Source: an uncultured Helicobacter sp. (GTDB lineage: Bacteria; Campylobacterota; Campylobacteria; Campylobacterales; Helicobacteraceae). From it: a stretch of 64,000 nucleotides of DNA. The notes beneath the pieces are model-generated. The model was not told the DNA's origin. It worked only from the letters and a program-made list of their open reading frames with translations, and did not search any database. Below, piece by piece: positions 1 to 64,000 of the stretch. Location: assembly GCF_910577135.1 (NCBI RefSeq), contig NZ_CAJTLL010000006.1, positions 58,095-122,094 of the forward strand, in the 5' to 3' direction. Numbering within the stretch: the stretch's first letter is position 1; each line of letters opens with the position of its first letter. A program made the translations under genes and the position numbers.

Positions 1-129
1 CTTTTTGTTTATTCTTACATCATTTTCAAGAGATTTTGTAAAAGTTTGTGTGTATGTATTTTATAAACAAGGACTATATCACTGCTTTTTAAGCAAAGTA
101 TGAGGCTTTTATTTGTCAAAATCTAGATA

Positions 130-813
130 TTAGATACTTATTTTATATCGCCAAAGGGTGAGAATCTCACTTAAACGTTTAGGCTTAAATCCCAATTGTT
201 CGCAACTGACATTAAAGCAAAAAGAATTATTCGTATCGCGTGAGTGGATATGCCCGTGGATATTAAGAGAGCAATCAGCTAGGATAAAAAGCCTATCAAG
301 CACATCACGGCTCTTGGCAAAGCGGTCATTTACCTTGCGATTAAACACTGGAAAATGTGAAAACATAATCCGCTCTTTCCCAATATCCTGCACGATAGCA
401 TTAAGATAAATATCCTCTTTGATGAATATTTTGCCAAATTCATCATAAAGCTTTTGGAGAATCTCCCCTCGCTGCGGGATATGCAGATTTAATCCCTGCT
501 GCACATTCCATTTTTTTAATTCTTTAAGCTTTTCAAAACGTTTGACATCATTATTCCCTACCACAAGGATTTTTCTACCTTTGAGTTCTTTAAGATAAGA
601 GAAACCGCCGGGATAATACAAATCCCCTAAATGCAAGATTCTATCCTTTTTCCCCACGGCTGCATTCCATAAGTCCTTGTGAAAGGTATAAAAATCATCA
701 TATCCACACACCTTAGCACTTTTAAGTCGTGAGGGTTCTTTTTCTAGCACGGCTTTATGCCCAAAATGACTATCAGAAATCAAAAATATATTTTCGTCAA
801 TGGGGCATTTCAT
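130..813 (-). CDS. Metallophosphoesterase (calcineurin-like), 227 aa
   Basis: Probable cytoplasmic phosphoesterase using two metal ions; the substrate cannot be read from sequence. Visible metal-site motifs are D14-x-H16 (SDSHFGH), GDL around residue 64, GNND around 86-89 (family consensus GNHD, so the catalytic His is Asn here), SHFP, and HGHIH near the C-terminus. It is the last gene of the minus-strand run, 9 bp after the carboxypeptidase gene, so probably co-transcribed. There is no signal peptide. The fold is clear, but the Asn replacement may mean altered or weak activity. Confidence 0.8.
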   Translation of the reverse strand: MKCPIDENIFLISDSHFGHKAVLEKEPSRLKSAKVCGYDDFYTFHKDLWNAAVGKKDRILHLGDLYYPGGFSYLKELKGRKILVVGNNDVKRFEKLKELKKWNVQQGLNLHIPQRGEILQKLYDEFGKIFIKEDIYLNAIVQDIGKERIMFSHFPVFNRKVNDRFAKSRDVLDRLFILADCSLNIHGHIHSRDTNNSFCFNVSCEQLGFKPKRLSEILTLWRYKISI

Positions 814-822
814 AAAAACCTT

Positions 823-2877
823 TCATAATGGCTTAAGAAGTCGCTTTGCTACATAGCCATTAATCTCGCGACTCCCAAAAATATAGCGAATTTTCGCCCA
901 TTCATCATTCTCTCCTTCAAATGAGAGTATTTGCATTTCCCGCCCCAAAGGAGCTTTAGCAATCACAGGTGCATTACGTGAGGGATTAGTGCGGATAAGA
1001 GCTATATTCACTATGATTTTAGCATTGTTTGGGCTGCCAGATTCTGCTTTTTTTAAGGAGCTTTTGTCTATTGTTAAATCGAGTGGCTTCTTGTCTATTG
1101 GGCTTGGTGACTTAGGCAATGGCACCGCATCTGTTATTTTTGTCTCTATTTTGTCTGTAAGGGCGCTAGAGATGATATAGCCCTCTTTGATATGTGCATT
1201 ATTGGTAATCTTGCTCCATTTACCTTGAGATTCTAAAACTTGCAATGTTGTGCCTTGCGGGAGTTTAGCAATAATAGGACTTTGGGTAGTGGGCTTAGTG
1301 CGGACATTTACACCACGAGGTGAGGCAACCCATATTTTTTGAAGCTCTGTGGGCTGCGGAGAGAGCTTTGGCTCATCTGTATTTTTTGGTCGTGGCTTTT
1401 TATTATCTTTTATGTGTTTTTGTGTGGGTTTGGTAGGTGGCAAGGAGGCTGCTTGCGCTGTGTCTATGTTTTTAGATTCTCTAAGAGGTGCGGGTGTATA
1501 GGCTATGGCTTGATAGGTCGAGGATTGAGGTTTGGGAGGATTCTTAAAGGAGATAATTACTATACCACTCAATATATCTTTTTTGTGATATATTTCTGCG
1601 CGATAGCTAAGGGCTTGTGTATCAATGCTGTATCGCGGAATAAAGTCTTTTTTGTAGATTCTAATGCCTACTTCATCGGGCATAGGGGAGTTGTCATTAG
1701 GCTTGACATAGCCTATTACATTTATGCGGTAATCCTCAAGCGGCTCAAACTCGATAGAATCTTTGGCATAGACAATTGAACCTATCGGCACAGATTGCCA
1801 TTGCTCATCGATTTTTATGCGGATATGCTGAAGTGATGCATCAAATGTGTGATATTGCGGAATCAATGTGCTTATAGTGCGTGAGCCATATTTAAGCTCA
1901 ATATTGCCCTGTGTATTGCGCACTAAGCCTAGTAGGTGGCTATCACTTTGTGTTTTAATGTGCTTGGGTGCGGTGTTTTTGGGCAATGGAAAATGTGTAA
2001 GAAATGGACGTAGAGAATCTAAAGGTAGAGTTATATGCTCTTCAATTTTTATCTGCAAGAGTGCGGGGGAAAGAAGCTCTTTAACTGAAGCGACATTAAG
2101 CTCAAAATCCCTCTCAAAGCCTATACCAAGCTGTCCTAGCAAAGATTCAATAGCTAGGAGATGATAATACACACGTGTGGGAATATCTAGCTCTTTGCTG
2201 GCTTCATTTGTTAGTGCTGGTTTGCCAAGTGAAAGAGAGAAAAATGTTAAAGCTTTGAGTTGTTCTGTATTATTTTTAGCTTTCGTGTGAGTATTATGCA
2301 CGTGGTAGCGATGGAGGGGGTTAAGTATATGGAGATTAATATCTGCTACCATTTGAGCGACAAAGGATTCTAAATCGCCATATTTTGCCCCATTAAGCTC
2401 GGGCTGGTCAATCACAGAGCAATTTCCCCAACGCGCAGGATTCAAAAGATTACTTATATATTGAGGGCGCCAGTATCCGCTCCCATCGTGCAAATGTAAG
2501 GATATATCAATATCTTTTTCTGCTAAAAGCTGTTTAATCTTTTGGATACTTTGATAATCTGGGTCATTAGTTGCAAGTGCGGCAAACTTGCGATTCATAT
2601 CGCCATATACGCCACGCATATTGGCAAACATACCGTGAGGATTCACCACAGGCACGACCCAAACGCTGCCTTTGGTAATCTTATAATGGCGCATAAAAAT
2701 ATCAGTGGAATAATACGCGCCGGGCTCATCCCCGTGAATCCCGCCCATTAAAAGCAAGGTTGGTGCGCGTTTATCGTTTTCATTGAGTTTATAAAGTGCA
2801 AAATCACGCACGAGATTTTCAGCATTGAGTGTGCAAAATGTAACAATAAGTGATATAAATATAAGAAAAAACCGCAT
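823..2877 (-). CDS. csd4: Csd4-like M14 zinc carboxypeptidase with C-terminal SH3 domains, 684 aa
   Basis: Predicted periplasmic DL-carboxypeptidase that would trim tripeptide side chains of peptidoglycan, a reaction needed for helical shape in H. pylori (Csd4) and C. jejuni (Pgp1). A signal peptide ends near residue 19 (CTLNAE). Zinc-site motifs are GGIHGDEPG (His48, Glu51) and LHLHDGSGY (His128 or His130). H. pylori Csd4 is about 438 aa. This one adds a low-complexity Pro/Lys linker and two bacterial SH3 domains, roughly 515-575 (VNVRTKP) and 615-684 (ALIRTNPS), which probably hold it on peptidoglycan. Its start overlaps the glyQ stop by 1 nt (TAATG), implying translational coupling. The family call is strong, the exact orthology less so. 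Confidence 0.8.
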   Translation of the reverse strand: MRFFLIFISLIVTFCTLNAENLVRDFALYKLNENDKRAPTLLLMGGIHGDEPGAYYSTDIFMRHYKITKGSVWVVPVVNPHGMFANMRGVYGDMNRKFAALATNDPDYQSIQKIKQLLAEKDIDISLHLHDGSGYWRPQYISNLLNPARWGNCSVIDQPELNGAKYGDLESFVAQMVADINLHILNPLHRYHVHNTHTKAKNNTEQLKALTFFSLSLGKPALTNEASKELDIPTRVYYHLLAIESLLGQLGIGFERDFELNVASVKELLSPALLQIKIEEHITLPLDSLRPFLTHFPLPKNTAPKHIKTQSDSHLLGLVRNTQGNIELKYGSRTISTLIPQYHTFDASLQHIRIKIDEQWQSVPIGSIVYAKDSIEFEPLEDYRINVIGYVKPNDNSPMPDEVGIRIYKKDFIPRYSIDTQALSYRAEIYHKKDILSGIVIISFKNPPKPQSSTYQAIAYTPAPLRESKNIDTAQAASLPPTKPTQKHIKDNKKPRPKNTDEPKLSPQPTELQKIWVASPRGVNVRTKPTTQSPIIAKLPQGTTLQVLESQGKWSKITNNAHIKEGYIISSALTDKIETKITDAVPLPKSPSPIDKKPLDLTIDKSSLKKAESGSPNNAKIIVNIALIRTNPSRNAPVIAKAPLGREMQILSFEGENDEWAKIRYIFGSREINGYVAKRLLKPL

Positions 2878-3773
2878 TACAAGCCTTTGCTTTTCTCTAT
2901 CCGTGCATTTCTTTCTCCCTCCATTTCTTTATACAGCACCGCACACGCTTTAGCGAGTTCACGAATTTGCAAGATATAATCCTGCCTTTGGGCGACAGAA
3001 ATAGCCTTACGCGCATCAAGGATATTAAAACAATGGCTTGTAAGCATTGTATAATCATACGCAACAAGAGGGATTCTCGCTTGGAGACAGTTTTTCACTT
3101 CTTTAGCATATTGTTCAAAAAGCGCAAAAAGCATTTTGGTATCTGCTACATCAAAATGATAGGTAGAAAATTCATATTCACCTTGTAAATGTACGTCCGC
3201 ATACGACATAGGGTGTGTGTTTGTGGGGTCATTCCACGCAATTTCAAAGATATTTTCTACTCCTTGTATATACATTGCTAATCTTTCCACGCCATAGGTA
3301 ATTTCCACCGCGACGGGTTGGCAAGGAATCCCGCCTACTTGCTGAAAATATGTAAATTGCGTTACCTCCATACCATCAAGCCACACTTCCCAGCCAAGTC
3401 CCCAAGCACCAAGTGTGGGGGATTCCCAATTATCCTCTACAAAACGCACATCGTGAGCGCGTAAGTCTAAGCCCAATGCCTCAAGGCTACGCAAATATAT
3501 CTCTTGTATATTATCTGGGCTTGGCTTGATAAGCACTTGAAATTGATAATAACTTCCTAGGCGATTAGGATTCTCTCCATAGCGCCCATCTGTTGGGCGA
3601 CGTGATGGGGCGACATAAGCTACACTCCAAGACTTAGAATCTAAGCTTCTAAGCAGAGTAGCCGGGTGGAATGTCCCAGCTCCTGCGGGAATATCATAGG
3701 GCTGCACGATAAGGCAGCCTTGATTTTTCCAAAATTCTTGTAGGGTTAGTAAAATATTCGAAAAACTTAGCAT
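2877..3773 (-). CDS. glyQ: Glycyl-tRNA synthetase alpha subunit
   Basis: Charges tRNA-Gly as the alpha part of the bacterial alpha2beta2 enzyme; the beta subunit GlyS is not in this window. The 298-aa length is normal. The N-terminus ([19 protein letters not shown]) and the segments [18 protein letters not shown] and YFQQVGGI are typical of the class II catalytic core. It sits 1 nt after the DUF89 gene and overlaps the next gene by 1 nt, inside a coupled minus-strand operon. Confidence 0.97.
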
Positions 3774-3774
3774 A

Positions 3775-4707
3775 TCACTCCTTTTGCACTTTTGTATTGT
3801 GGATAAACATCATTGCTCCCTTTTGCACCCCACAATATGCTGCCACCACATCGCATTTGACCTTAAAAAGCAAAAATAATCGTTCATCTTTGTGCATATT
3901 TAAACATTCAAAATTCCCCATACCCTTAGCAAGTATCACATCAGCCCTATCATAGATAGCTTGGGCTTGAGGTAAGGCGTCCGTATATACAAATCCCGGG
4001 CTTCTCACGCCAGAATCAAGTAAAGTGCAATACTCCTGCATATCCTTAGCCAAAGGGTGAGACATATCCTCTAATGTAAGATCATTGATGATAGGCTTAC
4101 CACGTAGGGCATAATAAATCTCTATATGCGGATATATCTCCTTTAATGTGGCGATAAGCACCTTATCAAAGATATTTTCTCCAGCATTATCAGCAATATA
4201 AAGTAATGTTTTAGCAGAGAGTTTGTCAATAAATGCAGGGAGGCAAAAGGTAGCAAAATGTATGGATTCAAAGCCAAAATTGGCATTATCAAAATCAAAG
4301 CTATGCTGTGAGCCATAATCAATGACATTACCTAAAATTGCCATTTTGACTGCCCATTCTAGCCGTTTATATACAGAATCCTCTTTTATTTGTTTAGAAT
4401 CTGGGCTATTAGTAGCGAATAAAAGTGGTGGTGGAGGGTATTTGTGAAGTAAATTTTGCACAATATGGTGAGCTTTTGTCATACTCTCTTGCTTGATATG
4501 ATAAAAGGGATCGCTAAGCCCTGTAGCACGTGCAAGAGTTTTATATACATCAATGGCGATTTGAGGTGGGAGCAATCCTTTATTTTTGGCAGATTCTAAA
4601 ATATGCTGTATATTTTGTGTGATGTGCTTATCGGGGATATGTAGCAGTTGGCAGAGATGTTTAACTTGCCTTTGAAGACAGGTAAAACACGCATTTTGAG
4701 CTATCAT
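3775..4707 (-). CDS. DUF89 / damage-control phosphatase family protein, 310 aa
   Basis: Member of the DUF89 metal-dependent phosphatase family, whose studied members remove phosphate from damaged sugar phosphates. The N-terminal CFTCLQRQ and the conserved [13 protein letters not shown] and [10 protein letters not shown] segments are the family signatures, with the Asp/Asn pair expected to hold the metal. The physiological substrate is not evident. Its start overlaps the stop of the upstream coiled-coil gene by 4 nt (ATGA) and glyQ follows after 1 nt, so all are probably translated from one mRNA. Confidence 0.8.
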
Positions 4708-5189
4708 TTTGGTTCTGTCATATTAGCGACTTTACCCCACATAAGGCGATATTTGCGCTTCATAAATTCAATTTCCTCACGTGAGCGTTCTAGTTCTGCA
4801 CGCAAGGTTTCCATCGTCTTCTTATCATCATCATAGACTTCCTGCATAGAGATAAGGGCGTCTTTAAGAAAGGTATTTTCGTTTTTAAACGCACTGATGG
4901 TTTCATCTTTTGCCGCAATGACTTTATCGTGTAAGCCTAGAATGGTAGAGATGGTTTTTTCCACAAATACAGGGTCTAGCTCTTTACCATTCATATCTGC
5001 GGATACAAGATTAGATTCTACTTTTTTGACTAATGCACCCACACCTGAAGTTGCGTCTATAAAGGTTTTTTCTTCCTCTGTTTTGCTTTTGAGACTGCCT
5101 TCATTAATGAGCTCAGTGATTTTTTCTTCACTTAAACCTGAAAGTTTTACAAATTCTTCGAGCTCAAGCCAAGTATTTGAAGCTTCCAT
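4704..5189 (-). CDS. Conserved coiled-coil protein (DUF3972-like), 161 aa
   Basis: Function unknown. The N-terminus (TWLELEEFVKLSGLSEEKI) looks like a small MerR-like helix-turn-helix. It is followed by a long charged coiled coil from about residue 90 to 150 (KDETISAFKNENTFLKD, then alternating E/R/K). It resembles an epsilonproteobacterial family annotated as DUF3972, from memory. There is no signal peptide or membrane segment. It overlaps purE by 1 nt upstream and the DUF89 gene by 4 nt downstream. An adaptor or DNA-associated role is only a guess. Confidence 0.7.
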   Translation of the reverse strand: MEASNTWLELEEFVKLSGLSEEKITELINEGSLKSKTEEEKTFIDATSGVGALVKKVESNLVSADMNGKELDPVFVEKTISTILGLHDKVIAAKDETISAFKNENTFLKDALISMQEVYDDDKKTMETLRAELERSREEIEFMKRKYRLMWGKVANMTEPK

Positions 5190-5686
5190 TAGCCCCTCCT
5201 CACCTCTATCTCTGCAGAATCTAGCTCTACTTTTTTAGCCTTCATCACGCGATCTTCTATGAGCTTTCCTGCGAGTTCATCATTTTTAAGGCTTAAAATT
5301 TGCATTGCTAAATACGCTGCATTAATCGCCCCAGCCTTGCCAATGCTCACTGTGGCTACGGGCATAGAGCTAGGCATTTGCACGGTAGAAAGGAGGGCAT
5401 CTAACCCATCAAGTGCACCACCACTTAAAGGCACACCGATAACGGGTTTGCACGTTTGAGAGGCAATCGCCCCGGCAAGATGTGCTGCCATACCCGCTGC
5501 GCCGATGAATACTTGCGCACCACGAGATTGTGCGTCTTTGATATAGGATTTTGTGCGCTCTGGTGAGCGATGAGCCGAGCTAATAATCACCTCATAGGCG
5601 ACATCAAACTTTTTCAATACCTCTATGCACTCACTCATCACGTTCCAATCGCTTTTGCTCCCCATAATCACGCTTATAAAATCCAT
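5189..5686 (-). CDS. purE: N5-carboxyaminoimidazole ribonucleotide mutase PurE
   Basis: Purine biosynthesis: converts N5-CAIR to CAIR in the cytoplasm. The 165-aa length is normal for class I PurE. Visible motifs are MGSKSDWNVM near the N-terminus (phosphate and substrate loop), SAHRSPER (catalytic His), GAAGMAAHLAG and GVPLSGGALDGLDALLS. A start at 5686 is preceded by an AAGGAG-like site. The thrC stop lies 50 bp upstream, so thrC-purE may share a transcript with the following genes. Confidence 0.97.
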   Translation of the reverse strand: MDFISVIMGSKSDWNVMSECIEVLKKFDVAYEVIISSAHRSPERTKSYIKDAQSRGAQVFIGAAGMAAHLAGAIASQTCKPVIGVPLSGGALDGLDALLSTVQMPSSMPVATVSIGKAGAINAAYLAMQILSLKNDELAGKLIEDRVMKAKKVELDSAEIEVRRG

Positions 5687-5736
5687 TTTCTACTCCTTGG
5701 TTTTTAGGCTTGAAATTCTATCATATTTGTTTTAAA

Positions 5737-7239
5737 CTAACTTTGCTCAATCCATTGCATAATGCAAGAGCGAATGACTGAAATCGCTACTACATCTTTT
5801 TGTGTGATAGGTTTATTAAAAAGTGTGCTAATGGCTTGAGGAAGCACGGCTGATGTATGCTCACAAATATCTTTAATCGCATTTTTTTCATCACTATAAA
5901 CATCTTGCAGGCTATAGGCTTCTTGCAGGGCTTCCCAAACGCTCGGGGCGAATTTGCTCCATTCTGCTGTGGCAAGGAAAACGCTTTTATCTATAATATT
6001 TTCTTTTTGCAGTTTTTTTGCTCCATAGTAGGCAATCGCACTATGTGGGTCAAGCACAAACCCCTTTTTTATGACTTCTGTCATACTTTGTAGGCATTGA
6101 GTATCATCGCAATATAATGCGCTAAAATCATCTTGTAGGAGGGCTAATTCATCTTGGTTAAGGCTATATGCGCCTTTTGTTTGCAAAGATTCCATTAATT
6201 GCCGTGTGCGCTTAGCTCCAAAAAGCGCATAAAGCACCCTTTCAACATTTGAGCTTTTAAGAATATCCATCGCGGGGGATTTTGACCTCAATAAAACGCG
6301 TGAAGAGACATCATATACACCGCTATGGATAAAATCGCTTAAGATATTATTTACATTTGAAGCTACAACGAGCTTTTGCAAGGGTAAGCCCATTTTTTTA
6401 GCAAAAAACGCTCCTAAAATATTGCCAAAATTCCCGCTTGGCACGACAATTGAAATTTTTTCCCCAAAGGTGATTTGAGCATTTTTAAGGAGACTAAAAT
6501 ACGCCCAAAAATGATAAATGATTTGAAAAACAATGCGGCCTATATTGACAGAATTTGCTGCAGAGAGGTAAATGCCTTGTGCGTGGAGATTTGTGATAAA
6601 ATCTTTATCGTTAAGGAGGTTTTTAAGTGCGCTTTGTGCGTCATCAAAGTTACCCTTAATGCCTATTACCTTGCAGTTTGAGGCATTTTGAGTAGTCATT
6701 TGCAATCTTTGTATATCACTTGTGCCGCCATCAGGATAGAGACAAATAACCTTAATATAAGGCTTATTCGCAAAGCTTTCTAGCGTGGCAGGTCCGGTAT
6801 CACCGCTTGTAGCAGCAAGAATCAAATAAGTTTGTTTTTTTTGTGCGGCAAAATGTGAAAGTAATGCTCCAAAAGGTTGCAATGCCATATCTTTAAATGC
6901 GCGAGTAGGACCAGAGTAGAGATTAAGCATAAAGAGATTATCGCTAAACTTGTGTAATGGGGCGGGATTATTTGGATTATCAAAGCTTTTGTAGCATCGC
7001 AATACATCTTTTAAAAGTGCTTCATCAAGTCCTAAGTTAAGAATCTTAAAAAGTTTGATACAAAGCCCTTCATAGCTTAAATTACTCAAGGAGATAATAT
7101 CTTGTGTGCTAAGTTTGGGCAGAGTATCAAAAGTGTAGAGCCCTCCCTGTGGTGCGGAGGGATTGAGAATAGCGTCTTTGAAGCTTTTTGCAAGAGCGGG
7201 GTTAGAATCTCTTGTAGAGATGAAAGTGCGGATATTCAT
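5737..7239 (-). CDS. thrC: Threonine synthase
   Basis: PLP enzyme making threonine from O-phosphohomoserine. The open frame extends upstream to 7305, but the ATG at 7239 (MNIRTFISTRDSN) is preceded by AAGGAA at good spacing and matches the family N-terminus, giving 500 aa. Motifs are GPTRAFKDMALQPFG (PLP lysine, about residue 116), AATSGDTGPA, and VPSGNFGNILGA, which binds the phosphate. It is the first gene of the minus-strand run, after the omp terminator hairpin. Family assignment is firm. Confidence 0.96.
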   Translation of the reverse strand: MNIRTFISTRDSNPALAKSFKDAILNPSAPQGGLYTFDTLPKLSTQDIISLSNLSYEGLCIKLFKILNLGLDEALLKDVLRCYKSFDNPNNPAPLHKFSDNLFMLNLYSGPTRAFKDMALQPFGALLSHFAAQKKQTYLILAATSGDTGPATLESFANKPYIKVICLYPDGGTSDIQRLQMTTQNASNCKVIGIKGNFDDAQSALKNLLNDKDFITNLHAQGIYLSAANSVNIGRIVFQIIYHFWAYFSLLKNAQITFGEKISIVVPSGNFGNILGAFFAKKMGLPLQKLVVASNVNNILSDFIHSGVYDVSSRVLLRSKSPAMDILKSSNVERVLYALFGAKRTRQLMESLQTKGAYSLNQDELALLQDDFSALYCDDTQCLQSMTEVIKKGFVLDPHSAIAYYGAKKLQKENIIDKSVFLATAEWSKFAPSVWEALQEAYSLQDVYSDEKNAIKDICEHTSAVLPQAISTLFNKPITQKDVVAISVIRSCIMQWIEQS

Positions 7240-7328
7240 AGTATTCCTTGCGAGTAGATTGTTACACAAATTTGTAAGTATTCTACCATACCCAATTAAT
7301 AACACGATTAAAAGAAATTAAGAAGTGG

Positions 7329-7353
7329 GCTAGAGAATACAAGATTCTCTAGC
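7329..7353 (-). terminator. Terminator-like hairpin after the omp gene
   Basis: A perfect 10-bp inverted repeat (GCTAGAGAAT / ATTCTCTAGC) with a 5-nt loop lies 38 bp past the stop of the outer-membrane gene. On the minus strand it is followed by a T-rich stretch (CTTCTTAATTTCTTTT). Intrinsic termination is plausible and would separate omp from thrC. Confidence 0.6.
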
Positions 7354-7390
7354 AGAAGATTCTTTTAAAGAGAGAGAACTTAATAGAATC

Positions 7391-8035
7391 TTAGAAAGTA
7401 AGGTTGTATCCAATTTGCACGATATAGGTGCGAAGTGTAGCTGTTCCTTTAGTTTGGGTTTGAGGATTGTTAGTTTCATAATCATAAGCTACTAATGGAA
7501 TCTTTGCTCCAAGCAGAATCTGGTTTTTATCATTGAAATTATATGTAAGCCCTACGTTTACAGGCACAGCAAGTCCACCCTTAGCTCCTTCAGTAGGAAT
7601 AGTGGCTCCACCCATTTTCCATGTAGGATTATATTGTTGATAGCCTACACCAATACCGAGATATGCACCAAAAGCAGGAGTGAAATTAAAGTAGTAATCC
7701 ACATTTGCTGTAATTAAGTGCTGATTAATATCAGCTTCACTTTTACCTATTGCCTCACTATCTTTAGAACCTTTACTTTGATTATAGTTATAGCTAAGAT
7801 ACCATTTAAGCCCATAATTTTGGCTCAAAGCTTGTTTGTAGCCGACATCAACCCCTACTGCCCAGCCTATACCAGTTGTAGGAAAAAAATCCTTTGTTGC
7901 TGCTAAAGAACCTTTATAATCCGGTGTAGTAATAGGCACTCCTGCATTTACACCAACAAATAAACCACTACTTTGTGCATTTGCTACACACAAAAGACTT
8001 GCACTCAATACACTTGAGATTAAAATTTTTTTCAT
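7391..8035 (-). CDS. Outer-membrane beta-barrel protein, 214 aa
   Basis: Predicted small outer-membrane barrel. A clear signal peptide (MKKILISSVLSASLLCVANA) is cut near residue 20. The mature protein begins SSGLFVGVNAGV and ends in YIVQIGYNLTF, an alternating strand with the C-terminal Phe expected for Bam-dependent insertion. Strands such as YGLKWYLSYNYN and FGAYLGIGVGYQQY fit an eight-strand OmpA/OmpW-type barrel. It resembles Helicobacter OMPs of unknown role. The gene stands alone, with its own promoter and terminator, and its promoter carries a 13-bp poly-T tract suggestive of phase variation. Confidence 0.85.
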   Translation of the reverse strand: MKKILISSVLSASLLCVANAQSSGLFVGVNAGVPITTPDYKGSLAATKDFFPTTGIGWAVGVDVGYKQALSQNYGLKWYLSYNYNQSKGSKDSEAIGKSEADINQHLITANVDYYFNFTPAFGAYLGIGVGYQQYNPTWKMGGATIPTEGAKGGLAVPVNVGLTYNFNDKNQILLGAKIPLVAYDYETNNPQTQTKGTATLRTYIVQIGYNLTF

Positions 8036-8083
8036 AAATACTCCTTTTTGTCCTTGAATATGTGTTTATGAGAGGGACATATC

Positions 8084-8113
8084 ATTATAGAGTGAGATTC
8101 AAAAAAAAAAAAA
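8084..8113 (-). promoter_or_regulatory. omp promoter with T13 tract upstream of the -10 box
   Basis: On the minus strand a run of 13 T (8101-8113) is followed by 11 nt and a perfect TATAAT (8084-8089), then about 48 nt to the omp ATG at 8035. The T tract occupies roughly -23 to -35, where length changes would alter the -10 to -35 geometry. H. pylori sabA is known to be tuned by a T tract in this position. Function here is inference. Confidence 0.7.
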
Positions 8114-8219
8114 CGAATCCTTTATTTTTACGCAAAATGTTTTAGTATTGATACAAAAGGTTGCATATACACCAATGAGAGTAAGAATCCTCAAAGTGTA
8201 TATTTATAAGTTATGATAA

Positions 8220-9335
8220 TTAAGAGAGGGTATAGTTCTGTTGTTTGAGCCATTCTTGGCTATTTATGCGCACTTGTCTATCAAGAGCAGTGATTGAATT
8301 TAAATCGTTGAGTGAGTTAAAGTTAAAATCTGCAAATTGCTCCATTATTGCTGCTATAAGTGTGCTTATAGCTCCAAAAGGTATGCTATTAGCCAAAAAA
8401 TATTGCACTGCTACTTCATTGCTTGCATTAAGCACTATGCCTTTTTGAGGGGTTTGTAGTATTTCATCTTTGAGATTCCACAAGGGATAGCGATGAGGGT
8501 CAATAGGCTTAAGGCATAGATTTAAAGAGGTAAGAGAAAGTGGCTTGATATATCTGTGCTGTGAGGCTAGAATGGGATTAAGTGCATAGGCAATAGGGAG
8601 CTTCATATCTGGGTTGCTAATATGGGCAGTAATACTGCCATCGGGGTGTTCGACAAGGGCGTGGATACTAGAGCTAGATTCTATAAAGGCGTCTATATGC
8701 TGTGTATTAAAGAGCCAACGTGCTTCGAGAATCTCAAAAAGTTTATTTGCCATAGTGGCTGAATCTATGGTGATTTTCTGTCCCATTTGCCAATTAGGGT
8801 GTTTGAGGGCTTCTTGTGGTGAGGCGCAAGCAATTTTATCTAATGGATAGTCTCGAAAAGCCCCACCACTTGCGGTAATATAGAGTTCATTTATAGGGCG
8901 ATTTTGTGTGAGATACCATAATCCAAAATGTTCGCTATCAATGGGCGTAATCTGCTCTTTTTGCAAAAGCCAACCAGCATTTACGAGTGATTCCTTATTG
9001 GCTAGAGCGAGTTTTTTACCACATTGTAAGGTTTTGAAGCTAGGGGCAAGCCCTGCAAATCCCACAAGGGCATTGAGGACAAGAGTAGATTGGGAGGATT
9101 CTATCATTTCTAAAATCCCCTCTGCTCCATAAAATAAGCGATAATCTCCTTTGATAAGACGAATAGAATCTGCTTTATGGGCGATACATACATTTTTAGG
9201 ATTATATTGTGCAATTTGTTGATTTAAGAGAGAGATATTCCTACCCGCACATAAAGATTCTATGCGGATAGAAAAAGCTGCAGCGATCTCAAGGGCATTT
9301 GTGCCAATACTACCGGTGCTGCCAAGAAGAATCAT
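8220..9335 (-). CDS. dxr: 1-deoxy-D-xylulose 5-phosphate reductoisomerase
   Basis: Second step of the MEP isoprenoid pathway: DXP to MEP using NADPH. Visible features are the nucleotide loop [11 protein letters not shown] at the N-terminus, [22 protein letters not shown] (metal and substrate ligands), TASGGAFRD, and [14 protein letters not shown]. The 371-aa length is slightly short, as is usual in this group. It lies 9 bp downstream of cdsA on the same strand, a common bacterial pairing. The N-terminal MILLGSTG start is supported by the glycine loop. Confidence 0.96.
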
Positions 9336-9344
9336 AAAGAGACT

Positions 9345-10220
9345 TTAAAGCATAATAGTGATGTTATTATAGCCGGGTAGGAAAAAAAGCAAAAAGTGCA
9401 TTACCACCGCACCAAAGAGTATGGCATCAAGTCTATCTAGCACACCACCGTGCCCGGGTAATAATGAGCCGCTATCTTTTACTCCTGCTTCACGTTTTAA
9501 GTAGCTTTCAAATAAATCTCCAAAAACAGCACTAAGAGCTACAACAAAGGTAATACCAAGCGAATATAAAAAGTTCCCACAAGTACCAATGCCTACAATT
9601 GAGCCAAAAACCACACCAAAGATAACCCCGCAAATCACGCCTTCAAGGGTTTTTTTAGGGGAAGTAGGGCAAAAGGGCGTTTTACCGAAGGCTTTGCCGC
9701 CAAAATACGCTCCTGTATCGGTAAATGCTACAATTACAATTAACCATACAATAACCCATACACCAGCTCCCCCAGCGTCTTTATAGAGTGCGTAAATACT
9801 TAGAAATGGCAGAAGTGGGTAGATGAAAGGAAGTAAGGTTTTAAGCGTGATTTTTTTGCTATAAGCAAGATAAGACGCATAGAGAATGAGTACAAAAAGA
9901 GCAGATTCTATAACGCGGTCATTAAAATACGCACATAGCCAAGCCAAAATAGTGGCGATATAATAATGTAAAGCAGATTCTAGTTTGTAGAGAGAAAGAG
10001 CCTCTTGCATCGCAATGACACAAAGAAATGCAAGCACAATGCAAGTAAGCAGGGGTGAATCAATGCTTAAGACAAGCACAAGTAAAATAATTAAGGCAAT
10101 AGCAGTAAGAAATCGTGCCTTATCAGAAAGAAACCTTATTTTTGCTTTCTCTTTAAGGCGAGCGTATAGTGATACGTTGTCTTTAGGGGTATTGGGGGAT
10201 TGCTGTGTATTGTCATTCAT
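9345..10220 (-). CDS. cdsA: Phosphatidate cytidylyltransferase
   Basis: Integral membrane enzyme making CDP-diacylglycerol from phosphatidate and CTP, the branch point to phosphatidylethanolamine and phosphatidylglycerol. Many hydrophobic helices span residues 35-280. The C-terminal signature reads YLKREAGVKDSGSLLPGHGG followed by VLDRLDA, matching the CDP-diglyceride synthetase pattern. The soluble N-terminal 30 residues are hydrophilic. It is the first gene of a cdsA-dxr pair. Confidence 0.95.
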   Translation of the reverse strand: MNDNTQQSPNTPKDNVSLYARLKEKAKIRFLSDKARFLTAIALIILLVLVLSIDSPLLTCIVLAFLCVIAMQEALSLYKLESALHYYIATILAWLCAYFNDRVIESALFVLILYASYLAYSKKITLKTLLPFIYPLLPFLSIYALYKDAGGAGVWVIVWLIVIVAFTDTGAYFGGKAFGKTPFCPTSPKKTLEGVICGVIFGVVFGSIVGIGTCGNFLYSLGITFVVALSAVFGDLFESYLKREAGVKDSGSLLPGHGGVLDRLDAILFGAVVMHFLLFFLPGYNNITIML

Positions 10221-10286
10221 ACATTATCCTTTGTGCTAGGTAATATGAGAGTATTGTAGCATAAAGATTTTTAGATTCAAAAATAC

Positions 10287-10775
10287 TTACGATAGGGCGG
10301 TAATCTCTGTTAAGGTTGCGTTACCAAAAAGATTTTTGTATGTGGCTTGAATGCAACTATCCTCTTCATATAAGATAGCATTTTCTTTAGCTTTTTGATA
10401 AGCCTCTTTGCTTTGCAGCCCAAGCTGCACCCATACACATAAGCGGCTTTTGTCAAAGGAGCTATAAGGAGTGAGGGCGCATATTTCATTCATCACATCT
10501 CCTAGTGCTTCACTTTTTCTAAAGATGTTGATAATATCGCATACTTCCCCATTTTGCGCCATTACTGCAAAGGCATCATTGAGTGAGCAAAATACTTCTC
10601 TTCCTAGAATCTCCCCACCACGCGGATAAATAGGGATAATATCATAACCCCTAGATAATAGAAATGCCCCTACCTGATAGCTTATCTTATCTTGCTGAGG
10701 GCTTAAGCCTACAATAACAATTTTTCTTGCGTTTTTTAAGATAGTTGCTTTTTGTGTGTTATGCAATAGTGCCAT
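10287..10775 (-). CDS. CoA-binding (YccU-like) Rossmann protein, 162 aa
   Basis: Small cytoplasmic protein of the CoA-binding domain family related to the N-terminal part of succinyl-CoA synthetase alpha. The nucleotide-fold start IVIVGLSPQQDKISYQVGAF, then GYDIIPIYPRG and CVWVQLGLQS, are typical. It has no catalytic residues I can name, and the function is unknown across the family. It appears monocistronic, 66 bp upstream of cdsA on the minus strand. Confidence 0.8.
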   Translation of the reverse strand: MALLHNTQKATILKNARKIVIVGLSPQQDKISYQVGAFLLSRGYDIIPIYPRGGEILGREVFCSLNDAFAVMAQNGEVCDIINIFRKSEALGDVMNEICALTPYSSFDKSRLCVWVQLGLQSKEAYQKAKENAILYEEDSCIQATYKNLFGNATLTEITALS

Positions 10776-11005
10776 AGCGTTTTCCTTCGTATGAATATTT
10801 ACTATAACATAGAAATATTAAACGATAGGCTGCATTTATATTGTATGTATTTTGTGCAAGCGCAGTTATTGCAATCTTGTGAGAAAGCTACTTCCACAAA
10901 GCGCTAATGAGTAGAGGATAAAATCTTATGCTTTTGTAAGGCTAGGTTATTTAAGCCAAATATCTATCTGCTAGATTGGTTTTTTAAGGCTTGGATTTTA
11001 TAGTT

Positions 11006-12874
11006 TTATTCCTCAATGTAGTTTTTTAGTTTTCTACCTACTTTTGGATGTTTGAGCTTTTTGATAGCACTAGATTCTATTTGCCGCACTCTCTCGCGCG
11101 TTACATTGAGTTCCTTACCGATTTCTTCTAATGTCCTATCGCTTTCATCATCTAAAAGTCCAAAACGCATACGTATTACAGCTTTTTCTCTGTCATTAAG
11201 CTGTTCAAGTACTTCATCAATTTGCACTTTTAAATCTTCCTTGAGGATATAATCCATAGGTCCTACAGAATTTTTGTCTTCTACAAAATCCCCAAATTTA
11301 CCATCATCATCATTTCCAATAGGGGCATCAAGGCTCACTGGTTCTTTGGTAATTTTAATAACATTCTTTACTTTATCAATGGAAAGTCCTACCTCTTTAG
11401 CAATAAAATCAATATCTGGTTCTTTGCCTGTCTCTTGGACGTGCTTGCGCATAATTTTGTGGATTCTATTAATTGTTTCTATCATATGAATGGGAATGCG
11501 AATAGTGCGCGCTTGGTCAGCAATGGCTCGTGAGATAGCTTGCCTAATCCACCACGTAGCATAAGTAGAAAATTTAAAGCCTTTTTTGTATTCAAACTTA
11601 TCCACAGCCTTCATTAGCCCGATATTGCCCTCTTGTATCAAATCAAGGAATGGCAAACCGCGATTAGTATATCGCTTGGCAATGCTCACCACAAGGCGGA
11701 GGTTGGATTTTGCCATTTTTGCTTTTGCTTTATCGGAGATAGATTTCCCACGTTTAATTTGTTCTAGGATTTCTTTGAGCTTTTCGGGTTCAAGGTTAAA
11801 ACCTCCTTCACTTGCTTCCTTAGTTTGAAAAAGTTTTTTGAGTTCCATATACACATTTACCATTGTGGTTTCTGGCACCATAGAGGCGATTTCATCGCGT
11901 GTCATATTGGTAATATTGGCAAGAATTTTTTTGTGATTTTGTATTAATATATCATTAAATAATGGTAGTTTATATTCAAGTCTTTTTAGCTCACGCTCAA
12001 AGCCATCACCGCTTTTTAAGGTATTTTCCATTGCTCTTACAAGCTCGCTAATGAGCTTACTTGTAGGTCCTAAGTCTAAAAGTTTTGTTTTGAGGATATG
12101 CTTTTTGTGTGAAAGTAGCAAAATATGGCTAAGCTCATCCTCGCCCTCTGCTAATGGGCTTTCAAGTAGTTTAAGCCATTCTTTTTTTGCCTTATCAAGT
12201 GCTTTGAAACTTTCCATTACCTTTTCTACACGTTTTTGGTCTCTCTTTGAGTTCTTACGTGCATTTTCCTCTTCTTCTATATCAAAATCTTCCTCTTCAT
12301 TTAATTCCTCTTCCTCTTCGTCATCATCAAAACTTTTGAAGAGTTCTTTAACCCTTCGCTCACGATTAATCAAGGCATCTTTATAATCATAAATAAAGTC
12401 AATCAAATAAGGCACGGAGCAAATTGCATCTAAGATAGTATTCTCCCCTAGCTCAATTTGCTTACTTAGGCTAATTTCTTCCTCTTTTGTCAAAAGTGGA
12501 ATCTGCCCCATTTCACGTAGATACATACGTACAGGGCTATCGCTCCTACTCCACTCAAGAAGCTCTTTATCTTTCATAAAGTCAAATTCATCTTCAAGCT
12601 CTTCATCAAGCATTTTTTTTCTATCTGCTTGACGTTTGATTTGTTCTTGAGTATTAAGCACTTTTGCCGCTTCAGAGGAGCTTAAAAGTTTCTTTTTGTA
12701 TTTTTTGCTCAAGTCTTTAATTTTTTTGACCTGTCCGCTTGTGGGAGCTTTGAGCATAATTTGAGCAATTTTTTCATACGTAATATAATCGCTATCTTCT
12801 TCTTTAAACAAATTTTCCAATTCAGCATTCACTTCTTTTGACTTTTTGTTTATTTTGTCAGCTTTTTCTTGCAT
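11006..12874 (-). CDS. rpoD: Primary RNA polymerase sigma factor (sigma-80)
   Basis: Housekeeping sigma factor that directs RNA polymerase to -10 TATAAT promoters. Region 1.1 lies in the first 100 residues. A strongly acidic, Glu/Asp-rich insert is around 185-205. The core has region 2 ([40 protein letters not shown]) and region 4.2 ([20 protein letters not shown]). The 622-aa length is near the H. pylori protein. A tract in region 1.2 ([17 protein letters not shown]) confirms group 1. It is transcribed alone, downstream of the por operon. Confidence 0.97.
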
Positions 12875-12997
12875 ACTATACCCTTGCAGTGATTTTGTTT
12901 AAAAGGCTGCTTTATAGAATCGGCGATTCTACCCAAAATTACATAAAATACAATTAATATCCCTCTATTTCTTAGCTAAGAGGAATATTAAGAAGTG

Positions 12998-13945
12998 TTA
13001 TTTGGGGTTAATTTCTTCTCTACGTTGGAGGTATTCCCAACGTGCCTCTACATCTTTTTGAAATTGTGCGATGATATGTTCATTTTCAGGCTTGAAAAGA
13101 TGTTTGAAACGTCCTTGTGCACCTAAATAATCACGAACTGGCACAATATTGCGTGGGCGATAAGTGATATGCACTTCTACACCATTAATAATTTCAAATA
13201 ATGGAAACACAAGGGAATCTACTGCTAAATCGCTGATTTCAACGGTTTTATGAGATTCAAATCGCCATTCAGTCGTGCAAGCACTCATTGCATTAATAAA
13301 GGTTGGTCCCTCTGTATCAATAGCACGTTTAATTTTCTTATTCATATCTTTCCACTTGTTGGGAGCTACTTGGGCGACATAGGGCGCATGATGTGCTGCC
13401 ATAATAAAAAGCAAGTCTTTTTTGCGTTCTTTTTTACCATAGCTTACGCTTCCAGCGGGTGTAGTTGATGTGCTTGAGCCAAGAGGCGTAGAGCCGCTTC
13501 TCTGTCCACCTGTATTTGCATACACTTCATTGTCAAGACAGATATAAGTCATATCGTGCCCTCTTTCAAAGCAGCCACTAATCCATTGAAATCCAATATC
13601 ATAAGTCGCTCCATCGCCACCAAATGCTACAAATTTAGGACGTTCACCGGTATATCTTCCCTTGCGTGCCAGAGCTTTATACATAGCTTCTGCTCCAGCA
13701 ACTGCCGTAGAGCCATTTTCAAACCCAATGTGAATCCAAGGCACATCCCAGCTTGTATGTGGATATACTGCACTTGAAACCTCAAGACAGCCCGTGGAGT
13801 TCCCAATAATAATGGGTCCATCTACTGCACTAAGTACTTCTCGCACAATCATACCGTGAGCACAGCCCGGACAAAGTAAGTGCGCACCTTCAAATTTTTT
13901 TGATGATTTTTGAAATTCTTTAAGATTCTTTACTTCCTTTACCAT
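12998..13945 (-). CDS. porB: Pyruvate:flavodoxin/ferredoxin oxidoreductase, beta subunit
   Basis: Thiamine diphosphate subunit of the four-part PorCDAB enzyme that oxidises pyruvate to acetyl-CoA in microaerophilic epsilonproteobacteria. Cys motif CPGCAHG near residue 26 helps bind a 4Fe-4S cluster. GDGATYDIGFQ and NTGGQRSGSTPLG form the ThDP/Mg site. The 315-aa length equals the H. pylori subunit. It is last in the operon, 10 bp after porA. Confidence 0.95.
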   Translation of the reverse strand: MVKEVKNLKEFQKSSKKFEGAHLLCPGCAHGMIVREVLSAVDGPIIIGNSTGCLEVSSAVYPHTSWDVPWIHIGFENGSTAVAGAEAMYKALARKGRYTGERPKFVAFGGDGATYDIGFQWISGCFERGHDMTYICLDNEVYANTGGQRSGSTPLGSSTSTTPAGSVSYGKKERKKDLLFIMAAHHAPYVAQVAPNKWKDMNKKIKRAIDTEGPTFINAMSACTTEWRFESHKTVEISDLAVDSLVFPLFEIINGVEVHITYRPRNIVPVRDYLGAQGRFKHLFKPENEHIIAQFQKDVEARWEYLQRREEINPK

Positions 13946-13955
13946 TGTATTCTCC

Positions 13956-15176
13956 TTAAAAAAAGCTCATTTTAGGTCCGCGAAGTCCTAACATTTGTTG
14001 AAGTGGGTGAGTCAATTTACCTGCTTTTGCATTTTCATTAAGCTCGGTAAAAATGCTCTCTAAATGCGCTTGTGTCAAATCACGTCCGCCTAGTCCATAA
14101 ATATAATTTGACATTATAAGATGTGCTCCTGCCCCAAGAGCTGCTGCTGAAAATTCATTAAAAAGCATACCCATTGTTCCTGCTGGAAGACTTCTGTCGA
14201 TACAAGCTACTGCTTTTAAACCTTTTAGTACCTCGCCTATTTGCTTGAAAGGAAAGGGTCGTAAGGAGCGGATAGAGATAACCCCTGCTTTAATGCCTTT
14301 TTCATTGCGTGCTTTTTTAGCCGCTACACGAGCAGATTCTACGCTTGTGCCAAGTGCCACAATTGCTACTTCTGCATCTTCTATATCATAAGTTTCTACA
14401 AGTTTGTATGTGCGGCCAGATTTTTTTGCAAAAGCTTCAAATACCTCTTCTATAACCTGTGCTGAATCCATAATGCCTTTGTGTAGCTGTGCCTTATGCT
14501 CAAAATGCCAATCCTCTTCTGTTTGCGCCCCGTAAGTTACAGGGTTAGAGAAGTTTAACATAGGATTATGCGAGATATAATCCCCGATAAATTTATATGC
14601 TTCCTCATCAGTAAATGGGCGAACAGACTGCGCGGTATGAGAGCAAATGAATCCGTCTTGATTCACAATTATAGGCACTCTTACACGTTTATCTTCTGCA
14701 ATCTTAAAAGCCATAAGATTAAAATCATAAGCTTCTTGTGGATTATAGGTGCAGAGATTTATCCAGCCTGTATCACGGCTAAGATACATATCTGAATGAT
14801 CTCCATTTACATTGAGTGGTGCAGCAAGTGCACGATTGACAAGATTTAGCACAATAGGTAAACGCATACCAGAAGCCTGATAAAGCACTTCTATCATTAA
14901 TGCAAAACCTTGAGAGCTTGTCGCCGTGGCTACTCTTCCACCAGCTGCTGCAGCACCTACACACGCACTCATTGCTGCGTGTTCGGATTCTACCATCACA
15001 AATTCACCATCGACATAACCATTACTTACAAAACTTCCATAGTTTTGCACAATGGGTGTCGAAGGTGTGATAGGATAAGCAGCTACCACATCAATTTGTG
15101 CTTGACGAAGTGCTTGAGAAGCAGCCATATTGCCATCCCATACTTCAATATCCCTTAATTCCATTATTTTGGCCAT
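13956..15176 (-). CDS. porA: Pyruvate:flavodoxin/ferredoxin oxidoreductase, alpha subunit
   Basis: Alpha subunit of PorCDAB, carrying the pyrimidine-binding and transketolase-like domains (406 aa). Typical segments are ASQALRQAQIDVVAAYPITP, VMVESEHAAMSACVGAAAAG, TATSSQGFALMIEVLYQASG, and the C-terminal CIDRSLPAGTMGMLFNE. It follows porD by 14 bp and precedes porB by 10 bp. Confidence 0.95.
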   Translation of the reverse strand: MAKIMELRDIEVWDGNMAASQALRQAQIDVVAAYPITPSTPIVQNYGSFVSNGYVDGEFVMVESEHAAMSACVGAAAAGGRVATATSSQGFALMIEVLYQASGMRLPIVLNLVNRALAAPLNVNGDHSDMYLSRDTGWINLCTYNPQEAYDFNLMAFKIAEDKRVRVPIIVNQDGFICSHTAQSVRPFTDEEAYKFIGDYISHNPMLNFSNPVTYGAQTEEDWHFEHKAQLHKGIMDSAQVIEEVFEAFAKKSGRTYKLVETYDIEDAEVAIVALGTSVESARVAAKKARNEKGIKAGVISIRSLRPFPFKQIGEVLKGLKAVACIDRSLPAGTMGMLFNEFSAAALGAGAHLIMSNYIYGLGGRDLTQAHLESIFTELNENAKAGKLTHPLQQMLGLRGPKMSFF

Positions 15177-15190
15177 CTTTTCCTCCTAGA

Positions 15191-15601
15191 CTATGCGTTA
15201 TTTTGCGATTCTTTAGGCTCTTTAGCAGGCCATTCTTTGAGGGCTTCTTCATTGTCTTTGTGATCATTAAACATAAGCAATGATTTTGGGTTGGTGGGAC
15301 ACACATCCACACATACGCCACAACCTTTACAATGCACATAATCCACACCTGCTAATTTATCATTATTAGTAAGAATCGCCGCATCAGGGCAAAATACCCA
15401 ACAAGTAAAGCAATTAATACAAATATCACTATTATGCACGGGCTTTTCTACACGCCAATGCGCTACACTATCGCTAAATGAGCTATCGCCACTATAAGTT
15501 CGTTCCTGTTTATAAAGTTCCATAGCCCCATCTACGCCCTTTTTAAAAGGAAACAGCACAGAGCCAATTGCAAATTCGTCCCAATCTTTTAATTTATCCA
15601 T
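15191..15601 (-). CDS. porD: Pyruvate oxidoreductase delta subunit, 2x[4Fe-4S] ferredoxin
   Basis: Small iron-sulfur subunit of PorCDAB passing electrons from the ThDP site to flavodoxin or ferredoxin. Two cluster motifs are visible: CINCFTCWVFCPDA and CKGCGVCVDVCPTNP. The N-terminal 60 residues carry no cluster and probably bind the other subunits. Length is 136 aa. It sits between porC (24 bp upstream) and porA. Confidence 0.95.
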   Translation of the reverse strand: MDKLKDWDEFAIGSVLFPFKKGVDGAMELYKQERTYSGDSSFSDSVAHWRVEKPVHNSDICINCFTCWVFCPDAAILTNNDKLAGVDYVHCKGCGVCVDVCPTNPKSLLMFNDHKDNEEALKEWPAKEPKESQNNA

Positions 15602-15625
15602 TTCTTTTCTCCTTAAAATAAGCCC

Positions 15626-16186
15626 TTATTTAACTTCCTCATAAGCTCGTCTAATAGCCACTTTGTTTGCCTCAATCACTTGTTGGGGGAGTTTTTTACC
15701 AAGCACCTTGGAGAAAGATTCTAAAAAGAAGTCAATCTCAAGCATACCTGAAACTTTCATTAACGCCCCAAGCATAGGTGCATTAGGGATAGATTTGCCA
15801 AGTGCATCAATAGAGATTTGAATACAATCAAGCGTATATACCTCTTTTTGTGCCAACTCGGGCTTTTTAGCAATGAGCTCTTCCTTGCTTAAGCGCGTGG
15901 TGATAATGTATTTTGTCGATGGTTTATCATAAAGACAAATATTTGTGATGAATACCAAGCCCGGGTCAATCACCAAAATATAATCGGGATTCATAAACTT
16001 TTCGTGATTGAGAATAGGCTCTGAATCTATCCTATTATAGGCAGTCATAGAAGCACCGCGTTTAGCTGAACCATAGAATGCAAAGGCTTGCACCTCTTTG
16101 CCTGTTCCTGCAATTACATCGGCTAGACCTTTTGCGCCTGTTACAGCACCTTGCCCAGCACGAGAATGCCATCGTATCTCAAGCAT
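15626..16186 (-). CDS. porC: Pyruvate oxidoreductase gamma subunit
   Basis: Gamma subunit (186 aa) of the Por complex, first gene of porCDAB. Family motifs are IRWHSRAGQGAVTGAKGLA and AFAFYGSAKRGASMTAYNRI. Divergent from trpS across a 268-bp spacer that must hold both promoters. The gene order C-D-A-B is the one known from H. pylori. Confidence 0.94.
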   Translation of the reverse strand: MLEIRWHSRAGQGAVTGAKGLADVIAGTGKEVQAFAFYGSAKRGASMTAYNRIDSEPILNHEKFMNPDYILVIDPGLVFITNICLYDKPSTKYIITTRLSKEELIAKKPELAQKEVYTLDCIQISIDALGKSIPNAPMLGALMKVSGMLEIDFFLESFSKVLGKKLPQQVIEANKVAIRRAYEEVK

Positions 16187-16409
16187 ACTTTCTCCTTCCT
16201 TCGTGGATTTAAGACCATTTTAACGCAGTTTTATTTAATTTCGTATCGTTTTGAAACAATTTTGATAAACGCACTTTGACAAAGGGGGAGATTCTACACA
16301 ATTTTGTAAAAAATTTTTTTACCAAGTGAGTGTAAAACCACCTTTTCTTGGGTAAAACTTTTAGCACAATTTTTAATGGGGTATTCCTCTAAACTTAAGC
16401 CAAAAATCA

Positions 16410-16415
16410 TATAAT
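16410..16415 (+). promoter_or_regulatory. trpS promoter -10 box
   Basis: A perfect TATAAT lies 39 bp before the trpS ATG, in an AT-rich context typical of sigma-80 promoters, which often lack a clear -35. Confidence 0.6.
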
Positions 16416-16454
16416 ACCGCTTTTGTTAATGATTTTGAGATTAGGGGATAAATT

Positions 16455-17453
16455 ATGGACGCACAATTGCAAAAAAAACGCGTTTTTTCAGGCATTCAGC
16501 CCACGGGCAATATCCACTTAGGCAATTATCTAGGTGCGGTGCGACATTGGGTAGATTCACAAGAGGAATATGAAAATATTTTTTGCGTGGTTAATTCCCA
16601 CGCGATTACGACTAAACAGAATCCTACGCAATTAAAAGAAAAGACTTATGACCTTGCAGGTATTCTTTTAGCCTGTGGCATTGATACAAATAAATCTCAT
16701 CTTTTTATCCAAAGTCAAATCGATGAACACGCCGCATTAGCGTGGATTTTAGATTGCCATATTCCTATGGGTGATATGAGTCGTATGACACAATTTAAAG
16801 ATAAAAGTGCAAAAAATCCAAAAAATATTAATGTGGGCTTGTTTAATTACCCTGCGCTTATGGCGGCGGATATTTTGCTCTATCAGGCAGATTTTGTGCC
16901 TGTGGGTGAAGACCAAAAGCAGCATTTAGAGCTAACACGTGACGTGGCAATGCGCTTTAATAATGAATATGGATTATGCTTTAATATTCCTGAGCCGATG
17001 ATTGCTAAAGTAGGAGCGCGCATAATGGCTTTAGATGACCCAAATGCCAAAATGAGTAAATCCGCACAGAGCGAGAATAACGCGATTTTTTTACTTGATA
17101 GCCCTGAACTCATCACACGCAAAATCAAAAAGGCAGTTACAGATTCTCAAAGTGGCATTATCTTTGATGAATCTCGCGCAGGATTATATAATCTGCTTTG
17201 TATGTATGAGATTTTCACAAGACAGAGCCGCGAAGAAATAGAATCTGCATTTGAAGGCAAGGGCTATGGACATCTTAAAAGCGCTTTGAGCGAAGTGATT
17301 ATAGAAACTTTACGTCCTATACAAGAGGAGTATGCAAGACTAAGCAGTGATAGGGCATATATAGAATCTATACTAGATAAAAGTGCTAATGCAGTCCGCC
17401 CCATTGCCAAAGCCACTTATGCCCGCGCAAAGGAACACTTAGGTTTAGTATAG
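16455..17453 (+). CDS. trpS: Tryptophanyl-tRNA synthetase
   Basis: Class I synthetase charging tRNA-Trp. The HIGH-like motif is [12 protein letters not shown] at residues 17-28, and the KMSKS loop appears intact as [26 protein letters not shown] and [17 protein letters not shown] are family blocks. The 332-aa length is normal for the compact bacterial form. The gene starts after a short leader, with AGGGG a few bases upstream of the ATG. Confidence 0.97.
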
Positions 17454-17484
17454 GTCTATTTGTAAAAGCTTATCTCCCTTATGC

Positions 17485-17490
17485 TATAAT
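17485..17490 (+). promoter_or_regulatory. glnA promoter -10 box (extended)
   Basis: TGCTATAAT, an extended -10 element, lies 46 bp upstream of the glnA ATG. AAGGAG precedes the start codon. Confidence 0.65.
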
Positions 17491-17536
17491 TCGCATTTTA
17501 TTTACACAATCTACACAATGATTAAGGAGCAAGGGT

Positions 17537-18976
17537 ATGAGCAGAGTAGCAATCGACAAACAAGCAGTCAAGGCATTTTTTCAATTTTGCGATGAAAATG
17601 AAGTGGAATTTATCGATTTCCGCTTCACTGATATTAAAGGCATATGGCATCATTTGAGCTTTTCAAGAAGTGCGATTGGCGAAGAGAGTTTTGAGGGGAT
17701 ACCCTTTGATGGCAGCTCTATCCCTGCGTGGCAGCCTGTGGATAAATCTGATATGATACTTATCCCCGAGCCTGTGCGATATTTTATTGACCCTTTTAGT
17801 GCGGATACTACGGTGATAGTCTTTTGCGATATTTGGGATGTTTATAAAAATGAGCCTTATGAGAAATGCCCTCGTTCTATTGTCAAACGTGCGATGAAGC
17901 ACCTTAAAGAAAGCGGGATTGGTGACGTGGCGTATTATGGACCAGAAAATGAGTTTTTTGTGTTTGATTCTATTAAAATTAAAGATTCTGTAAATTGTCA
18001 ATATTATGAGATAGATTCCGAAGAGGGCGAATGGAATCGCGATAGAGCCTTTGAGGGTGGCGTAAATATGGGACATCGCCCCGGTACAAAGGGTGGATAC
18101 TTCCCTGTGCCACCGGTGGATTCTTCAGTGGATTTACGCACTGAAATGGTAAAGGTGCTGAACCAAGTGGGGCTAGAAACCTTTGTATTGCATCACGAAG
18201 TAGCGCAAGGGCAGAATGAAATCGGTGTGAAGTTTGGCGATATGCTCGAAGCTGCCGATAATGTGCAAAAATTTAAATATGTGGTAAAAATGGTAGCTCA
18301 TCTCAATGGCAAGACGGCTACATTTATGCCTAAGCCCCTTTATGGCGATAATGGCAGCGGTATGCACGTACATATTAGCATTTGGAAAGATAATAAGAAT
18401 CTCTTTGCGGGAAATGCCTATCAGGGGTTAAGTGAAATGGCGTTGCACTTCTTAGGTGGAGTGCTAAAACATGCTAGAGCCTTAGCAGCCTTCACAAATC
18501 CTAGCACAAACTCATACAAACGGCTCATTCCGGGCTTTGAAGCGCCAAGTATTTTAACATATAGTGCGCAAAATAGAAGCGCAAGTATTAGAATCCCATA
18601 CAATAGCGGAGAAAAGGCAAAACGTATGGAATTTAGATTCCCCGATAGCTCGGCAAATCCTTATCTTGCCTTTGCAAGCTTACTACTTGCGGGACTTGAT
18701 GGTATTAGGAATAAAATTGACCCGGGTAAGCCTATGGAAATTAATCTCTTTGAACTCACACTTGATGAAATCCGTGAGAAAGGCATTAAGCAGTTGCCTC
18801 ATACATTGCGCCACGCGATTGAGGAAATGCTGGTGGATAAAGCATACCTCAAAGAAGGCAATGTGTTTAGCGAGGAATTTATACAAACCTATAAGGCTTA
18901 TAAGTTTGAGACAGAAATTTGGCCTTGGGAAGCACGCCCCCACCCATTTGAGTTTCTTACTACATATAGTTGTTAG
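17537..18976 (+). CDS. glnA: Glutamine synthetase type I
   Basis: Makes glutamine from glutamate, ammonia and ATP, the main ammonia-assimilating step. The 479-aa length fits GSI. Blocks include [47 protein letters not shown], and [15 protein letters not shown]. The adenylylation loop, which in enterobacteria reads NLYDLPPEE, is NLFELTLDE here. The acceptor Tyr is therefore Phe405 and AMP control is not possible. H. pylori GlnA is likewise reported to lack the site. It is monocistronic, with the nickel operon 442 bp downstream. Confidence 0.97.
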
Positions 18977-19418
18977 TTTTTATACTGCATTCACAATATC
19001 TCAAATAAAGATTGGATAGGTTCTTTAAAGATGGGGAAGCATTTTATCTCTATGCCTATAAAATCTTAGCTTGGTAAAGAAACTTGTTTTTTAGGTGAGT
19101 TTTATAGACTTAGAATTTCCTCATAAAGCGAGCTAGATTATCTATTTGTATCAAAATGAAATCACATAAAATACCAATTTTCTATCGTGAAGTCTAGCGC
19201 ATATTTGCATATTTAACTCTCCTCATCACTAGAAAAAGACGAGGGGACGTAGAACTTTAGATCTGAAAATAAGCAAAAAGAAAGTAATTTTATAGGTTCA
19301 TATTAAGATTTATTTAGTTTGCTATAAAAATATTATTTATTTTATTTTTTTATGTTATTAATATGATATAGTTTTAAAAATTCTTAATTTATAGACACTA
19401 AAGAATAGAGGAGTAATA
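18977..19418 (+). other. 442-bp AT-rich intergenic region before nikA
   Basis: No convincing gene. The last 80 bp are nearly all A/T, with TATTATT at 19331-19337 and a possible -10 (TATGAT, 19362-19367), and probably carry the nikA promoter. A match to the H. pylori NikR operator (TATWATT-N11-AATWATA) was looked for: only one good half-site is visible, so nickel control is not shown. Confidence 0.4.
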
Positions 19419-20975
19419 ATGCGTTTAGTGGCGGTGATATGCGTGTGTATGGGATTGGCGTTTGGTCAAAATACGCTTACTATGGCAGTATCTCAAAATA
19501 TCGGCACGATGAATCCTCAAGGTTATCACGGCAATGCGATGTTTGCACAAAATAGCATTTATGAGGGCTTAGTCAAAGTGGACAAGAATGGCAAAATTGT
19601 GCCATCTTTGGCATTATCGTGGCAGGTGAGTAAAGATGGTTTGCGCTATGAATTTACATTGCGCGAGGGGGTGAAATTCTCAAATGGTGAGGTATTTAAT
19701 GCTGATGCGGTGGTGCTAAACTTTCAATCCATTCTCAAAAATCGTTCTAGGCATTCTTGGAGCGGGTTAGCTATGGTAATACAATCGATGCAAAAAATCA
19801 ATGCTTATAAAGTCGTTCTCACGCTTAAAGAGCCTTATAGCCCCACGCTAAGCGAGCTTGCCGTAGTTCGTCCTTTTAGATTCTTAGCTCCTAGTGCCTT
19901 TCCTAAGGATTTAGACTTAATCAAGCATAATCCTAAGCCTATCGGCACGGGTGCGTATATGTTTGCGGATTCTAAGCTTGGTGTGAGCGATACATTACAT
20001 AAGAATCCGCACTATTGGGATAAAGAGCGCTATAAGGGGATTTATTATGATGAGATTATTTTGAAGGTGATTTTTGACCCAAGCGCGAAAATAGCAGCCC
20101 TAAGAAGCGGACAAATAGATATGATTTATGGATATGATCAAATTCCCTTAGAGATTTTTAAAAATATGCAAAAGAGTAAGCACTTTGCCACGTATCTTAG
20201 CCCACCGCTGCATAGTGTGAATCTTGTCATTAATTCTGCTTCCCCTGCTTTTACACTCACAAACGCCCAATCTAGCACATTGCTGCGACAATCTCTAGGA
20301 TATGCTATTGATAAGCAAAGGCTTGTTAGAGCGGTCTATGGGGGGATTCAAGAAAGTGCTAATCACATCTTTTATCAAAGCACTCCCTCTACACAAAAAA
20401 ACAAAGAGGAGAGAGCTATACAGGAATCTTTAGCATTTTTACGCACTTTGGCAGATTCTGTAGATTCTCATTTGCATCAAAAAGGCATAGAGATACTCTT
20501 TAGCGGGGATAATCCTGCTCATAAAATGATGGCTGAAATTATCCAAAGTGATTTAAAGGCTCTAGGCATTAAGGTGCGTCTAAGCGCGAGTGAGCCTAGC
20601 ATATATCGTAATCGTTTACTTAAAGGGGCTTTTGATATGGCTTTTAGTGAGACTTGGGGTGCACCCTATGAACCTTTGAGTATGCTATATTCTATGTTGA
20701 TTCCAAGTCATATTGACTTTGCCGCACAATCGGGCTTAAGCACTAAAACTGCCATCGATGAAGGCATTAGAAAGCTTATTGTGCTTAATCCATCAAGCCC
20801 AACTTTTGACGCATTGTTAGACAATGTCATCAATATGCTTGAAACAAGTGGTGTGTATGTGCCACTTACCTATCAAAAAAATAAAGCCATCACACACCCT
20901 AAAATCAAAGGTATTAAAATGGGAGTGGTAGGCTATGAAGTGCCATTTTGGGAATTTTATGAAGAGGCAAAATAA
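19419..20975 (+). CDS. nikA: Nickel ABC importer, periplasmic binding protein (NikA-like)
   Basis: SBP family 5 protein, 518 aa, with a signal peptide ending near AFGQ (residue 17). It resembles E. coli NikA more than dipeptide-binding proteins. Shared blocks are PQGYHGNAMFAQNSIYEGLV, the KNRSRHSW stretch (Arg111, Trp114), RPFRFLAPS (151-159, containing the Arg that contacts the nickel chelate) and KPIGTGAYMF. It would bring nickel, probably as a chelate, to NikB/NikC for urease and hydrogenase assembly. The first gene of nikA-nikB-nikCD-nikE, 11 bp before nikB. Specificity for nickel is inferred from these residues. Confidence 0.85.
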   Translation: MRLVAVICVCMGLAFGQNTLTMAVSQNIGTMNPQGYHGNAMFAQNSIYEGLVKVDKNGKIVPSLALSWQVSKDGLRYEFTLREGVKFSNGEVFNADAVVLNFQSILKNRSRHSWSGLAMVIQSMQKINAYKVVLTLKEPYSPTLSELAVVRPFRFLAPSAFPKDLDLIKHNPKPIGTGAYMFADSKLGVSDTLHKNPHYWDKERYKGIYYDEIILKVIFDPSAKIAALRSGQIDMIYGYDQIPLEIFKNMQKSKHFATYLSPPLHSVNLVINSASPAFTLTNAQSSTLLRQSLGYAIDKQRLVRAVYGGIQESANHIFYQSTPSTQKNKEERAIQESLAFLRTLADSVDSHLHQKGIEILFSGDNPAHKMMAEIIQSDLKALGIKVRLSASEPSIYRNRLLKGAFDMAFSETWGAPYEPLSMLYSMLIPSHIDFAAQSGLSTKTAIDEGIRKLIVLNPSSPTFDALLDNVINMLETSGVYVPLTYQKNKAITHPKIKGIKMGVVGYEVPFWEFYEEAK

Positions 20976-20986
20976 GGGGAGGGCAG

Positions 20987-21955
20987 ATGAAAAAGTTTAT
21001 TTTTTATAGAATCTGCTCTATTATCCCCATTGTACTACTTGTATCTTTTGGCACGTTTTGTTTGTTGCGACTTGGCGGGAGTGATCCGGTGATGGCATAT
21101 ATTTTACACTCACACATTCCTGCCACACCAGAGCTTATAGCGGAACTTAGAGTGGAATTTGGACTTGATAAACCGCTTTTGCAACAGTATTTTTTGTGGC
21201 TTAAAGACGCCATAAGGCTTGATTTTGGAATCTCTTATATGAGTGGTAGGAGTGTGAGCGCGGACTTTTTGCATTTTTTACCCAATACACTTTTACTTGT
21301 GCTATGCGGATTTATTTTGACTATTCTATGTGCCTTACCGCTTGGGATTGCAAGTGTGTATTATCATAATAGATTCCCTGATTTCCTCATTCGCTTTATA
21401 TGCTTCATCGGCGTGAGTATGCCTAATTTTTGGGTTGCCTTTTTGCTCGTTTTGTTTTTTAGCATATATTTGGAGTGGCTTCCTGCGGTGGGGCTAGAGG
21501 GCGCAAAAAGTCTTATTTTGCCAAGTGTGAGTATCGCACTGATGTCTATATGTATCCTAGCGCGGCTCATTCGTGCTAATATGCTAGAAGTGCAGAAAGA
21601 GAGGCATATCATATATGCTAAAATGCGTGGAGTAAGGGGCTTAAGGCTACATATCATACATATTTTTTATAGTGCCTTTTTGCCTATCCTTACAGCGATG
21701 GGTATGCACATAGGGGAGCTTGTGGGCGGTGCATTGGTAATTGAAAGTGTCTTTGGACTGCCCGGCATTGGATTATATAGTATTAGCGGGATTGCTAATC
21801 ACGATTACCCTGTCATTGAATGCTTTATTGTCATTTTAAGTGCGTCTTTTGTGCTGTGTAACGCATTGGTAGATATTCTCTATGCGGTATTTGACCCACG
21901 TATGCGTAAGCAAATGGCGCACACGTATGAAAATCCTAGCAAGGAATATGTATGA
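20987..21955 (+). CDS. nikB: Nickel ABC importer permease NikB-like
   Basis: Inner-membrane permease of the OppB/DppB type, 322 aa with about six helices. The N-terminal helix (IIPIVLLVSFGTFCLLRLG) is followed by the family segment DPVMAY. The cytoplasmic EAA-like loop lies around AKMRGVRGLRLHIIHIFY, contacting the ATPase. GELVGGALVIESVFGLPGIG near the C-terminus is a strong family block. It starts 11 bp after nikA and its stop overlaps the start of nikCD by 4 nt (ATGA), so translation is coupled. Confidence 0.88.
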   Translation: MKKFIFYRICSIIPIVLLVSFGTFCLLRLGGSDPVMAYILHSHIPATPELIAELRVEFGLDKPLLQQYFLWLKDAIRLDFGISYMSGRSVSADFLHFLPNTLLLVLCGFILTILCALPLGIASVYYHNRFPDFLIRFICFIGVSMPNFWVAFLLVLFFSIYLEWLPAVGLEGAKSLILPSVSIALMSICILARLIRANMLEVQKERHIIYAKMRGVRGLRLHIIHIFYSAFLPILTAMGMHIGELVGGALVIESVFGLPGIGLYSISGIANHDYPVIECFIVILSASFVLCNALVDILYAVFDPRMRKQMAHTYENPSKEYV

Positions 21956-23583
21956 AAATATGGGGTAAATGCGCCCTTGCTGGGCTAGGTATCATCGTGC
22001 TACTTGCTATTTTTGCCCCATCTATTGCACCATTTGAGCCCGATATGCAGGATTTGGAGCATATTTTAGCCCCTATGAGTGCTACACATTGGCTTGGGAC
22101 GGATTATTTAGGGCGGGATATATTTTCGCGGATTCTCTATGGGGCGAGACTTTCACTTGGCTGTGCTTTTGTGATTTTAGCGTGGATTATGCTTTTAGGT
22201 ATAGGTATTGGGGGATTGTGTGGCTTTGTGGGTGGGCGATTAGATGCGATATGTATGCGGCTATGCGATGTGTTTATGAGTGTGCCTACTATCGCGCTTT
22301 CTTTGTTTTTTGTGGGCGTGCTGGGTGCGGGGCTAGAAAATGTGATGATTGCTATTATCCTCACACATTGGGCTTGGTATGCTCGTATCGTGCGTAGCAT
22401 CGTTTTTAGTGTGAAAAATAAAGAATACGTGCTGCTTTCTTTTACCTTTGGAGCGAGTGCTTTGCAGAGATTCAAACGCCATCTTTTAGTACCTATTTTA
22501 AGTCAATGTGTGATTTTAGCGAGTATGGATATAGGGCATATTATGCTGCATATCGCGGGACTTTCATTCCTTGGGCTTGGGGTGCAGCCGCCCACACCTG
22601 AATGGGGTGTGATGCTAAGTGAGGCAAAGGAGTATATGTGGGATAATCCTGCTTTGATTATTTATCCGGGGTTAGCGCTTTTTGTAAGCGTGGCATTATG
22701 TAATATGATAGGTGAAGGTTTAAGAGATAGTCTTAGGGCAGTGCAGGGGCTAGATGATAATGTCAAAGATGTGGCTTTAGGTAAAGCAAAGAGCTTAGAT
22801 TCTATACATAGCGCACAAAGCCTAGAAATAGAACATTTGTGCATTGATATGGATACTCATAAGCTTGTAGAGATTCCATCTCTTTGTGTGAGGAGAGGAG
22901 AATGCACTGCATTGCTTGGGGCAAGCGGCAGTGGTAAATCTCTAAGCGCGCTTGCCTTGCAGGGATTTGTGGCTTCAAACCTTGCATTGACAAGTGGTGT
23001 TATTAAGCTAGATTCGCAAGTGATTAATCCTGTGGCATATCGTGGTGTAGCCTTTGCGTGTATTATGCAGTCTCCTCGCACGTGCTTTAATCCGCTCCTT
23101 AGTATTGCCTATCATTTCAAGGAAACTTGTATCGCCCTGCATAAGCCTTATGACAAAGGATTTGTGCTTGAGTGTTTGCAAAAAGCGGGGCTAGAAGCGC
23201 AAGTGCTAGATAAATATCCATTTGAATTAAGCGGCGGAATGTTACAAAGAGCGATGATAGCCCTTGCTTTGCTTGCACAAGCGCCTTTTGTGATTGCCGA
23301 TGAGCCAAGTAGTGATTTAGACAAGCTAAAGGCAGAGGAGATTCTCAAAACTTTGCGTGATTTGAGAGAGAATCATAGATTAGGAATCTTGCTTATCACA
23401 CACGATTTAGCCGCAGTGGCAGCAAATGCACAATATGTCTATATAATGCAAAAGGGCAAGATTATAGAATCTGCGCGATTATCTCAAGGCGTGCTTTTAG
23501 AGGATAGTGGCAAACCTTTAATGCCACAAACGCCTACAATGCAGCGTTTGCAATCCCTCTATCAAGGGAAGAAATTATGTTAG
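21952..23583 (+). CDS. nikCD: Fused nickel importer permease-ATPase (NikC-NikD), 543 aa
   Basis: One reading frame holds two subunits that are separate proteins in most nickel importers. Residues 1-265 are a DppC/NikC permease with helices and WLGTDYLGRDIFSR (47-60), plus the EAA loop near 166-182. After a linker, 290-543 is an ABC ATPase with Walker A GASGSGKS (323-330), Q-loop Gln373, signature LSGGM (426-430), Walker B FVIADE (446-451) and switch His484. I see no frameshift or internal stop. It overlaps nikB by 4 nt and nikE by 7 nt. Confidence 0.88.
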   Translation: MKIWGKCALAGLGIIVLLAIFAPSIAPFEPDMQDLEHILAPMSATHWLGTDYLGRDIFSRILYGARLSLGCAFVILAWIMLLGIGIGGLCGFVGGRLDAICMRLCDVFMSVPTIALSLFFVGVLGAGLENVMIAIILTHWAWYARIVRSIVFSVKNKEYVLLSFTFGASALQRFKRHLLVPILSQCVILASMDIGHIMLHIAGLSFLGLGVQPPTPEWGVMLSEAKEYMWDNPALIIYPGLALFVSVALCNMIGEGLRDSLRAVQGLDDNVKDVALGKAKSLDSIHSAQSLEIEHLCIDMDTHKLVEIPSLCVRRGECTALLGASGSGKSLSALALQGFVASNLALTSGVIKLDSQVINPVAYRGVAFACIMQSPRTCFNPLLSIAYHFKETCIALHKPYDKGFVLECLQKAGLEAQVLDKYPFELSGGMLQRAMIALALLAQAPFVIADEPSSDLDKLKAEEILKTLRDLRENHRLGILLITHDLAAVAANAQYVYIMQKGKIIESARLSQGVLLEDSGKPLMPQTPTMQRLQSLYQGKKLC

Positions 23584-24287
23584 AGCTATGCAATGTATCT
23601 TATTACTACACATCATATCGGGGATTTGCCGCATATAAGCATTATGTGTTAAGACATATTGATTTGAAACTAGAGGTGGGGCAAAACATTGCGATTATGG
23701 GGAAAAGTGGCTGTGGGAAAAGCACGTTGGCAAAGATTGCCTGTGGGCTTTTGCGACCACAAAGAGATGAGGCGGGAGCCGTGGGAGAAGTGAGACTTCA
23801 CTCTGTGCCTATTAATATTTGTAACCTTAGCTTTCGCAGGGCATTTTGCGCGCAAGTGCAAATACTTTTCCAAGATAGTATAGGCTCTTTGAATCCGCAT
23901 TTTACTTGCCTTGAGAACTGCCTTGAGCCGCTTTTGTATCTTAAGGCTTGTGAGAAAAAGGAGGCGATAGAGCGCATTTATATGTTAATGGAGGATTTGG
24001 CATTGCCTAAGGATATACTTTTTAAGCAGGTGGGTATGATTTCTGGCGGTGAGGCACAGAGAATCTGCCTTGTGAGGGCTTTAAGCATTAAACCTCGAGT
24101 GCTAATCCTTGATGAAAGTACTTCTGGGCTTGATTATGAACTTTCTTTACATATAATGGATTACCTCAAGCGATGGCAGCGAGGTAATAAAAGTGCGATT
24201 ATGCTTATTAGCCACGATGAGCACATAGCGAGAGGACTTTGCGGGCGTGTGTATATGATGAATACAAAAGGTGAGTTAGAGACATAA
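23577..24287 (+). CDS. nikE: Nickel importer ATPase NikE-like, 236 aa
   Basis: Second ATPase of the importer, pairing with the NikD domain of the fusion. Walker A is GKSGCGKST (42-50), the signature is ISGGEAQRI, and Walker B is VLILDES, followed by ISHDE (switch His). The length is that of a minimal ATPase; the C-terminal oligopeptide-transporter extension is short. The frame begins inside the end of nikCD, consistent with tight stoichiometric coupling. It ends the operon. Confidence 0.86.
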   Translation: MLELCNVSYYYTSYRGFAAYKHYVLRHIDLKLEVGQNIAIMGKSGCGKSTLAKIACGLLRPQRDEAGAVGEVRLHSVPINICNLSFRRAFCAQVQILFQDSIGSLNPHFTCLENCLEPLLYLKACEKKEAIERIYMLMEDLALPKDILFKQVGMISGGEAQRICLVRALSIKPRVLILDESTSGLDYELSLHIMDYLKRWQRGNKSAIMLISHDEHIARGLCGRVYMMNTKGELET

Positions 24288-24342
24288 TGCTTCACTTATC
24301 GTTTTTGCAACTTAATCCGTATGGAAACTCTAGTCTATCATT

Positions 24343-24388
24343 CCTTTGCTGCTACACTTCGTGCTGCATTTGCACAGAGGGCTAATCT
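24343..24388 (-). repeat. Dispersed intergenic repeat, copy A
   Basis: On the minus strand it reads GATTAGCCCTCTGTGC then AATGCAGC and ends AGCAGCAAAGG, similar to copies at 29318-29361 and 44137-44183. All three copies lie between genes in the same orientation. Confidence 0.45.
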
Positions 24389-24550
24389 ATAAATTGCATA
24401 TGTAAGTCTAGATTATCCACTCACTTCTTGGTAGAAAAGTAAAATGTAAAAATAACTTCTACGGCAGATTCCTACATATTTAAGATATTGGCTCGTAGTA
24501 AATAATCTTAATATTTGATTAACTTAAGTATTCTTTAAGTATAAAATTCC

Positions 24551-24556
24551 TATAAT
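24551..24556 (+). promoter_or_regulatory. rplM promoter -10 box
   Basis: A perfect TATAAT, 36 bp before the rplM ATG, preceded by an AT-rich stretch and followed by an AAGGAA ribosome-binding site. Confidence 0.65.
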
Positions 24557-24592
24557 CCTCGCCTTAATTTTACAGAATCTAAGGAAACCTAA

Positions 24593-25021
24593 ATGGAATT
24601 GACAAAAATAGCAACACAAACTGACATTAATCGTCAATGGATTGTGCTTGATGCGAAAGATAAAGTGTTTGGTCGCCTTATCACAGAGGTTGCCACGCTT
24701 TTACGTGGTAAGCATAAGCCTTGTTTCACACCTCACATTGATTGCGGTGATTTTGTAGTGATTATTAACGCCACAGAGGTGAAATTCACAGGAATGAAGC
24801 TTGAAGATAAGGAATATTTCACACATTCAGGGTATTTTGGTAGCACTAAAAGCAAGACATTGCAAGAAATGCTAGAGAAAAATCCGCAAAAGCTTTATCA
24901 CTTAGCCGTTCGAGGTATGCTTCCTAAAAACAAGCTTGGACGCGCTATGCTTAAAAAGCTCAAAGTTTATCGCGATGGTAATCACCCACATAGCGCACAA
25001 GTTTCTAAAAGCTCAAAATAA
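24593..25021 (+). CDS. rplM: 50S ribosomal protein L13
   Basis: Binds 23S rRNA early in assembly. The 142-aa length is standard. Family blocks are WIVLDAKDKVFGRLITEVA, HIDCGDFVVIINA and the C-terminal MLPKNKLGRAMLKKLKVY with G-x-x-HPHSAQ. First gene of the usual rplM-rpsI pair, 9 bp apart. Confidence 0.98.
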   Translation: MELTKIATQTDINRQWIVLDAKDKVFGRLITEVATLLRGKHKPCFTPHIDCGDFVVIINATEVKFTGMKLEDKEYFTHSGYFGSTKSKTLQEMLEKNPQKLYHLAVRGMLPKNKLGRAMLKKLKVYRDGNHPHSAQVSKSSK

Positions 25022-25030
25022 GGGAATAGT

Positions 25031-25420
25031 ATGGCAAAAGTTTATGCAACAGGAAAGAGAAAAACAGCAATCGCAAAGGTTTGGCTTACTCCGGGCAGCG
25101 GTAAGCTCACTATTAATGGAGAGAATCTCAATGATTGGCTTGGTGGACACGAGGCAATTAAGATGAAGGTAATGCAGCCGCTTCTCCTCACAAAGCAAGA
25201 AAAATCCGTAGATATAAAGGCTGTTGCCTTTGGTGGTGGATATTCAGCTCAAGCTGAAGCCTTGAGACACGGCATTTCAAAAGCTCTTAATAGTTATGAT
25301 ATAGCCTTTAGAGCGATTTTGAAACCGAAGGGGCTTTTGACCCGCGATTCTCGTGTGGTAGAGCGTAAGAAATATGGTAAAAGGAAAGCAAGACGTAGCC
25401 CACAATTCTCAAAAAGGTAA
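25031..25420 (+). CDS. rpsI: 30S ribosomal protein S9
   Basis: 129 aa. Typical start ([18 protein letters not shown]), middle ([19 protein letters not shown]) and the basic C-terminal tail ending in SPQFSKR, which reaches the P-site tRNA. The second gene of the rplM operon; the metallo-hydrolase gene follows after 7 bp. Confidence 0.98.
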
Positions 25421-25427
25421 TAATTTT

Positions 25428-26048
25428 ATGGAGCTTCTCTCTCAAAGTTTTGGTGAGTATCAAACAAATTGTTATATTTACAAATTGCCACAGGGAGAGA
25501 TTGTCATTGACGCTGGGATTGGCGCGAGTGATTGGGTGATGGCGCATTGCTCCAAGCCACTTGCATTTTTAAATACACACGGGCATTTTGACCACATTTG
25601 GAGCAATGCCACGCTTAAAGCACATTTTCCTCAAGTACCGCTTGTCTGTCCTGCACTTGATGCGTTTATGTTAGAATCAGATTGCTTTGGCACAGGTGTA
25701 ACGCCAAGCACACCTGATATTCTTACATTATGTGAAAAAGGTACACAAAGTTTAGTGTTTGATGGCATAGAGGTGATATTTTCTCATTTTCCCGGACACA
25801 CACCGGGCTGCTCAATTATTGAAATTGAGGGTAATATTTTTAGCGGGGATTTTATCTTTTATCGCTCTATTGGGCGGAGCGATTTTCCCTATTCAAGCAC
25901 GATTGATATGAGAGATTCTCTTCTTGCTTTTAGTGCGCTTCCTTCAACTCCCAATAAGCCTATTTATCCCGGACACGGAAGGACTACTTACCTTAATGAT
26001 GAACAGGCAAATGTGCCCTTTTGGATAAAGCATTTGGGCGGTATGTAA
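25428..26048 (+). CDS. Metallo-beta-lactamase fold hydrolase (glyoxalase II-like), 206 aa
   Basis: Small zinc hydrolase. The ATG at 25428 (MELLSQSFGEY) is preferred to a start inside rpsI. Metal motifs are THGHFDH, then FSHFPGHTPG, FSGDFIFY and YPGHG, a complete glyoxalase II-type set. The protein lacks the C-terminal substrate domain of true glyoxalase II, as do many short homologues acting on thioesters or persulfides. It lies 7 bp after rpsI and may share its transcript. Substrate unknown. Confidence 0.85.
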   Translation: MELLSQSFGEYQTNCYIYKLPQGEIVIDAGIGASDWVMAHCSKPLAFLNTHGHFDHIWSNATLKAHFPQVPLVCPALDAFMLESDCFGTGVTPSTPDILTLCEKGTQSLVFDGIEVIFSHFPGHTPGCSIIEIEGNIFSGDFIFYRSIGRSDFPYSSTIDMRDSLLAFSALPSTPNKPIYPGHGRTTYLNDEQANVPFWIKHLGGM

Positions 26049-26108
26049 TATCTATTTACTAGGAATATTTTTTGCTTTCTATTTCTTAAATTAGTTTATG
26101 AGGTGCCT

Positions 26109-26879
26109 ATGGATTTAACGAGTATTTTAGGACTTTTGGGGGCTGTTGCTAGTCTCTCGCTAGGAGATATTTTGGAGGGAGGTAACCCTTTACATCTTAT
26201 CCATATTAGTTCGCTCATCATCATTATTCCTACTGCTGGTTGTGCAGCAATGGCAGCCACACATGGTACACATGTTAAGGCTGCTTTTAAAGAAATGAAG
26301 CTTGTTTTTGGTGGAAGTGGAGTGAATTTGAACGAAACTATACGTACTCTTGTTGAACTTTCTACCCTTGCGAGAAAAGATGGTGTCCTTTCTCTTGAAG
26401 GTAAGGCGGCACAGATTGAAGATGATTTCTTACGTCAGGCACTTTCAATGATTATTGATGGACGCGATGCACACGCTGTGCGTGAAGATATGGAAGTGCA
26501 AATAGAATCTTTAGAAGAGTACTATCACGGGTCTTCGCATTTTTGGATTATGTATGCTGAGACTTGCCCTACAATGGGGCTTGTTGGAGCGGTTATGGGG
26601 CTTATGCTTGCTTTGCAGTTGCTTGATGACCCAAAGGCTATGGCAGCAGGGATTGCTGGAGCATTTACTGCAACGGTTACAGGGATTTTCTGTTCTTATG
26701 GAATGTTTGGTCCTTGGGGGCATAAAATGCACGCTAAAAGCAAGGATATCATACGTGAACGTATGGTGATTTTAGAGGGCGTTGTGGGTATTGCTAATGG
26801 TGATAATCCTCGTAACCTTGAAGAGAAATTATTAGGATTTATCCCACCGGGTGAGCCCAAAATCTCACAATTTGAATAA
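26109..26879 (+). CDS. motA: Flagellar motor stator protein MotA
   Basis: Proton-channel subunit of the flagellar stator, 256 aa from the ATG at 26109. An in-frame GTG two codons upstream is less likely, since GAGG sits 5 nt before the ATG. Four membrane helices are visible. ILGLLGAVASLSLGDILEGG and TCPTMGLVGAVMGLMLALQ match H. pylori MotA closely, and TATVTGIFCSYGMFGPWG carries the last helix. Its partner motB starts 11 bp downstream. There are no other flagellar genes nearby. Confidence 0.96.
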   Translation: MDLTSILGLLGAVASLSLGDILEGGNPLHLIHISSLIIIIPTAGCAAMAATHGTHVKAAFKEMKLVFGGSGVNLNETIRTLVELSTLARKDGVLSLEGKAAQIEDDFLRQALSMIIDGRDAHAVREDMEVQIESLEEYYHGSSHFWIMYAETCPTMGLVGAVMGLMLALQLLDDPKAMAAGIAGAFTATVTGIFCSYGMFGPWGHKMHAKSKDIIRERMVILEGVVGIANGDNPRNLEEKLLGFIPPGEPKISQFE

Positions 26880-26890
26880 GAGAGTGCATA

Positions 26891-27643
26891 ATGGCTAAAA
26901 AAAAGAAGTGTCCCGATTGTCCTGCAGGAGAAAAATGGGCTGTGCCTTATGCGGATTTCCTTTCGCTTCTTTTGGCTCTTTTTATTGCCTTGTGGGCGAT
27001 TTCATCAACAGCCGATTCGGATTCTGAAGCCTTAAAAACGGAGTTTATAAAACTCTTTGATTTTACACTTACCGCACCACTTCCTTCAAATCAAGATGAT
27101 ATAAGTGAAAATGAAGTGGAAAATGAAAGTTCTGCCCTGAGTGAAAATTCATCTATTACTACTGCGGAAATTGAACAAATGGCAGAAGAGGGTGGGATTT
27201 TAGAGCAAATGGAAATGGGTGTGTCGCTGCGGTTACCCTCTAATATTTTCTTTGAAGCAGGAAGCGCAGAGATTAATAATAGCGATGTGTATTTATATTT
27301 GCAACGTATGAGTGCGATTATCAAGAAACTTCCTGATTATGTTAAGATTGATGTGCGTGGTTATACGGATAATTCTCCTTTGCCTGTTGGCTCACGCTAT
27401 AAGGATAATTATGAGTTGTCTGCGGCACGTTCACTTAGCGTAATGAAGTCTCTTGTGAAAAATGGTATCTCAAATGAACGTATTTCATTTTCTGGCTATG
27501 GCGAACACCAAGCTATTGCGCCCAATGATACACCTGTTAATCGTGCAAAAAATAATCGCGTGGAAATCTTTTTCTTTGTAGATCCTAAAGATGCGCCAGT
27601 GGCACAATCCATCTTGGAAGAAACTTTGCAAAATACACAGTAG
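26891..27643 (+). CDS. motB: Flagellar motor stator protein MotB
   Basis: Couples MotA to peptidoglycan. A short basic N-terminus with CPDCP is followed by PYADFLSLLLALFIALWAIS, where Asp22 is the expected proton-binding residue. The C-terminal OmpA domain (about 120-240) has VDVRGYTDN-like DVRGYTDNSPLP, YELSAARSLSVMKSLV and NRAKNNRVEIFF. Length 250 aa. Second gene of the motAB pair. Confidence 0.96.
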   Translation: MAKKKKCPDCPAGEKWAVPYADFLSLLLALFIALWAISSTADSDSEALKTEFIKLFDFTLTAPLPSNQDDISENEVENESSALSENSSITTAEIEQMAEEGGILEQMEMGVSLRLPSNIFFEAGSAEINNSDVYLYLQRMSAIIKKLPDYVKIDVRGYTDNSPLPVGSRYKDNYELSAARSLSVMKSLVKNGISNERISFSGYGEHQAIAPNDTPVNRAKNNRVEIFFFVDPKDAPVAQSILEETLQNTQ

Positions 27644-28041
27644 TATGCAAGTTATATAGCTTTGTATAGTGATAAGCTTGTCTTTACTCTAGCTTATTTA
27701 TTGGATTAGATATTTGTGTTTAATTCATACCAAATAGGTAGACTTTAGGAAGAAAATTTTAGTAAAGAAGTTCATTTTGGCATATTCGAATTGATAAAGT
27801 GTATAAAAAGCATTTTTACTCTAGTAAGATGTGTTGCGTTATGAATCACTATCAATTAAAGAATAATGCAGTTTATTCTATTTAGCTAAATGCTGATGAA
27901 TAGCTAAGTTTGTGTTCCTATCTTTTGCAAAAACAGCAAAGGGGTTTTATGCTCTTTGTAGACAAAAGCAGTTTATTTTATGTATTTTTTAGCTTTTTAA
28001 GATAGAATTTCACCTTTTAATTTACCATTCAAGGAGGTCTT
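27644..28041 (+). other. 398-bp intergenic region between motB and rpsO
   Basis: AT-rich, with stops in all frames at short intervals. Apart from the rpsO promoter at its right end I see no gene, tRNA or strong hairpin in it. Confidence 0.4.
28003..28008 (+). promoter_or_regulatory. rpsO promoter -10 box
   Basis: TAGAAT lies 34 bp before the rpsO ATG, below a run of T-rich blocks (TATTTTTTAGCTTTTTAAG) of the kind found upstream of Helicobacter sigma-80 promoters. AAGGAGG precedes the start codon. Confidence 0.55.
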
Positions 28042-28314
28042 ATGGCTTTAGATATGGCGAAAAAGAAAGAGATTATTGCTAAGTTTGCAAGGGATAATAA
28101 AGATACGGGTTCAAGTGAAGTGCAAATAGCATTGCTTTCGCAAAGAATTACTGACTTAACAGAGCATTTAAAGGCAAACCCAAAGGATCATTCGAGTCGT
28201 TTAGGGCTTTTAAAACTTGTAGGGCAAAGAAAATCATTATTAACCTACCTCAAAAAAACACAATATAGTCGCTATACAAAATTAATTAGTGAATTAAAAC
28301 TCAAAGATAGATAG
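28042..28314 (+). CDS. rpsO: 30S ribosomal protein S15
   Basis: 90 aa, normal length. Shows the S15 blocks [40 protein letters not shown] and [11 protein letters not shown]. Binds 16S rRNA h20-h22. Monocistronic here, with a strong AAGGAGG site; pnp is not adjacent. Confidence 0.98.
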
Positions 28315-28479
28315 CACTTAGGACAAGTGTCCAAGTATTTGAATCTGTTTGTCATTAAATTTTATAGAGATTTTATATGTGCTATAAAACAATGTTATTT
28401 GATGCTAGATTTAGCTGAGACAGAGTCATAAATAAAAATAAGTTTTGCAAACAAACATCTATCTTGCAATACCTTTTAG

Positions 28480-28519
28480 AATAGTAAAAAGGAGAGTGTA
28501 ATCTTTCCTTTTTACTATT
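28480..28519. repeat. Strong inverted repeat, 14-17 bp stem
   Basis: Arms AATAGTAAAAAGGA (28480-28493) and TCCTTTTTACTATT (28506-28519) are perfectly complementary. Pairing extends inward through one G-T and two normal pairs, leaving a 6-nt loop. It is not followed by a T-run on the plus strand. It may end a transcript, form a small RNA, or be a mobile-element remnant. Confidence 0.7.
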
Positions 28520-29317
28520 GGGATAAAAAAATTAAGTAGAGTAAGTTGCACATAAAGTTGTTTCCACTTGTATAAATAAATCATAAATATATTTTCTCCA
28601 TATTATTGTAAAATTCTTTAGATAACTTAGGAGGGTGAGTCTAAGCAGGACAAGGAGACCTGATAAGCAATAGTTAAACTTGTATTCTAATCGCTGATAG
28701 ATGTATTTGCATATTTTAAAGAAAACTATGAAACTTGAATTTTATGAATATATATATATTGCAGGTAGGCGTTAAACAAAAATATTATTTTCTTTTGATA
28801 TCCATCCTAAAGGCACTTTTATCTTTAAAGTATCTTTAGATTCTTTTTTATAATAAAGATAGAGTTTTGATGTAATCTTAAGTAGTGATTAAAAAATAAT
28901 CCTTTCTATTGCCCATTATCTACCCACTCCCTTCATTCCAGTATAATCCTACAAAGGTAAAAAAGATATTATTTTTCTATTTGAGGATACCTTTCACCTT
29001 CAAGCCCAAAATATAAAATCTCTTTTTGCCTTAAGATATGAGGATTACATCTTTTTTGGTAAATTGAAGGAGAAATCTTACTTTGTATCCCTATGGGATT
29101 TACTTAAGAGCTAATGTTATTACAGACTTTTGCAAGTATTAAATAAATACTTTGTGTGAATGCTTTATTGAATCTGCTTCTCTGGCTTTTCTTTGATAGG
29201 TTATTTTTTATTTTCACTCCATATCTCCAATATTTACAAGAGGTGAAGGGAAATCATAGCTAATATCTCTTTTATGTATCTTTATTGTGAAAGCCAAGGT
29301 TGTGTGCTTTATATTCT

Positions 29318-29361
29318 TTTACTATTGTGCCGTGTGCCGTACATACACCAAGTACTAATCC
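29318..29361 (-). repeat. Dispersed intergenic repeat, copy B
   Basis: Together with its right flank to 29372 it matches the copy at 44137-44194; in the 24 positions 29349-29372 I count 19 identities. It is more diverged from the copy at 24343. Confidence 0.45.
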
Positions 29362-29438
29362 ATACTCGCAAGCAATTCTTAAGGTTATCTGTGAATTGTA
29401 TAGCTTACTAAACTTGCTCATTTGCAAAGAATTAAGTG

Positions 29439-29459
29439 TATAATATAACAAACGTTATA
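29439..29459 (+). promoter_or_regulatory. selA promoter with overlapping palindrome
   Basis: TGTATAAT (-10 at 29439-29444) is followed at once by TATAAC-AAAC-GTTATA (29444-29459), an inverted repeat covering the expected transcription start. That is the position of a repressor operator. The leader to the selA GTG is about 50 nt and the ribosome-binding site is AAGGAG. Regulation is inferred. Confidence 0.5.
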
Positions 29460-29499
29460 GGCTTATTTGAGTTTGTTTTTTTATATTAAGGAGTGATAT

Positions 29500-30885
29500 G
29501 TGAAAAACCTGCTTCAATCCATTCCTAAAGTCGATTCGCTGCTCCAGCATAATGAGCTAAAATCGTTTGATAAATCCCTCCTTTTGCCCCTTATTGCATC
29601 GCATCTTAACGCCCTACGCACAAATCTAAAAGCAGGACATATCTCTAGAGCAACTTTTGAAGAATCTCTGCTTGGTCTTATCCCCATGCTTAAAAAAAAG
29701 GCAGAGGCACTTTCTCGCCCTACCTTAAGGCAAGTGGTAAATGCCACAGGCGTTGTAATACATACAAATCTTGGGCGGAGTGTGCTTTCACAAGAAATCC
29801 TTGATGAAATCATGCCATTTTTACGCAGTTATCACACACTTGAATACGATTTGGACAAAGGCAAGAGAGATGAGCGCTATAGGCACTGCACACAAATGTT
29901 ATGTGAAATATGCGGCTGTGAGGACGCGCTTTTGGTGAATAACAACGCCTCTGCGGTGTTTTTAGTGCTAAATACCTTTGGAGCGCAAAAAGAGACTATT
30001 ATCTCACGTGGGGAGCTTGTGGAGATTGGCGGGAGTTTTAGAATCCCTGAAATTATGGCAAGTGCGGGGAGTATCCTATGTGAAGTAGGCACGACAAACA
30101 AAACGCGTCTAAGGGATTATGAAAATGCCATTAACGAGCAGAGTGCTATTATTATGAAAACACATCAAAGCAATTTTAAGCAAATAGGCTTCGTGCAATC
30201 CTGCGAGTTTAAAGAGCTTACCACTCTAGCGCGGAAGCACCATCTTATTGATTATTTTGACTTAGGCAGCGGGCATATAGGAGTGCTAAATCTCCCAGAT
30301 GAGCCAAGTGTGCAGGAGATTTGCAAATATAAGCCCTCACTTCTTAGCTTTAGCGGAGATAAACTCTTAGGGGCGGGGCAAGTAGGCATTATACTTGGCT
30401 CATCGCCTCTTATTGCAACACTTAAGAAAAATCCCTTACTTCGTGCATTGAGAGTAGATAAATTCAGCATTCTCGCCCTCAATGCGACCCTCAAAGCCTA
30501 TAAGCAAAAGGCTTATTATAAGATTCCAACCCTCTCTATGCTTCAAACAGATAGCAAGGTGTTAGAATCTAGGGCACAAACGTTAAAAAATGCTCTTAAT
30601 GCCACTCCATTTGCCTCAAAATTTGCCCTCCTTGAGGTTATTCCCTTGCAATCACTCGCAGGAGGAGGGAGTATCCCACATTTATCATTTGATTCCTTTG
30701 GTGTAGCACTTTGTATGAAAGATATGGAGGTTAAGGCTTTAGAATCTGCCTTAAGGCGATGCGGGATAATCGTCTGTGTGCAAAAAGATAGAATCCTCCT
30801 TGATATGCGGACATTGCTTAATGGCGATGAGGAGCAAATTTTAAGCGCACTTGAAAGCATTCTAGGTGAGACAAATGCAGGATAA
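29500..30885 (+). CDS. selA: L-seryl-tRNA(Sec) selenium transferase
   Basis: PLP enzyme turning Ser-tRNA(Sec) into Sec-tRNA(Sec) with selenophosphate. 461 aa from a GTG start that follows AAGGAG; the preceding ATG is out of frame. Blocks are RQVVNATGVVIHTNLGRS, NNNASAVFL, ISRGELVEIGGSFRIPEIM, and FSGDKLLGAGQVGII with the PLP lysine. The C-terminal domain is complete. It overlaps selB by 11 bp. Neither selC (tRNA-Sec) nor selD was found in the window. Confidence 0.96.
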   Translation: MKNLLQSIPKVDSLLQHNELKSFDKSLLLPLIASHLNALRTNLKAGHISRATFEESLLGLIPMLKKKAEALSRPTLRQVVNATGVVIHTNLGRSVLSQEILDEIMPFLRSYHTLEYDLDKGKRDERYRHCTQMLCEICGCEDALLVNNNASAVFLVLNTFGAQKETIISRGELVEIGGSFRIPEIMASAGSILCEVGTTNKTRLRDYENAINEQSAIIMKTHQSNFKQIGFVQSCEFKELTTLARKHHLIDYFDLGSGHIGVLNLPDEPSVQEICKYKPSLLSFSGDKLLGAGQVGIILGSSPLIATLKKNPLLRALRVDKFSILALNATLKAYKQKAYYKIPTLSMLQTDSKVLESRAQTLKNALNATPFASKFALLEVIPLQSLAGGGSIPHLSFDSFGVALCMKDMEVKALESALRRCGIIVCVQKDRILLDMRTLLNGDEEQILSALESILGETNAG

Positions 30886-32779
30886 TGATATTATCGTTGG
30901 GCTAGGTGGGCATATTGACCACGGCAAAACAACGCTTATCAAGGCTCTTAATGGCTTTGATGGAGATAATCTCAAAGAGGAAAAGCAAAGGGGTATTACA
31001 TTAGATTTAAGCTTTTCCTCCCTCCCCCTACCTGCGCGTAATGTCGCCTTTATCGATGTCCCCGGACACGAAAAATTAGTAAAAAATATGATTGCGGGGA
31101 CCTTTGGTATTGATGTATTGCTGCTTGTGATAGCCGCAAATGAAGGGATTATGCCTCAAACATTAGAGCATATTAAAATTGCCGATATGCTGGGGATTCG
31201 CACCTGCATTTGCGTGATAACTAAAATTGACAAGCTCACTTCACCCTCCACGCAACTTCCGCTTTTAGAATCTCACATTGCAAAGCTTTTTATACAAAGT
31301 GATATAAAGTTGCATTCCTGTATTGCCCTTAGTCTGCACCCTAAAGCAGACAAGATAGAAAACACACAGGCATTAGAGGCATTAAAAGAAGTCCTAGATA
31401 ATGTGCCTAAGCCACAGAGGGCAGATTTTGGTATGTTTGTGTATTACATTGATAGAAGCTTTACGATAAAAGGCGCAGGCTGCGTGGTAACCGGTAGTGT
31501 TTTAAGCGGGCAATGCGCCCCTAATGACAAGCTTTATGCTTATCATATCCATAAGGAAGTATCCGTGCGCGGGATACAAATTCACGATAAAGATGCGCCT
31601 CTAGCCACGCCCTCGCATCGTGTCGCGCTCAATCTCACACAAGTAAAACACAATGAGCTTAAAAGAGGCTTTCTCGTTGCGCCTAAGGGATATTTGCGGG
31701 GATTTAATAGTGTTGATGTAGCGATTTTTGGTGATGTGAAGCATAATGCTACCTATCAATGCTACATAGGCAGCACGAAGCTTAATGCAAAGGTGCAGAT
31801 TCTAGAATCTTCTCCCATAAGCGCACATAGCTTTGGCTCAAAGCCCCTTATCCTCGCTACACTCAAATGCGATGAGCCCATCTTTGGCATATTCTCGCAA
31901 CGTTTTGTCCTAAGAAATGATGAGGGCGCATTAGGTGGAGGCGTGATTTTAAATCCCATCATTGACCCTATTAAAAAATCTACCAAGATTACATTGCTTA
32001 AAGCCCTCGCACAAAGGGACTTCCACCAAGCATTTACCTTGCTTACACGCATTCATAAAAAGGGCTTTGGACTTGTGAGTTCGACACAAAGATTTAATCT
32101 TAGCCACGTTCAAAGCTGTGAAATCGCCACCTCAATAGATTCTATCTTTGTTGATGAAAAGTCCCTCACACTCTACCCCCTCTCACAAATAGAATCGATA
32201 AAAACCGTTATTATTGATATTTTTACACGTAATAAATATGCTCTTCTCTCCGCGCAAAGCTTGAGTTTAAAGCATAAATGGGCGTCTTTAGCCCTCGCAC
32301 AAAGGGCATTAGATGAGCTGCTTGATGAAGGGCAGATTATCCATAAAAATGGGCTGTATCTCTCCTGCTCGAATGAAACTAAGGATATTCGCATATACGT
32401 TGAAGATGTGCTATTTGATACACTTATTAAGCAGCACTTTACGCCACTTGCGCCCTATAATATTTATGATGCACTTGATATTGATAGAAAAATGGGCGAT
32501 AATGCACTAAAAAGCCTCTCCCTAAGCAAAAAGATCGTGCGTCTTAGCCATAATTTTTTTATCGCTACCACTGCATTGATGCAAATGAATGCCCTTATGC
32601 GTGAGATTATCACAAAGCAGGGCTATGTAGATGTCAATAATTTGCGCGAGCGCACTCATTTAAGCCGTAAATATCTCATCGGCTATTTAGAGTATCTCGA
32701 TAAATTTGATGATATAGAATGTATCGATAATAAGCGATTCTATAAATACATAAAGCCGCATAATGAGGTAGAGCAATGA
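30875..32779 (+). CDS. selB: Selenocysteine-specific elongation factor SelB
   Basis: GTPase that brings Sec-tRNA to a UGA with a SECIS hairpin. The ATG at 30875 (MQDNDIIVGLGGHID) is preferred to an upstream GTG. G1 is GHIDHGKTTL, then the switch region RGITLDLSFS, G3 DVPGHE and the G4 region TKID. After domains 2-3 come C-terminal winged helices (about 400-634), expected to bind the mRNA hairpin. Length 634 aa. Overlaps selA by 11 bp and the next gene by 4 bp. Implies at least one selenoprotein, most likely formate dehydrogenase, elsewhere in the genome. Confidence 0.95.
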   Translation: MQDNDIIVGLGGHIDHGKTTLIKALNGFDGDNLKEEKQRGITLDLSFSSLPLPARNVAFIDVPGHEKLVKNMIAGTFGIDVLLLVIAANEGIMPQTLEHIKIADMLGIRTCICVITKIDKLTSPSTQLPLLESHIAKLFIQSDIKLHSCIALSLHPKADKIENTQALEALKEVLDNVPKPQRADFGMFVYYIDRSFTIKGAGCVVTGSVLSGQCAPNDKLYAYHIHKEVSVRGIQIHDKDAPLATPSHRVALNLTQVKHNELKRGFLVAPKGYLRGFNSVDVAIFGDVKHNATYQCYIGSTKLNAKVQILESSPISAHSFGSKPLILATLKCDEPIFGIFSQRFVLRNDEGALGGGVILNPIIDPIKKSTKITLLKALAQRDFHQAFTLLTRIHKKGFGLVSSTQRFNLSHVQSCEIATSIDSIFVDEKSLTLYPLSQIESIKTVIIDIFTRNKYALLSAQSLSLKHKWASLALAQRALDELLDEGQIIHKNGLYLSCSNETKDIRIYVEDVLFDTLIKQHFTPLAPYNIYDALDIDRKMGDNALKSLSLSKKIVRLSHNFFIATTALMQMNALMREIITKQGYVDVNNLRERTHLSRKYLIGYLEYLDKFDDIECIDNKRFYKYIKPHNEVEQ

Positions 32780-33879
32780 ATATACATCTTGATTTTTTAG
32801 CTAATTTCCCGCTAAATAAAAGCGCAAATGCCCTGCTTTTTGAGGATAGCTATCCTAATCCTAATATATTTGACAATGCCTTTGTGCGTGATTTAAAGGC
32901 AGATAGCGCACACTTAAGCGCGATGTTTAATAAAACTCACGCCCATAGTTTTGATTATAGCTGCGGGGAGTTTCTCTGCCTCTTTAGCACACTTTTTTCT
33001 CATCATTATCATATTGTCTTAGCTCCTAGCTTTTCACAGCAGAGCTTTTATGCCGCACATACATTTCAGACAATGCACAAAGATGGCTTATCTTTTATGC
33101 CACTCTCGCAGCAGGGCATTATAGAATCTCTGCCTGTTTTAAACATACGCCCAAATGAACCAATAGTTTTTTTCCTGCCTATTATCAACCAAGATGTGCT
33201 ATCCATAAATCCCATAGAATCTATGATAGAGCAGATTCTATGTGCTTATCCTCACGCGCTTATATTTTGTGATATTTCACTTTTTTTAAGCACACTCACA
33301 CAAGCACATTTAGAATCTTTGCGCCTTCTCAAGCATAAAAAATTGCTTTTTATGTGTAATGCCGAGCATATTGGCTTAATGCGTAAATGCGGCTTTATCC
33401 TAAGTGAGCTAAGTGATGGGGAAATTCCCGCACTTAAAGCTTATTTTGACACACAGCTTTTGCGTCCCAATCTCTTTAAAGCCGCCATTACCGCCATAGA
33501 GGACATACTCGCCCTGCCTCCTAGCATAGATACTAAAGCGCAGTTTTTTACATCTTTGCAATCGCATTTAAAAGATGATATGGCACTTTTTGTGCCATAT
33601 CATCTTTTAAATAGCCCAAACGCTCTTGCTTTGCGATTTAAGGGTATAAAAGCACGACTTTTGATAGAGAGTTTGCAAATAGCAGGGATTTATGCTATTA
33701 ACGGGCAGGATTGTCTCTTTGGCAATGCAAAGCCCTCTTTTGTCCTACATTCTATGGGCTATGATGAACCACAATGTCGCGAGTTACTTAGCGTGAGCTA
33801 TAAGCATTTAGATGATATAGAATCTATTACCTCACATATCGCCTCTGCGTATTTGCAACTACGACAATTCCATTTATGA
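32776..33879 (+). CDS. Degenerate NifS/cysteine-desulfurase-like protein in the sel operon, 367 aa
   Basis: Distant relative of class V aminotransferases (NifS, IscS, SufS). The N-terminus HLDFLANFPLNKSA parallels the YLDNAATTP block. The C-terminus (LALRFKGIKARLLIESLQIA, NGQDCLFGNAKPSFVLHSMG) parallels the region around the catalytic Cys, with Cys313 at the right place. The PLP-lysine block, SAHK in active enzymes, aligns with NAEH (His198), so the lysine is lost. It could be a pseudoenzyme that carries or delivers selenium to SelD or SelA, or a binding partner. Its start overlaps selB by 4 nt and moeA follows after 12 bp. The gene also contains a 21-bp perfect inverted repeat. Confidence 0.75.
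   Translation: MNIHLDFLANFPLNKSANALLFEDSYPNPNIFDNAFVRDLKADSAHLSAMFNKTHAHSFDYSCGEFLCLFSTLFSHHYHIVLAPSFSQQSFYAAHTFQTMHKDGLSFMPLSQQGIIESLPVLNIRPNEPIVFFLPIINQDVLSINPIESMIEQILCAYPHALIFCDISLFLSTLTQAHLESLRLLKHKKLLFMCNAEHIGLMRKCGFILSELSDGEIPALKAYFDTQLLRPNLFKAAITAIEDILALPPSIDTKAQFFTSLQSHLKDDMALFVPYHLLNSPNALALRFKGIKARLLIESLQIAGIYAINGQDCLFGNAKPSFVLHSMGYDEPQCRELLSVSYKHLDDIESITSHIASAYLQLRQFHL
33566..33612. repeat. 21-bp perfect inverted repeat inside a coding region
   Basis: Arms 33566-33586 and 33592-33612 are exact reverse complements around a loop of five T (33587-33591). The mRNA would fold into a very stable hairpin, reading through AAAAGATGATATGGCAC and its complement. The encoded protein is uninterrupted. 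Far longer than expected by chance within a gene. Confidence 0.85.
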
Positions 33880-33891
33880 AGGAGATACGCT

Positions 33892-35118
33892 ATGGTAAGT
33901 TTTTTAGAAGCATTACAAATCGCCACATCTTTAAGCCCTACCACGCGCACACATACATTGCTACTTTTTAAATCTTACAATCATATTATTACTCAAGATA
34001 TCAAAGCCACTAAATCGCTCCCGCCATTTGATAATTCTGCAATGGACGGCTATGCGATTATGTTAGATGATTATGGTTCTACTTGTGTGTGTGATGGGAG
34101 CATTTTCGCCGGGGATAATGCTACTCATATCACGCTCACAAAGGGGCATACTTATAAGGTAATGACGGGCGCGATGATTCCCCAACATACACAAGCCATC
34201 GTGCAGTTTGAATGGACTAAAGATAATGGCACAGCGGTGCAAATCCCTGCTAGTGATTGTTTGCAGAGTATCAAAGCAGGGCAGAATATTCGTTTCAAGG
34301 GTGAAGAAATCGCCCCAGATTCTATACTTTTACGCAAAGGGCAGCGGCTTAATCATTTAGATGTAAGCATTCTTGCCTCACAGGGTATAAGCGCAATAGA
34401 GAGCTTTACACCCTTAAAAATAGGGATTTTCTCTAGTGGTGATGAGGTGATTGAGCCTCACCAAAAGGCAGCACCTCATCAAATCTATAATACCAATGCC
34501 ACAAGCCTTTATACACTCCTTACGCAAAGAGGCTATCAATGCAGTTATGAGGGTATTTTAGCAGATGATATGAATGCCCTTTGTGGGAAAATAGAGCAAT
34601 TTACACAATATGATGTGGCGATTACAAGCGGTGGGGCGAGTGTAGGCGATGCGGATTTAATCAAAACTGCCCTTCAGGCACAGGGTGCGAGATTTCTTTT
34701 TGATGGCATAAATGTAAAGCCCGGGCGACATCTTAGCTGTGCTATGCTAAAAGATACTTTGATTATCCTGCTCCCGGGCAATCCTCTAGCCCTGCTTTTA
34801 CATACGCATACTTTTGTGCTTTCTGTTTTAGAATCTTTGCAAGGTGGTAGGGCTATCTACCCTAAAAGCCTTACTCTAAAGCTCTCGCACGATGTAAAAC
34901 TAAAGCCTAATACTACAAATATGCTTCTAGGCAATATACAAAATGATACATTTTTGCTTTATAATAATGGCAAAATCGGCTCAAGTTCGTTAGTAAATAT
35001 GTGGAAAAACAATGCGATCGCGCTTTTTGAAAGCACTCATACATTCTCTCAAGGCACAGCGATTAAGGTTATCCCATATAATGCCGATTTTTGTGATATA
35101 ATGGACTATATGAATTAA
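33892..35118 (+). CDS. moeA: Molybdopterin molybdenumtransferase
   Basis: Inserts molybdate into adenylated molybdopterin to form Moco. 408 aa. Blocks are PPFDNSAMDGYAI, KVMTGAMIP, FSSGDEV, NTNATSLYTLL, ITSGGASVGDAD and LLPGNPLALLLH. The four-domain length is normal. Its place in the selA-selB operon suggests joint supply of selenium and molybdenum cofactor to a formate dehydrogenase. 12 bp after the NifS-like gene, 10 bp before the Usp gene. Confidence 0.95.
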   Translation: MVSFLEALQIATSLSPTTRTHTLLLFKSYNHIITQDIKATKSLPPFDNSAMDGYAIMLDDYGSTCVCDGSIFAGDNATHITLTKGHTYKVMTGAMIPQHTQAIVQFEWTKDNGTAVQIPASDCLQSIKAGQNIRFKGEEIAPDSILLRKGQRLNHLDVSILASQGISAIESFTPLKIGIFSSGDEVIEPHQKAAPHQIYNTNATSLYTLLTQRGYQCSYEGILADDMNALCGKIEQFTQYDVAITSGGASVGDADLIKTALQAQGARFLFDGINVKPGRHLSCAMLKDTLIILLPGNPLALLLHTHTFVLSVLESLQGGRAIYPKSLTLKLSHDVKLKPNTTNMLLGNIQNDTFLLYNNGKIGSSSLVNMWKNNAIALFESTHTFSQGTAIKVIPYNADFCDIMDYMN

Positions 35119-35128
35119 AGGAGTAAGT

Positions 35129-35545
35129 ATGACAAAGCTTTTGTTTGGAGTGAGCGATACGCAAGAATGCCGCAGAGCCATTAGTACGATTATCCGTTTT
35201 TTTGGGCATAGAGATGAGATAGAGCTTACACTTTTGCACGTTACTCCCGAAATTGTCGTATATGCTGAAAGTGGGATTGTGGATTATGGCACGATAGAAA
35301 ATATAGAAAATGAAAAATCAAAAAATATTTTAAATGAGTTTGAACTCGCTTTTAATAAAGAGGGCATTACTTGCGAAAAGATTCTAAAAACGGGTAATCC
35401 TGTTGATGTCGTGCTTGAAATCATCAATGAATATGATTTACTTGTAATTGGCGCGAGTGAATCTTCCCTTTTGCATAGAATCTTTAATTCTCATCAAAAT
35501 AGCTTTATCAATTCCTCCCCTATCCCCGTTTTGGTGGCAAAATAA
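35129..35545 (+). CDS. Universal stress protein family, 138 aa
   Basis: Single UspA domain with a clear alpha/beta fold pattern: LLFGVSDTQECRRA at the start, LTLLHVTP in strand 2, LLVIGASESSLLHRI and a C-terminal SPIPVLVAK. The ATP-binding pattern G-x2-G-x9-G(S/T) is not obvious, so nucleotide binding is doubtful. It is co-directional with moeA (10 bp gap) and the next gene (23 bp). Role not predictable. Confidence 0.85.
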   Translation: MTKLLFGVSDTQECRRAISTIIRFFGHRDEIELTLLHVTPEIVVYAESGIVDYGTIENIENEKSKNILNEFELAFNKEGITCEKILKTGNPVDVVLEIINEYDLLVIGASESSLLHRIFNSHQNSFINSSPIPVLVAK

Positions 35546-35568
35546 CTAAGGTTTTAAAAGAGGTAAGT

Positions 35569-37194
35569 ATGAAAAAGCAGCTTTTAATAAGTGCTATATT
35601 TTGTGTAAGCGAGGTTTGCGCGCTAGAATTTGGCTCTATGGGAAATACAAGCGCGAGTATGGGCGGTGCAGGAGTAGCACTCAAATCCTCTGCTTGGGGC
35701 TTGTATTACAACCCTGCACTTTTAGCCGCTGACCCGCGCGTAAAAATAGGTTATTCACTTGGCATTGGTTTTAAAGAACATAATCTCGCTGAAATTACAA
35801 AGATTGACATTAGTAATATGTCAAATGTGGCTGAAAGGCTGATAGAAACTTTTACTGACACAAGCGGTGCAAATGCGGGGGAGATTAAAAATGTAGTAAC
35901 AAGTGCTTTAGATAGTGTCCTTAAGGCATCAAGTCAAACTCCAACAGGCGACGTAACAAAAGATTTAGAAACTTATTTGCAAAATAAACAAGGTAGTAGC
36001 GATTATAGCGATTTGGCAAAAGAGGTGATGAATGCCGTTCAAAGTTCATCAGCTCTTACTCCCGAGCAAAAAAGTTTGCTTGATAATATCGCTGGAAGTA
36101 TTGATTATGGCAATTTAAACTTTGATAGTGCTAAAAATAATGCGTTACAAAATATCACTATCAAAAAAGGTGGTGACAATGGGCTTGATAAGGCGGTGGG
36201 GGATATAAGCACTTTGCAAGAGATTCTTAAAGATAATAATTTAAGCGTGGTTAGCCAAAATGGCGTGATTTTGCAAATCTCAAGTAAGACAATCAATCAA
36301 AAGCTTGGTTCACTTGGTGTAGCCTATTTTGGTTCTTTATATTCTAATCTCTCTTTCAAGGCAGACCCCGAACGTATGCGGCTTATCGTTAATGGAGGCG
36401 GGGGCTACTATGAACTTACAGATAATGGCGATAATTATAGCTATAAAGAATCTACAAAAGATGATTATGAGAAGTTTTCACTTATTGCTTCATTAGAGGG
36501 CGACAGTGATGCCCATAAGCTCGTGACTACGAGCTTTGTGCTATCTGAAATCCCTGTGGGCTATGCGCGGACATTTTATCTTAAATATGGGAATTTGAAT
36601 CTAGGCGTAAGCGGAAAACTAATGAATGGCATTAGTACACAGCATATTATTGCTATTAATAAAGGCACTGACTTTGAAAAAGAGCTAAAAGATCTCGCCT
36701 CACTTGATAATGCTATCTCTTCTAATAACTTTGGGATTGATTTGGGGGTGCTATATGAGCTAGATTTGCCTAAATATCGTTATCTTACTGTAGGGCTAGT
36801 GGCTAAGAATCTCAACTCCCCTACTTTTAAATCTACATTTTATGATATTACCATAAAGCCTCAATATCGTATGGGTCTAGGCTATAACTCAAAGTTTTTA
36901 AAACTCGCCTTTGACGCGGATTTAGTCCCTAATGATATGATTGCCTTTAGTAATATTAAACAGCAAAGTCAAATGATTGGCGGGGGCGTGGGCTTTGATA
37001 TTAGGGCGTTTGATTTGCGCTTTGGGGCGATGAAGGACTTAAAGCAAGATACCGGGCTTATCCTCACAGCAGGGATAAATCTCTTAGGATTCTTAGATAT
37101 TGCCTTGCAATCAAGCACAAAGGTTACTGATGTAGATGGAATACCTATTCCCAAATATTTGAATCTCCGTGTGGGTGGGAGCTTTAGCTTCTAG
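35569..37194 (+). CDS. TraF-like (TraF_2) outer-membrane protein, 541 aa
   Basis: Has a signal peptide (about residues 1-19, ending VCA) followed by LEFGSMGNTSASMGGAG and WGLYYNPALLA, the N-terminal signature of proteins labelled TraF_2. Despite the name these are FadL-like outer-membrane barrels not tied to conjugation. The C-terminus alternates and ends in VGGSFSF with a terminal Phe, expected for a barrel. An alpha-helical, Ser/Asp-rich insert sits around 80-220. No transfer genes are nearby. Ligand unknown. It may end the sel-moeA transcript. Confidence 0.8.
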   Translation: MKKQLLISAIFCVSEVCALEFGSMGNTSASMGGAGVALKSSAWGLYYNPALLAADPRVKIGYSLGIGFKEHNLAEITKIDISNMSNVAERLIETFTDTSGANAGEIKNVVTSALDSVLKASSQTPTGDVTKDLETYLQNKQGSSDYSDLAKEVMNAVQSSSALTPEQKSLLDNIAGSIDYGNLNFDSAKNNALQNITIKKGGDNGLDKAVGDISTLQEILKDNNLSVVSQNGVILQISSKTINQKLGSLGVAYFGSLYSNLSFKADPERMRLIVNGGGGYYELTDNGDNYSYKESTKDDYEKFSLIASLEGDSDAHKLVTTSFVLSEIPVGYARTFYLKYGNLNLGVSGKLMNGISTQHIIAINKGTDFEKELKDLASLDNAISSNNFGIDLGVLYELDLPKYRYLTVGLVAKNLNSPTFKSTFYDITIKPQYRMGLGYNSKFLKLAFDADLVPNDMIAFSNIKQQSQMIGGGVGFDIRAFDLRFGAMKDLKQDTGLILTAGINLLGFLDIALQSSTKVTDVDGIPIPKYLNLRVGGSFSF

Positions 37195-37295
37195 TATTTA
37201 GAGTATTGCTAATCAAGTCTCTGTCTTAATGTGGCTTGAGGTATATCATCACTGACATAAAAATAAAATCGCAATTTAGCATTTTTAAGGGAGTG

Positions 37296-37970
37296 GTGTT
37301 GAGGGAAAAAGCGCATATTATACTTTTTGATTTAGATGGCACACTTGTAGATTCTACACAGGCGATTTATGCAAGTTTTTGTGAGAGTTTTAAGGCAATG
37401 GGGCAAATTCCTCCATCATTTGAATCTGTGAAGCAATATATTGGGCATACATTGGAGGATATGTTTTTAGCGCATAATGTTTCATCCTTGCAAGTTGAGA
37501 GCTATGTGCAGCATTATAGAAACTGCTATCGTAAGCTTATGGAGGAGGGCACACATTTGCTTCCTTATGTCAAAGACGCATTGAAAAGGGCTTATGAGTT
37601 TGCCTCTCTTGGCGTGGTAACGACCAAGCGAGGGGATTTCTCACGTATTTTATTAGAAAATCTTGGTGTATGGAAATATTTTGATGGGATTGTAGGTATT
37701 GAATCTGTTAAATACCCTAAGCCCCACGCAGAACCGATTCTAAAGGCACTTGATTTACTACAAGCACAGCAAAATGGCATTAGCAAAAATAGAATCTATA
37801 TGGTAGGTGATACGATGTTAGACATACAAGCAGCGCAAAATGCGGGGATTAAGGCTGTAGGTGTGCTATGTGGGTTTGGCATAGAGGCGGATATGAGGGC
37901 GTCTAATGTGCCCTTGTATGCAAATCCTTTGATGGCAGTAGATTATATTGCGCAAAAATGTAGCATTTAG
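37296..37970 (+). CDS. HAD-family phosphatase (phosphoglycolate phosphatase-like)
   Basis: Haloacid dehalogenase phosphatase, about 224 aa. The open frame begins upstream at a TTG (37236), but AAGGGA at 37287-37292 favours the closely spaced GTG/GTG/TTG codons at 37293-37299; I use GTG 37296. Motifs are ILFDLDGTLVDST (nucleophile Asp), VVTTKR, and MVGDTMLDIQAAQNAGI. Cap type and size fit Gph/PGPase. Substrate not proven. It stands apart from the genes on both sides. Confidence 0.85.
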   Translation: MLREKAHIILFDLDGTLVDSTQAIYASFCESFKAMGQIPPSFESVKQYIGHTLEDMFLAHNVSSLQVESYVQHYRNCYRKLMEEGTHLLPYVKDALKRAYEFASLGVVTTKRGDFSRILLENLGVWKYFDGIVGIESVKYPKPHAEPILKALDLLQAQQNGISKNRIYMVGDTMLDIQAAQNAGIKAVGVLCGFGIEADMRASNVPLYANPLMAVDYIAQKCSI

Positions 37971-38037
37971 TCCTTGTTTATTTTACTTTAGCTATTATTA
38001 TAGATTCTGTTTCACATACTAAAAAACGGGGAGAGTT

Positions 38038-38529
38038 ATGGCAGTAGAACCAATGACAAATTACGGCTATGAGAAGCTTTGCGCGGAATTAAAGAATCTC
38101 AAAGAAGTGGAGCGCCCACGTATCATTGTAGAAATTGATGTGGCACGCTCACACGGAGATTTGAAAGAAAATGCAGAATACCACGCCGCACGTGAGAAAC
38201 AAGCTTTTATTGAAGCGCGTATCAATGAATTAGGGCTTATGCTTGCAAATGCACAAGTGATTGACCCTGCGAGTTTGCCTCACGATAAGGTGAGTTTTGG
38301 CTCAAGTGTGAAAATACTCAATCTTGATACGGAAAAGGAATTTATCTATACGCTTGTGGGCTCTATGGAGAGTAATCCCTCTAAGGGACTTATCTCGGTT
38401 TCTTCGCCTATTGCTAAAGCACTAATGGGGAAAAAGCAAGGCGATGAAGTGAGTATTATGCTGCCTAATGGAGAGAATGAGTTTGAAATCTTAGAAGTCT
38501 TTTATAAAGACATTGTGTTTGGGGAATAA
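38038..38529 (+). CDS. greA: Transcription elongation factor GreA
   Basis: Rescues backtracked RNA polymerase by promoting transcript cleavage. 163 aa. The N-terminal coiled coil includes IDVARSHGDLKENAEYHAAR, with the acidic tip DLKENAEY. The C-terminal FKBP-like domain contains FGSSVKILNLD and SPIAKALMGKKQGDEV. Followed after 2 bp by dut. Confidence 0.97.
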   Translation: MAVEPMTNYGYEKLCAELKNLKEVERPRIIVEIDVARSHGDLKENAEYHAAREKQAFIEARINELGLMLANAQVIDPASLPHDKVSFGSSVKILNLDTEKEFIYTLVGSMESNPSKGLISVSSPIAKALMGKKQGDEVSIMLPNGENEFEILEVFYKDIVFGE

Positions 38530-38531
38530 TA

Positions 38532-38981
38532 ATGAAGCGCACACGACTTAAGATTAAAAAGCTCCATTTTAATGCAATTATCCCATCGTATCAAACGCCA
38601 CAATCAGCGGGATTTGATCTACACGCTTTAGAATCTTGTGTGCTAAAAGCCGGAGAGCGCATACTTGTAGGTACAGGATTAGCCTTTGAGGTGGATTCTG
38701 GCTTTGAGATTCAGGTGCGCCCAAGGAGTGGTTTGGCACTTAAAAATGGCATTAGTGTGCTCAATACGCCCGGCACGATTGATAGCGATTATCGTGGGGA
38801 AATCAAAGTCATTCTTATCAACCATTCGCGTGAGGATTTTCATATCAAGGAGGGCGATAGAATCGCTCAAGCAGTAATCAATGAAGTGATATATGCAGAT
38901 TTTGAAGAGGCAGAAGAATTAAGTGAGAGTGTGCGAGGGGAAGGTGGATTTGGCTCTTCGGGTGTGGCTAAAGATAAATAA
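38532..38981 (+). CDS. dut: dUTP diphosphatase
   Basis: Hydrolyses dUTP to dUMP, keeping uracil out of DNA. 149 aa trimeric type with the five motifs: SAGFDLHA, RPRSGLALK, NTPGTIDSDYRGEI, GDRIAQAVI and the C-terminal GEGGFGSSG arm. Directly after greA and 17 bp before the next gene. Confidence 0.97.
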   Translation: MKRTRLKIKKLHFNAIIPSYQTPQSAGFDLHALESCVLKAGERILVGTGLAFEVDSGFEIQVRPRSGLALKNGISVLNTPGTIDSDYRGEIKVILINHSREDFHIKEGDRIAQAVINEVIYADFEEAEELSESVRGEGGFGSSGVAKDK

Positions 38982-38998
38982 ATCCTAAGGAGGTTATG

Positions 38999-39652
38999 AT
39001 GAGTTTGCAATCTAATCTGAAAAGTGTTAAAGAATCTTTTAATAGTGATGAAAAACTTTTAGAGAGTGCTTTTGCTCTAGAAATTATGTGGAAGCGATAC
39101 CGCAAGTACATCATTACATTGCTTATTTGTATGGTGGGTGTGGGAATATGGTGGCTTGTGAGTAACTATATTCAATCACAAAAAGCAATAAAAGCAAGTG
39201 CCGCGTATGAAAGGCTTATTAGTGATTCTACGGATAAAGAGGCATTAGAATCTCTAAAAGATGCAAGCCCTGCTTTGTATGATATGTATCGTTATTTTAA
39301 TGCAAATAATGATAGTGCAGTGTATGAGGCATTAGCAGATTCACAAAATGCCTTTGTCCGCTCTACCGCACAATATGAATTGGCTTCAATACAGGCAAGT
39401 AAGCTATTAGAGGCAAATGATATAGACGAATCTTCTCTTAATCAAGCCTTAGCGTCTTTAGAACGCACAAAGCCTACAAGTCTTAAAGAGTTGGCTATAT
39501 TGCAAGAGGCGTATTTGCTATTCAAGGCAAATAAGGTCAAAGAAGCACATCAAAAGCTCATATTGATACCTGAAAATAGTGCATTTTATAATGAGGCAGT
39601 TATTTTTAAGCATTTTGGATTGGATAATAAATTTTTACTTGGGGGCAAGTAA
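38999..39652 (+). CDS. YfgM-like inner-membrane TPR protein, 217 aa
   Basis: One transmembrane helix near residues 37-55 (YIITLLICMVGVGIWWLV) with a short cytoplasmic N-terminus and a helical periplasmic domain that reads like TPR helices (AAYERLISDS, AFVRSTAQYELASI, SLKELAILQEAYLLF). The architecture matches YfgM, a SecYEG-associated periplasmic chaperone partner in E. coli. The ATG at 38999 has better spacing to AAGGAGG than the ATG one codon earlier. The next gene, 3 bp on, is BamB-like, as in E. coli, which supports the call. Confidence 0.65.
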   Translation: MSLQSNLKSVKESFNSDEKLLESAFALEIMWKRYRKYIITLLICMVGVGIWWLVSNYIQSQKAIKASAAYERLISDSTDKEALESLKDASPALYDMYRYFNANNDSAVYEALADSQNAFVRSTAQYELASIQASKLLEANDIDESSLNQALASLERTKPTSLKELAILQEAYLLFKANKVKEAHQKLILIPENSAFYNEAVIFKHFGLDNKFLLGGK

Positions 39653-39655
39653 GCA

Positions 39656-40666
39656 ATGCTATATGTATCAAGGATTATTTTTTACATAGTGTTTGCAAGT
39701 AGTATATGGCTTATCTTTGGATGTAGCTCTAAAAAGCATTTTGAGCCTAATGCTATACAGGGTGATATGCGATTTGAAGGCAAGTTAAGTGCGCCGCTAA
39801 AGAGTGCTACGCGTGTGGGTGCTGTGCTTAAAGATAATACATTGCTTAGCTTTGCAGATGGGCTAACACCTATTGTTTTAGAATCTAATTATAAATTTCT
39901 TGCGCAAAATAAAAATACTTTCGTGCTGCAAAAGCAGTGTAAAGATATATTGATAATGGATTCTCAAAATATATTACATACTATCCCCTTTGATACTTGC
40001 GTGCTTTCTGCTGATTTTAAGGACAATAAACTCGCTATGGTGCTACTTGATAATACGCTTATGTATTATGATGTGCCTACACAAAAAGAGATTTTCTCGC
40101 AAAAGTATCCTGCAGTCATCGCCATTAATGCCTATTTGGCTTCACCGCAAATCACGGATAGTCAAGTGTTTTTCCCTGATTTAGAGGGAAAGGTGCTTGT
40201 ATATGATAAGGCGCAAAATAAGATTATTAAAGATATTTTAATAAGCAGTGATAAGTTTTTTAATAATGTGATTTATATGTATATACACAATCAATATTTG
40301 CTTGCAGCTACGGCTAGACGCGTGAGTGTGATTATTAATGATAAAAGCTTTAAGTATGATGTGGATTTACGCGATGTGTTGTTTTTTAATAACAAAATTT
40401 ATGTGTTGAGCATTGAAGGAGAGATTGTCGAGCTAGATCATACGCTTAAAGTGCTGCGCAAGGTGCGTTTGCCCTTTGCGGTATTAAGCGGTATAATCAT
40501 CACCAATAATACACTTTATACGCTTGAAAAGGGTGGGTATCTCATCGCTCTTAATCTTGATGATTTTGTTCCTATGGTGTATAAAAGCCATCTCTCTAAG
40601 AAAAAGAATCTTTTCTACAATCGCGATACTTTCTTTTATGACAAGGTTTATAAAAGGTTTGAGTAA
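39656..40666 (+). CDS. BamB-like beta-propeller lipoprotein, 336 aa
   Basis: Signal peptide with a lipobox (IWLIFGCSS, Cys23) makes this a probable outer-membrane lipoprotein. The rest contains repeating beta segments (VLVYDKAQNKI, LVVG-free blades such as IYVLSIEGEIVELD and LYTLEKGGYLIALN), typical of PQQ-like propellers and BamB. BamB helps fold outer-membrane proteins in the Bam complex. The order YfgM-like then BamB-like matches E. coli yfgM-bamB. Homology is weak by eye. The stop overlaps coaX by 1 nt (TAATG). Confidence 0.6.
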   Translation: MLYVSRIIFYIVFASSIWLIFGCSSKKHFEPNAIQGDMRFEGKLSAPLKSATRVGAVLKDNTLLSFADGLTPIVLESNYKFLAQNKNTFVLQKQCKDILIMDSQNILHTIPFDTCVLSADFKDNKLAMVLLDNTLMYYDVPTQKEIFSQKYPAVIAINAYLASPQITDSQVFFPDLEGKVLVYDKAQNKIIKDILISSDKFFNNVIYMYIHNQYLLAATARRVSVIINDKSFKYDVDLRDVLFFNNKIYVLSIEGEIVELDHTLKVLRKVRLPFAVLSGIIITNNTLYTLEKGGYLIALNLDDFVPMVYKSHLSKKKNLFYNRDTFFYDKVYKRFE

Positions 40667-41286
40667 TGCTTTTGTGTGATATAGGCAATACTTTTTTACA
40701 CTTTTATCATAAGGGTAAAATATGGAAAGAAAAGCCATATTCCTTAAGTAAAAAAAAAGAGAATCTGCTTATTTATTACATCAGCGTGAATGAACGATTT
40801 GAGAGATGTCTCCTTGCTTCACACCCATATTGCGTTAATGTAAATGAGTATATTGAGATTGAAAGCGAGTATAAGGGCTTGGGTGTGGATAGGAGGGCAG
40901 CGTGTAAGGCAATTAGTGATGGTGTGATAGTCGATGTGGGAAGTGCCATTACGGTGGATATTGTGCAATGGGGCATTCATATAGGCGGATACATTATGCC
41001 CGGATTAAATGCGTATAGAAAGATGTGTGCGGATATTTCTCCTGTGCTTGATAGGGTCATAGAGCCAAGTGTGAATCTCTCCGCCCTGCCTCAAAATACA
41101 AGCGATGCACTGAGCTTTGGAGCGATAAAAAGTGTGGTATTAATGATAAAAAATACCTCACGCACGAAAAAGCTTTATTTTACCGGGGGCGATGGCAAGT
41201 TTTTCGCACGATTTTTTGAAAATGCCATTTATGATAATACGCTTGTATTTAAGGGTATGCAAAAAGCCCTAGAGAAGCACATATAA
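40666..41286 (+). CDS. coaX: Type III pantothenate kinase
   Basis: First step of coenzyme A synthesis, of the ASKHA fold type III. 206 aa. Phosphate-1 block LLCDIGNTFLHFY, GLGVDRRAACKAI, VDVGSAITVDIV, and GGYIMPGLNAYRKM are diagnostic. Short form as in Helicobacter. Overlaps the preceding lipoprotein gene by 1 nt; hisG starts 34 bp downstream. Confidence 0.9.
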   Translation: MLLCDIGNTFLHFYHKGKIWKEKPYSLSKKKENLLIYYISVNERFERCLLASHPYCVNVNEYIEIESEYKGLGVDRRAACKAISDGVIVDVGSAITVDIVQWGIHIGGYIMPGLNAYRKMCADISPVLDRVIEPSVNLSALPQNTSDALSFGAIKSVVLMIKNTSRTKKLYFTGGDGKFFARFFENAIYDNTLVFKGMQKALEKHI

Positions 41287-41320
41287 GGCAAGAGCAGTAG
41301 ATTCTAAATAAGGAGCTGAA

Positions 41321-41941
41321 ATGATAAAAATAGCTTTACCAAAGGGCCGTATAGCAAAAGAAAGTCTTGCGTTGTTTGAGCAGCTCTATGAAGGGGGCTT
41401 TGTCTTTGATGATAGGAGACTGATTTTAGAACGTGATGACTTTACTTTTATGCTTGTGCGTAGCCAAGATGTGCCTACTTATGTGGTGCATCAAGCCGCA
41501 GATGTGGGGATTGTAGGGCTAGATGTGATTGAGGAGCAGCAAGTGAATGTCGTGCGGCTTTTGAATCTTGGTATTGGAAAGTGTAAGGTGGTAGTAGGCT
41601 CTCCTGTGGGGAAAAGCCTTGATTATCAAAAGCCACAGCTTAAAATTGCTACAAAAATGCCTCATATTACACGCAAATATTTTGCTAATAAAGCCGTTTC
41701 TATTGAATCTCTAAAACTTTATGGTTCTATTGAGCTTGCCCCGCTTGTGGGCTTAAGTGATGCGATTGTGGATATTGTGGAGACAGGCAGCACAATGGCG
41801 CAAAATAATCTTAAAATTGATGAAGTGATTATGGAATCAAACGCATATTTGGTAGCAAACAAAAATAGCTTTTATGGGAAAAAAGAGCAGATTCTATCAC
41901 TTTATGAGCAGCTTAAAAAGTGTATTAAGGCTACTCAATAG
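41321..41941 (+). CDS. hisG: ATP phosphoribosyltransferase, short form (HisG(S))
   Basis: First step of histidine biosynthesis: PRPP plus ATP. 206 aa, the short form that lacks the C-terminal regulatory domain and needs the HisRS-like subunit HisZ. Blocks are IALPKGRIAKESLALFEQ, DVGIVGLDVIEE, and ATKMPHITRKYFA, with the PRPP loop DAIVDIVETGSTM. No other his gene is in the window. H. pylori lacks the pathway. It converges on the next gene with an 11-bp overlap of 3' ends. Confidence 0.95.
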   Translation: MIKIALPKGRIAKESLALFEQLYEGGFVFDDRRLILERDDFTFMLVRSQDVPTYVVHQAADVGIVGLDVIEEQQVNVVRLLNLGIGKCKVVVGSPVGKSLDYQKPQLKIATKMPHITRKYFANKAVSIESLKLYGSIELAPLVGLSDAIVDIVETGSTMAQNNLKIDEVIMESNAYLVANKNSFYGKKEQILSLYEQLKKCIKATQ

Positions 41942-42248
41942 CCGCATTGAGCATTTCTTGAGATTTTTTAAGTGCATCAAGCTGCATATTTTTCACCCTC
42001 TCATCATCGACTTTAGGCGTGGTAGGCGTATAGATAGCACTTTGTGAGCCTTTTAGTTCATTTGGCTGCATACCGCGAGGCATTTTGATAAATACATCTT
42101 CATAATTTTTTTTGCCTAAATGATGGCGAATGTAGATTTCACCAGTATTTGTGGAATAAATATAGGTATCCTCTCCATCTGAGAACATCACCCAATCTCC
42201 TGCCCATAAGCTCACGCATATACACAAGCCACACAGAATCTTTTTCAT
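41931..42248 (-). CDS. Small secreted/periplasmic protein of unknown function, 105 aa
   Basis: Signal peptide MKKILCGLCICVSLWAGDW, cleaved near residue 16. The mature part has a beta-rich stretch (WVMFSDGEDTYIYSTNTGEIYI) then a helical tail. The ATG at 42248 follows AAAGGAG, so an upstream start at 42275 is rejected. I do not recognise the family. It lies between hisG (convergent) and the Crp gene, with a palindromic repeat just upstream. Confidence 0.65.
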   Translation of the reverse strand: MKKILCGLCICVSLWAGDWVMFSDGEDTYIYSTNTGEIYIRHHLGKKNYEDVFIKMPRGMQPNELKGSQSAIYTPTTPKVDDERVKNMQLDALKKSQEMLNAAIE

Positions 42249-42280
42249 ACTTTCTCCTTTGCATTGATCTATCAAATTTA

Positions 42281-42303
42281 TAAGTGAAGTATATCCTTAC
42301 TTA
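42281..42303. repeat. Palindromic repeat, copy 1 (diverged)
   Basis: TAAGTGAAG-TATAT followed by CCTTACTTA: 7 of 9 arm positions pair. Same layout as three further copies at 43031, 44359 and 44456. Lies 33 bp before the small secreted-protein gene, between it and the Crp gene. Confidence 0.55.
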
Positions 42304-42353
42304 CGCAACAATTAAAAGCATTGTGGCAACATTAGTTAAGTGGGTTTAAAGTC

Positions 42354-42947
42354 TTAAGGATTATGCAGAGAGCTTACAAGCTCAATTTTTCCTTTATGTG
42401 TATTGATGATACCTTGATTTTTAAGAATCTTTAGTGTGCGTGAGAGTGATTGAGGTGCGATATTGAGACTTTGGGCGATATGCTTTTGACTCATTGTATG
42501 CAGTGAGTCTTTATGCGTTTGCAGATATGATAAAAGCCGCTCTTGGAGGGTTTGATTACTCATATTGATATGAGATTCTAAGATTTTGATCTTTTGACAA
42601 AGTGAAGTGATGAATAAAAGGCACATTTGCATATCATTAAGGCAGTGTTTGCAAAACTCATCAAAGCTTATGCGGATAATTTCACAAGATTCTATGCACT
42701 CAGCATTCGCAGGATAGCAAAGTCGCATAAAAAATGGCATTTCAGCGATAAATTGAGGGGTGTTAATCGTGTGAATCGTGCATTGGGTAGAGAGATTTAT
42801 ATCTGCCCTGCTTTTATAAAGCCGCACTTTACCACTTTTTAGTAAAAGTAAATGCGTGGCTTCCTGCCCTTCAAAAAAGAGAATATCACCCTTTGAATGT
42901 GTAAAAGTGTGCCCTATACGAGATAGAGTGTCGATAAGTTGCTGCAT
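42354..42947 (-). CDS. Crp/Fnr-family transcription regulator (NssR-like), 197 aa
   Basis: N-terminal cyclic-nucleotide-type beta barrel (GDILFFEGQEATHLLLLKSG), dimer helix, and a C-terminal winged helix (MSQKHIAQSLNIAPQSLSRT with the recognition helix APQSLSRTLKIL). No N-terminal Cys cluster, so no Fnr-type iron-sulfur switch. Divergently placed from a membrane protein and a group III truncated haemoglobin, as C. jejuni NssR is next to Ctb. It may therefore sense nitric oxide stress and act at the TTAAC box at 43189. The link is inference from context. Confidence 0.75.
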   Translation of the reverse strand: MQQLIDTLSRIGHTFTHSKGDILFFEGQEATHLLLLKSGKVRLYKSRADINLSTQCTIHTINTPQFIAEMPFFMRLCYPANAECIESCEIIRISFDEFCKHCLNDMQMCLLFITSLCQKIKILESHINMSNQTLQERLLSYLQTHKDSLHTMSQKHIAQSLNIAPQSLSRTLKILKNQGIINTHKGKIELVSSLHNP

Positions 42948-43036
42948 AGATGTCCTTTTATTGTGAATTATTAAATTGTATGGGTATTATATAAGCCACC
43001 TATAAAACTTTATATTTTAAGGAGAGATTCACAAGT

Positions 43037-43049
43037 GAGGTATATCCTC
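43037..43049. repeat. Palindromic repeat, copy 2
   Basis: Core GAGG-TATAT-CCTC, perfect, preceded by AAGT. Lies in the spacer between the Crp gene and the membrane-protein/haemoglobin genes. Confidence 0.6.
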
Positions 43050-43188
43050 GAGCTGACTTTGTGCTCGTGCTTTAACACTAGCTCATACTTATACATTTAA
43101 GTCCTTTCCCCTTGTAGAAAACAAACTCATTTTATAAAGTAATATTTGAAGATGAAAATATTACAAATCATTCAATTTTTTGCAAAAT

Positions 43189-43202
43189 TTAACATAAATC
43201 AA
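43189..43202 (+). promoter_or_regulatory. Crp/Fnr-type box TTAAC-N4-ATCAA
   Basis: Left half matches the C. jejuni NssR half-site (TTAAC), right half the Fnr half-site (ATCAA). A -10-like TAAGAT lies at 43225-43230; with a start near 43237 the box would be centred near -41.5, the class II activator position. Ends 58 bp before the membrane-protein ATG. Confidence 0.5.
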
Positions 43203-43260
43203 TTTTTTTAGATAGCTTTTATTCTAAGATTCTCTCTTAAATTTCACCAAAGGAATAACA

Positions 43261-43698
43261 ATGGAGGCTATGTATCCATATTTGCTTATCGTGCATATAT
43301 GCTGTGCGATTATATTTTTGGGCTATATTTTTACTGATGTGGTGCTGCTTGAGCCTTTGAAAAAGGTTTTAGATTCTAATATAGCAGATAAGGTTTTTGC
43401 CACTATTATGAAGCGAGGGGTAAAGATTATGCCTCTTTGTGTGCTGCTTTTGGTATTGAGTGGCGGAGCTATGATAAGCCGATATATAGGCGGCTCACAG
43501 GGATTTTTTGATACACCATTACAGATTTTGCTTGTGATAAAAATGGGCTTTGCGTTGCTTATTTTGGCAATGGTGATTACCTCACTTAGTTGCAAGTTTT
43601 TGGGATTAAAGAATCATTTGGCTAAAGTGATACACCCAGTAGTGTTGCTACTTGGGCTAATCATTGTTATTCTTGCAAAATTGGCATTTTATCTGTAA
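43261..43698 (+). CDS. Four-helix membrane protein (CopD/DUF2269-like), 145 aa
   Basis: Four hydrophobic helices: residues 6-27 (YLLIVHICCAIIFLGYIF), 55-75, 85-110, 120-145. His12 near the first helix and another His near residue 126 could coordinate haem, as in related small membrane proteins. Function unknown. It precedes the truncated haemoglobin by 10 bp and would share its promoter, suggesting a role in nitrosative or respiratory stress. Confidence 0.6.
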   Translation: MEAMYPYLLIVHICCAIIFLGYIFTDVVLLEPLKKVLDSNIADKVFATIMKRGVKIMPLCVLLLVLSGGAMISRYIGGSQGFFDTPLQILLVIKMGFALLILAMVITSLSCKFLGLKNHLAKVIHPVVLLLGLIIVILAKLAFYL

Positions 43699-43708
43699 AG
43701 GAGAGATT

Positions 43709-44101
43709 ATGAAATATGATGAAATAAATGCAGATTCTATTCGCGCGTTGATGGATGTATTTTATGCGAAAGTAAGGGCAGATAAAAATGGTTTGGGCGA
43801 TGTGTTTAATGCAAAAATTAGCACAGATGACGCACATTGGGAGGCTCATAAGGAAAAGATTGCAAACTTTTGGGGCGGTATGCTACTTGGTATTGGCGAT
43901 TATAGCGGACAGCCATTAAAGGCACATTTAGACTTACCACCATTCCCTAGAGAACTTTTTAATGTGTGGCTTGAGCTTTTTGAGGAGAGTTTAAAGGCTA
44001 TATATGAGAGAGAGGAAGATATTTTCATTGTTTTGCAACGTGCCCAAGCCATCGCACAACGTTTCCAATATGTGCTCTATGAGAGTGGAATGCATCATTA
44101 G
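43709..44101 (+). CDS. ctb: Group III truncated haemoglobin
   Basis: 130 aa from the ATG at 43709, which follows AAAGGAGA; a longer frame starting inside the upstream gene is rejected. It has the group III pattern with a Tyr at the B10 position (Tyr19), a His (His73) as likely proximal haem ligand in PLKAHLDLPPFP, and the Trp of FNVWLELF (Trp87). C. jejuni Ctb binds oxygen and NO and is switched on by NssR. The adjacent Crp/Fnr regulator supports the same role here. Terminator-like pairing overlaps the stop. Confidence 0.85.
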   Translation: MKYDEINADSIRALMDVFYAKVRADKNGLGDVFNAKISTDDAHWEAHKEKIANFWGGMLLGIGDYSGQPLKAHLDLPPFPRELFNVWLELFEESLKAIYEREEDIFIVLQRAQAIAQRFQYVLYESGMHH

Positions 44102-44136
44102 AGGGATTTAATTAGAATCTCTAATCTATCCTATGC

Positions 44137-44183
44137 CCTTGCTACTGCGATGTAATCGCCGCATTCGCACGAAGTGCTAATCC
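44137..44183 (-). repeat. Dispersed intergenic repeat, copy C
   Basis: On the minus strand GGATTAGCACTTCGTGC, then GAATGCGGCGATTACA and AGTAGCAAGG. Similar to copies at 24343 and 29318. The frame reading LQVWISTSCECGDYIAVARA is open, so it may be the tail of a decayed gene. Confidence 0.45.
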
Positions 44184-44358
44184 ACACTTGCAAAAGGTCT
44201 TGCTTTGTAGATATAAAATCTGCTTTGCGCCTCAAGTTAGTTTTTAAAGGTAGATTCTCTAATCTATAAATCACAAAATACCACTTTAAAAATTTCAGAC
44301 TCTCTAGTTTTTCTTTTTTATAATGGGGGAGAGGGGCCTTGAATCTTTAAGTTGGCTC

Positions 44359-44371
44359 GAGGATATACCTC
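44359..44371. repeat. Palindromic repeat, copy 3
   Basis: Core GAGG-ATATA-CCTC, perfect; the left flank GGCTC repeats, inverted, the right flank of copy 2 (CTCGAGC). Confidence 0.6.
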
Positions 44372-44416
44372 TTGCTCCCCCTTATAAATCCCCACCCCTA
44401 CACCGCTTTCAAGGTA

Positions 44417-44446
44417 TGTGATACGCTTTGTGTATCACACTATTTT
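44417..44446 (+). terminator. Terminator-like hairpin with T-rich tail
   Basis: TGTGATAC (44417-44424), 7-nt loop, GTATCACA (44432-44439): perfect 8-bp stem followed by CTATTTTATTTTCT. It would end either the haemoglobin transcript or the candidate small RNA. Confidence 0.5.
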
Positions 44447-44455
44447 ATTTTCTAT

Positions 44456-44476
44456 AAGTGAAGATATACCTCACTT
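44456..44476. repeat. Palindromic repeat, copy 4
   Basis: Arms AAGTGAAG and CCTCACTT around ATATA; 7 of 8 arm positions pair. The longest conserved copy, 17 bp after the terminator-like hairpin. Confidence 0.6.
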
Positions 44477-44712
44477 GTGGGGAGATTATAGATTTTTAAA
44501 CCTTAGGAACTCACCTTATAAATACGGAGTTTAGCTGTAACAGCAGGCATAATTAGACTAAAGATTCTAAACTTTAAAAACACATTTAATATTATGATTT
44601 AATACGTATCAGCCACACTTTGTAATACACAACTTCACAATACTATTAAGTAGCGATGGAATAAGCATAAGAATAGATAGTTCAATGCTTGAAGCCCAAA
44701 TGCTAGATATAT

Positions 44713-45027
44713 TTATCGCAGCTTTAAATTTTCTTGGATATTATTATTATTCATAAGTTTATCTTTGAATTTGCCAATAAACAGAAGCAGAGTTGTTACT
44801 TTCTTGTAAGTATTATAAGGAGTATTTCCACGAGAATAATATTCAAGTATAGAATCTGTTTGCAAGAGATGAAGCTCTAAAAACTTCAAAAATTTTGGCA
44901 AATGTTTTGTGTCTTTCAGGTAATAATGACCAATACTTCGAGGGTTATATTCTACTCCTTGTAAATCCACCTCTATACCATTATTAAAGAGTATATAGAT
45001 TAAATCAGCACCAACAAGAAAGCTCAA
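44713..45027 (-). pseudogene. Gene fragment of unknown function (104 codons)
   Basis: Open for 104 codons but begins only at a TTG with no ribosome-binding site. Its segment YNPRSIGHYYLKDTKHL resembles FNPEHIGYRYM in the extension of the neighbouring G-tract gene, so it may be the 3' part of the same broken gene or of a paralogue. No family recognised. Short frames with stops (KELLAHHPKETLTDKN) bridge the two fragments. Confidence 0.45.
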
Positions 45028-45197
45028 TTTTTATCAGTGAGTGTTTCTTTAGGGTGGTGTGCTAAAAGCTCCTTAAAAAATATATCAAGTGTTTTTGTTA
45101 AACATATATCTATAGCCTATATGTTCAGGATTAAACTCTAAGTTTCTAAACAACTCTTCATTGATTTTATTGCTGCAATTTTGCACAAAGAAGCGCA

Positions 45198-45557
45198 TCA
45201 CCCCCCCCCCAGCATTTCTTTTGTTGGTTTCACCCCTAATCCTATGTTACAACTCCAATCACCAATAATAACTTTATAGCCAAAAGCGCTCAAATACTTC
45301 ACATATTTTATTTCGTCATATGTAAGATATCTTGGCATTACCCCGGGCTCTGCATAAAAGCAAAGTCTCGCACATTCTGTGTATTCTGCTTTTTGAGCGG
45401 TGGGTAGCTTTGAGAGGCATTCTTTTGCATTGGCATAATCTTTTGTCAAATCTACACTTGGATTATCCATATCGAAGACAGATTTATATTGTAATGGCTG
45501 GTGTTTTGTGATATTGGGCAGTTTTTGAAAGAGACTTTTTGCTTTTTTAGTTTCCAT
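45198..45557 (-). CDS. Putative phase-variable gene of unknown function ending in a G10 tract
   Basis: 119 codons in this copy, ending at a TGA directly after ten G (GGG GGG GGG then G+TGA in frame as GGG-TGA). With one more G the frame would run on through MRFFVQNCSNKINEELFRNL to a stop at 45085 (157 aa). With one fewer it stops after about 11 codons. The ATG at 45557 has no strong ribosome-binding site. Four or more Cys are present. I do not recognise the family. Flanking pseudogenes suggest a decaying locus, so it may be inactive anyway. Confidence 0.5.
   Translation of the reverse strand: METKKAKSLFQKLPNITKHQPLQYKSVFDMDNPSVDLTKDYANAKECLSKLPTAQKAEYTECARLCFYAEPGVMPRYLTYDEIKYVKYLSAFGYKVIIGDWSCNIGLGVKPTKEMLGGG
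45201..45210 (-). repeat. Poly-G(10) tract in a coding region (C10 on plus strand)
   Basis: Ten consecutive C on the plus strand at the 3' end of the frame above. Homopolymers of this length are rare in this AT-rich window and slip during replication. Confidence 0.8.
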
Positions 45558-45559
45558 TT

Positions 45560-46204
45560 ACTCAAATCTGTCCTAAAGTCTTTCAGTCTTGCAAAAAGTT
45601 TACTTATATCATTGATTTTGCGTGTAGCCTATTGTTCTATACCGCTAAAATTTCCCATTTTTATCATATAAAGGATAGAGCTATGGAGGGCAGATTCTAT
45701 ACTCTTACCTTTTGTAATAGTTCCTAAAGCTTCCTTTAGCTTCTTCTTTTTCGAGTTGCTTCACTGCTATAATCTTTAAACCCTTGAGCGTTATAATTTG
45801 CCCTTATAACTTGCAAAAATGCTGCTTGAATGCCTTCTCCAATTTCTTTGCTGCTTTGAGAATCTAGCCTTAGCCGCAAATCTTTTTCACTCATTAGCTT
45901 CTCTAAAAGTGTGCAGATTTTGGCTAAAAAACCAAGCAATGGCTTTCAAACTACCTTTGAAAGCCATTGCTATCGCACTCAGCCGTAGAAATGCCTGTTG
46001 CACTTTCATATTCTAATGCATACTTTTTGTAATCAGCATTCATTGTCATTCCACAAGAGGATTCATTGAGATATTCAAGTGCAGCTTTGATTTATTTTTT
46101 GGCATTTTGACATTGGCTTTAAAATAAGTGGTGATGGTTTCCTCATCGATATTCTTTTGTGTTATGAGGGATTTAAGTACCTGTGCATCTTGTTTTTCAT
46201 TTTA
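45560..46204 (-). pseudogene. Decayed gene(s), several frameshifted fragments
   Basis: On the minus strand coding-like stretches change frame: KSLITQKNIDEETITTYFKA, then (+1) IKAALEYLNESSCGMTMNAD, then RLRLDSQSSKEIGEGIQAAF, then LKEALGTITKGKSIESALHS and, after a TAG, KINDISKLFARLKDFRTDL. Each lacks a start and a ribosome-binding site. No family was recognised. They read as one or two genes broken by indels. Confidence 0.5.
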
Positions 46205-46402
46205 AGCCTTAAATAGTATAAGCAAATTTTTTGTGCAATACTGATGAAGATTTACTTCATACCAAATTAAAATATGATTAAATATTATCAATAATGAAAT
46301 TTTAGTCTTACCTCAATACCAAAAAAACATAAAGAGCAATATTATTGTCCTTATTAAAAGGATATAAAAATATATAAAAAGAGCGAAAAATAGGCAAATA
46401 AC

Positions 46403-46432
46403 TTGACTTATTTTTATAATTTTGTCTATAAT
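46403..46432 (+). promoter_or_regulatory. S10 operon promoter
   Basis: TTGACT (46403-46408), 18-bp spacer, TATAAT (46427-46432): the most consensus-like promoter in the window, suited to the ribosomal protein cluster. The rpsJ ATG is 64 bp after the -10. Confidence 0.75.
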
Positions 46433-46445
46433 CACGCGCTAAAAA

Positions 46446-46469
46446 CATCAAAAAATTTTATTTTTGATG
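46446..46469 (+). promoter_or_regulatory. Leader hairpin before rpsJ
   Basis: CATCAAAAA and TTTTTGATG form a 9-bp stem with a 6-nt loop right after the predicted transcription start. AT-rich, so only moderately stable; it may aid leader stability or feedback by a ribosomal protein. Confidence 0.4.
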
Positions 46470-46495
46470 AGTTCTTTAATAGTGAAGGAAAAAAT

Positions 46496-46807
46496 ATGGA
46501 AAGAATACGACTTAGGCTAAAAGCTTACGATCATAGGGTTCTTGATAGGTCGGTTGCGTCTATTATAGAAGCAGTGAAAAGGACAGGTTCGGAGATAAGG
46601 GGTCCCGTACCACTTCCTACGAAAAAGAAGCGATATACCGTTTTACGCTCGCCTCATATTAATAAAGATTCACGAGAGCAGTTTGAAATCAGGGTGCATC
46701 ATCGTATCATTGATATTATCTCTGCTACCCCTGATACCGTAGATAGCCTTATGAAGCTTGATTTAGCACCAGAGGTAGATGTCGAAGTAATGTCTATGAG
46801 TAAGTAA
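46496..46807 (+). CDS. rpsJ: 30S ribosomal protein S10
   Basis: 103 aa from the ATG at 46496 ([19 protein letters not shown]), after GAAGGA; an upstream in-frame extension is unrelated to S10. Contains [19 protein letters not shown] and [15 protein letters not shown]. First gene of the S10 cluster; also the NusE factor in antitermination. Confidence 0.98.
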
Positions 46808-46825
46808 GAATGTGAGGTTTAGGAT

Positions 46826-47404
46826 ATGGAATTTATAGTTGAAAAAATTGGTATGAGCCGCACAATAGGTACAAAGAGTGAGGCAGTAACGTTGCTTCGT
46901 GTATTTGGCGCAAAGGTGTGCGAGCTTTATGATAATGGCAAGGCACTTGTGGCTTATCCGCAAGGCAAAAGATTCAATAAAGCCATTGCAGGGCAGCAAA
47001 AGAAATATAGCCTAAGCAAAGAGTTTAATCAGTTTGCTACATTGAAAGTGAATAATAAAGAGGTTGGCGATATTGATGTGAGCGTTTTGGAGAGTGCAAA
47101 ACGAGTGAAAGTGAGCTTTAAGACAAAGGGTCGGGGCTTTAGCGGTGCGATGAAAAGATGGAATTTTCAAGGCGGTCCAGGCGCACATGGGAGCAGATTT
47201 CATAGACGTTTAGGTTCTATTGGGAATCGTGAGTGGCCCGGGCGCGTTCAGCCGGGTAAAAAAATGGCAGGACATTATGGAAATGAGCTTGTGAGTGCAA
47301 AAAATGATATCTTTTCATTTGACAAAGAAAGTGCTATTTTGGTGCTTAAGGGTTCAGTAGCTGGACATAATGGCGCATTTGGCAGAATAGAAATCATAAA
47401 GTAA
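46826..47404 (+). CDS. rplC: 50S ribosomal protein L3
   Basis: 192 aa; [20 protein letters not shown] at the start is a short epsilonproteobacterial-type N-terminus. The central loop has [20 protein letters not shown] and [10 protein letters not shown], the part that reaches the peptidyl transferase centre. 18 bp after rpsJ. Confidence 0.98.
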
Positions 47405-47415
47405 GGTAAGGCAGT

Positions 47416-48039
47416 ATGAGTAAAGCGATTGTATTAGATAAAAAGTTCGCACAAAGTGGTGAGCTTGCATTACCAGAGAGATATTCACAAATCAAAGAGC
47501 ATAATTTGTATTTGTATGTGAAGTCTTATCTTGCCTCATTGAGGGCGAATAATGCGTGTGCAAAAAAGCGAGGCGAAGTAAGCGGTGGCGGTAAAAAGCC
47601 TTGGAATCAAAAAGGTGGCGGTCGTGCACGTGCAGGGAGTATCACTTCTCCTGTGTTTGTGGGTGGAGGCGTTTCACACGGTCCTAATAATGATAGAAAC
47701 TATCAGCTTAAAGTCAATAAGAAACAAAAGCGATTAGCGCTTGAATGTGCCTTGTATCAAAAGGCGCAGGAGGGTGCACTCTTTGTGGTGGATTCTCTTA
47801 ATATCTCAAGTAGTAAGACAAAAGAAGCGTATGCGATGTTTAAGGCGTTAAATAAAAGAAATGCCTTATTTGTTACACAATTAAGCGATGAGCCTACATT
47901 TTTGGCTTTTAGAAATTTGCAGCATTGTTATTTAGCCGATACAAATGAGCTAAATGCGTATCTGGTGGCTACATTCCGCTCTATTGTGATTGAAAAAGCC
48001 GTGTTTGATGAAATTATCGCAGAAAAGAAAGGGGAATAA
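47416..48039 (+). CDS. rplD: 50S ribosomal protein L4
   Basis: 207 aa. Contains the exit-tunnel loop [20 protein letters not shown] and [20 protein letters not shown]. Binds 23S rRNA; in some bacteria it also represses its own operon. 1 bp before rplW. Confidence 0.98.
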
Positions 48040-48040
48040 A

Positions 48041-48322
48041 ATGGCAGATATTACAGATATTAAGTCAATCCTCTATACAGAAAAATCTCTCTCTTTACAA
48101 GAAAGCGGAGTGCTTGTAGTGCAGACAGCCACACACGTAAGTAAGAATCAGCTTAAAGAGATTTTCAAAGAGTATTTTGGCATTACACCTTTAAGAATCA
48201 ATTCTTTGCGTCAAGAGGGCAAAGTGAAGCGATTTAGAGGCAGAATCGGACAGAGGGCGTCATTTAAGAAATTTTATGTGAAGATTCCAGAGGGCGCAAA
48301 ACTTGATGCGCTATCAGTGTAA
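48041..48322 (+). CDS. rplW: 50S ribosomal protein L23
   Basis: 93 aa from the ATG at 48041 ([18 protein letters not shown]), which follows AAAGGGGAA; a longer frame overlapping rplD is rejected. Lies at the tunnel exit, where signal recognition particle and trigger factor dock. Conserved [16 protein letters not shown]. Confidence 0.97.
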
Positions 48323-48331
48323 GGAGTGAAT

Positions 48332-49159
48332 ATGGCAGTTAAAACGTATAAGCCTTATACCCCAAGTCGCAGATTTATGAGCAATCTAAGCTCAAGCGAT
48401 ATTACAGGCAAGGCAAGTGTAAGGAGTTTACTTGTTAAGCTACCTGTGAGTGCGGGGAGAAATAATAATGGGCGCATTACAAGTCGTCATAAAGAGGGCG
48501 GGGCAAAAAAGCTATATAGAATCATTGATTTTAAACGCAATAAATTCAATGTGCAAGGCAAAGTAACAGCCATAGAGTATGACCCATATAGAAATTGTCG
48601 TATTGCACTTATCTATTATATCGATGGTGAAAAGCGATATATTATCCAGCCAAGTGGATTAAAAGTAGGCGATATAGTGTTCTCTGCAGAATCTGGGCTT
48701 GATATTAAGACAGGTTTTGCAATGAAGCTTAAAAGCATACCGATTGGGACAATCGTGCATAATATAGAGATGCACCCCGGCGCAGGTGGGCAGCTCGCTA
48801 GAAGCGCGGGAGCAAGTGCACAGATTATGGGACGTGAGGGTAAATATATTATCCTTAGAATGCCAAGTGGCGAGATGAGATATATTTTAGAGGAATGTAT
48901 GGCAACTATTGGCGTTGTGGGTAACGAGGACTTTACAAATATTTCTATTGGTAAGGCAGGGCGCAATCGCCATCGTGGTATTCGCCCACAAACACGTGGT
49001 AGCGCGATGAACCCTGTGGATCATCCACACGGCGGTGGTGAGGGCAAAACAGGCTCGAGCGGACATCCTGTATCTCCGTGGGGAACACCAGCAAAAGGTT
49101 TTAAAACTCGTAAGAAAAAAGCGAGTGATAGATTGATTATCTCAAGAAAGAAAAAATAA
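48332..49159 (+). CDS. rplB: 50S ribosomal protein L2
   Basis: 275 aa from the ATG at 48332 ([15 protein letters not shown]). Blocks [38 protein letters not shown], and the catalytic-centre loop [15 protein letters not shown]. 9 bp after rplW, 11 bp before rpsS. Confidence 0.98.
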
Positions 49160-49170
49160 GGTAGGAAACT

Positions 49171-49452
49171 ATGGCAAGATCAATTAAAAAGGGTCCATTT
49201 GTAGATGATTATCTCATCAAAAAAGTTGAGAAAGCAAAAGCAGGTAAGGATAATAAACCTATCAAAACGTGGTCTAGACGCAGCACGATTTTACCCGATA
49301 TGATAGGGCTTACATTTAATGTGCATAATGGTAGGGCGTTTGTGCCAGTGTATATTACTGAAAATCACGTAGGTTATAAGCTCGGTGAGTTTGCCCCTAC
49401 ACGCACCTTTAAAGGACACAAGGGAAGTGTCCAAAAGAAAATTGGTAAGTAA
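49171..49452 (+). CDS. rpsS: 30S ribosomal protein S19
   Basis: 93 aa. [36 protein letters not shown] and [14 protein letters not shown] are typical. Contacts S13 in the 30S head. Confidence 0.98.
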
Positions 49453-49461
49453 GGGGATAAG

Positions 49462-50031
49462 ATGAGTAAGGCATTATTAAGATACGTTCGATTATCTCCA
49501 ACAAAGACGCGACTTATCGCAAGAGAAGTGCAGGGTATGAATGCTGAAGTGGCAATTGCGAGTTTAGAATTTACACCCAATAAGGCTGCAAAGGTAATTT
49601 CAAAGGTTATTGCTTCAGCAGTGGCAAATGGTGGCTATGACGCACAAGATGTCATTATTACCTCTTGTCGTGTAGATGCTGGTCCTGTGCTAAGACGTTT
49701 TACACCACGTGCAAAAGGGAGAGCTACTCCTATCCGTAAACCAACATCACATATTTTAGTAGAAGTGGACACACAAAAATCACAAAAAGCTCTAGATTCT
49801 AAAGCTACTAAGGCAAAAGATGTGAAGCCAAAAGTAAGCCAAACACAGCAAGAGCAAGAAAAAGTAGCTACACAAGAAAAAACCCAATCAAAAGCAGCTA
49901 CAAAGGCTAAAACTACTACTAAAAGCACCAAGAGCAACACAGAATCTAAGGTAGTAAAAACAGAGGCAAGCAAAGCAAGTGGAGAGAAAAAAACAACGAT
50001 AAAGAAAAAAACTGAAGGTGAGGAAAAATAA
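49462..50031 (+). CDS. rplV: 50S ribosomal protein L22 with long C-terminal tail
   Basis: 189 aa. Residues 1-105 are an ordinary L22 ([40 protein letters not shown]). From about 105 to the end is an 80-residue Lys/Ala/Thr/Gln/Ser-rich low-complexity tail ([16 protein letters not shown]). L22 is normally 110-140 aa. The tail probably lies on the ribosome surface. It is 3 bp before rpsC. Confidence 0.96.
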
Positions 50032-50033
50032 CA

Positions 50034-50744
50034 ATGGGTCAAAAAGTTAATCCAATAGGTTTAAGATTAGGTATCAATCGTAATTGGTCTTCTCGATGGT
50101 TTTCAGTTTCACAAACGACACCTTCAAATATCTTAGAAGATCATAAGATTCGTAAATTTCTCAAACGCGAGATGTATTATGCAGGAGTGAGTGAGATTAT
50201 TATCGAACGTGCAGCAAATAAGATTCGTATAACCGTTGTTGCTTCTCGTCCGGGACTTATTATTGGTAAAAAGGGCGTGGATATTGATAAACACAAAGAA
50301 GCATTGAAAAAGATTTTGCATAAAGAAGTGTTTATTAATATCAAAGAGGCTAAACGTCCCCAAGCTAACGCGCAACTCGCAGCGGAAAATATCGCTACAC
50401 AGCTTGAAAAACGTGTGGCTTTTAGACGTGCTATGAAAAAGGTTATGCAAGCAGCGATGAAAGCAGGAGCTAAGGGTATTAAAGTCAAGGTTTCTGGTCG
50501 TCTAGCAGGGGCTGAAATGGCAAGGACAGAATGGTATATGGAAGGACGTGTGCCTTTACATACACTTCGTGCTAAGATTGATTATGGCTTTGCCGAAGCG
50601 ATGACAACTTATGGAATCATTGGCGTGAAGGTATGGATTTTCAAAGGTGAAGTATTGCATAAAGGTATTTTGCCTGAAAAAAAAGAAGAGGGAAAGAGCG
50701 GCGATAAAGAGGCGCGTTCTAAATCACGAAGAGGGAGGCAATAA
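50034..50744 (+). CDS. rpsC: 30S ribosomal protein S3
   Basis: 236 aa. [20 protein letters not shown] at the start, KH domain with [15 protein letters not shown], and the C-terminal domain [16 protein letters not shown] basic tail ([12 protein letters not shown]) ends the protein. 2 bp before rplP. Confidence 0.98.
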
Positions 50745-50746
50745 TT

Positions 50747-51172
50747 ATGTTAATGCCAAAAAGAACAAAATATAGAAAGCAGATGAAAGGACGCAATAGG
50801 GGTAAGTCTTTCCGAGGTGCAAGTTTAGCTTTCGGCGATATTGGGATTAAAGCATTAGAGCACGGGCGTATAGATTCACGTCAAATAGAATCTGCTCGTA
50901 TTGCGATGACAAGACATATCAAAAGAGCAGGGAAGGTGTGGATACGCGTTTTCCCTGATAAACCACTCACGGCAAAGCCCCTTGAAACAAGAATGGGTAA
51001 GGGTAAAGGTGGTGTGGAAAAATGGGTGATGAATATCAAGCCCGGTCGCATTATTTATGAAATGGCAGGGATTGAAGAATCTTTAGCGCGAGAGGCATTA
51101 GCCTTAGCTCAAAGTAAGCTCCCTTTTAAAACCAAAATCATAAACAGCGAGAGTGAAAATGAAATTTATTGA
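50747..51172 (+). CDS. rplP: 50S ribosomal protein L16
   Basis: 141 aa starting [19 protein letters not shown], as in H. pylori. Conserved [20 protein letters not shown] block ([16 protein letters not shown]) and [19 protein letters not shown]. Overlaps rpmC by 14 bp. Confidence 0.98.
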
Positions 51173-51347
51173 ATTGAAAGATAAGGACGTTGCAGAATTG
51201 CAAAAAATGTTGAAAGAGAAAAAGTCGTTGCTTTTTGAAAAAAGATTGCAACTCAAAACAATGCAGCTTACCAATCCAAGTGAAATTAAAACGATTCGCA
51301 AGGATATTGCAAGAATTAATACAGCTTTAAGTGCGAAAAAGGATTGA
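51159..51347 (+). CDS. rpmC: 50S ribosomal protein L29
   Basis: 62 aa from the ATG at 51159 ([18 protein letters not shown]); a GTG two codons earlier is less likely. Two-helix protein, with [16 protein letters not shown] in the second helix. Overlaps the end of rplP; the rpsQ frame starts 2 bp after its stop codon. Confidence 0.95.
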
Positions 51348-51349
51348 GT

Positions 51350-51616
51350 ATGAGTGAAAAACAAGCACATAAGAGGGTGATTCAGGGCAAGGTTATCAGC
51401 CGAGCAGGGAATAAGAGTGTAGTGATTTTAGTAGAACGCAAAGTGGTGCATACAAAGTATCGTAAAATCGTTAAACGTTTCAAAAAATATACTATCCACG
51501 ATGAGAATCATAGTGCCAAAATTGGCGATGTGATTAGTGCGATTGAATGTAAGCCAATCTCTAAAACAAAGGCTTTTAGATTCAAAGAAATTATTACCGC
51601 AGGAGTAGAGCTATGA
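51350..51616 (+). CDS. rpsQ: 30S ribosomal protein S17
   Basis: 88 aa from the ATG at 51350 ([15 protein letters not shown]). Contains [17 protein letters not shown] and the typical [13 protein letters not shown]. Overlaps rplN by 4 bp. Confidence 0.97.
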
Positions 51617-51981
51617 TACAAAGTTTTACAAGATTGAATGTCGCAGACAATAGCGGTGCGAAAGAGATTATGTGTATTAAGATTTTGGGCGGTAGCCATA
51701 GACGATATGCACGTGTAGGCGATGTGATAGTCGCTTCTGTGAAAAAGGCTATCCCAAATGGGAAAGTCAAAAAAGGGCAAGTTGTCAAGGCAGTAGTAGT
51801 AAGAAGTAAAAAAGAAATCCATCGCGATAATGGTTCTTTGGTACGCTTTGATGATAATGCGGCGGTGATTCTTGATGCTAAAAGAGAGCCTATTGGCACG
51901 AGAATCTTTGGACCAGTAAGTAGAGAAGTGCGATACGCTAATTTTATGAAAATAGTATCGTTAGCTCCGGAGGTGTTATAG
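51613..51981 (+). CDS. rplN: 50S ribosomal protein L14
   Basis: 122 aa, canonical. [39 protein letters not shown] and [11 protein letters not shown] are diagnostic. Shares 1 nt with the start of rplX. Confidence 0.98.
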
Positions 51982-52217
51982 TGGCAAAGTTTAAGATAAA
52001 AAAAGGTGATTTGGTGCTTGTTATCGCAGGTGATGATAAGGGCAAAAAGGCAAAGGTTTTGCAAGTGTTGCCTAAAAAAGCACAAGTGATTGTTGAGGGC
52101 TGTAAAATCGTAAAAAAGGCAATCAAGGCAAATGATAAGAATCCTAAAGGCGGATTTTTAACCAAAGAAATGCCAATGAGTATTTCAAATGTAAAAAAAG
52201 TGGAAGGAGATAATTGA
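51981..52217 (+). CDS. rplX: 50S ribosomal protein L24
   Basis: 78 aa with a GTG start at 51981. KOW motif at the N-terminus ([20 protein letters not shown]). Overlaps rplN by 1 nt and rplE by 1 nt. Confidence 0.96.
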
Positions 52218-52762
52218 TGTTTGCATTAAGAGAAAAATACAAAAATGAGATTATCTCCCAACTTAAAAGTGAGCTAAATATCAGCAATCCTATGCTATTG
52301 CCAAAGCTTGAAAAGATTATCATTAGCGTTGGAGCAGGAGATTATGCAAAAGATTCTAAGGTAATGCAAAATATCGCTGATACGATTTCGCTCATCGCAG
52401 GGCAAAAGGCGGTCATTACATTAGCAAAGAAATCTGTTGCAGGATTCAAAATGCGTGAGGGTATGCCTATGGGTGTGAAAGTTACACTTCGTGGCAAAAT
52501 GATGTATAACTTTTTAGAAAAGCTCATTGTTATTGCTTTGCCTCGTGTGAAAGATTTTAGAGGTGTGAAACGTAACGGCTTTGATGGTAGAGGTAATTAT
52601 AGCTTTGGCTTGAATGAGCAGTTAATGTTCCCCGAGGTCGTATATGATGATATTATGGTAACTCATGGTATGAATATTACATTTGTAACTTCCACTAATA
52701 GTGATAAAGAGGCGTTTAAGTTGCTTGAGCTTCTTGGTATGCCTTTTGCGAAAGGACGATAA
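52217..52762 (+). CDS. rplE: 50S ribosomal protein L5
   Basis: 181 aa from the ATG at 52217 ([16 protein letters not shown]). Binds 5S rRNA. Blocks [40 protein letters not shown] and FPEVVYDDI. One bp before rpsZ. Confidence 0.98.
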
Positions 52763-52763
52763 A

Positions 52764-52949
52764 ATGGCGAAAAAATCAATTATTGCAAAGGCAAAAAGAA
52801 AGGCAAAATTTAGTGCGCGAGCCTATACAAGATGTCAAGTGTGTGGCAGACCTCATTCTGTATATCGCGATTTTGGATTATGTAGAGTGTGTTTGCGGAA
52901 AATGGGTAATGAGGGCTTGATACCCGGATTGCGTAAAGCAAGTTGGTAA
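52764..52949 (+). CDS. rpsN: 30S ribosomal protein S14, zinc type
   Basis: 61 aa from the ATG at 52764; the longer frame overlapping rplE is rejected. Zinc ribbon [20 protein letters not shown] is intact, so this is the short C+ type used by epsilonproteobacteria and Gram-positives, not the 101-aa enterobacterial type. Confidence 0.97.
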
Positions 52950-52958
52950 GGAGAAAGT

Positions 52959-53354
52959 ATGGTAAATGATATTATTGCAGATTCTTTGACGAGGATTCGT
53001 AATGCTTCTATGAGGAGACTAGAGGTTACGACATTGTATTATGCTAAGATTGTCGTATCAGTCCTAGAAGTGTTTAAGACGAAGGGTTTTATCAAGGATT
53101 ATAAGGTAAACGATAAAGATGGTAAGCAATCCATTATGGTGCAGCTTGCTTATGATGAGCGTGGGAGAAGTGCTATTAATGAAATTAAACGCATCAGTAA
53201 GCCCGGTCGCCGTGTGTATAAGGGACATAATGAGCTAAAACGTTTTAAAAATGGCTATGGCACGATAGTGGTAAGCACAAGTAAAGGTGTGATTGCCAAT
53301 GATGAAGCTTATCGTGCAAATGTTGGTGGCGAAGCACTTTGTAGTATATGGTAG
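52959..53354 (+). CDS. rpsH: 30S ribosomal protein S8
   Basis: 131 aa. [18 protein letters not shown] start, [15 protein letters not shown] middle, and [13 protein letters not shown] near the end. Binds 16S rRNA h21; in E. coli represses the spc operon. Confidence 0.98.
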
Positions 53355-53363
53355 GAGAAAGAT

Positions 53364-53900
53364 ATGTCAAGAGTTGGTAAAAAGCCTATTAGTATTCCAA
53401 AAGGCGTAGAGGTATCCGTGCAAGGAAGCAAGATTCTATTTAAGGGCACAAAAGAGCAAAAAGAGCTAGAGACGTATGGACGCGTGCAAATCGCACTAAA
53501 CGATGGGGCTTTGAGCTTTAGCTGTATAGATTCTCAAGCGCAATCTCGTGCATATTGGGGGACATATCGTGCATTAGCAAATAATATTATTATCGGTTTG
53601 TCTCAAGGATTCACAAAAGTGCTTGAAATCAATGGTGTGGGCTATAAGGCAAATATTAGCGGAAAGAATCTTGAAATGGCATTGGGATTCTCTCATCCAG
53701 TGATTTATCCTATCCCTGCAGGTATTGAAATGAGCGTGGATAAGAATACGATTACTATTAAAGGTGCTGATAAGCAGCAAGTAGGGCAGATTGCGGCTGA
53801 AATTCGCGAGTTTAGACCACCAGAGCCTTATAAGGGCAAGGGGATTAAATACAGCGATGAGACCATCATTCGCAAAGCCGGCAAAACTTCTAAAAAATAA
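53364..53900 (+). CDS. rplF: 50S ribosomal protein L6
   Basis: 178 aa. [38 protein letters not shown] and the C-terminal [15 protein letters not shown] are typical. Confidence 0.98.
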
Positions 53901-53913
53901 CTAGGGGTAAGAT

Positions 53914-54270
53914 ATGACAGAGAAAGTATTAAAGCAAAAGCAGCTTCTTAGGACAAAAAGAAAGCTACGCACAAGAGGCAGAATCTATGGCATAGCGAAT
54001 AAGCCACGTATCAGTGTATTTAGGTCTAATAAATATTTTTACGCACAGGCTATTAATGATGAGTTGGGTGTAACACTTGCTTGTATTGATGGCAAAAAGC
54101 TTAAACTAGGTAACAATAAAGAAGATGTGAAAAAAATTGCTAATGAGTTTGCTGCCGCATTAAAGAAGGCTAAGATTGCAGAGGCGGTATTTGATAGAAA
54201 TGGATACCTCTATCACGGCGTTGTAGCGGCATTTGCCGATACTTTGCGCGAAAATGGCATAAAGTTATAA
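53914..54270 (+). CDS. rplR: 50S ribosomal protein L18
   Basis: 118 aa. Basic N-terminus ([20 protein letters not shown]), then [15 protein letters not shown] and [20 protein letters not shown]. Binds 5S rRNA. Confidence 0.98.
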
Positions 54271-54283
54271 TCAAAGGACGTTT

Positions 54284-54724
54284 ATGGAAATCAATAGAGA
54301 AGAATTTAGCGAAGTGGTTGTGAATATCGGTAGGGTTACAAAGGTTGTTAAAGGCGGACGTAGATTCCGTTTCAATGCGCTTGTGGTAGTAGGCAATAAA
54401 AATGGGCTTGTGGGCTTTGGGCTTGGCAAGGCAAAAGAAGTGCCAGATGCGATTAAAAAGGCTATTGATGATGCATTTAAAAATATCATTAAAGTAAATA
54501 TCAAAGGGACAACCATAGCCCACGATATTGAGCATAAATATAATGCAAGTAAGATTCTCTTAAAACCTGCTAGCGAGGGGACGGGCGTTATCGCGGGTGG
54601 TTCTACTCGCCCAGTGATAGAACTTGCAGGGATTAAAGATATTTTGACTAAATCACTCGGGTCTAATAATCCCTATAACGTCGTTCGTGCAACTTTTGAC
54701 GCACTTGCACGTATTAAGGCTTAA
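54284..54724 (+). CDS. rpsE: 30S ribosomal protein S5
   Basis: 146 aa. [40 protein letters not shown], and [17 protein letters not shown]. Normally rpmD (L30) follows; here rplO comes directly after 10 bp. Confidence 0.98.
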
Positions 54725-54734
54725 GGAGTAGGCT

Positions 54735-55136
54735 ATGTTAGAAAAGATTAAACCAGCAAAAGGCAGCACAAAAGATATTAAACGTGTAGGTAGAGGACAG
54801 GGCAGCGGAATGGGCAAAACTTCTACGCGTGGTGGAAAGGGACAGACTGCTCGTAGCGGCTATAAGGCAAAGAGAGGTTTTGAGGGCGGACAGCAACCAC
54901 TTCAAAGACGTTTGCCTAAAGTGGGCTTTACTTCACGTGTTATTAAACCCGTTGTTATTAATGTGGATAAGGCAAAGGTTTTTGATACATTCACAGAAAT
55001 TAATATGGAAATATTACGAGCACATTTTAGTATTCCTAAAGGCGCGACAAAAGTAAAGCTCATTGGCAAAAAAGCCAAAGCTTTAGCTGCTAAAACCAAA
55101 GATACTTGCATTACAACAAGCGGAAATAAAGAATGA
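54735..55136 (+). CDS. rplO: 50S ribosomal protein L15
   Basis: 133 aa. [20 protein letters not shown] and [20 protein letters not shown] are the glycine-rich L15 N-terminus. Overlaps secY by 4 bp (ATGA). Confidence 0.98.
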
Positions 55137-56383
55137 CAAAAAGCATTGTAAATAAGATTCTCATCACTCTTGCCTTTTTATTTGCATATAGAATCTTGGC
55201 GTATGTGCCTGTTCCGGGCGTAGATGTTGGGTTGATTAAATCTTTTATTGACGATAATGCAAATAATGCGCTAGGCTTATTTAATATGTTTAGTGGGAAT
55301 GCGGTGGAACGTTTTAGCATTATCTCACTTGGCATTATGCCCTACATTACCGCTTCTATCATTATGGAGCTTCTTGCAGCGACTTTCCCCAATCTTGGTA
55401 AGATGAAAAAAGAACGCGATGGTATGCAAAAATATATGCAAATTGTGCGTTATGTAACTATTGGGATTACTATTATTCAAGCAGTGAGTGTAAGTATTGG
55501 GCTTAATAGTATGAGTATGGGGGCGATTAAAATTGATTTGAATCTTTTTATTGCTGTTTCTGTGTTTTCAATGCTTGCAGGCACAATGTTGCTTATGTGG
55601 ATTGGAGAGCAGATTACACAACGAGGTGTAGGCAACGGGATTAGTTTGATTATTTTTGGTGGTATTGTTTCAGGCATTCCTTCAAGCATAGGCAATACCT
55701 TTAACCTCGTCAATACAGGGCAAATTAATATATTTATGCTCCTTGTCCTATTAGCTGTGATTCTCTTAACAGTTGGGGTGATTATCTATATTGAATTAGC
55801 CGAAAGGCGCATACCTGTATCTTATGCGCGCAAGGTGGTAATGCAGAATCAAAACAAGCGCATTATGAACTACATTCCTGTGAAGCTTAATTTAAGCGGG
55901 GTTATTCCGCCTATTTTTGCTTCAGCGTTGCTTGTATTTCCATCGACTATTTTACAAGCCTCATCAAATAGCGTGATTCAATCCATTGCAGATATTTTAA
56001 GACCCGATGGTTATATCTATAACTTTTTGATGTTTGTTTTGGTGATTTTCTTTGCATATTTTTATGCTTCTATCGTATTTAATGCGAAGGACATCGCGGA
56101 TAATCTCAAAAGACAGGGTGGATTCATACCCGGATTGCGTCCGGGTGAGGGGACATCAAATTTCCTTAATAATGTAGCGAGTAATCTTACCTTTTGGGGT
56201 GCGTTTTATTTGGCTCTTGTATCTACGCTCCCGTGGGTGCTTGTGAAATTTACAGGTGTGCCTTTTTATTTTGGTGGGACAGCGGTGCTGATTGTGGTGC
56301 AGGTGGCTATTGATACGATGAGACGTATCGAGGCTCAAATTTATATGAGTAAATATCAAACCCTAAGTGCCGTAGGGCTTTGA
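55133..56383 (+). CDS. secY: Protein translocase subunit SecY
   Basis: 416 aa, ten membrane helices; the channel for secreted and membrane proteins. [30 protein letters not shown], the plug region, [12 protein letters not shown] and [15 protein letters not shown] are diagnostic. It ends the spc part and is followed after 1 bp by map, without adk between. Confidence 0.98.
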
Positions 56384-56384
56384 A

Positions 56385-57143
56385 ATGGCAATTAGCATTA
56401 AGAGCAAAAAAGATATAGAATCTTTACGCATTCCTAATAAAATTGTCGCTCAAACTTTGCAATTTTTAAGTCTTCAAGCAAAGGAGGGCGTCTCTCTCCT
56501 TGAGCTTGATACAATGGCACAAGAGTTTATCGCTGCTCAAGGCGGGAGGGCTGCATTTTACCAGCTATATGGGTTCCCAAAGTCTATCTGCACATCTGTA
56601 AATGAAGTCATTATCCACGGTATTCCTACGGATTATAGGCTCAAGCAAGGCGATATTTTAGGGATTGATATTGGTGTGGAATATAATGGCTGGTATGGTG
56701 ATGCGGCTATCACACTTGGAATTGGGGAGATAGCTCAAGCTGACAAAGAATTGATTAAATGCGCGAAAGATACATTATATGAGGCTATCTCGCAAGTGCG
56801 CGTAGGTATGCGTTTTAAGGAATTAAGCTTGATATTAGAAGAGGCAATTACAAAGCGAGGTTTTGTGCCATTACGCGGATTTTGTGGACACGGCATAGGG
56901 AGAGCACCTCACGAGGAGCCGGAGATTCCAAATTATTTAGAATCTCCCAATCCAAAGCAAGGTCCAAAGATTAAAGAAGGGATGGTGTTTTGCTTAGAGC
57001 CAATGATTGTCCATAGTGATGGAGAGCCTATTGTCTTAAATGATAAATGGTCAGTGGTGGCAAAAGATGGTTTAAATGGTAGCCATTATGAGCATACAAT
57101 AGCTATTGTCAATGGCAAAGCAGAGATCTTAACGGAGGTGTAA
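56385..57143 (+). CDS. map: Methionine aminopeptidase type I
   Basis: Removes the initiator Met. 252 aa. Metal ligands appear in GIDIGVEYNGWYGDAA (two Asp), GFCGHGIGRAPHEEP (His), MVFCLEPM (Glu) and HYEHTIAI. Between secY and infA (3 bp). Confidence 0.97.
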   Translation: MAISIKSKKDIESLRIPNKIVAQTLQFLSLQAKEGVSLLELDTMAQEFIAAQGGRAAFYQLYGFPKSICTSVNEVIIHGIPTDYRLKQGDILGIDIGVEYNGWYGDAAITLGIGEIAQADKELIKCAKDTLYEAISQVRVGMRFKELSLILEEAITKRGFVPLRGFCGHGIGRAPHEEPEIPNYLESPNPKQGPKIKEGMVFCLEPMIVHSDGEPIVLNDKWSVVAKDGLNGSHYEHTIAIVNGKAEILTEV

Positions 57144-57146
57144 TAA

Positions 57147-57365
57147 ATGGCAAAAGATGATGTGATTGAAGTTGATGGTAAAGTGATTGAAGCTTTGCCA
57201 AATGCAACTTTTCGTGTGCAGCTTGAAAATGGACATATAGTGCTTTGCCACATTGCGGGCAAAATGCGCATGCACTATATTAAAATTTTACCCGGAGATA
57301 TGGTAAAAATCGAGCTAACCCCTTATAGCCTAGATAAGGGAAGAATTACTTATAGACATAAATGA
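57147..57365 (+). CDS. infA: Translation initiation factor IF-1
   Basis: 72 aa OB-fold. [20 protein letters not shown] and [17 protein letters not shown] are canonical. 90 bp before rpmJ, where a second promoter may lie (TAGAAT near 57404). Confidence 0.98.
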
Positions 57366-57455
57366 AATGAAGTTTGTAAGTAGATTTTAAAAATTTTTTC
57401 GCTAGAATCAGCAGCTTTAACTCAAAAAAGTTAGAAAAATATATAAGGAGCAGGT

Positions 57456-57569
57456 ATGAAAGTTCGGCCTTCAGTCAAAAAGATGTGCGACAAATGTAAG
57501 GTTATCAAGCGTAAAGGCGTGGTTAGAGTGATTTGCTCAACCCCTAAACACAAACAAAGACAAGGATAA
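57456..57569 (+). CDS. rpmJ: 50S ribosomal protein L36
   Basis: 37 aa: [17 protein letters not shown] start with Cys11, Cys14, Cys27 and His32 as a zinc site. The ATG follows AAGGAG with 5-6 nt spacing. Too short for simple ORF lists. 3 bp before rpsM. Confidence 0.97.
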
Positions 57570-57572
57570 AAA

Positions 57573-57935
57573 ATGGCTAGAATTGCTGGTGTAGATTTGC
57601 CAAAAAAGAAAAGAGTAGAATACGCTCTTACTTATATTTATGGTATTGGGCTTAAAAGCTCAAGAGATATTCTTAAAGCTGTAAATATTTCTTTTGATAA
57701 GCGAGTTAATGATCTCAGCGAAGATGAAGTATCATCTATTGCAAAAAAGATTCAAGAAGGTTATATGGTAGAGGGTGACCTCCGTAAAAAAGTAACAATG
57801 GATATTAAGTCATTGATGGATTTAGGCAGTTATCGGGGCTTACGACATAGAAAAGGATTGCCTGTGCGAGGACAGACGACAAAAAATAATGCTCGCACAC
57901 GCAAAGGCAAGAAAAAAACCGTTGGTAGTAAATAA
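57573..57935 (+). CDS. rpsM: 30S ribosomal protein S13
   Basis: 120 aa. [40 protein letters not shown] and the basic tail [15 protein letters not shown]. Confidence 0.98.
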
Positions 57936-57946
57936 GGAGTAGGCAG

Positions 57947-58339
57947 ATGGCAAAAAAAGGTGTAACGAAAAAAAAGAATGTCAAAAAGAATATTGCACGT
58001 GGCATTGTGTGCATTTCTGCGTCATTTAATAATACAAATGTAACTATTACTGATGAAATGGGAAATGTTCTATGCTGGGCTACTGCTGGTGGATTAGGAT
58101 TCAAAGGAAGTAAAAAATCTACCCCTTATGCCGCACAACAAGCCGTGGAAGCTGCAATGGAAAAGGCTAAAGAACACGGAATCAAAGAAGTTGGCATTAA
58201 AGTGCAGGGACCGGGTAGTGGGAAAGAGACAGCTGTTAAAAGTGTAGGGGCGATTGAGGGTATTAAGGTTTTATGGCTAAAAGATATCACACCATTGCCA
58301 CATAATGGCTGCAGACCACCAAAAAGAAGAAGAGTATAA
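57947..58339 (+). CDS. rpsK: 30S ribosomal protein S11
   Basis: 130 aa. [37 protein letters not shown] and the C-terminal [15 protein letters not shown]. Confidence 0.98.
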
Positions 58340-58350
58340 GGGAGTAGTGT

Positions 58351-58977
58351 ATGGCACGATATAGAGGACCGGTTGAAAAATTAGAAAGACGATTTGGCGT
58401 ATCTCTTGCATTAAAGGGTGAGAGACGATTGGCAGGTAAGAGTGCGCTTGATAAGCGACCTTATGGACCAGGACAGCACGGACAAAAGCGCGGTAAAATT
58501 TCGGAATATGGGTTGCAATTGCGCGAAAAGCAAAAGGCAAAAATGATGTATGGTGTGAGTGAAAAGCAATTCCGCTCTCTTTTTAGAGAAGCCAATCGCC
58601 AAGAGGGCAATACAGGTGAAAATCTAATACGCATTATTGAGCAACGTTTGGATAATGTAGTGTATCGTATGGGATTTGCGACAACAAGGAGATTTGCAAG
58701 GCAGCTTGTTACACATGGACATATTCTTGTGAATAGTAAACGTGTGGATATTCCTTCATATATTGTTAAACCCGGACAAAAAATTGAGGTAAAAGAAAAA
58801 AGTAAAAATAATCCTCAAATTATCCGTGCAATAGATTTAACCGTACAAACAGGCATTGTACCTTGGGTAGATGTAGATAAGGATAAAAAGTTTGGTATCT
58901 TTACGCGTTTTCCACAAAGAGAAGAAGTAGTGATACCTATTGAAGAGAGACTGATAGTTGAGTTGTATTCCAAATAA
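58351..58977 (+). CDS. rpsD: 30S ribosomal protein S4
   Basis: 208 aa. [38 protein letters not shown], and the S4 domain with [20 protein letters not shown]. Nucleates 16S assembly; autoregulator of the alpha operon in E. coli. Confidence 0.98.
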
Positions 58978-59003
58978 TTAAGTAAATAAAGGATGGTCGC
59001 AAA

Positions 59004-60008
59004 ATGAATATGATTAAAATTGAGCCTTATATCCCTACGGATATAAATATTGAAGAAATTTCAGCCAATAGAATTAAAATTAATGCCTATCCTTTTGAAT
59101 CTGGATATGCTATTACATTGGCTCACCCCATTCGTCGTTTGTTACTTTCAAGCTCTGTGGGTTATGCACCTACGGCTTTAAAGATTCAAGGTGTATCGCA
59201 CGAGTTTGATTCTATTCGTGGTATTGTAGAAGATGTGTCGCATTTTATCAGCAATCTTAAAAATATTCGTTTTTTGATTAAAGATAAAGAAGTGGATAAC
59301 GTGCAGTTGCATTATGAGCTTAAGGGACCTATGGTTTTAAATGCAGGTGAGCTAGCTAATGATTTGGTGGGGATTGTGAATCCCGATGCGTATTTAGCTA
59401 CCATTAATGAAAATGCTGCACTAAGTTTTTCGCTTATTGTGCAAAAGGGTATAGGCTATGTGCCAAGTGAAAGCATTCGTGCTACGATAGCAGAGGATTA
59501 TATCCCTCTTGATGCGTATTTTACTCCTGTAAAAAGAGTAGTGTATGAAATAGAAAATGTGCTTGTCGAGGACAATCCAAATTATGAAAAAATCATATTT
59601 GATATTGAGACAGACGGGCAAATTGAGCCACTTACTGCATTTAACGAGGCTATAGCCATTATGCATAAGCAAATGAGTATTTTTGGTGTAGATTTAAGTG
59701 AAACAAGCAATAATGCAAAAAATATTGCTGAAGATTCTGGTGAGCTTAAAACATTAATGATTAAGATTGATACATTAAACTTAAGCGCGCGTTGCTTTAA
59801 CTGCCTTGATAGATCAGGCTTAGAGTATGTGGGTGAATTAGTGATTATGAGTGAGAATGAGCTTAAAAATATCAAAAATATGGGTAAAAAGTCTTACGAA
59901 GAAATTGCAGAAAAGCTAGAAGAGCTTGGTTATTCTGTGGGTGGAGAAATTGCCGAAGATATTTTACAGCTACTCAATCGCAAGTTGGCTAAGATGAGAA
60001 ATAATTAA
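59004..60008 (+). CDS. rpoA: RNA polymerase alpha subunit
   Basis: 334 aa. The N-terminal dimerisation domain has FESGYAITLAHPIRRLLLSS and ENVLVEDNPNYEKIIFDIET. The C-terminal domain, after a linker near 235-250, has LNLSARCFNCLDRSGLEYVG and NIKNMGKKSYEEIAEKL, used for activator contact. 26 bp after rpsD. Confidence 0.98.
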   Translation: MNMIKIEPYIPTDINIEEISANRIKINAYPFESGYAITLAHPIRRLLLSSSVGYAPTALKIQGVSHEFDSIRGIVEDVSHFISNLKNIRFLIKDKEVDNVQLHYELKGPMVLNAGELANDLVGIVNPDAYLATINENAALSFSLIVQKGIGYVPSESIRATIAEDYIPLDAYFTPVKRVVYEIENVLVEDNPNYEKIIFDIETDGQIEPLTAFNEAIAIMHKQMSIFGVDLSETSNNAKNIAEDSGELKTLMIKIDTLNLSARCFNCLDRSGLEYVGELVIMSENELKNIKNMGKKSYEEIAEKLEELGYSVGGEIAEDILQLLNRKLAKMRNN

Positions 60009-60023
60009 GACAAGGAGAGCTAG

Positions 60024-60374
60024 ATGAGACATAGACACGGATATAGGAAATTAGGACGCACATCTGCTCATCGCAAGGCGTTATTAAAAAATCTTGCCAT
60101 TGCGCTTATTACTTACAATAAAATTGAGACAGGTGTATTTAAGGCAAAGGAATTGCAAAGTTATATTGAAAAGCTTGTGAGTGTAGCGCGTAGTGGTGAT
60201 TTAAACGCACATCGCTATGTATTTGCGCATTTGCAAGAAAAGAGGGCGACTAAAAAACTTGTAACAGAAATAGCCCCTCAATATAATGGACGCAATGGTG
60301 GATATACAAGAATTCAACGCACTCGTCTCCGTAGGGGTGATGCCTCACAAATGGCGATTATTGAATTTATATAG
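60024..60374 (+). CDS. rplQ: 50S ribosomal protein L17
   Basis: 116 aa. [20 protein letters not shown] and the C-terminal [17 protein letters not shown]. Last gene of the ribosomal cluster. A small TAGGAG/CTCCTTA hairpin follows at 60379-60397. Confidence 0.98.
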
Positions 60375-60420
60375 AATTTAGGAGCGGCTCTCCTTAAATG
60401 TTAAAATCGCTTGTTATACA

Positions 60421-62283
60421 ATGGTGGTTTATGGTTCTTATACATATAAAAAACCTTTAAGAAAGCTTATAGCTTTTGATATAAAGGGTGTTTTGAGTGC
60501 GTTAGATTCTATAGATATATTTCTTAACTCTCAAAACAAAGGTTATTTTGTAGGCTATATTACGTATGAAGCAGGGGTTTTGCTAAGCACTTATAAACTT
60601 GGGGCTTATGAACACCTGCATAAAGCTATAATACAGCTTCATCAATCAGTTTCCTATACTTCTCCTTTGCTTTATTTCACACTTTTTAAAAAACGTAAAA
60701 AATTTAAATTCTTACATACGCATACAAAACCCTCTTTGCATATTGTTAAGGGATTAGATTCTAAAGCATATACGCAAGGTTTTCAAGTGATAAAAAACCA
60801 TATTCACAAGGGCGATAGCTATCAAGTCAATTTTACGCAAGAAATATTGCTGCATTCCCCCACTAAACCTAAACATCTTTTTAAGCAGCTCCTTTCCCAT
60901 CAAAATACCACCTATAAAGCTTATATGAAAAATGTATTTATGGAGATTCTATGTTTTTCGCCTGAGCTATTTTTTAAGGTGAAAAATCACACTATTACCG
61001 CGCAACCGATGAAAGGGACGATAAAAAGAGGCAAGGGCGGCGAGGATAGAGAGCTTAAAGGGCGATTACAGGCCGATAGCAAAAATCGCAGTGAAAACAT
61101 AATGATAGTGGATTTACTCCGCAATGATTTAAGCAAGATTATCAAACCCCATTCTTTGCGTGTGAAGGAGCTTTGTGCTATTCATAGCTATCCTAGTCTT
61201 CATCAAATGGTTTCTACATTACAAGGGCGATTAGCCCATATTTGTATACGTGAGATATTCCAAGCCCTTTTCCCCTGTGGCTCTATCAGTGGTGCACCTA
61301 AGCTTAAGACAATGGAGATTATCCATAGCTTAGAATCTCGTTTGAGAGGTGTGTATTGTGGTGCTTTAGGCGTGATTTCTGCTAAAGATACATCTTTGTG
61401 CGTGCCTATTCGCACGCTTTTTAAGCACTCTAGTGAATCTTGCTATCACTATGGCGTGGGAAGTGGGGTAGTGTGGGATTCTGTCTGTGAGGAGGAATAT
61501 GCTGAGCTTGCATTAAAAAGCCGCTTTTTATCTGCTAAAGAGGATTATGCACTTTTTGAGACAATGCTTTATGATGAGGGACATATTTTTCTCCTTGCGC
61601 AGCATTTAAATCGTATGTATAAGAGCGCCTGTGATTTGGGCTTTGAATCTAAGCTTATACAAAGGTTATGTGCAGTTGTTTCACCTAGTGAGACGAATAT
61701 TAGCGATGATTTTATCACACGTTATAGCTATATTTGCTTTGATGGTGAGGATAGGCTATGGGGGAGGGCGCACTTTTTGTTTGAATTCTTGCAAATGCCC
61801 TTGCCCTATAAACGTTGCATAGTGAGACTTACTTTATCACGTGATGGTGTATTGAATCTTAGCATATCGCCACTAGATGATATTGCCTCACATACCCTGC
61901 TTGTATCATCTCAAAATATAGATAAGCATAATCCTTTGATATATCATAAAACCACGCAGCGCGCACATTTTGCCAATGCGCAGGAGCTGATTAAAGAACA
62001 TAAGATATTCGATATGCTGTATTGTAACAAAAAGGGTTTTGTGAGTGAGGGTAGCAGGAGCAATGTTTTATGTGAGATAGAGGGGAGATACTATACACCT
62101 AGGATTCAAAATGGACTACTTGGAGGGACGCTACGTGCAGTGCTTTTAGATAATGGGTGTATCAGGGAGAAAAATTTGTATCTTAAGCATCTTAAAAAGG
62201 CAAGTAGAATTTTTTGTATTAACTCTGTGCGTGGTATTGTAGAGGTGAAGTTAAACACAAAATGTATTGAATGTTTTATGTAG
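60421..62283 (+). CDS. pabB: Fused aminodeoxychorismate synthase I / lyase (PabB-PabC), 620 aa
   Basis: Makes 4-aminobenzoate for folate. Residues 1-370 are a PabB-type chorismate domain with QPMKGTIKRG (Lys198, the lysine used by PabB), DSKNRSENIMIVDLLRNDLS-like (residues ~220-240) and FPCGSISGAPKLKTM. From about 375 (FETMLYDEGHIFLLAQHLNR) to the end is a class IV aminotransferase-type lyase domain. The start MVVYGSYTYKKPLRKL resembles the Helicobacter N-terminus. There is no ribosome-binding site, and a TAAAAT 14 bp upstream implies a very short leader. PabA is not nearby. Confidence 0.9.
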   Translation: MVVYGSYTYKKPLRKLIAFDIKGVLSALDSIDIFLNSQNKGYFVGYITYEAGVLLSTYKLGAYEHLHKAIIQLHQSVSYTSPLLYFTLFKKRKKFKFLHTHTKPSLHIVKGLDSKAYTQGFQVIKNHIHKGDSYQVNFTQEILLHSPTKPKHLFKQLLSHQNTTYKAYMKNVFMEILCFSPELFFKVKNHTITAQPMKGTIKRGKGGEDRELKGRLQADSKNRSENIMIVDLLRNDLSKIIKPHSLRVKELCAIHSYPSLHQMVSTLQGRLAHICIREIFQALFPCGSISGAPKLKTMEIIHSLESRLRGVYCGALGVISAKDTSLCVPIRTLFKHSSESCYHYGVGSGVVWDSVCEEEYAELALKSRFLSAKEDYALFETMLYDEGHIFLLAQHLNRMYKSACDLGFESKLIQRLCAVVSPSETNISDDFITRYSYICFDGEDRLWGRAHFLFEFLQMPLPYKRCIVRLTLSRDGVLNLSISPLDDIASHTLLVSSQNIDKHNPLIYHKTTQRAHFANAQELIKEHKIFDMLYCNKKGFVSEGSRSNVLCEIEGRYYTPRIQNGLLGGTLRAVLLDNGCIREKNLYLKHLKKASRIFCINSVRGIVEVKLNTKCIECFM

Positions 62284-62333
62284 TTTTTGCAGAATATTGC
62301 AAGGATAAAGTTAGTACTCTTAAAATATAAGGG

Positions 62334-63263
62334 TTATGGGCTTTTGCAGGTATTTTTTCTTAAATTGTTTTCAAGCACGATCTTTTCTTTCACTTGTGGA
62401 AAGCGTGTTAGTATATTTTGGAGTTGAATATCATTTTGTCCTTGCGTGAGATTGATATACCATAGGGGTTGCCCTCGCATTCAAAACTGCTTATTTCCCT
62501 AATATTATTTTCCACGGCATTACATTTCACATCATTGCATACCGCCATTGCCCAAAACCAAATATCATCACCCGTAGGGCAAAGCCCCATAAATGTTTTA
62601 GAATCTAGGGCTTGTGTGCCTAAGCTATGCGGAGGGTAAAGCACCCCGCCAACGCCAGTAAAAAAGTGCAAAAACGAAGGGGTAGTATGCCTAAAATCAA
62701 TGCAAGATTCCCAATCATTATAGGGAAGGGGCTGATTATGCTTATCAAGGCTTATCTTATGGACGCGGTGGGCGTGAATGTATTGTGGGGCTTGTGTGTA
62801 AGCGTGATAAAGCCGCTCTAGCCAATATGACGGATATATGGTATCATCATCGGCGGTTACGATGATGTCACGAGGAAAATCTTGCAAAGCATAGACAAGC
62901 TTCTTATAGGGCTTAAAATTTTCTTTGACCCATTTGATTTCTAAGCCTTTGTGTTGGAATGCGAGAAACTTATCGGGCAAATTAGCTTCATGTTGCGGAT
63001 ATTCTTGCGTGGTAAGGTAGAGAATGATTTTATTGGGTTTTAAATTTTGTGTGAATAGTGAATAAAGCGTGTGGTGGAGTATGTGATTGCGTTTAGGATA
63101 GGAGGTAAGTGAAATGATTAATTGTGGATTTCTCTGTTCTATCCCCCCCCCCAGTTAAAATATTTTGTTTATTGCGATGAAAAAGATAGAGCTTTGTCTC
63201 AAAGCAATAGCTATTTATTTTTCGTCTTAATTTTCCTAATATTCTTCTTATTTCTCTAAACAT
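62334..63263 (-). pseudogene. Phase-variable glycosyltransferase, OFF (G10) and with a second frameshift
   Basis: The minus-strand ATG at 63263 opens MFREIRRILGKLRRK and reaches ILT followed by ten G. In this copy the frame then ends after about 20 codons. With nine G it would read on as GIEQRNPQLIISLTSYPKRN into a glycosyltransferase-like domain (QDFPRDIIVTADDDTIYPSY, with a DDD metal motif). Near 62475 a missing G shifts the frame again: FECE should join GQPLWYINLTQGQND. The C-terminal part ends at 62334. LPS or surface glycan synthesis is the likely role if repaired; two faults suggest decay, or one is a sequencing error. Confidence 0.7.
63143..63152 (-). repeat. Poly-G(10) tract near the 5' end of the glycosyltransferase gene
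   Basis: Ten C on the plus strand, 37 codons into the frame. The typical contingency-locus position: loss of one G, or gain of two, restores the downstream frame. Confidence 0.85.
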
Positions 63264-63322
63264 TTTGTTTCCTTATGGTGCTTAATGGATAAAATTTAAA
63301 TAAGATTCTATGTTAGCAAACT

Positions 63323-63560
63323 TTAAGGTAGGCTTATAGTTTTATACCCCACCCCTTTATCCTTAAATTCTCCTCTTAGTGTATTGGTTATCGCTTCCTC
63401 CCATTCTTTTGTATTGCACTCCTACAAATGCGACAAATATATTGCAACAGCGTAGCCATCATATACTCGATTCTCTACCTTAGAATCTTTGCTTTGTAAG
63501 TGTGGATAAGCATTGTGCGTAAATGCTTCTGCTAATGATAAATGCGATAGCGGTTTTTAA
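63323..63560 (-). pseudogene. Gene remnant of unknown family
   Basis: One frame reads PLSHLSLAEAFTHNAYPHLQ, then VENRVYDGYAVAIYL, a TAG, then ECNTKEWEEAITNTLRGEFK to a TAA at 63323. Amino-acid composition looks coding, but there is an in-frame stop and no start. It lies right after the truncated barrel gene and may be a separate fragment. Confidence 0.35.
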
Positions 63561-63562
63561 CT

Positions 63563-64000
63563 CTATTCTATTTTAAACTCTCCTTCTGCCCCATACGCAC
63601 TTAGCTTATTAATAGCTGATATATCAAGGGCATTGAGATAAAGCTCAAACTCAGGGCTTTGTATTTGGGCGTGTAAAGAGAGTTTCATATAGTATTCCCT
63701 CATACCACTTGTGTAAAATGTCTTATAGTATGTCCCACCCACAAGAATACTGCTATTATTCACTCTTGCTTCTCCAGTAGAGCGAGGGAGAGTAGCCTTA
63801 CCTTGCTCATAGCCTAGATAGATTCCAGCATTCCCCCAAGTATCTAGATTCTTAAATGTGCCTAGCAATGCTCCACCAGAGAATTCACTCCCTATATATC
63901 CTTGTCCTAAATCTGTGCGTGTATAGCGACTAAAAGGAATGATAAAGCTTTGATGATTTGAATCTTTAGCGTGAGGGGCATAAATGAGATCTGTTTCGTG
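63563..64000 (-). pseudogene. Autotransporter-like beta-barrel, partial at window edge and probably truncated
   Basis: 145 codons in one frame, open to the window end. Strands such as GYIGSEFSGGALLGTFK, WGNAGIYLGYEQGKA and SILVGGTYYKTFY resemble the autotransporter beta-domain of Helicobacter VacA-like proteins. It ends SAYGAEGEFKIE without a terminal aromatic residue or complete barrel, so the 3' end seems lost. The upstream passenger is outside the window. Family call is tentative. Confidence 0.5.

Follow-up and report, generated by a model that had tools for sequence, protein, structure and literature searches.

A desulfurase-fold protein without the Schiff-base lysine, encoded in a Helicobacter selenocysteine operon, and its link to FdhD

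The selenocysteine operon of a Helicobacter genome encodes, between selB and moeA, a protein with the fold of cysteine desulfurases in which the Schiff-base lysine is replaced and a loop cysteine is kept, and the distribution of this protein follows that of FdhD. We call it X, for the lysine-less desulfurase relative located in Table 1, and we propose, with a probability of about 0.55, that it is a dedicated formate dehydrogenase (FDH) maturation factor of one FdhD lineage, relaying sulfur on Cys313 from NifS to FdhD. More broadly, X is likely to have its role in the FDH/FdhD pathway.

RESULTS

X is a conserved gene of the sel operon. We analyzed a stretch of 64,000 nucleotides (here termed the window), in which X stands downstream of selA and selB and upstream of moeA and a universal stress protein gene (Table 1). 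An earlier note on this DNA had X coupled to selB by a 4-nucleotide overlap and placed ahead of moeA, and direct reading of the sequence agrees on both points. The linkage to fdhD found in other genomes is not seen in the window, where selB and moeA are the neighbors of X. A first protein search yielded 22 homologues, and dN/dS values of 0.09 to 0.24 over six pairs showed that X evolves under purifying selection; this conservation rules out a chance open reading frame (ORF) or a pseudogene. The ∼1.2 kb 5' of selA (28315 to 29499) contain neither an ORF of at least 80 aa in the standard code nor an Rfam match at the gathering score.

Table 1. Positions in the window of the operon genes and of the X codons discussed in the text
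Feature	Positions	Strand	Basis
selA, selenocysteine synthase, first gene of the operon	29500..30885	+	TIGR00474, 532 bits (cut-off, 267.9)
selB, selenocysteine-specific elongation factor	30866..32779	+	TIGR00475, 293.3 bits (cut-off, 242.25)
ATGA overlap of the X start codon and the selB stop codon	32776..32779	+	Direct sequence reading
X, lysine-less protein of cysteine desulfurase fold, 367 aa	32776..33879	+	ORF, AlphaFold model, fold matches, homologues
Asp166 codon, equivalent of the PLP-pairing Asp	33271..33273	+	68-row alignment
His198 codon, position of the Schiff-base lysine	33367..33369	+	Profile and 68-row alignments
Cys313 codon, loop cysteine	33712..33714	+	68-row alignment, AlphaFold model
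moeA, Mo/W insertase homologue	33892..35118	+	PF03453 and PF00994
Universal stress protein gene, follows moeA in the cluster	35129..35545	+	PF00582; order common to G001 and G121

X has a desulfurase fold and lacks the lysine. An AlphaFold model and its fold matches assign X to the fold type I desulfurases, with Archaeoglobus fulgidus IscS (13 to 15% identity) among the best matches. Sequence models gave little: X scored 18.6 bits against the NCBIfam desulfurase models, far under the cut-off of 530.75, had no Pfam match up to an E value of 1, and did not have TIGR01977 among its NCBIfam matches up to the same value. The comparison with NifS/SufS suggested by the earlier note was positive for structure but not for profile scores.

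The same note described X as a NifS-like protein in which His198 replaces the PLP lysine, a claim that a stepwise profile alignment confirmed. Aligned directly, the Helicobacter X and NifS profiles gave a nonsignificant probability of 3.2%. With hhalign, the Helicobacter X profile matched that of X from families f9 and f16 (which appear to be of the Arcobacter and Sulfurimonas types, respectively) at 99.9%, pairing His198 with K166, and the f9/f16 profile matched nine NifS proteins at 96.2%, pairing K166 with the lysine of the SAHK motif. Proper alignment therefore places His198, and no lysine, at the PLP position, and in both structure models the residue concerned lies in a short helix after a strand.

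We then aligned 68 X sequences, 52 of them from Helicobacteraceae, leaving aside L066 and the rows L075, L076, L081, and L082 of family f14 as near-copy, odd, or short. Position 198 is occupied by S (19 rows), K (18), N (14), T (4), H (3), R (3), I (2), and by Y, P, M, V, and A (1 each). The 18 lysines belong to all 16 f9 and f16 rows and to two Helicobacteraceae genomes, G086 and G089, and the Schiff-base lysine is missing from the other 50 of 52 Helicobacteraceae rows. L066 X, a near-copy of L064 X, also carries it. Asp166, which corresponds to the Asp residue paired with the pyridine nitrogen of PLP, is D in 48 rows, N in 13, E in 6, and S in 1; the lysine-bearing rows mostly have Asn there, which we counted against our preferred explanation.

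The catalytic-type Cys313, also pointed out in the earlier note, is invariant in 68/68 rows together with Pro320 and Ser321. Residues 312 to 317 have a pLDDT below 50 in the AlphaFold model, in keeping with a cysteine carried on a mobile loop, and the absence of gaps over this loop in the alignments gives it the class I length. Its sequence, NGQDCLFG, corresponds to neither of the motifs described for desulfurases, SSGSACTS in class I and RxGHHCA in class II (PMC8300815). The four f14 forms set aside above are shortened to 225 to 227 aa (with start sites chosen by us for L075, L081, and L082) and keep the loop domain, with an NGEGC motif, intact; the segment that bears the lysine is deleted, and none of their residues aligns to within 15 columns of that position. 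These forms rule out that lysine is present in all X proteins outside Helicobacteraceae. In L075 and L076, the short X gene sits between fdhD and moeA.

In a tree rooted with NifS, X formed one group apart from the nine NifS proteins (100/100), within which Helicobacteraceae X was one clade (100/99) and the lysine-bearing f9/f16 rows fell outside it; f14 was left out. The simplest account of these sequences would be that the lysine was lost once, in the ancestor of the Helicobacteraceae clade, after which the site may have drifted, the lysines of G086 and G089 presumably reflecting drift back.

X lies next to sel genes in one family and fdhD in others. Inspection of the 12 named loci (L001 to L012) revealed the order selA-selB-X-moeA in 10; the region 3' of X is unclear in L008, and L006 differs. 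In L006 (Helicobacter sp. MIT 00-7814), as in L093 (G086) and L095 (G089), X directly follows an rpoN-like gene, named by inspection, and not selB. A neighbor table of 72 loci (51 from Helicobacteraceae and 21 rows from other families) placed selB before X in 41 cases, a modE-like gene in 10, fdhD in 6, and an unassigned gene in 15, with moeA after X in 44 cases and no assignment in 28; some neighbors were missed in this table owing to short flanks and strict limits, and its few reference proteins included no scaffold.

Outside Helicobacteraceae, fdhD shared the locus with X in 18 of the 20 loci read, and selA or selB was beside X in none of the 20. The X loci L081 and L082, from f14, have neither fdhD nor selA/selB. 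The fdhD-(modE)-X-moeA arrangement is illustrated by L064, which reads FdhA fragment, FDH3 beta, gamma-like, FdhD, small ORF, ModE-like, X, moeA, TupA-like, and TupC-like (FDH3 beta and FdhD scored over their cut-offs, the other named models under). The order in G121, selA-selB-fdhD-modE-like-X-moeA-usp, joins the sel and fdh arrangements.

X tracks FdhD more closely than selB. Our Helicobacteraceae sample comprised 121 genomes, in which we found X in 59, FdhD over cut-off in 62, FdhA in 79, selA over cut-off in 80, selB in 77, and selD in 82. The selB count combines 75 rows over cut-off with G086 and G089, whose SelB was seen in two pieces ∼120 bases apart (G086 C1:552275-554224 and G089 C44:49962-51917), so that the match is split and no single piece reaches the cut-off. 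We had taken these two genomes as cases of X without selB, their best single match being EF-Tu-like, and dropped this reading once the pieces were found.

After removal of 9 genomes under 90% complete, 112 good genomes remained. X and FdhD occurred together in 56, X alone in 2, FdhD alone in 2, and neither in 52 (phi, 0.928), versus 58, 0, 17 (selB alone), and 37, respectively, for X and selB (phi, 0.728); phi was 0.67 for X and selA and 0.645 for X and FdhA. As the genomes are not independent, these coefficients are descriptive. Within the 75 genomes with selB, X and FdhD still coincided (both, 56; X only, 2; FdhD only, 2; neither, 15). Both selA and selB are present in all 58 good X genomes, and X is missing from 17/75 selB genomes and 21/79 selA genomes. 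The strict co-occurrence sought in the earlier note therefore holds in one direction only: X comes with selA and selB, but selA and selB also come without X.

Since a single genus, g2 (probably a gastric genus), accounts for 13 of the 17 selB genomes that lack X, these count as one event; all 13 are good genomes that have kept FdhA and have neither FdhD nor X, a combination that we also weighed against the FdhD reading. The good-quality g2 genomes G003, G006 to G016, and G032 to G035 have an FDH catalytic subunit with no FdhD match. G077 and G099 have kept selA, selB, and selD, and neither FdhA, FdhD, nor X was found in them. Two kinds of genomes run against the pattern. G096 and G101 have an open X frame away from selB, with FdhD and FdhA not found, and are the main facts outside the FdhD reading; G107 and G116 have FdhD and FdhA with X not found, which we also counted against it. 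A genome search gave no X match in G107, G116, G077, or G099, and a search for remnants near their selB genes gave none that was convincing (best E value, 0.009 in G116, inside nifS), with queries for G077 and G099 taken from genus g10, which is not their nearest kin. In G116, no X lies between selB and moeA (L088:4029-8578), and selA is immediately preceded by a NifS gene that has the SAHK lysine.

Across the order, X was present in 77 of the 398 genomes sampled. FdhD accompanied it in 47 of the 49 X genomes outside Helicobacteraceae, the exceptions being G233, where a contig ends, and G214, on a contig of 3,099 bases. Every sampled genome of f9, f14, or f16 that had FdhD also had X; FdhD without X was found in families f2, f6, f7, f10, f11, f15, and f20.

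X goes with one of two FdhD clades in a sample of 25. A tree of 25 FdhD sequences split into two clades (100/100; length, 1.13), one with the FdhD of 15 genomes that have X and of G107 and G116, the other with that of 8 genomes without X from other families. The clades differ in a motif, GRHNA[IL]DK versus AQH[NS]TIDK, and each has kept [ST]GC. FdhD can evidently work without X, given the genomes of the second clade, and we counted this too against our preferred explanation. We rejected the idea that X is explained by loss of a CXXC motif from FdhD, since all 25 FdhD sequences lack CXXC, with or without X. Replacement of FdhTU by X is unsupported, as PF04143 (YedE-type), a mixed family within which FdhT was not separated, occurs in genomes with and without X, including G001.

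The FdhA gene has an in-frame TGA before HSPTV/HAPTV in 31 of the 32 loci read, the exception being one G121 copy that is open through that place. Of the three FDH catalytic genes in L119 and G121, two have 960-codon frames, and the third has a frame of 755 codons like that of the TGA copies. An in-frame TGA within most Helicobacteraceae selD matches over cut-off makes SelD look like a selenoprotein, as noted for these bacteria in PMC4607533. Of 11 X genomes tested for NifS (TIGR03403), all but G129 had a match over cut-off.

DISCUSSION

To our knowledge, the route of sulfur to FdhD outside E. coli is not settled. We propose that X derives from a class I cysteine desulfurase and would, in Helicobacteraceae, have given up PLP chemistry. 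Cys313 on the mobile loop would receive sulfur, in the form of a persulfide, from a functional NifS, and X would then dock on FdhD and deliver this sulfur to the FdhD cysteine in [ST]GC. FdhD would in turn employ the sulfur to make the sulfido ligand of the Mo/W-bisMGD cofactor, ahead of cofactor insertion into FdhA. FdhD is reported to bind bis-MGD and to bring sulfur from IscS (PMC6239281 and PMC10609526), and the FDH of Campylobacter jejuni to need FdhD and to be controlled by FdhT, FdhU, and the Tup transporter (PMC4178425). The cysteines of E. coli FdhD, as reported in PMC6239281, are not essential for active FDH, which counts against a relay. More tentatively, and at somewhat less than even odds, a PLP-free sulfur shuttle dedicated to one FdhD lineage may have been made twice, by lysine loss in Helicobacteraceae and by segment deletion in f14, with f9 and f16 keeping the lysine. 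With X encoded in the sel operon, a single transcript would provide for the selenocysteine of FdhA as well as for the sulfur of its metal center. The f14 deletion moved our estimate for the relay up from 0.5 and slightly raised that for the shuttle made twice.

Several known systems resemble X in part. With NifS/IscS class I desulfurases it shares the fold, the mobile cysteine loop, and the class I loop length; unlike them, it has no SSGSACTS-type motif and, in nearly all Helicobacteraceae, no Schiff-base lysine. In the pairs E. coli IscS-FdhD and Rhodobacter NifS4-XdhC, a desulfurase gives sulfur to the chaperone of a Mo enzyme cofactor (PMC10609526), as we propose for X, but IscS and NifS4 are active desulfurases, and Helicobacter X would not be expected to be active. 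The EF_2568-type family TIGR01977 is also a desulfurase-fold gene near selenium genes; it lies near selD and is called a probable selenocysteine lyase (PMC2276186), whereas X has no match to this model up to an E value of 1. A. fulgidus IscS (PDB entries 4hvk, 4eb5, and 4eb7; 4r5f is the D199K mutant) and Methanosarcina acetivorans IscS1 have, like X, a class I fold with the catalytic lysine replaced. The A. fulgidus protein is described as lacking desulfurase activity and lending its cysteine as a ligand (PMC7585200), and X shows the same combination of a replaced lysine and a kept cysteine. The lysine-less IscS of Archaeoglobus is the closest precedent; it works with IscU, whereas X, at 13 to 15% identity, adjoins sel, fdhD, and moeA genes, and the FdhD context is new. 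The main text of a 2015 paper on the selenium genes of this group mentions no desulfurase, NifS, or moeA (PMC4607533), and the literature that we searched by title and abstract opening contained no description of X. The statement in the earlier note that no function was described is accurate for the X family in that literature, but it overlooks the published Archaeoglobus protein and its proposed role (PMC7585200).

The FdhD link and the degenerate cofactor position of a desulfurase fold would also suit a noncatalytic partner or regulator of NifS, either a pseudoenzyme subunit or a competitor, which would steer NifS toward FdhD with Cys313 in a structural or regulatory role, and NifS is present in 10 of the 11 X genomes examined for it. 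We consider this unlikely, because a pure adaptor would not need the loop cysteine kept in all 68 rows and in the short f14 forms.

The earlier note suggested a selenium-pathway factor, the cysteine of X carrying selenium to SelD or SelA, and this reading finds partial support. The place in the sel operon (selB directly upstream in 41/72 loci), the presence of selA and selB in 58/58 good X genomes, and the TGA in 31/32 FdhA loci speak for it. Yet 17 of 75 selB genomes do without X, G077 and G099 have kept selA, selB, and selD but yielded no match for FdhA, FdhD, or X, and in the 20 loci that we read from other families, neither selA nor selB is beside X. The FDH/FdhD link fits these genomes, g2, and the fdhD-linked loci outside the family better, as it does the phi values (0.93 for X-FdhD versus 0.73 for X-selB), and we regard selenium transfer as quite unlikely. 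A role with MoeA in Mo/W insertion is improbable: moeA lies downstream in 44/72 loci, in sel and fdh settings alike, and the ModE-like, TupA-like, and TupC-like genes near X in L064 point to tungsten or molybdenum, but the desulfurase fold and the kept loop cysteine suggest sulfur rather than metal. It is highly improbable that X supplies a scaffold-bound Fe-S cluster with a cysteine ligand as A. fulgidus IscS does (PMC7585200), for although this other lysine-less protein is among its best fold matches, the assigned neighbors of X are selB, fdhD, modE-like, and moeA, from a reference set that held no scaffold protein.

If the sulfur relay to FdhD is true, X proteins named cysteine desulfurase in public records would need correcting. 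A dedicated lysine-less desulfurase relative accompanying FdhD in four families would then be a new component of FDH maturation, of relevance to the engineering of CO2-reducing FDH enzymes.
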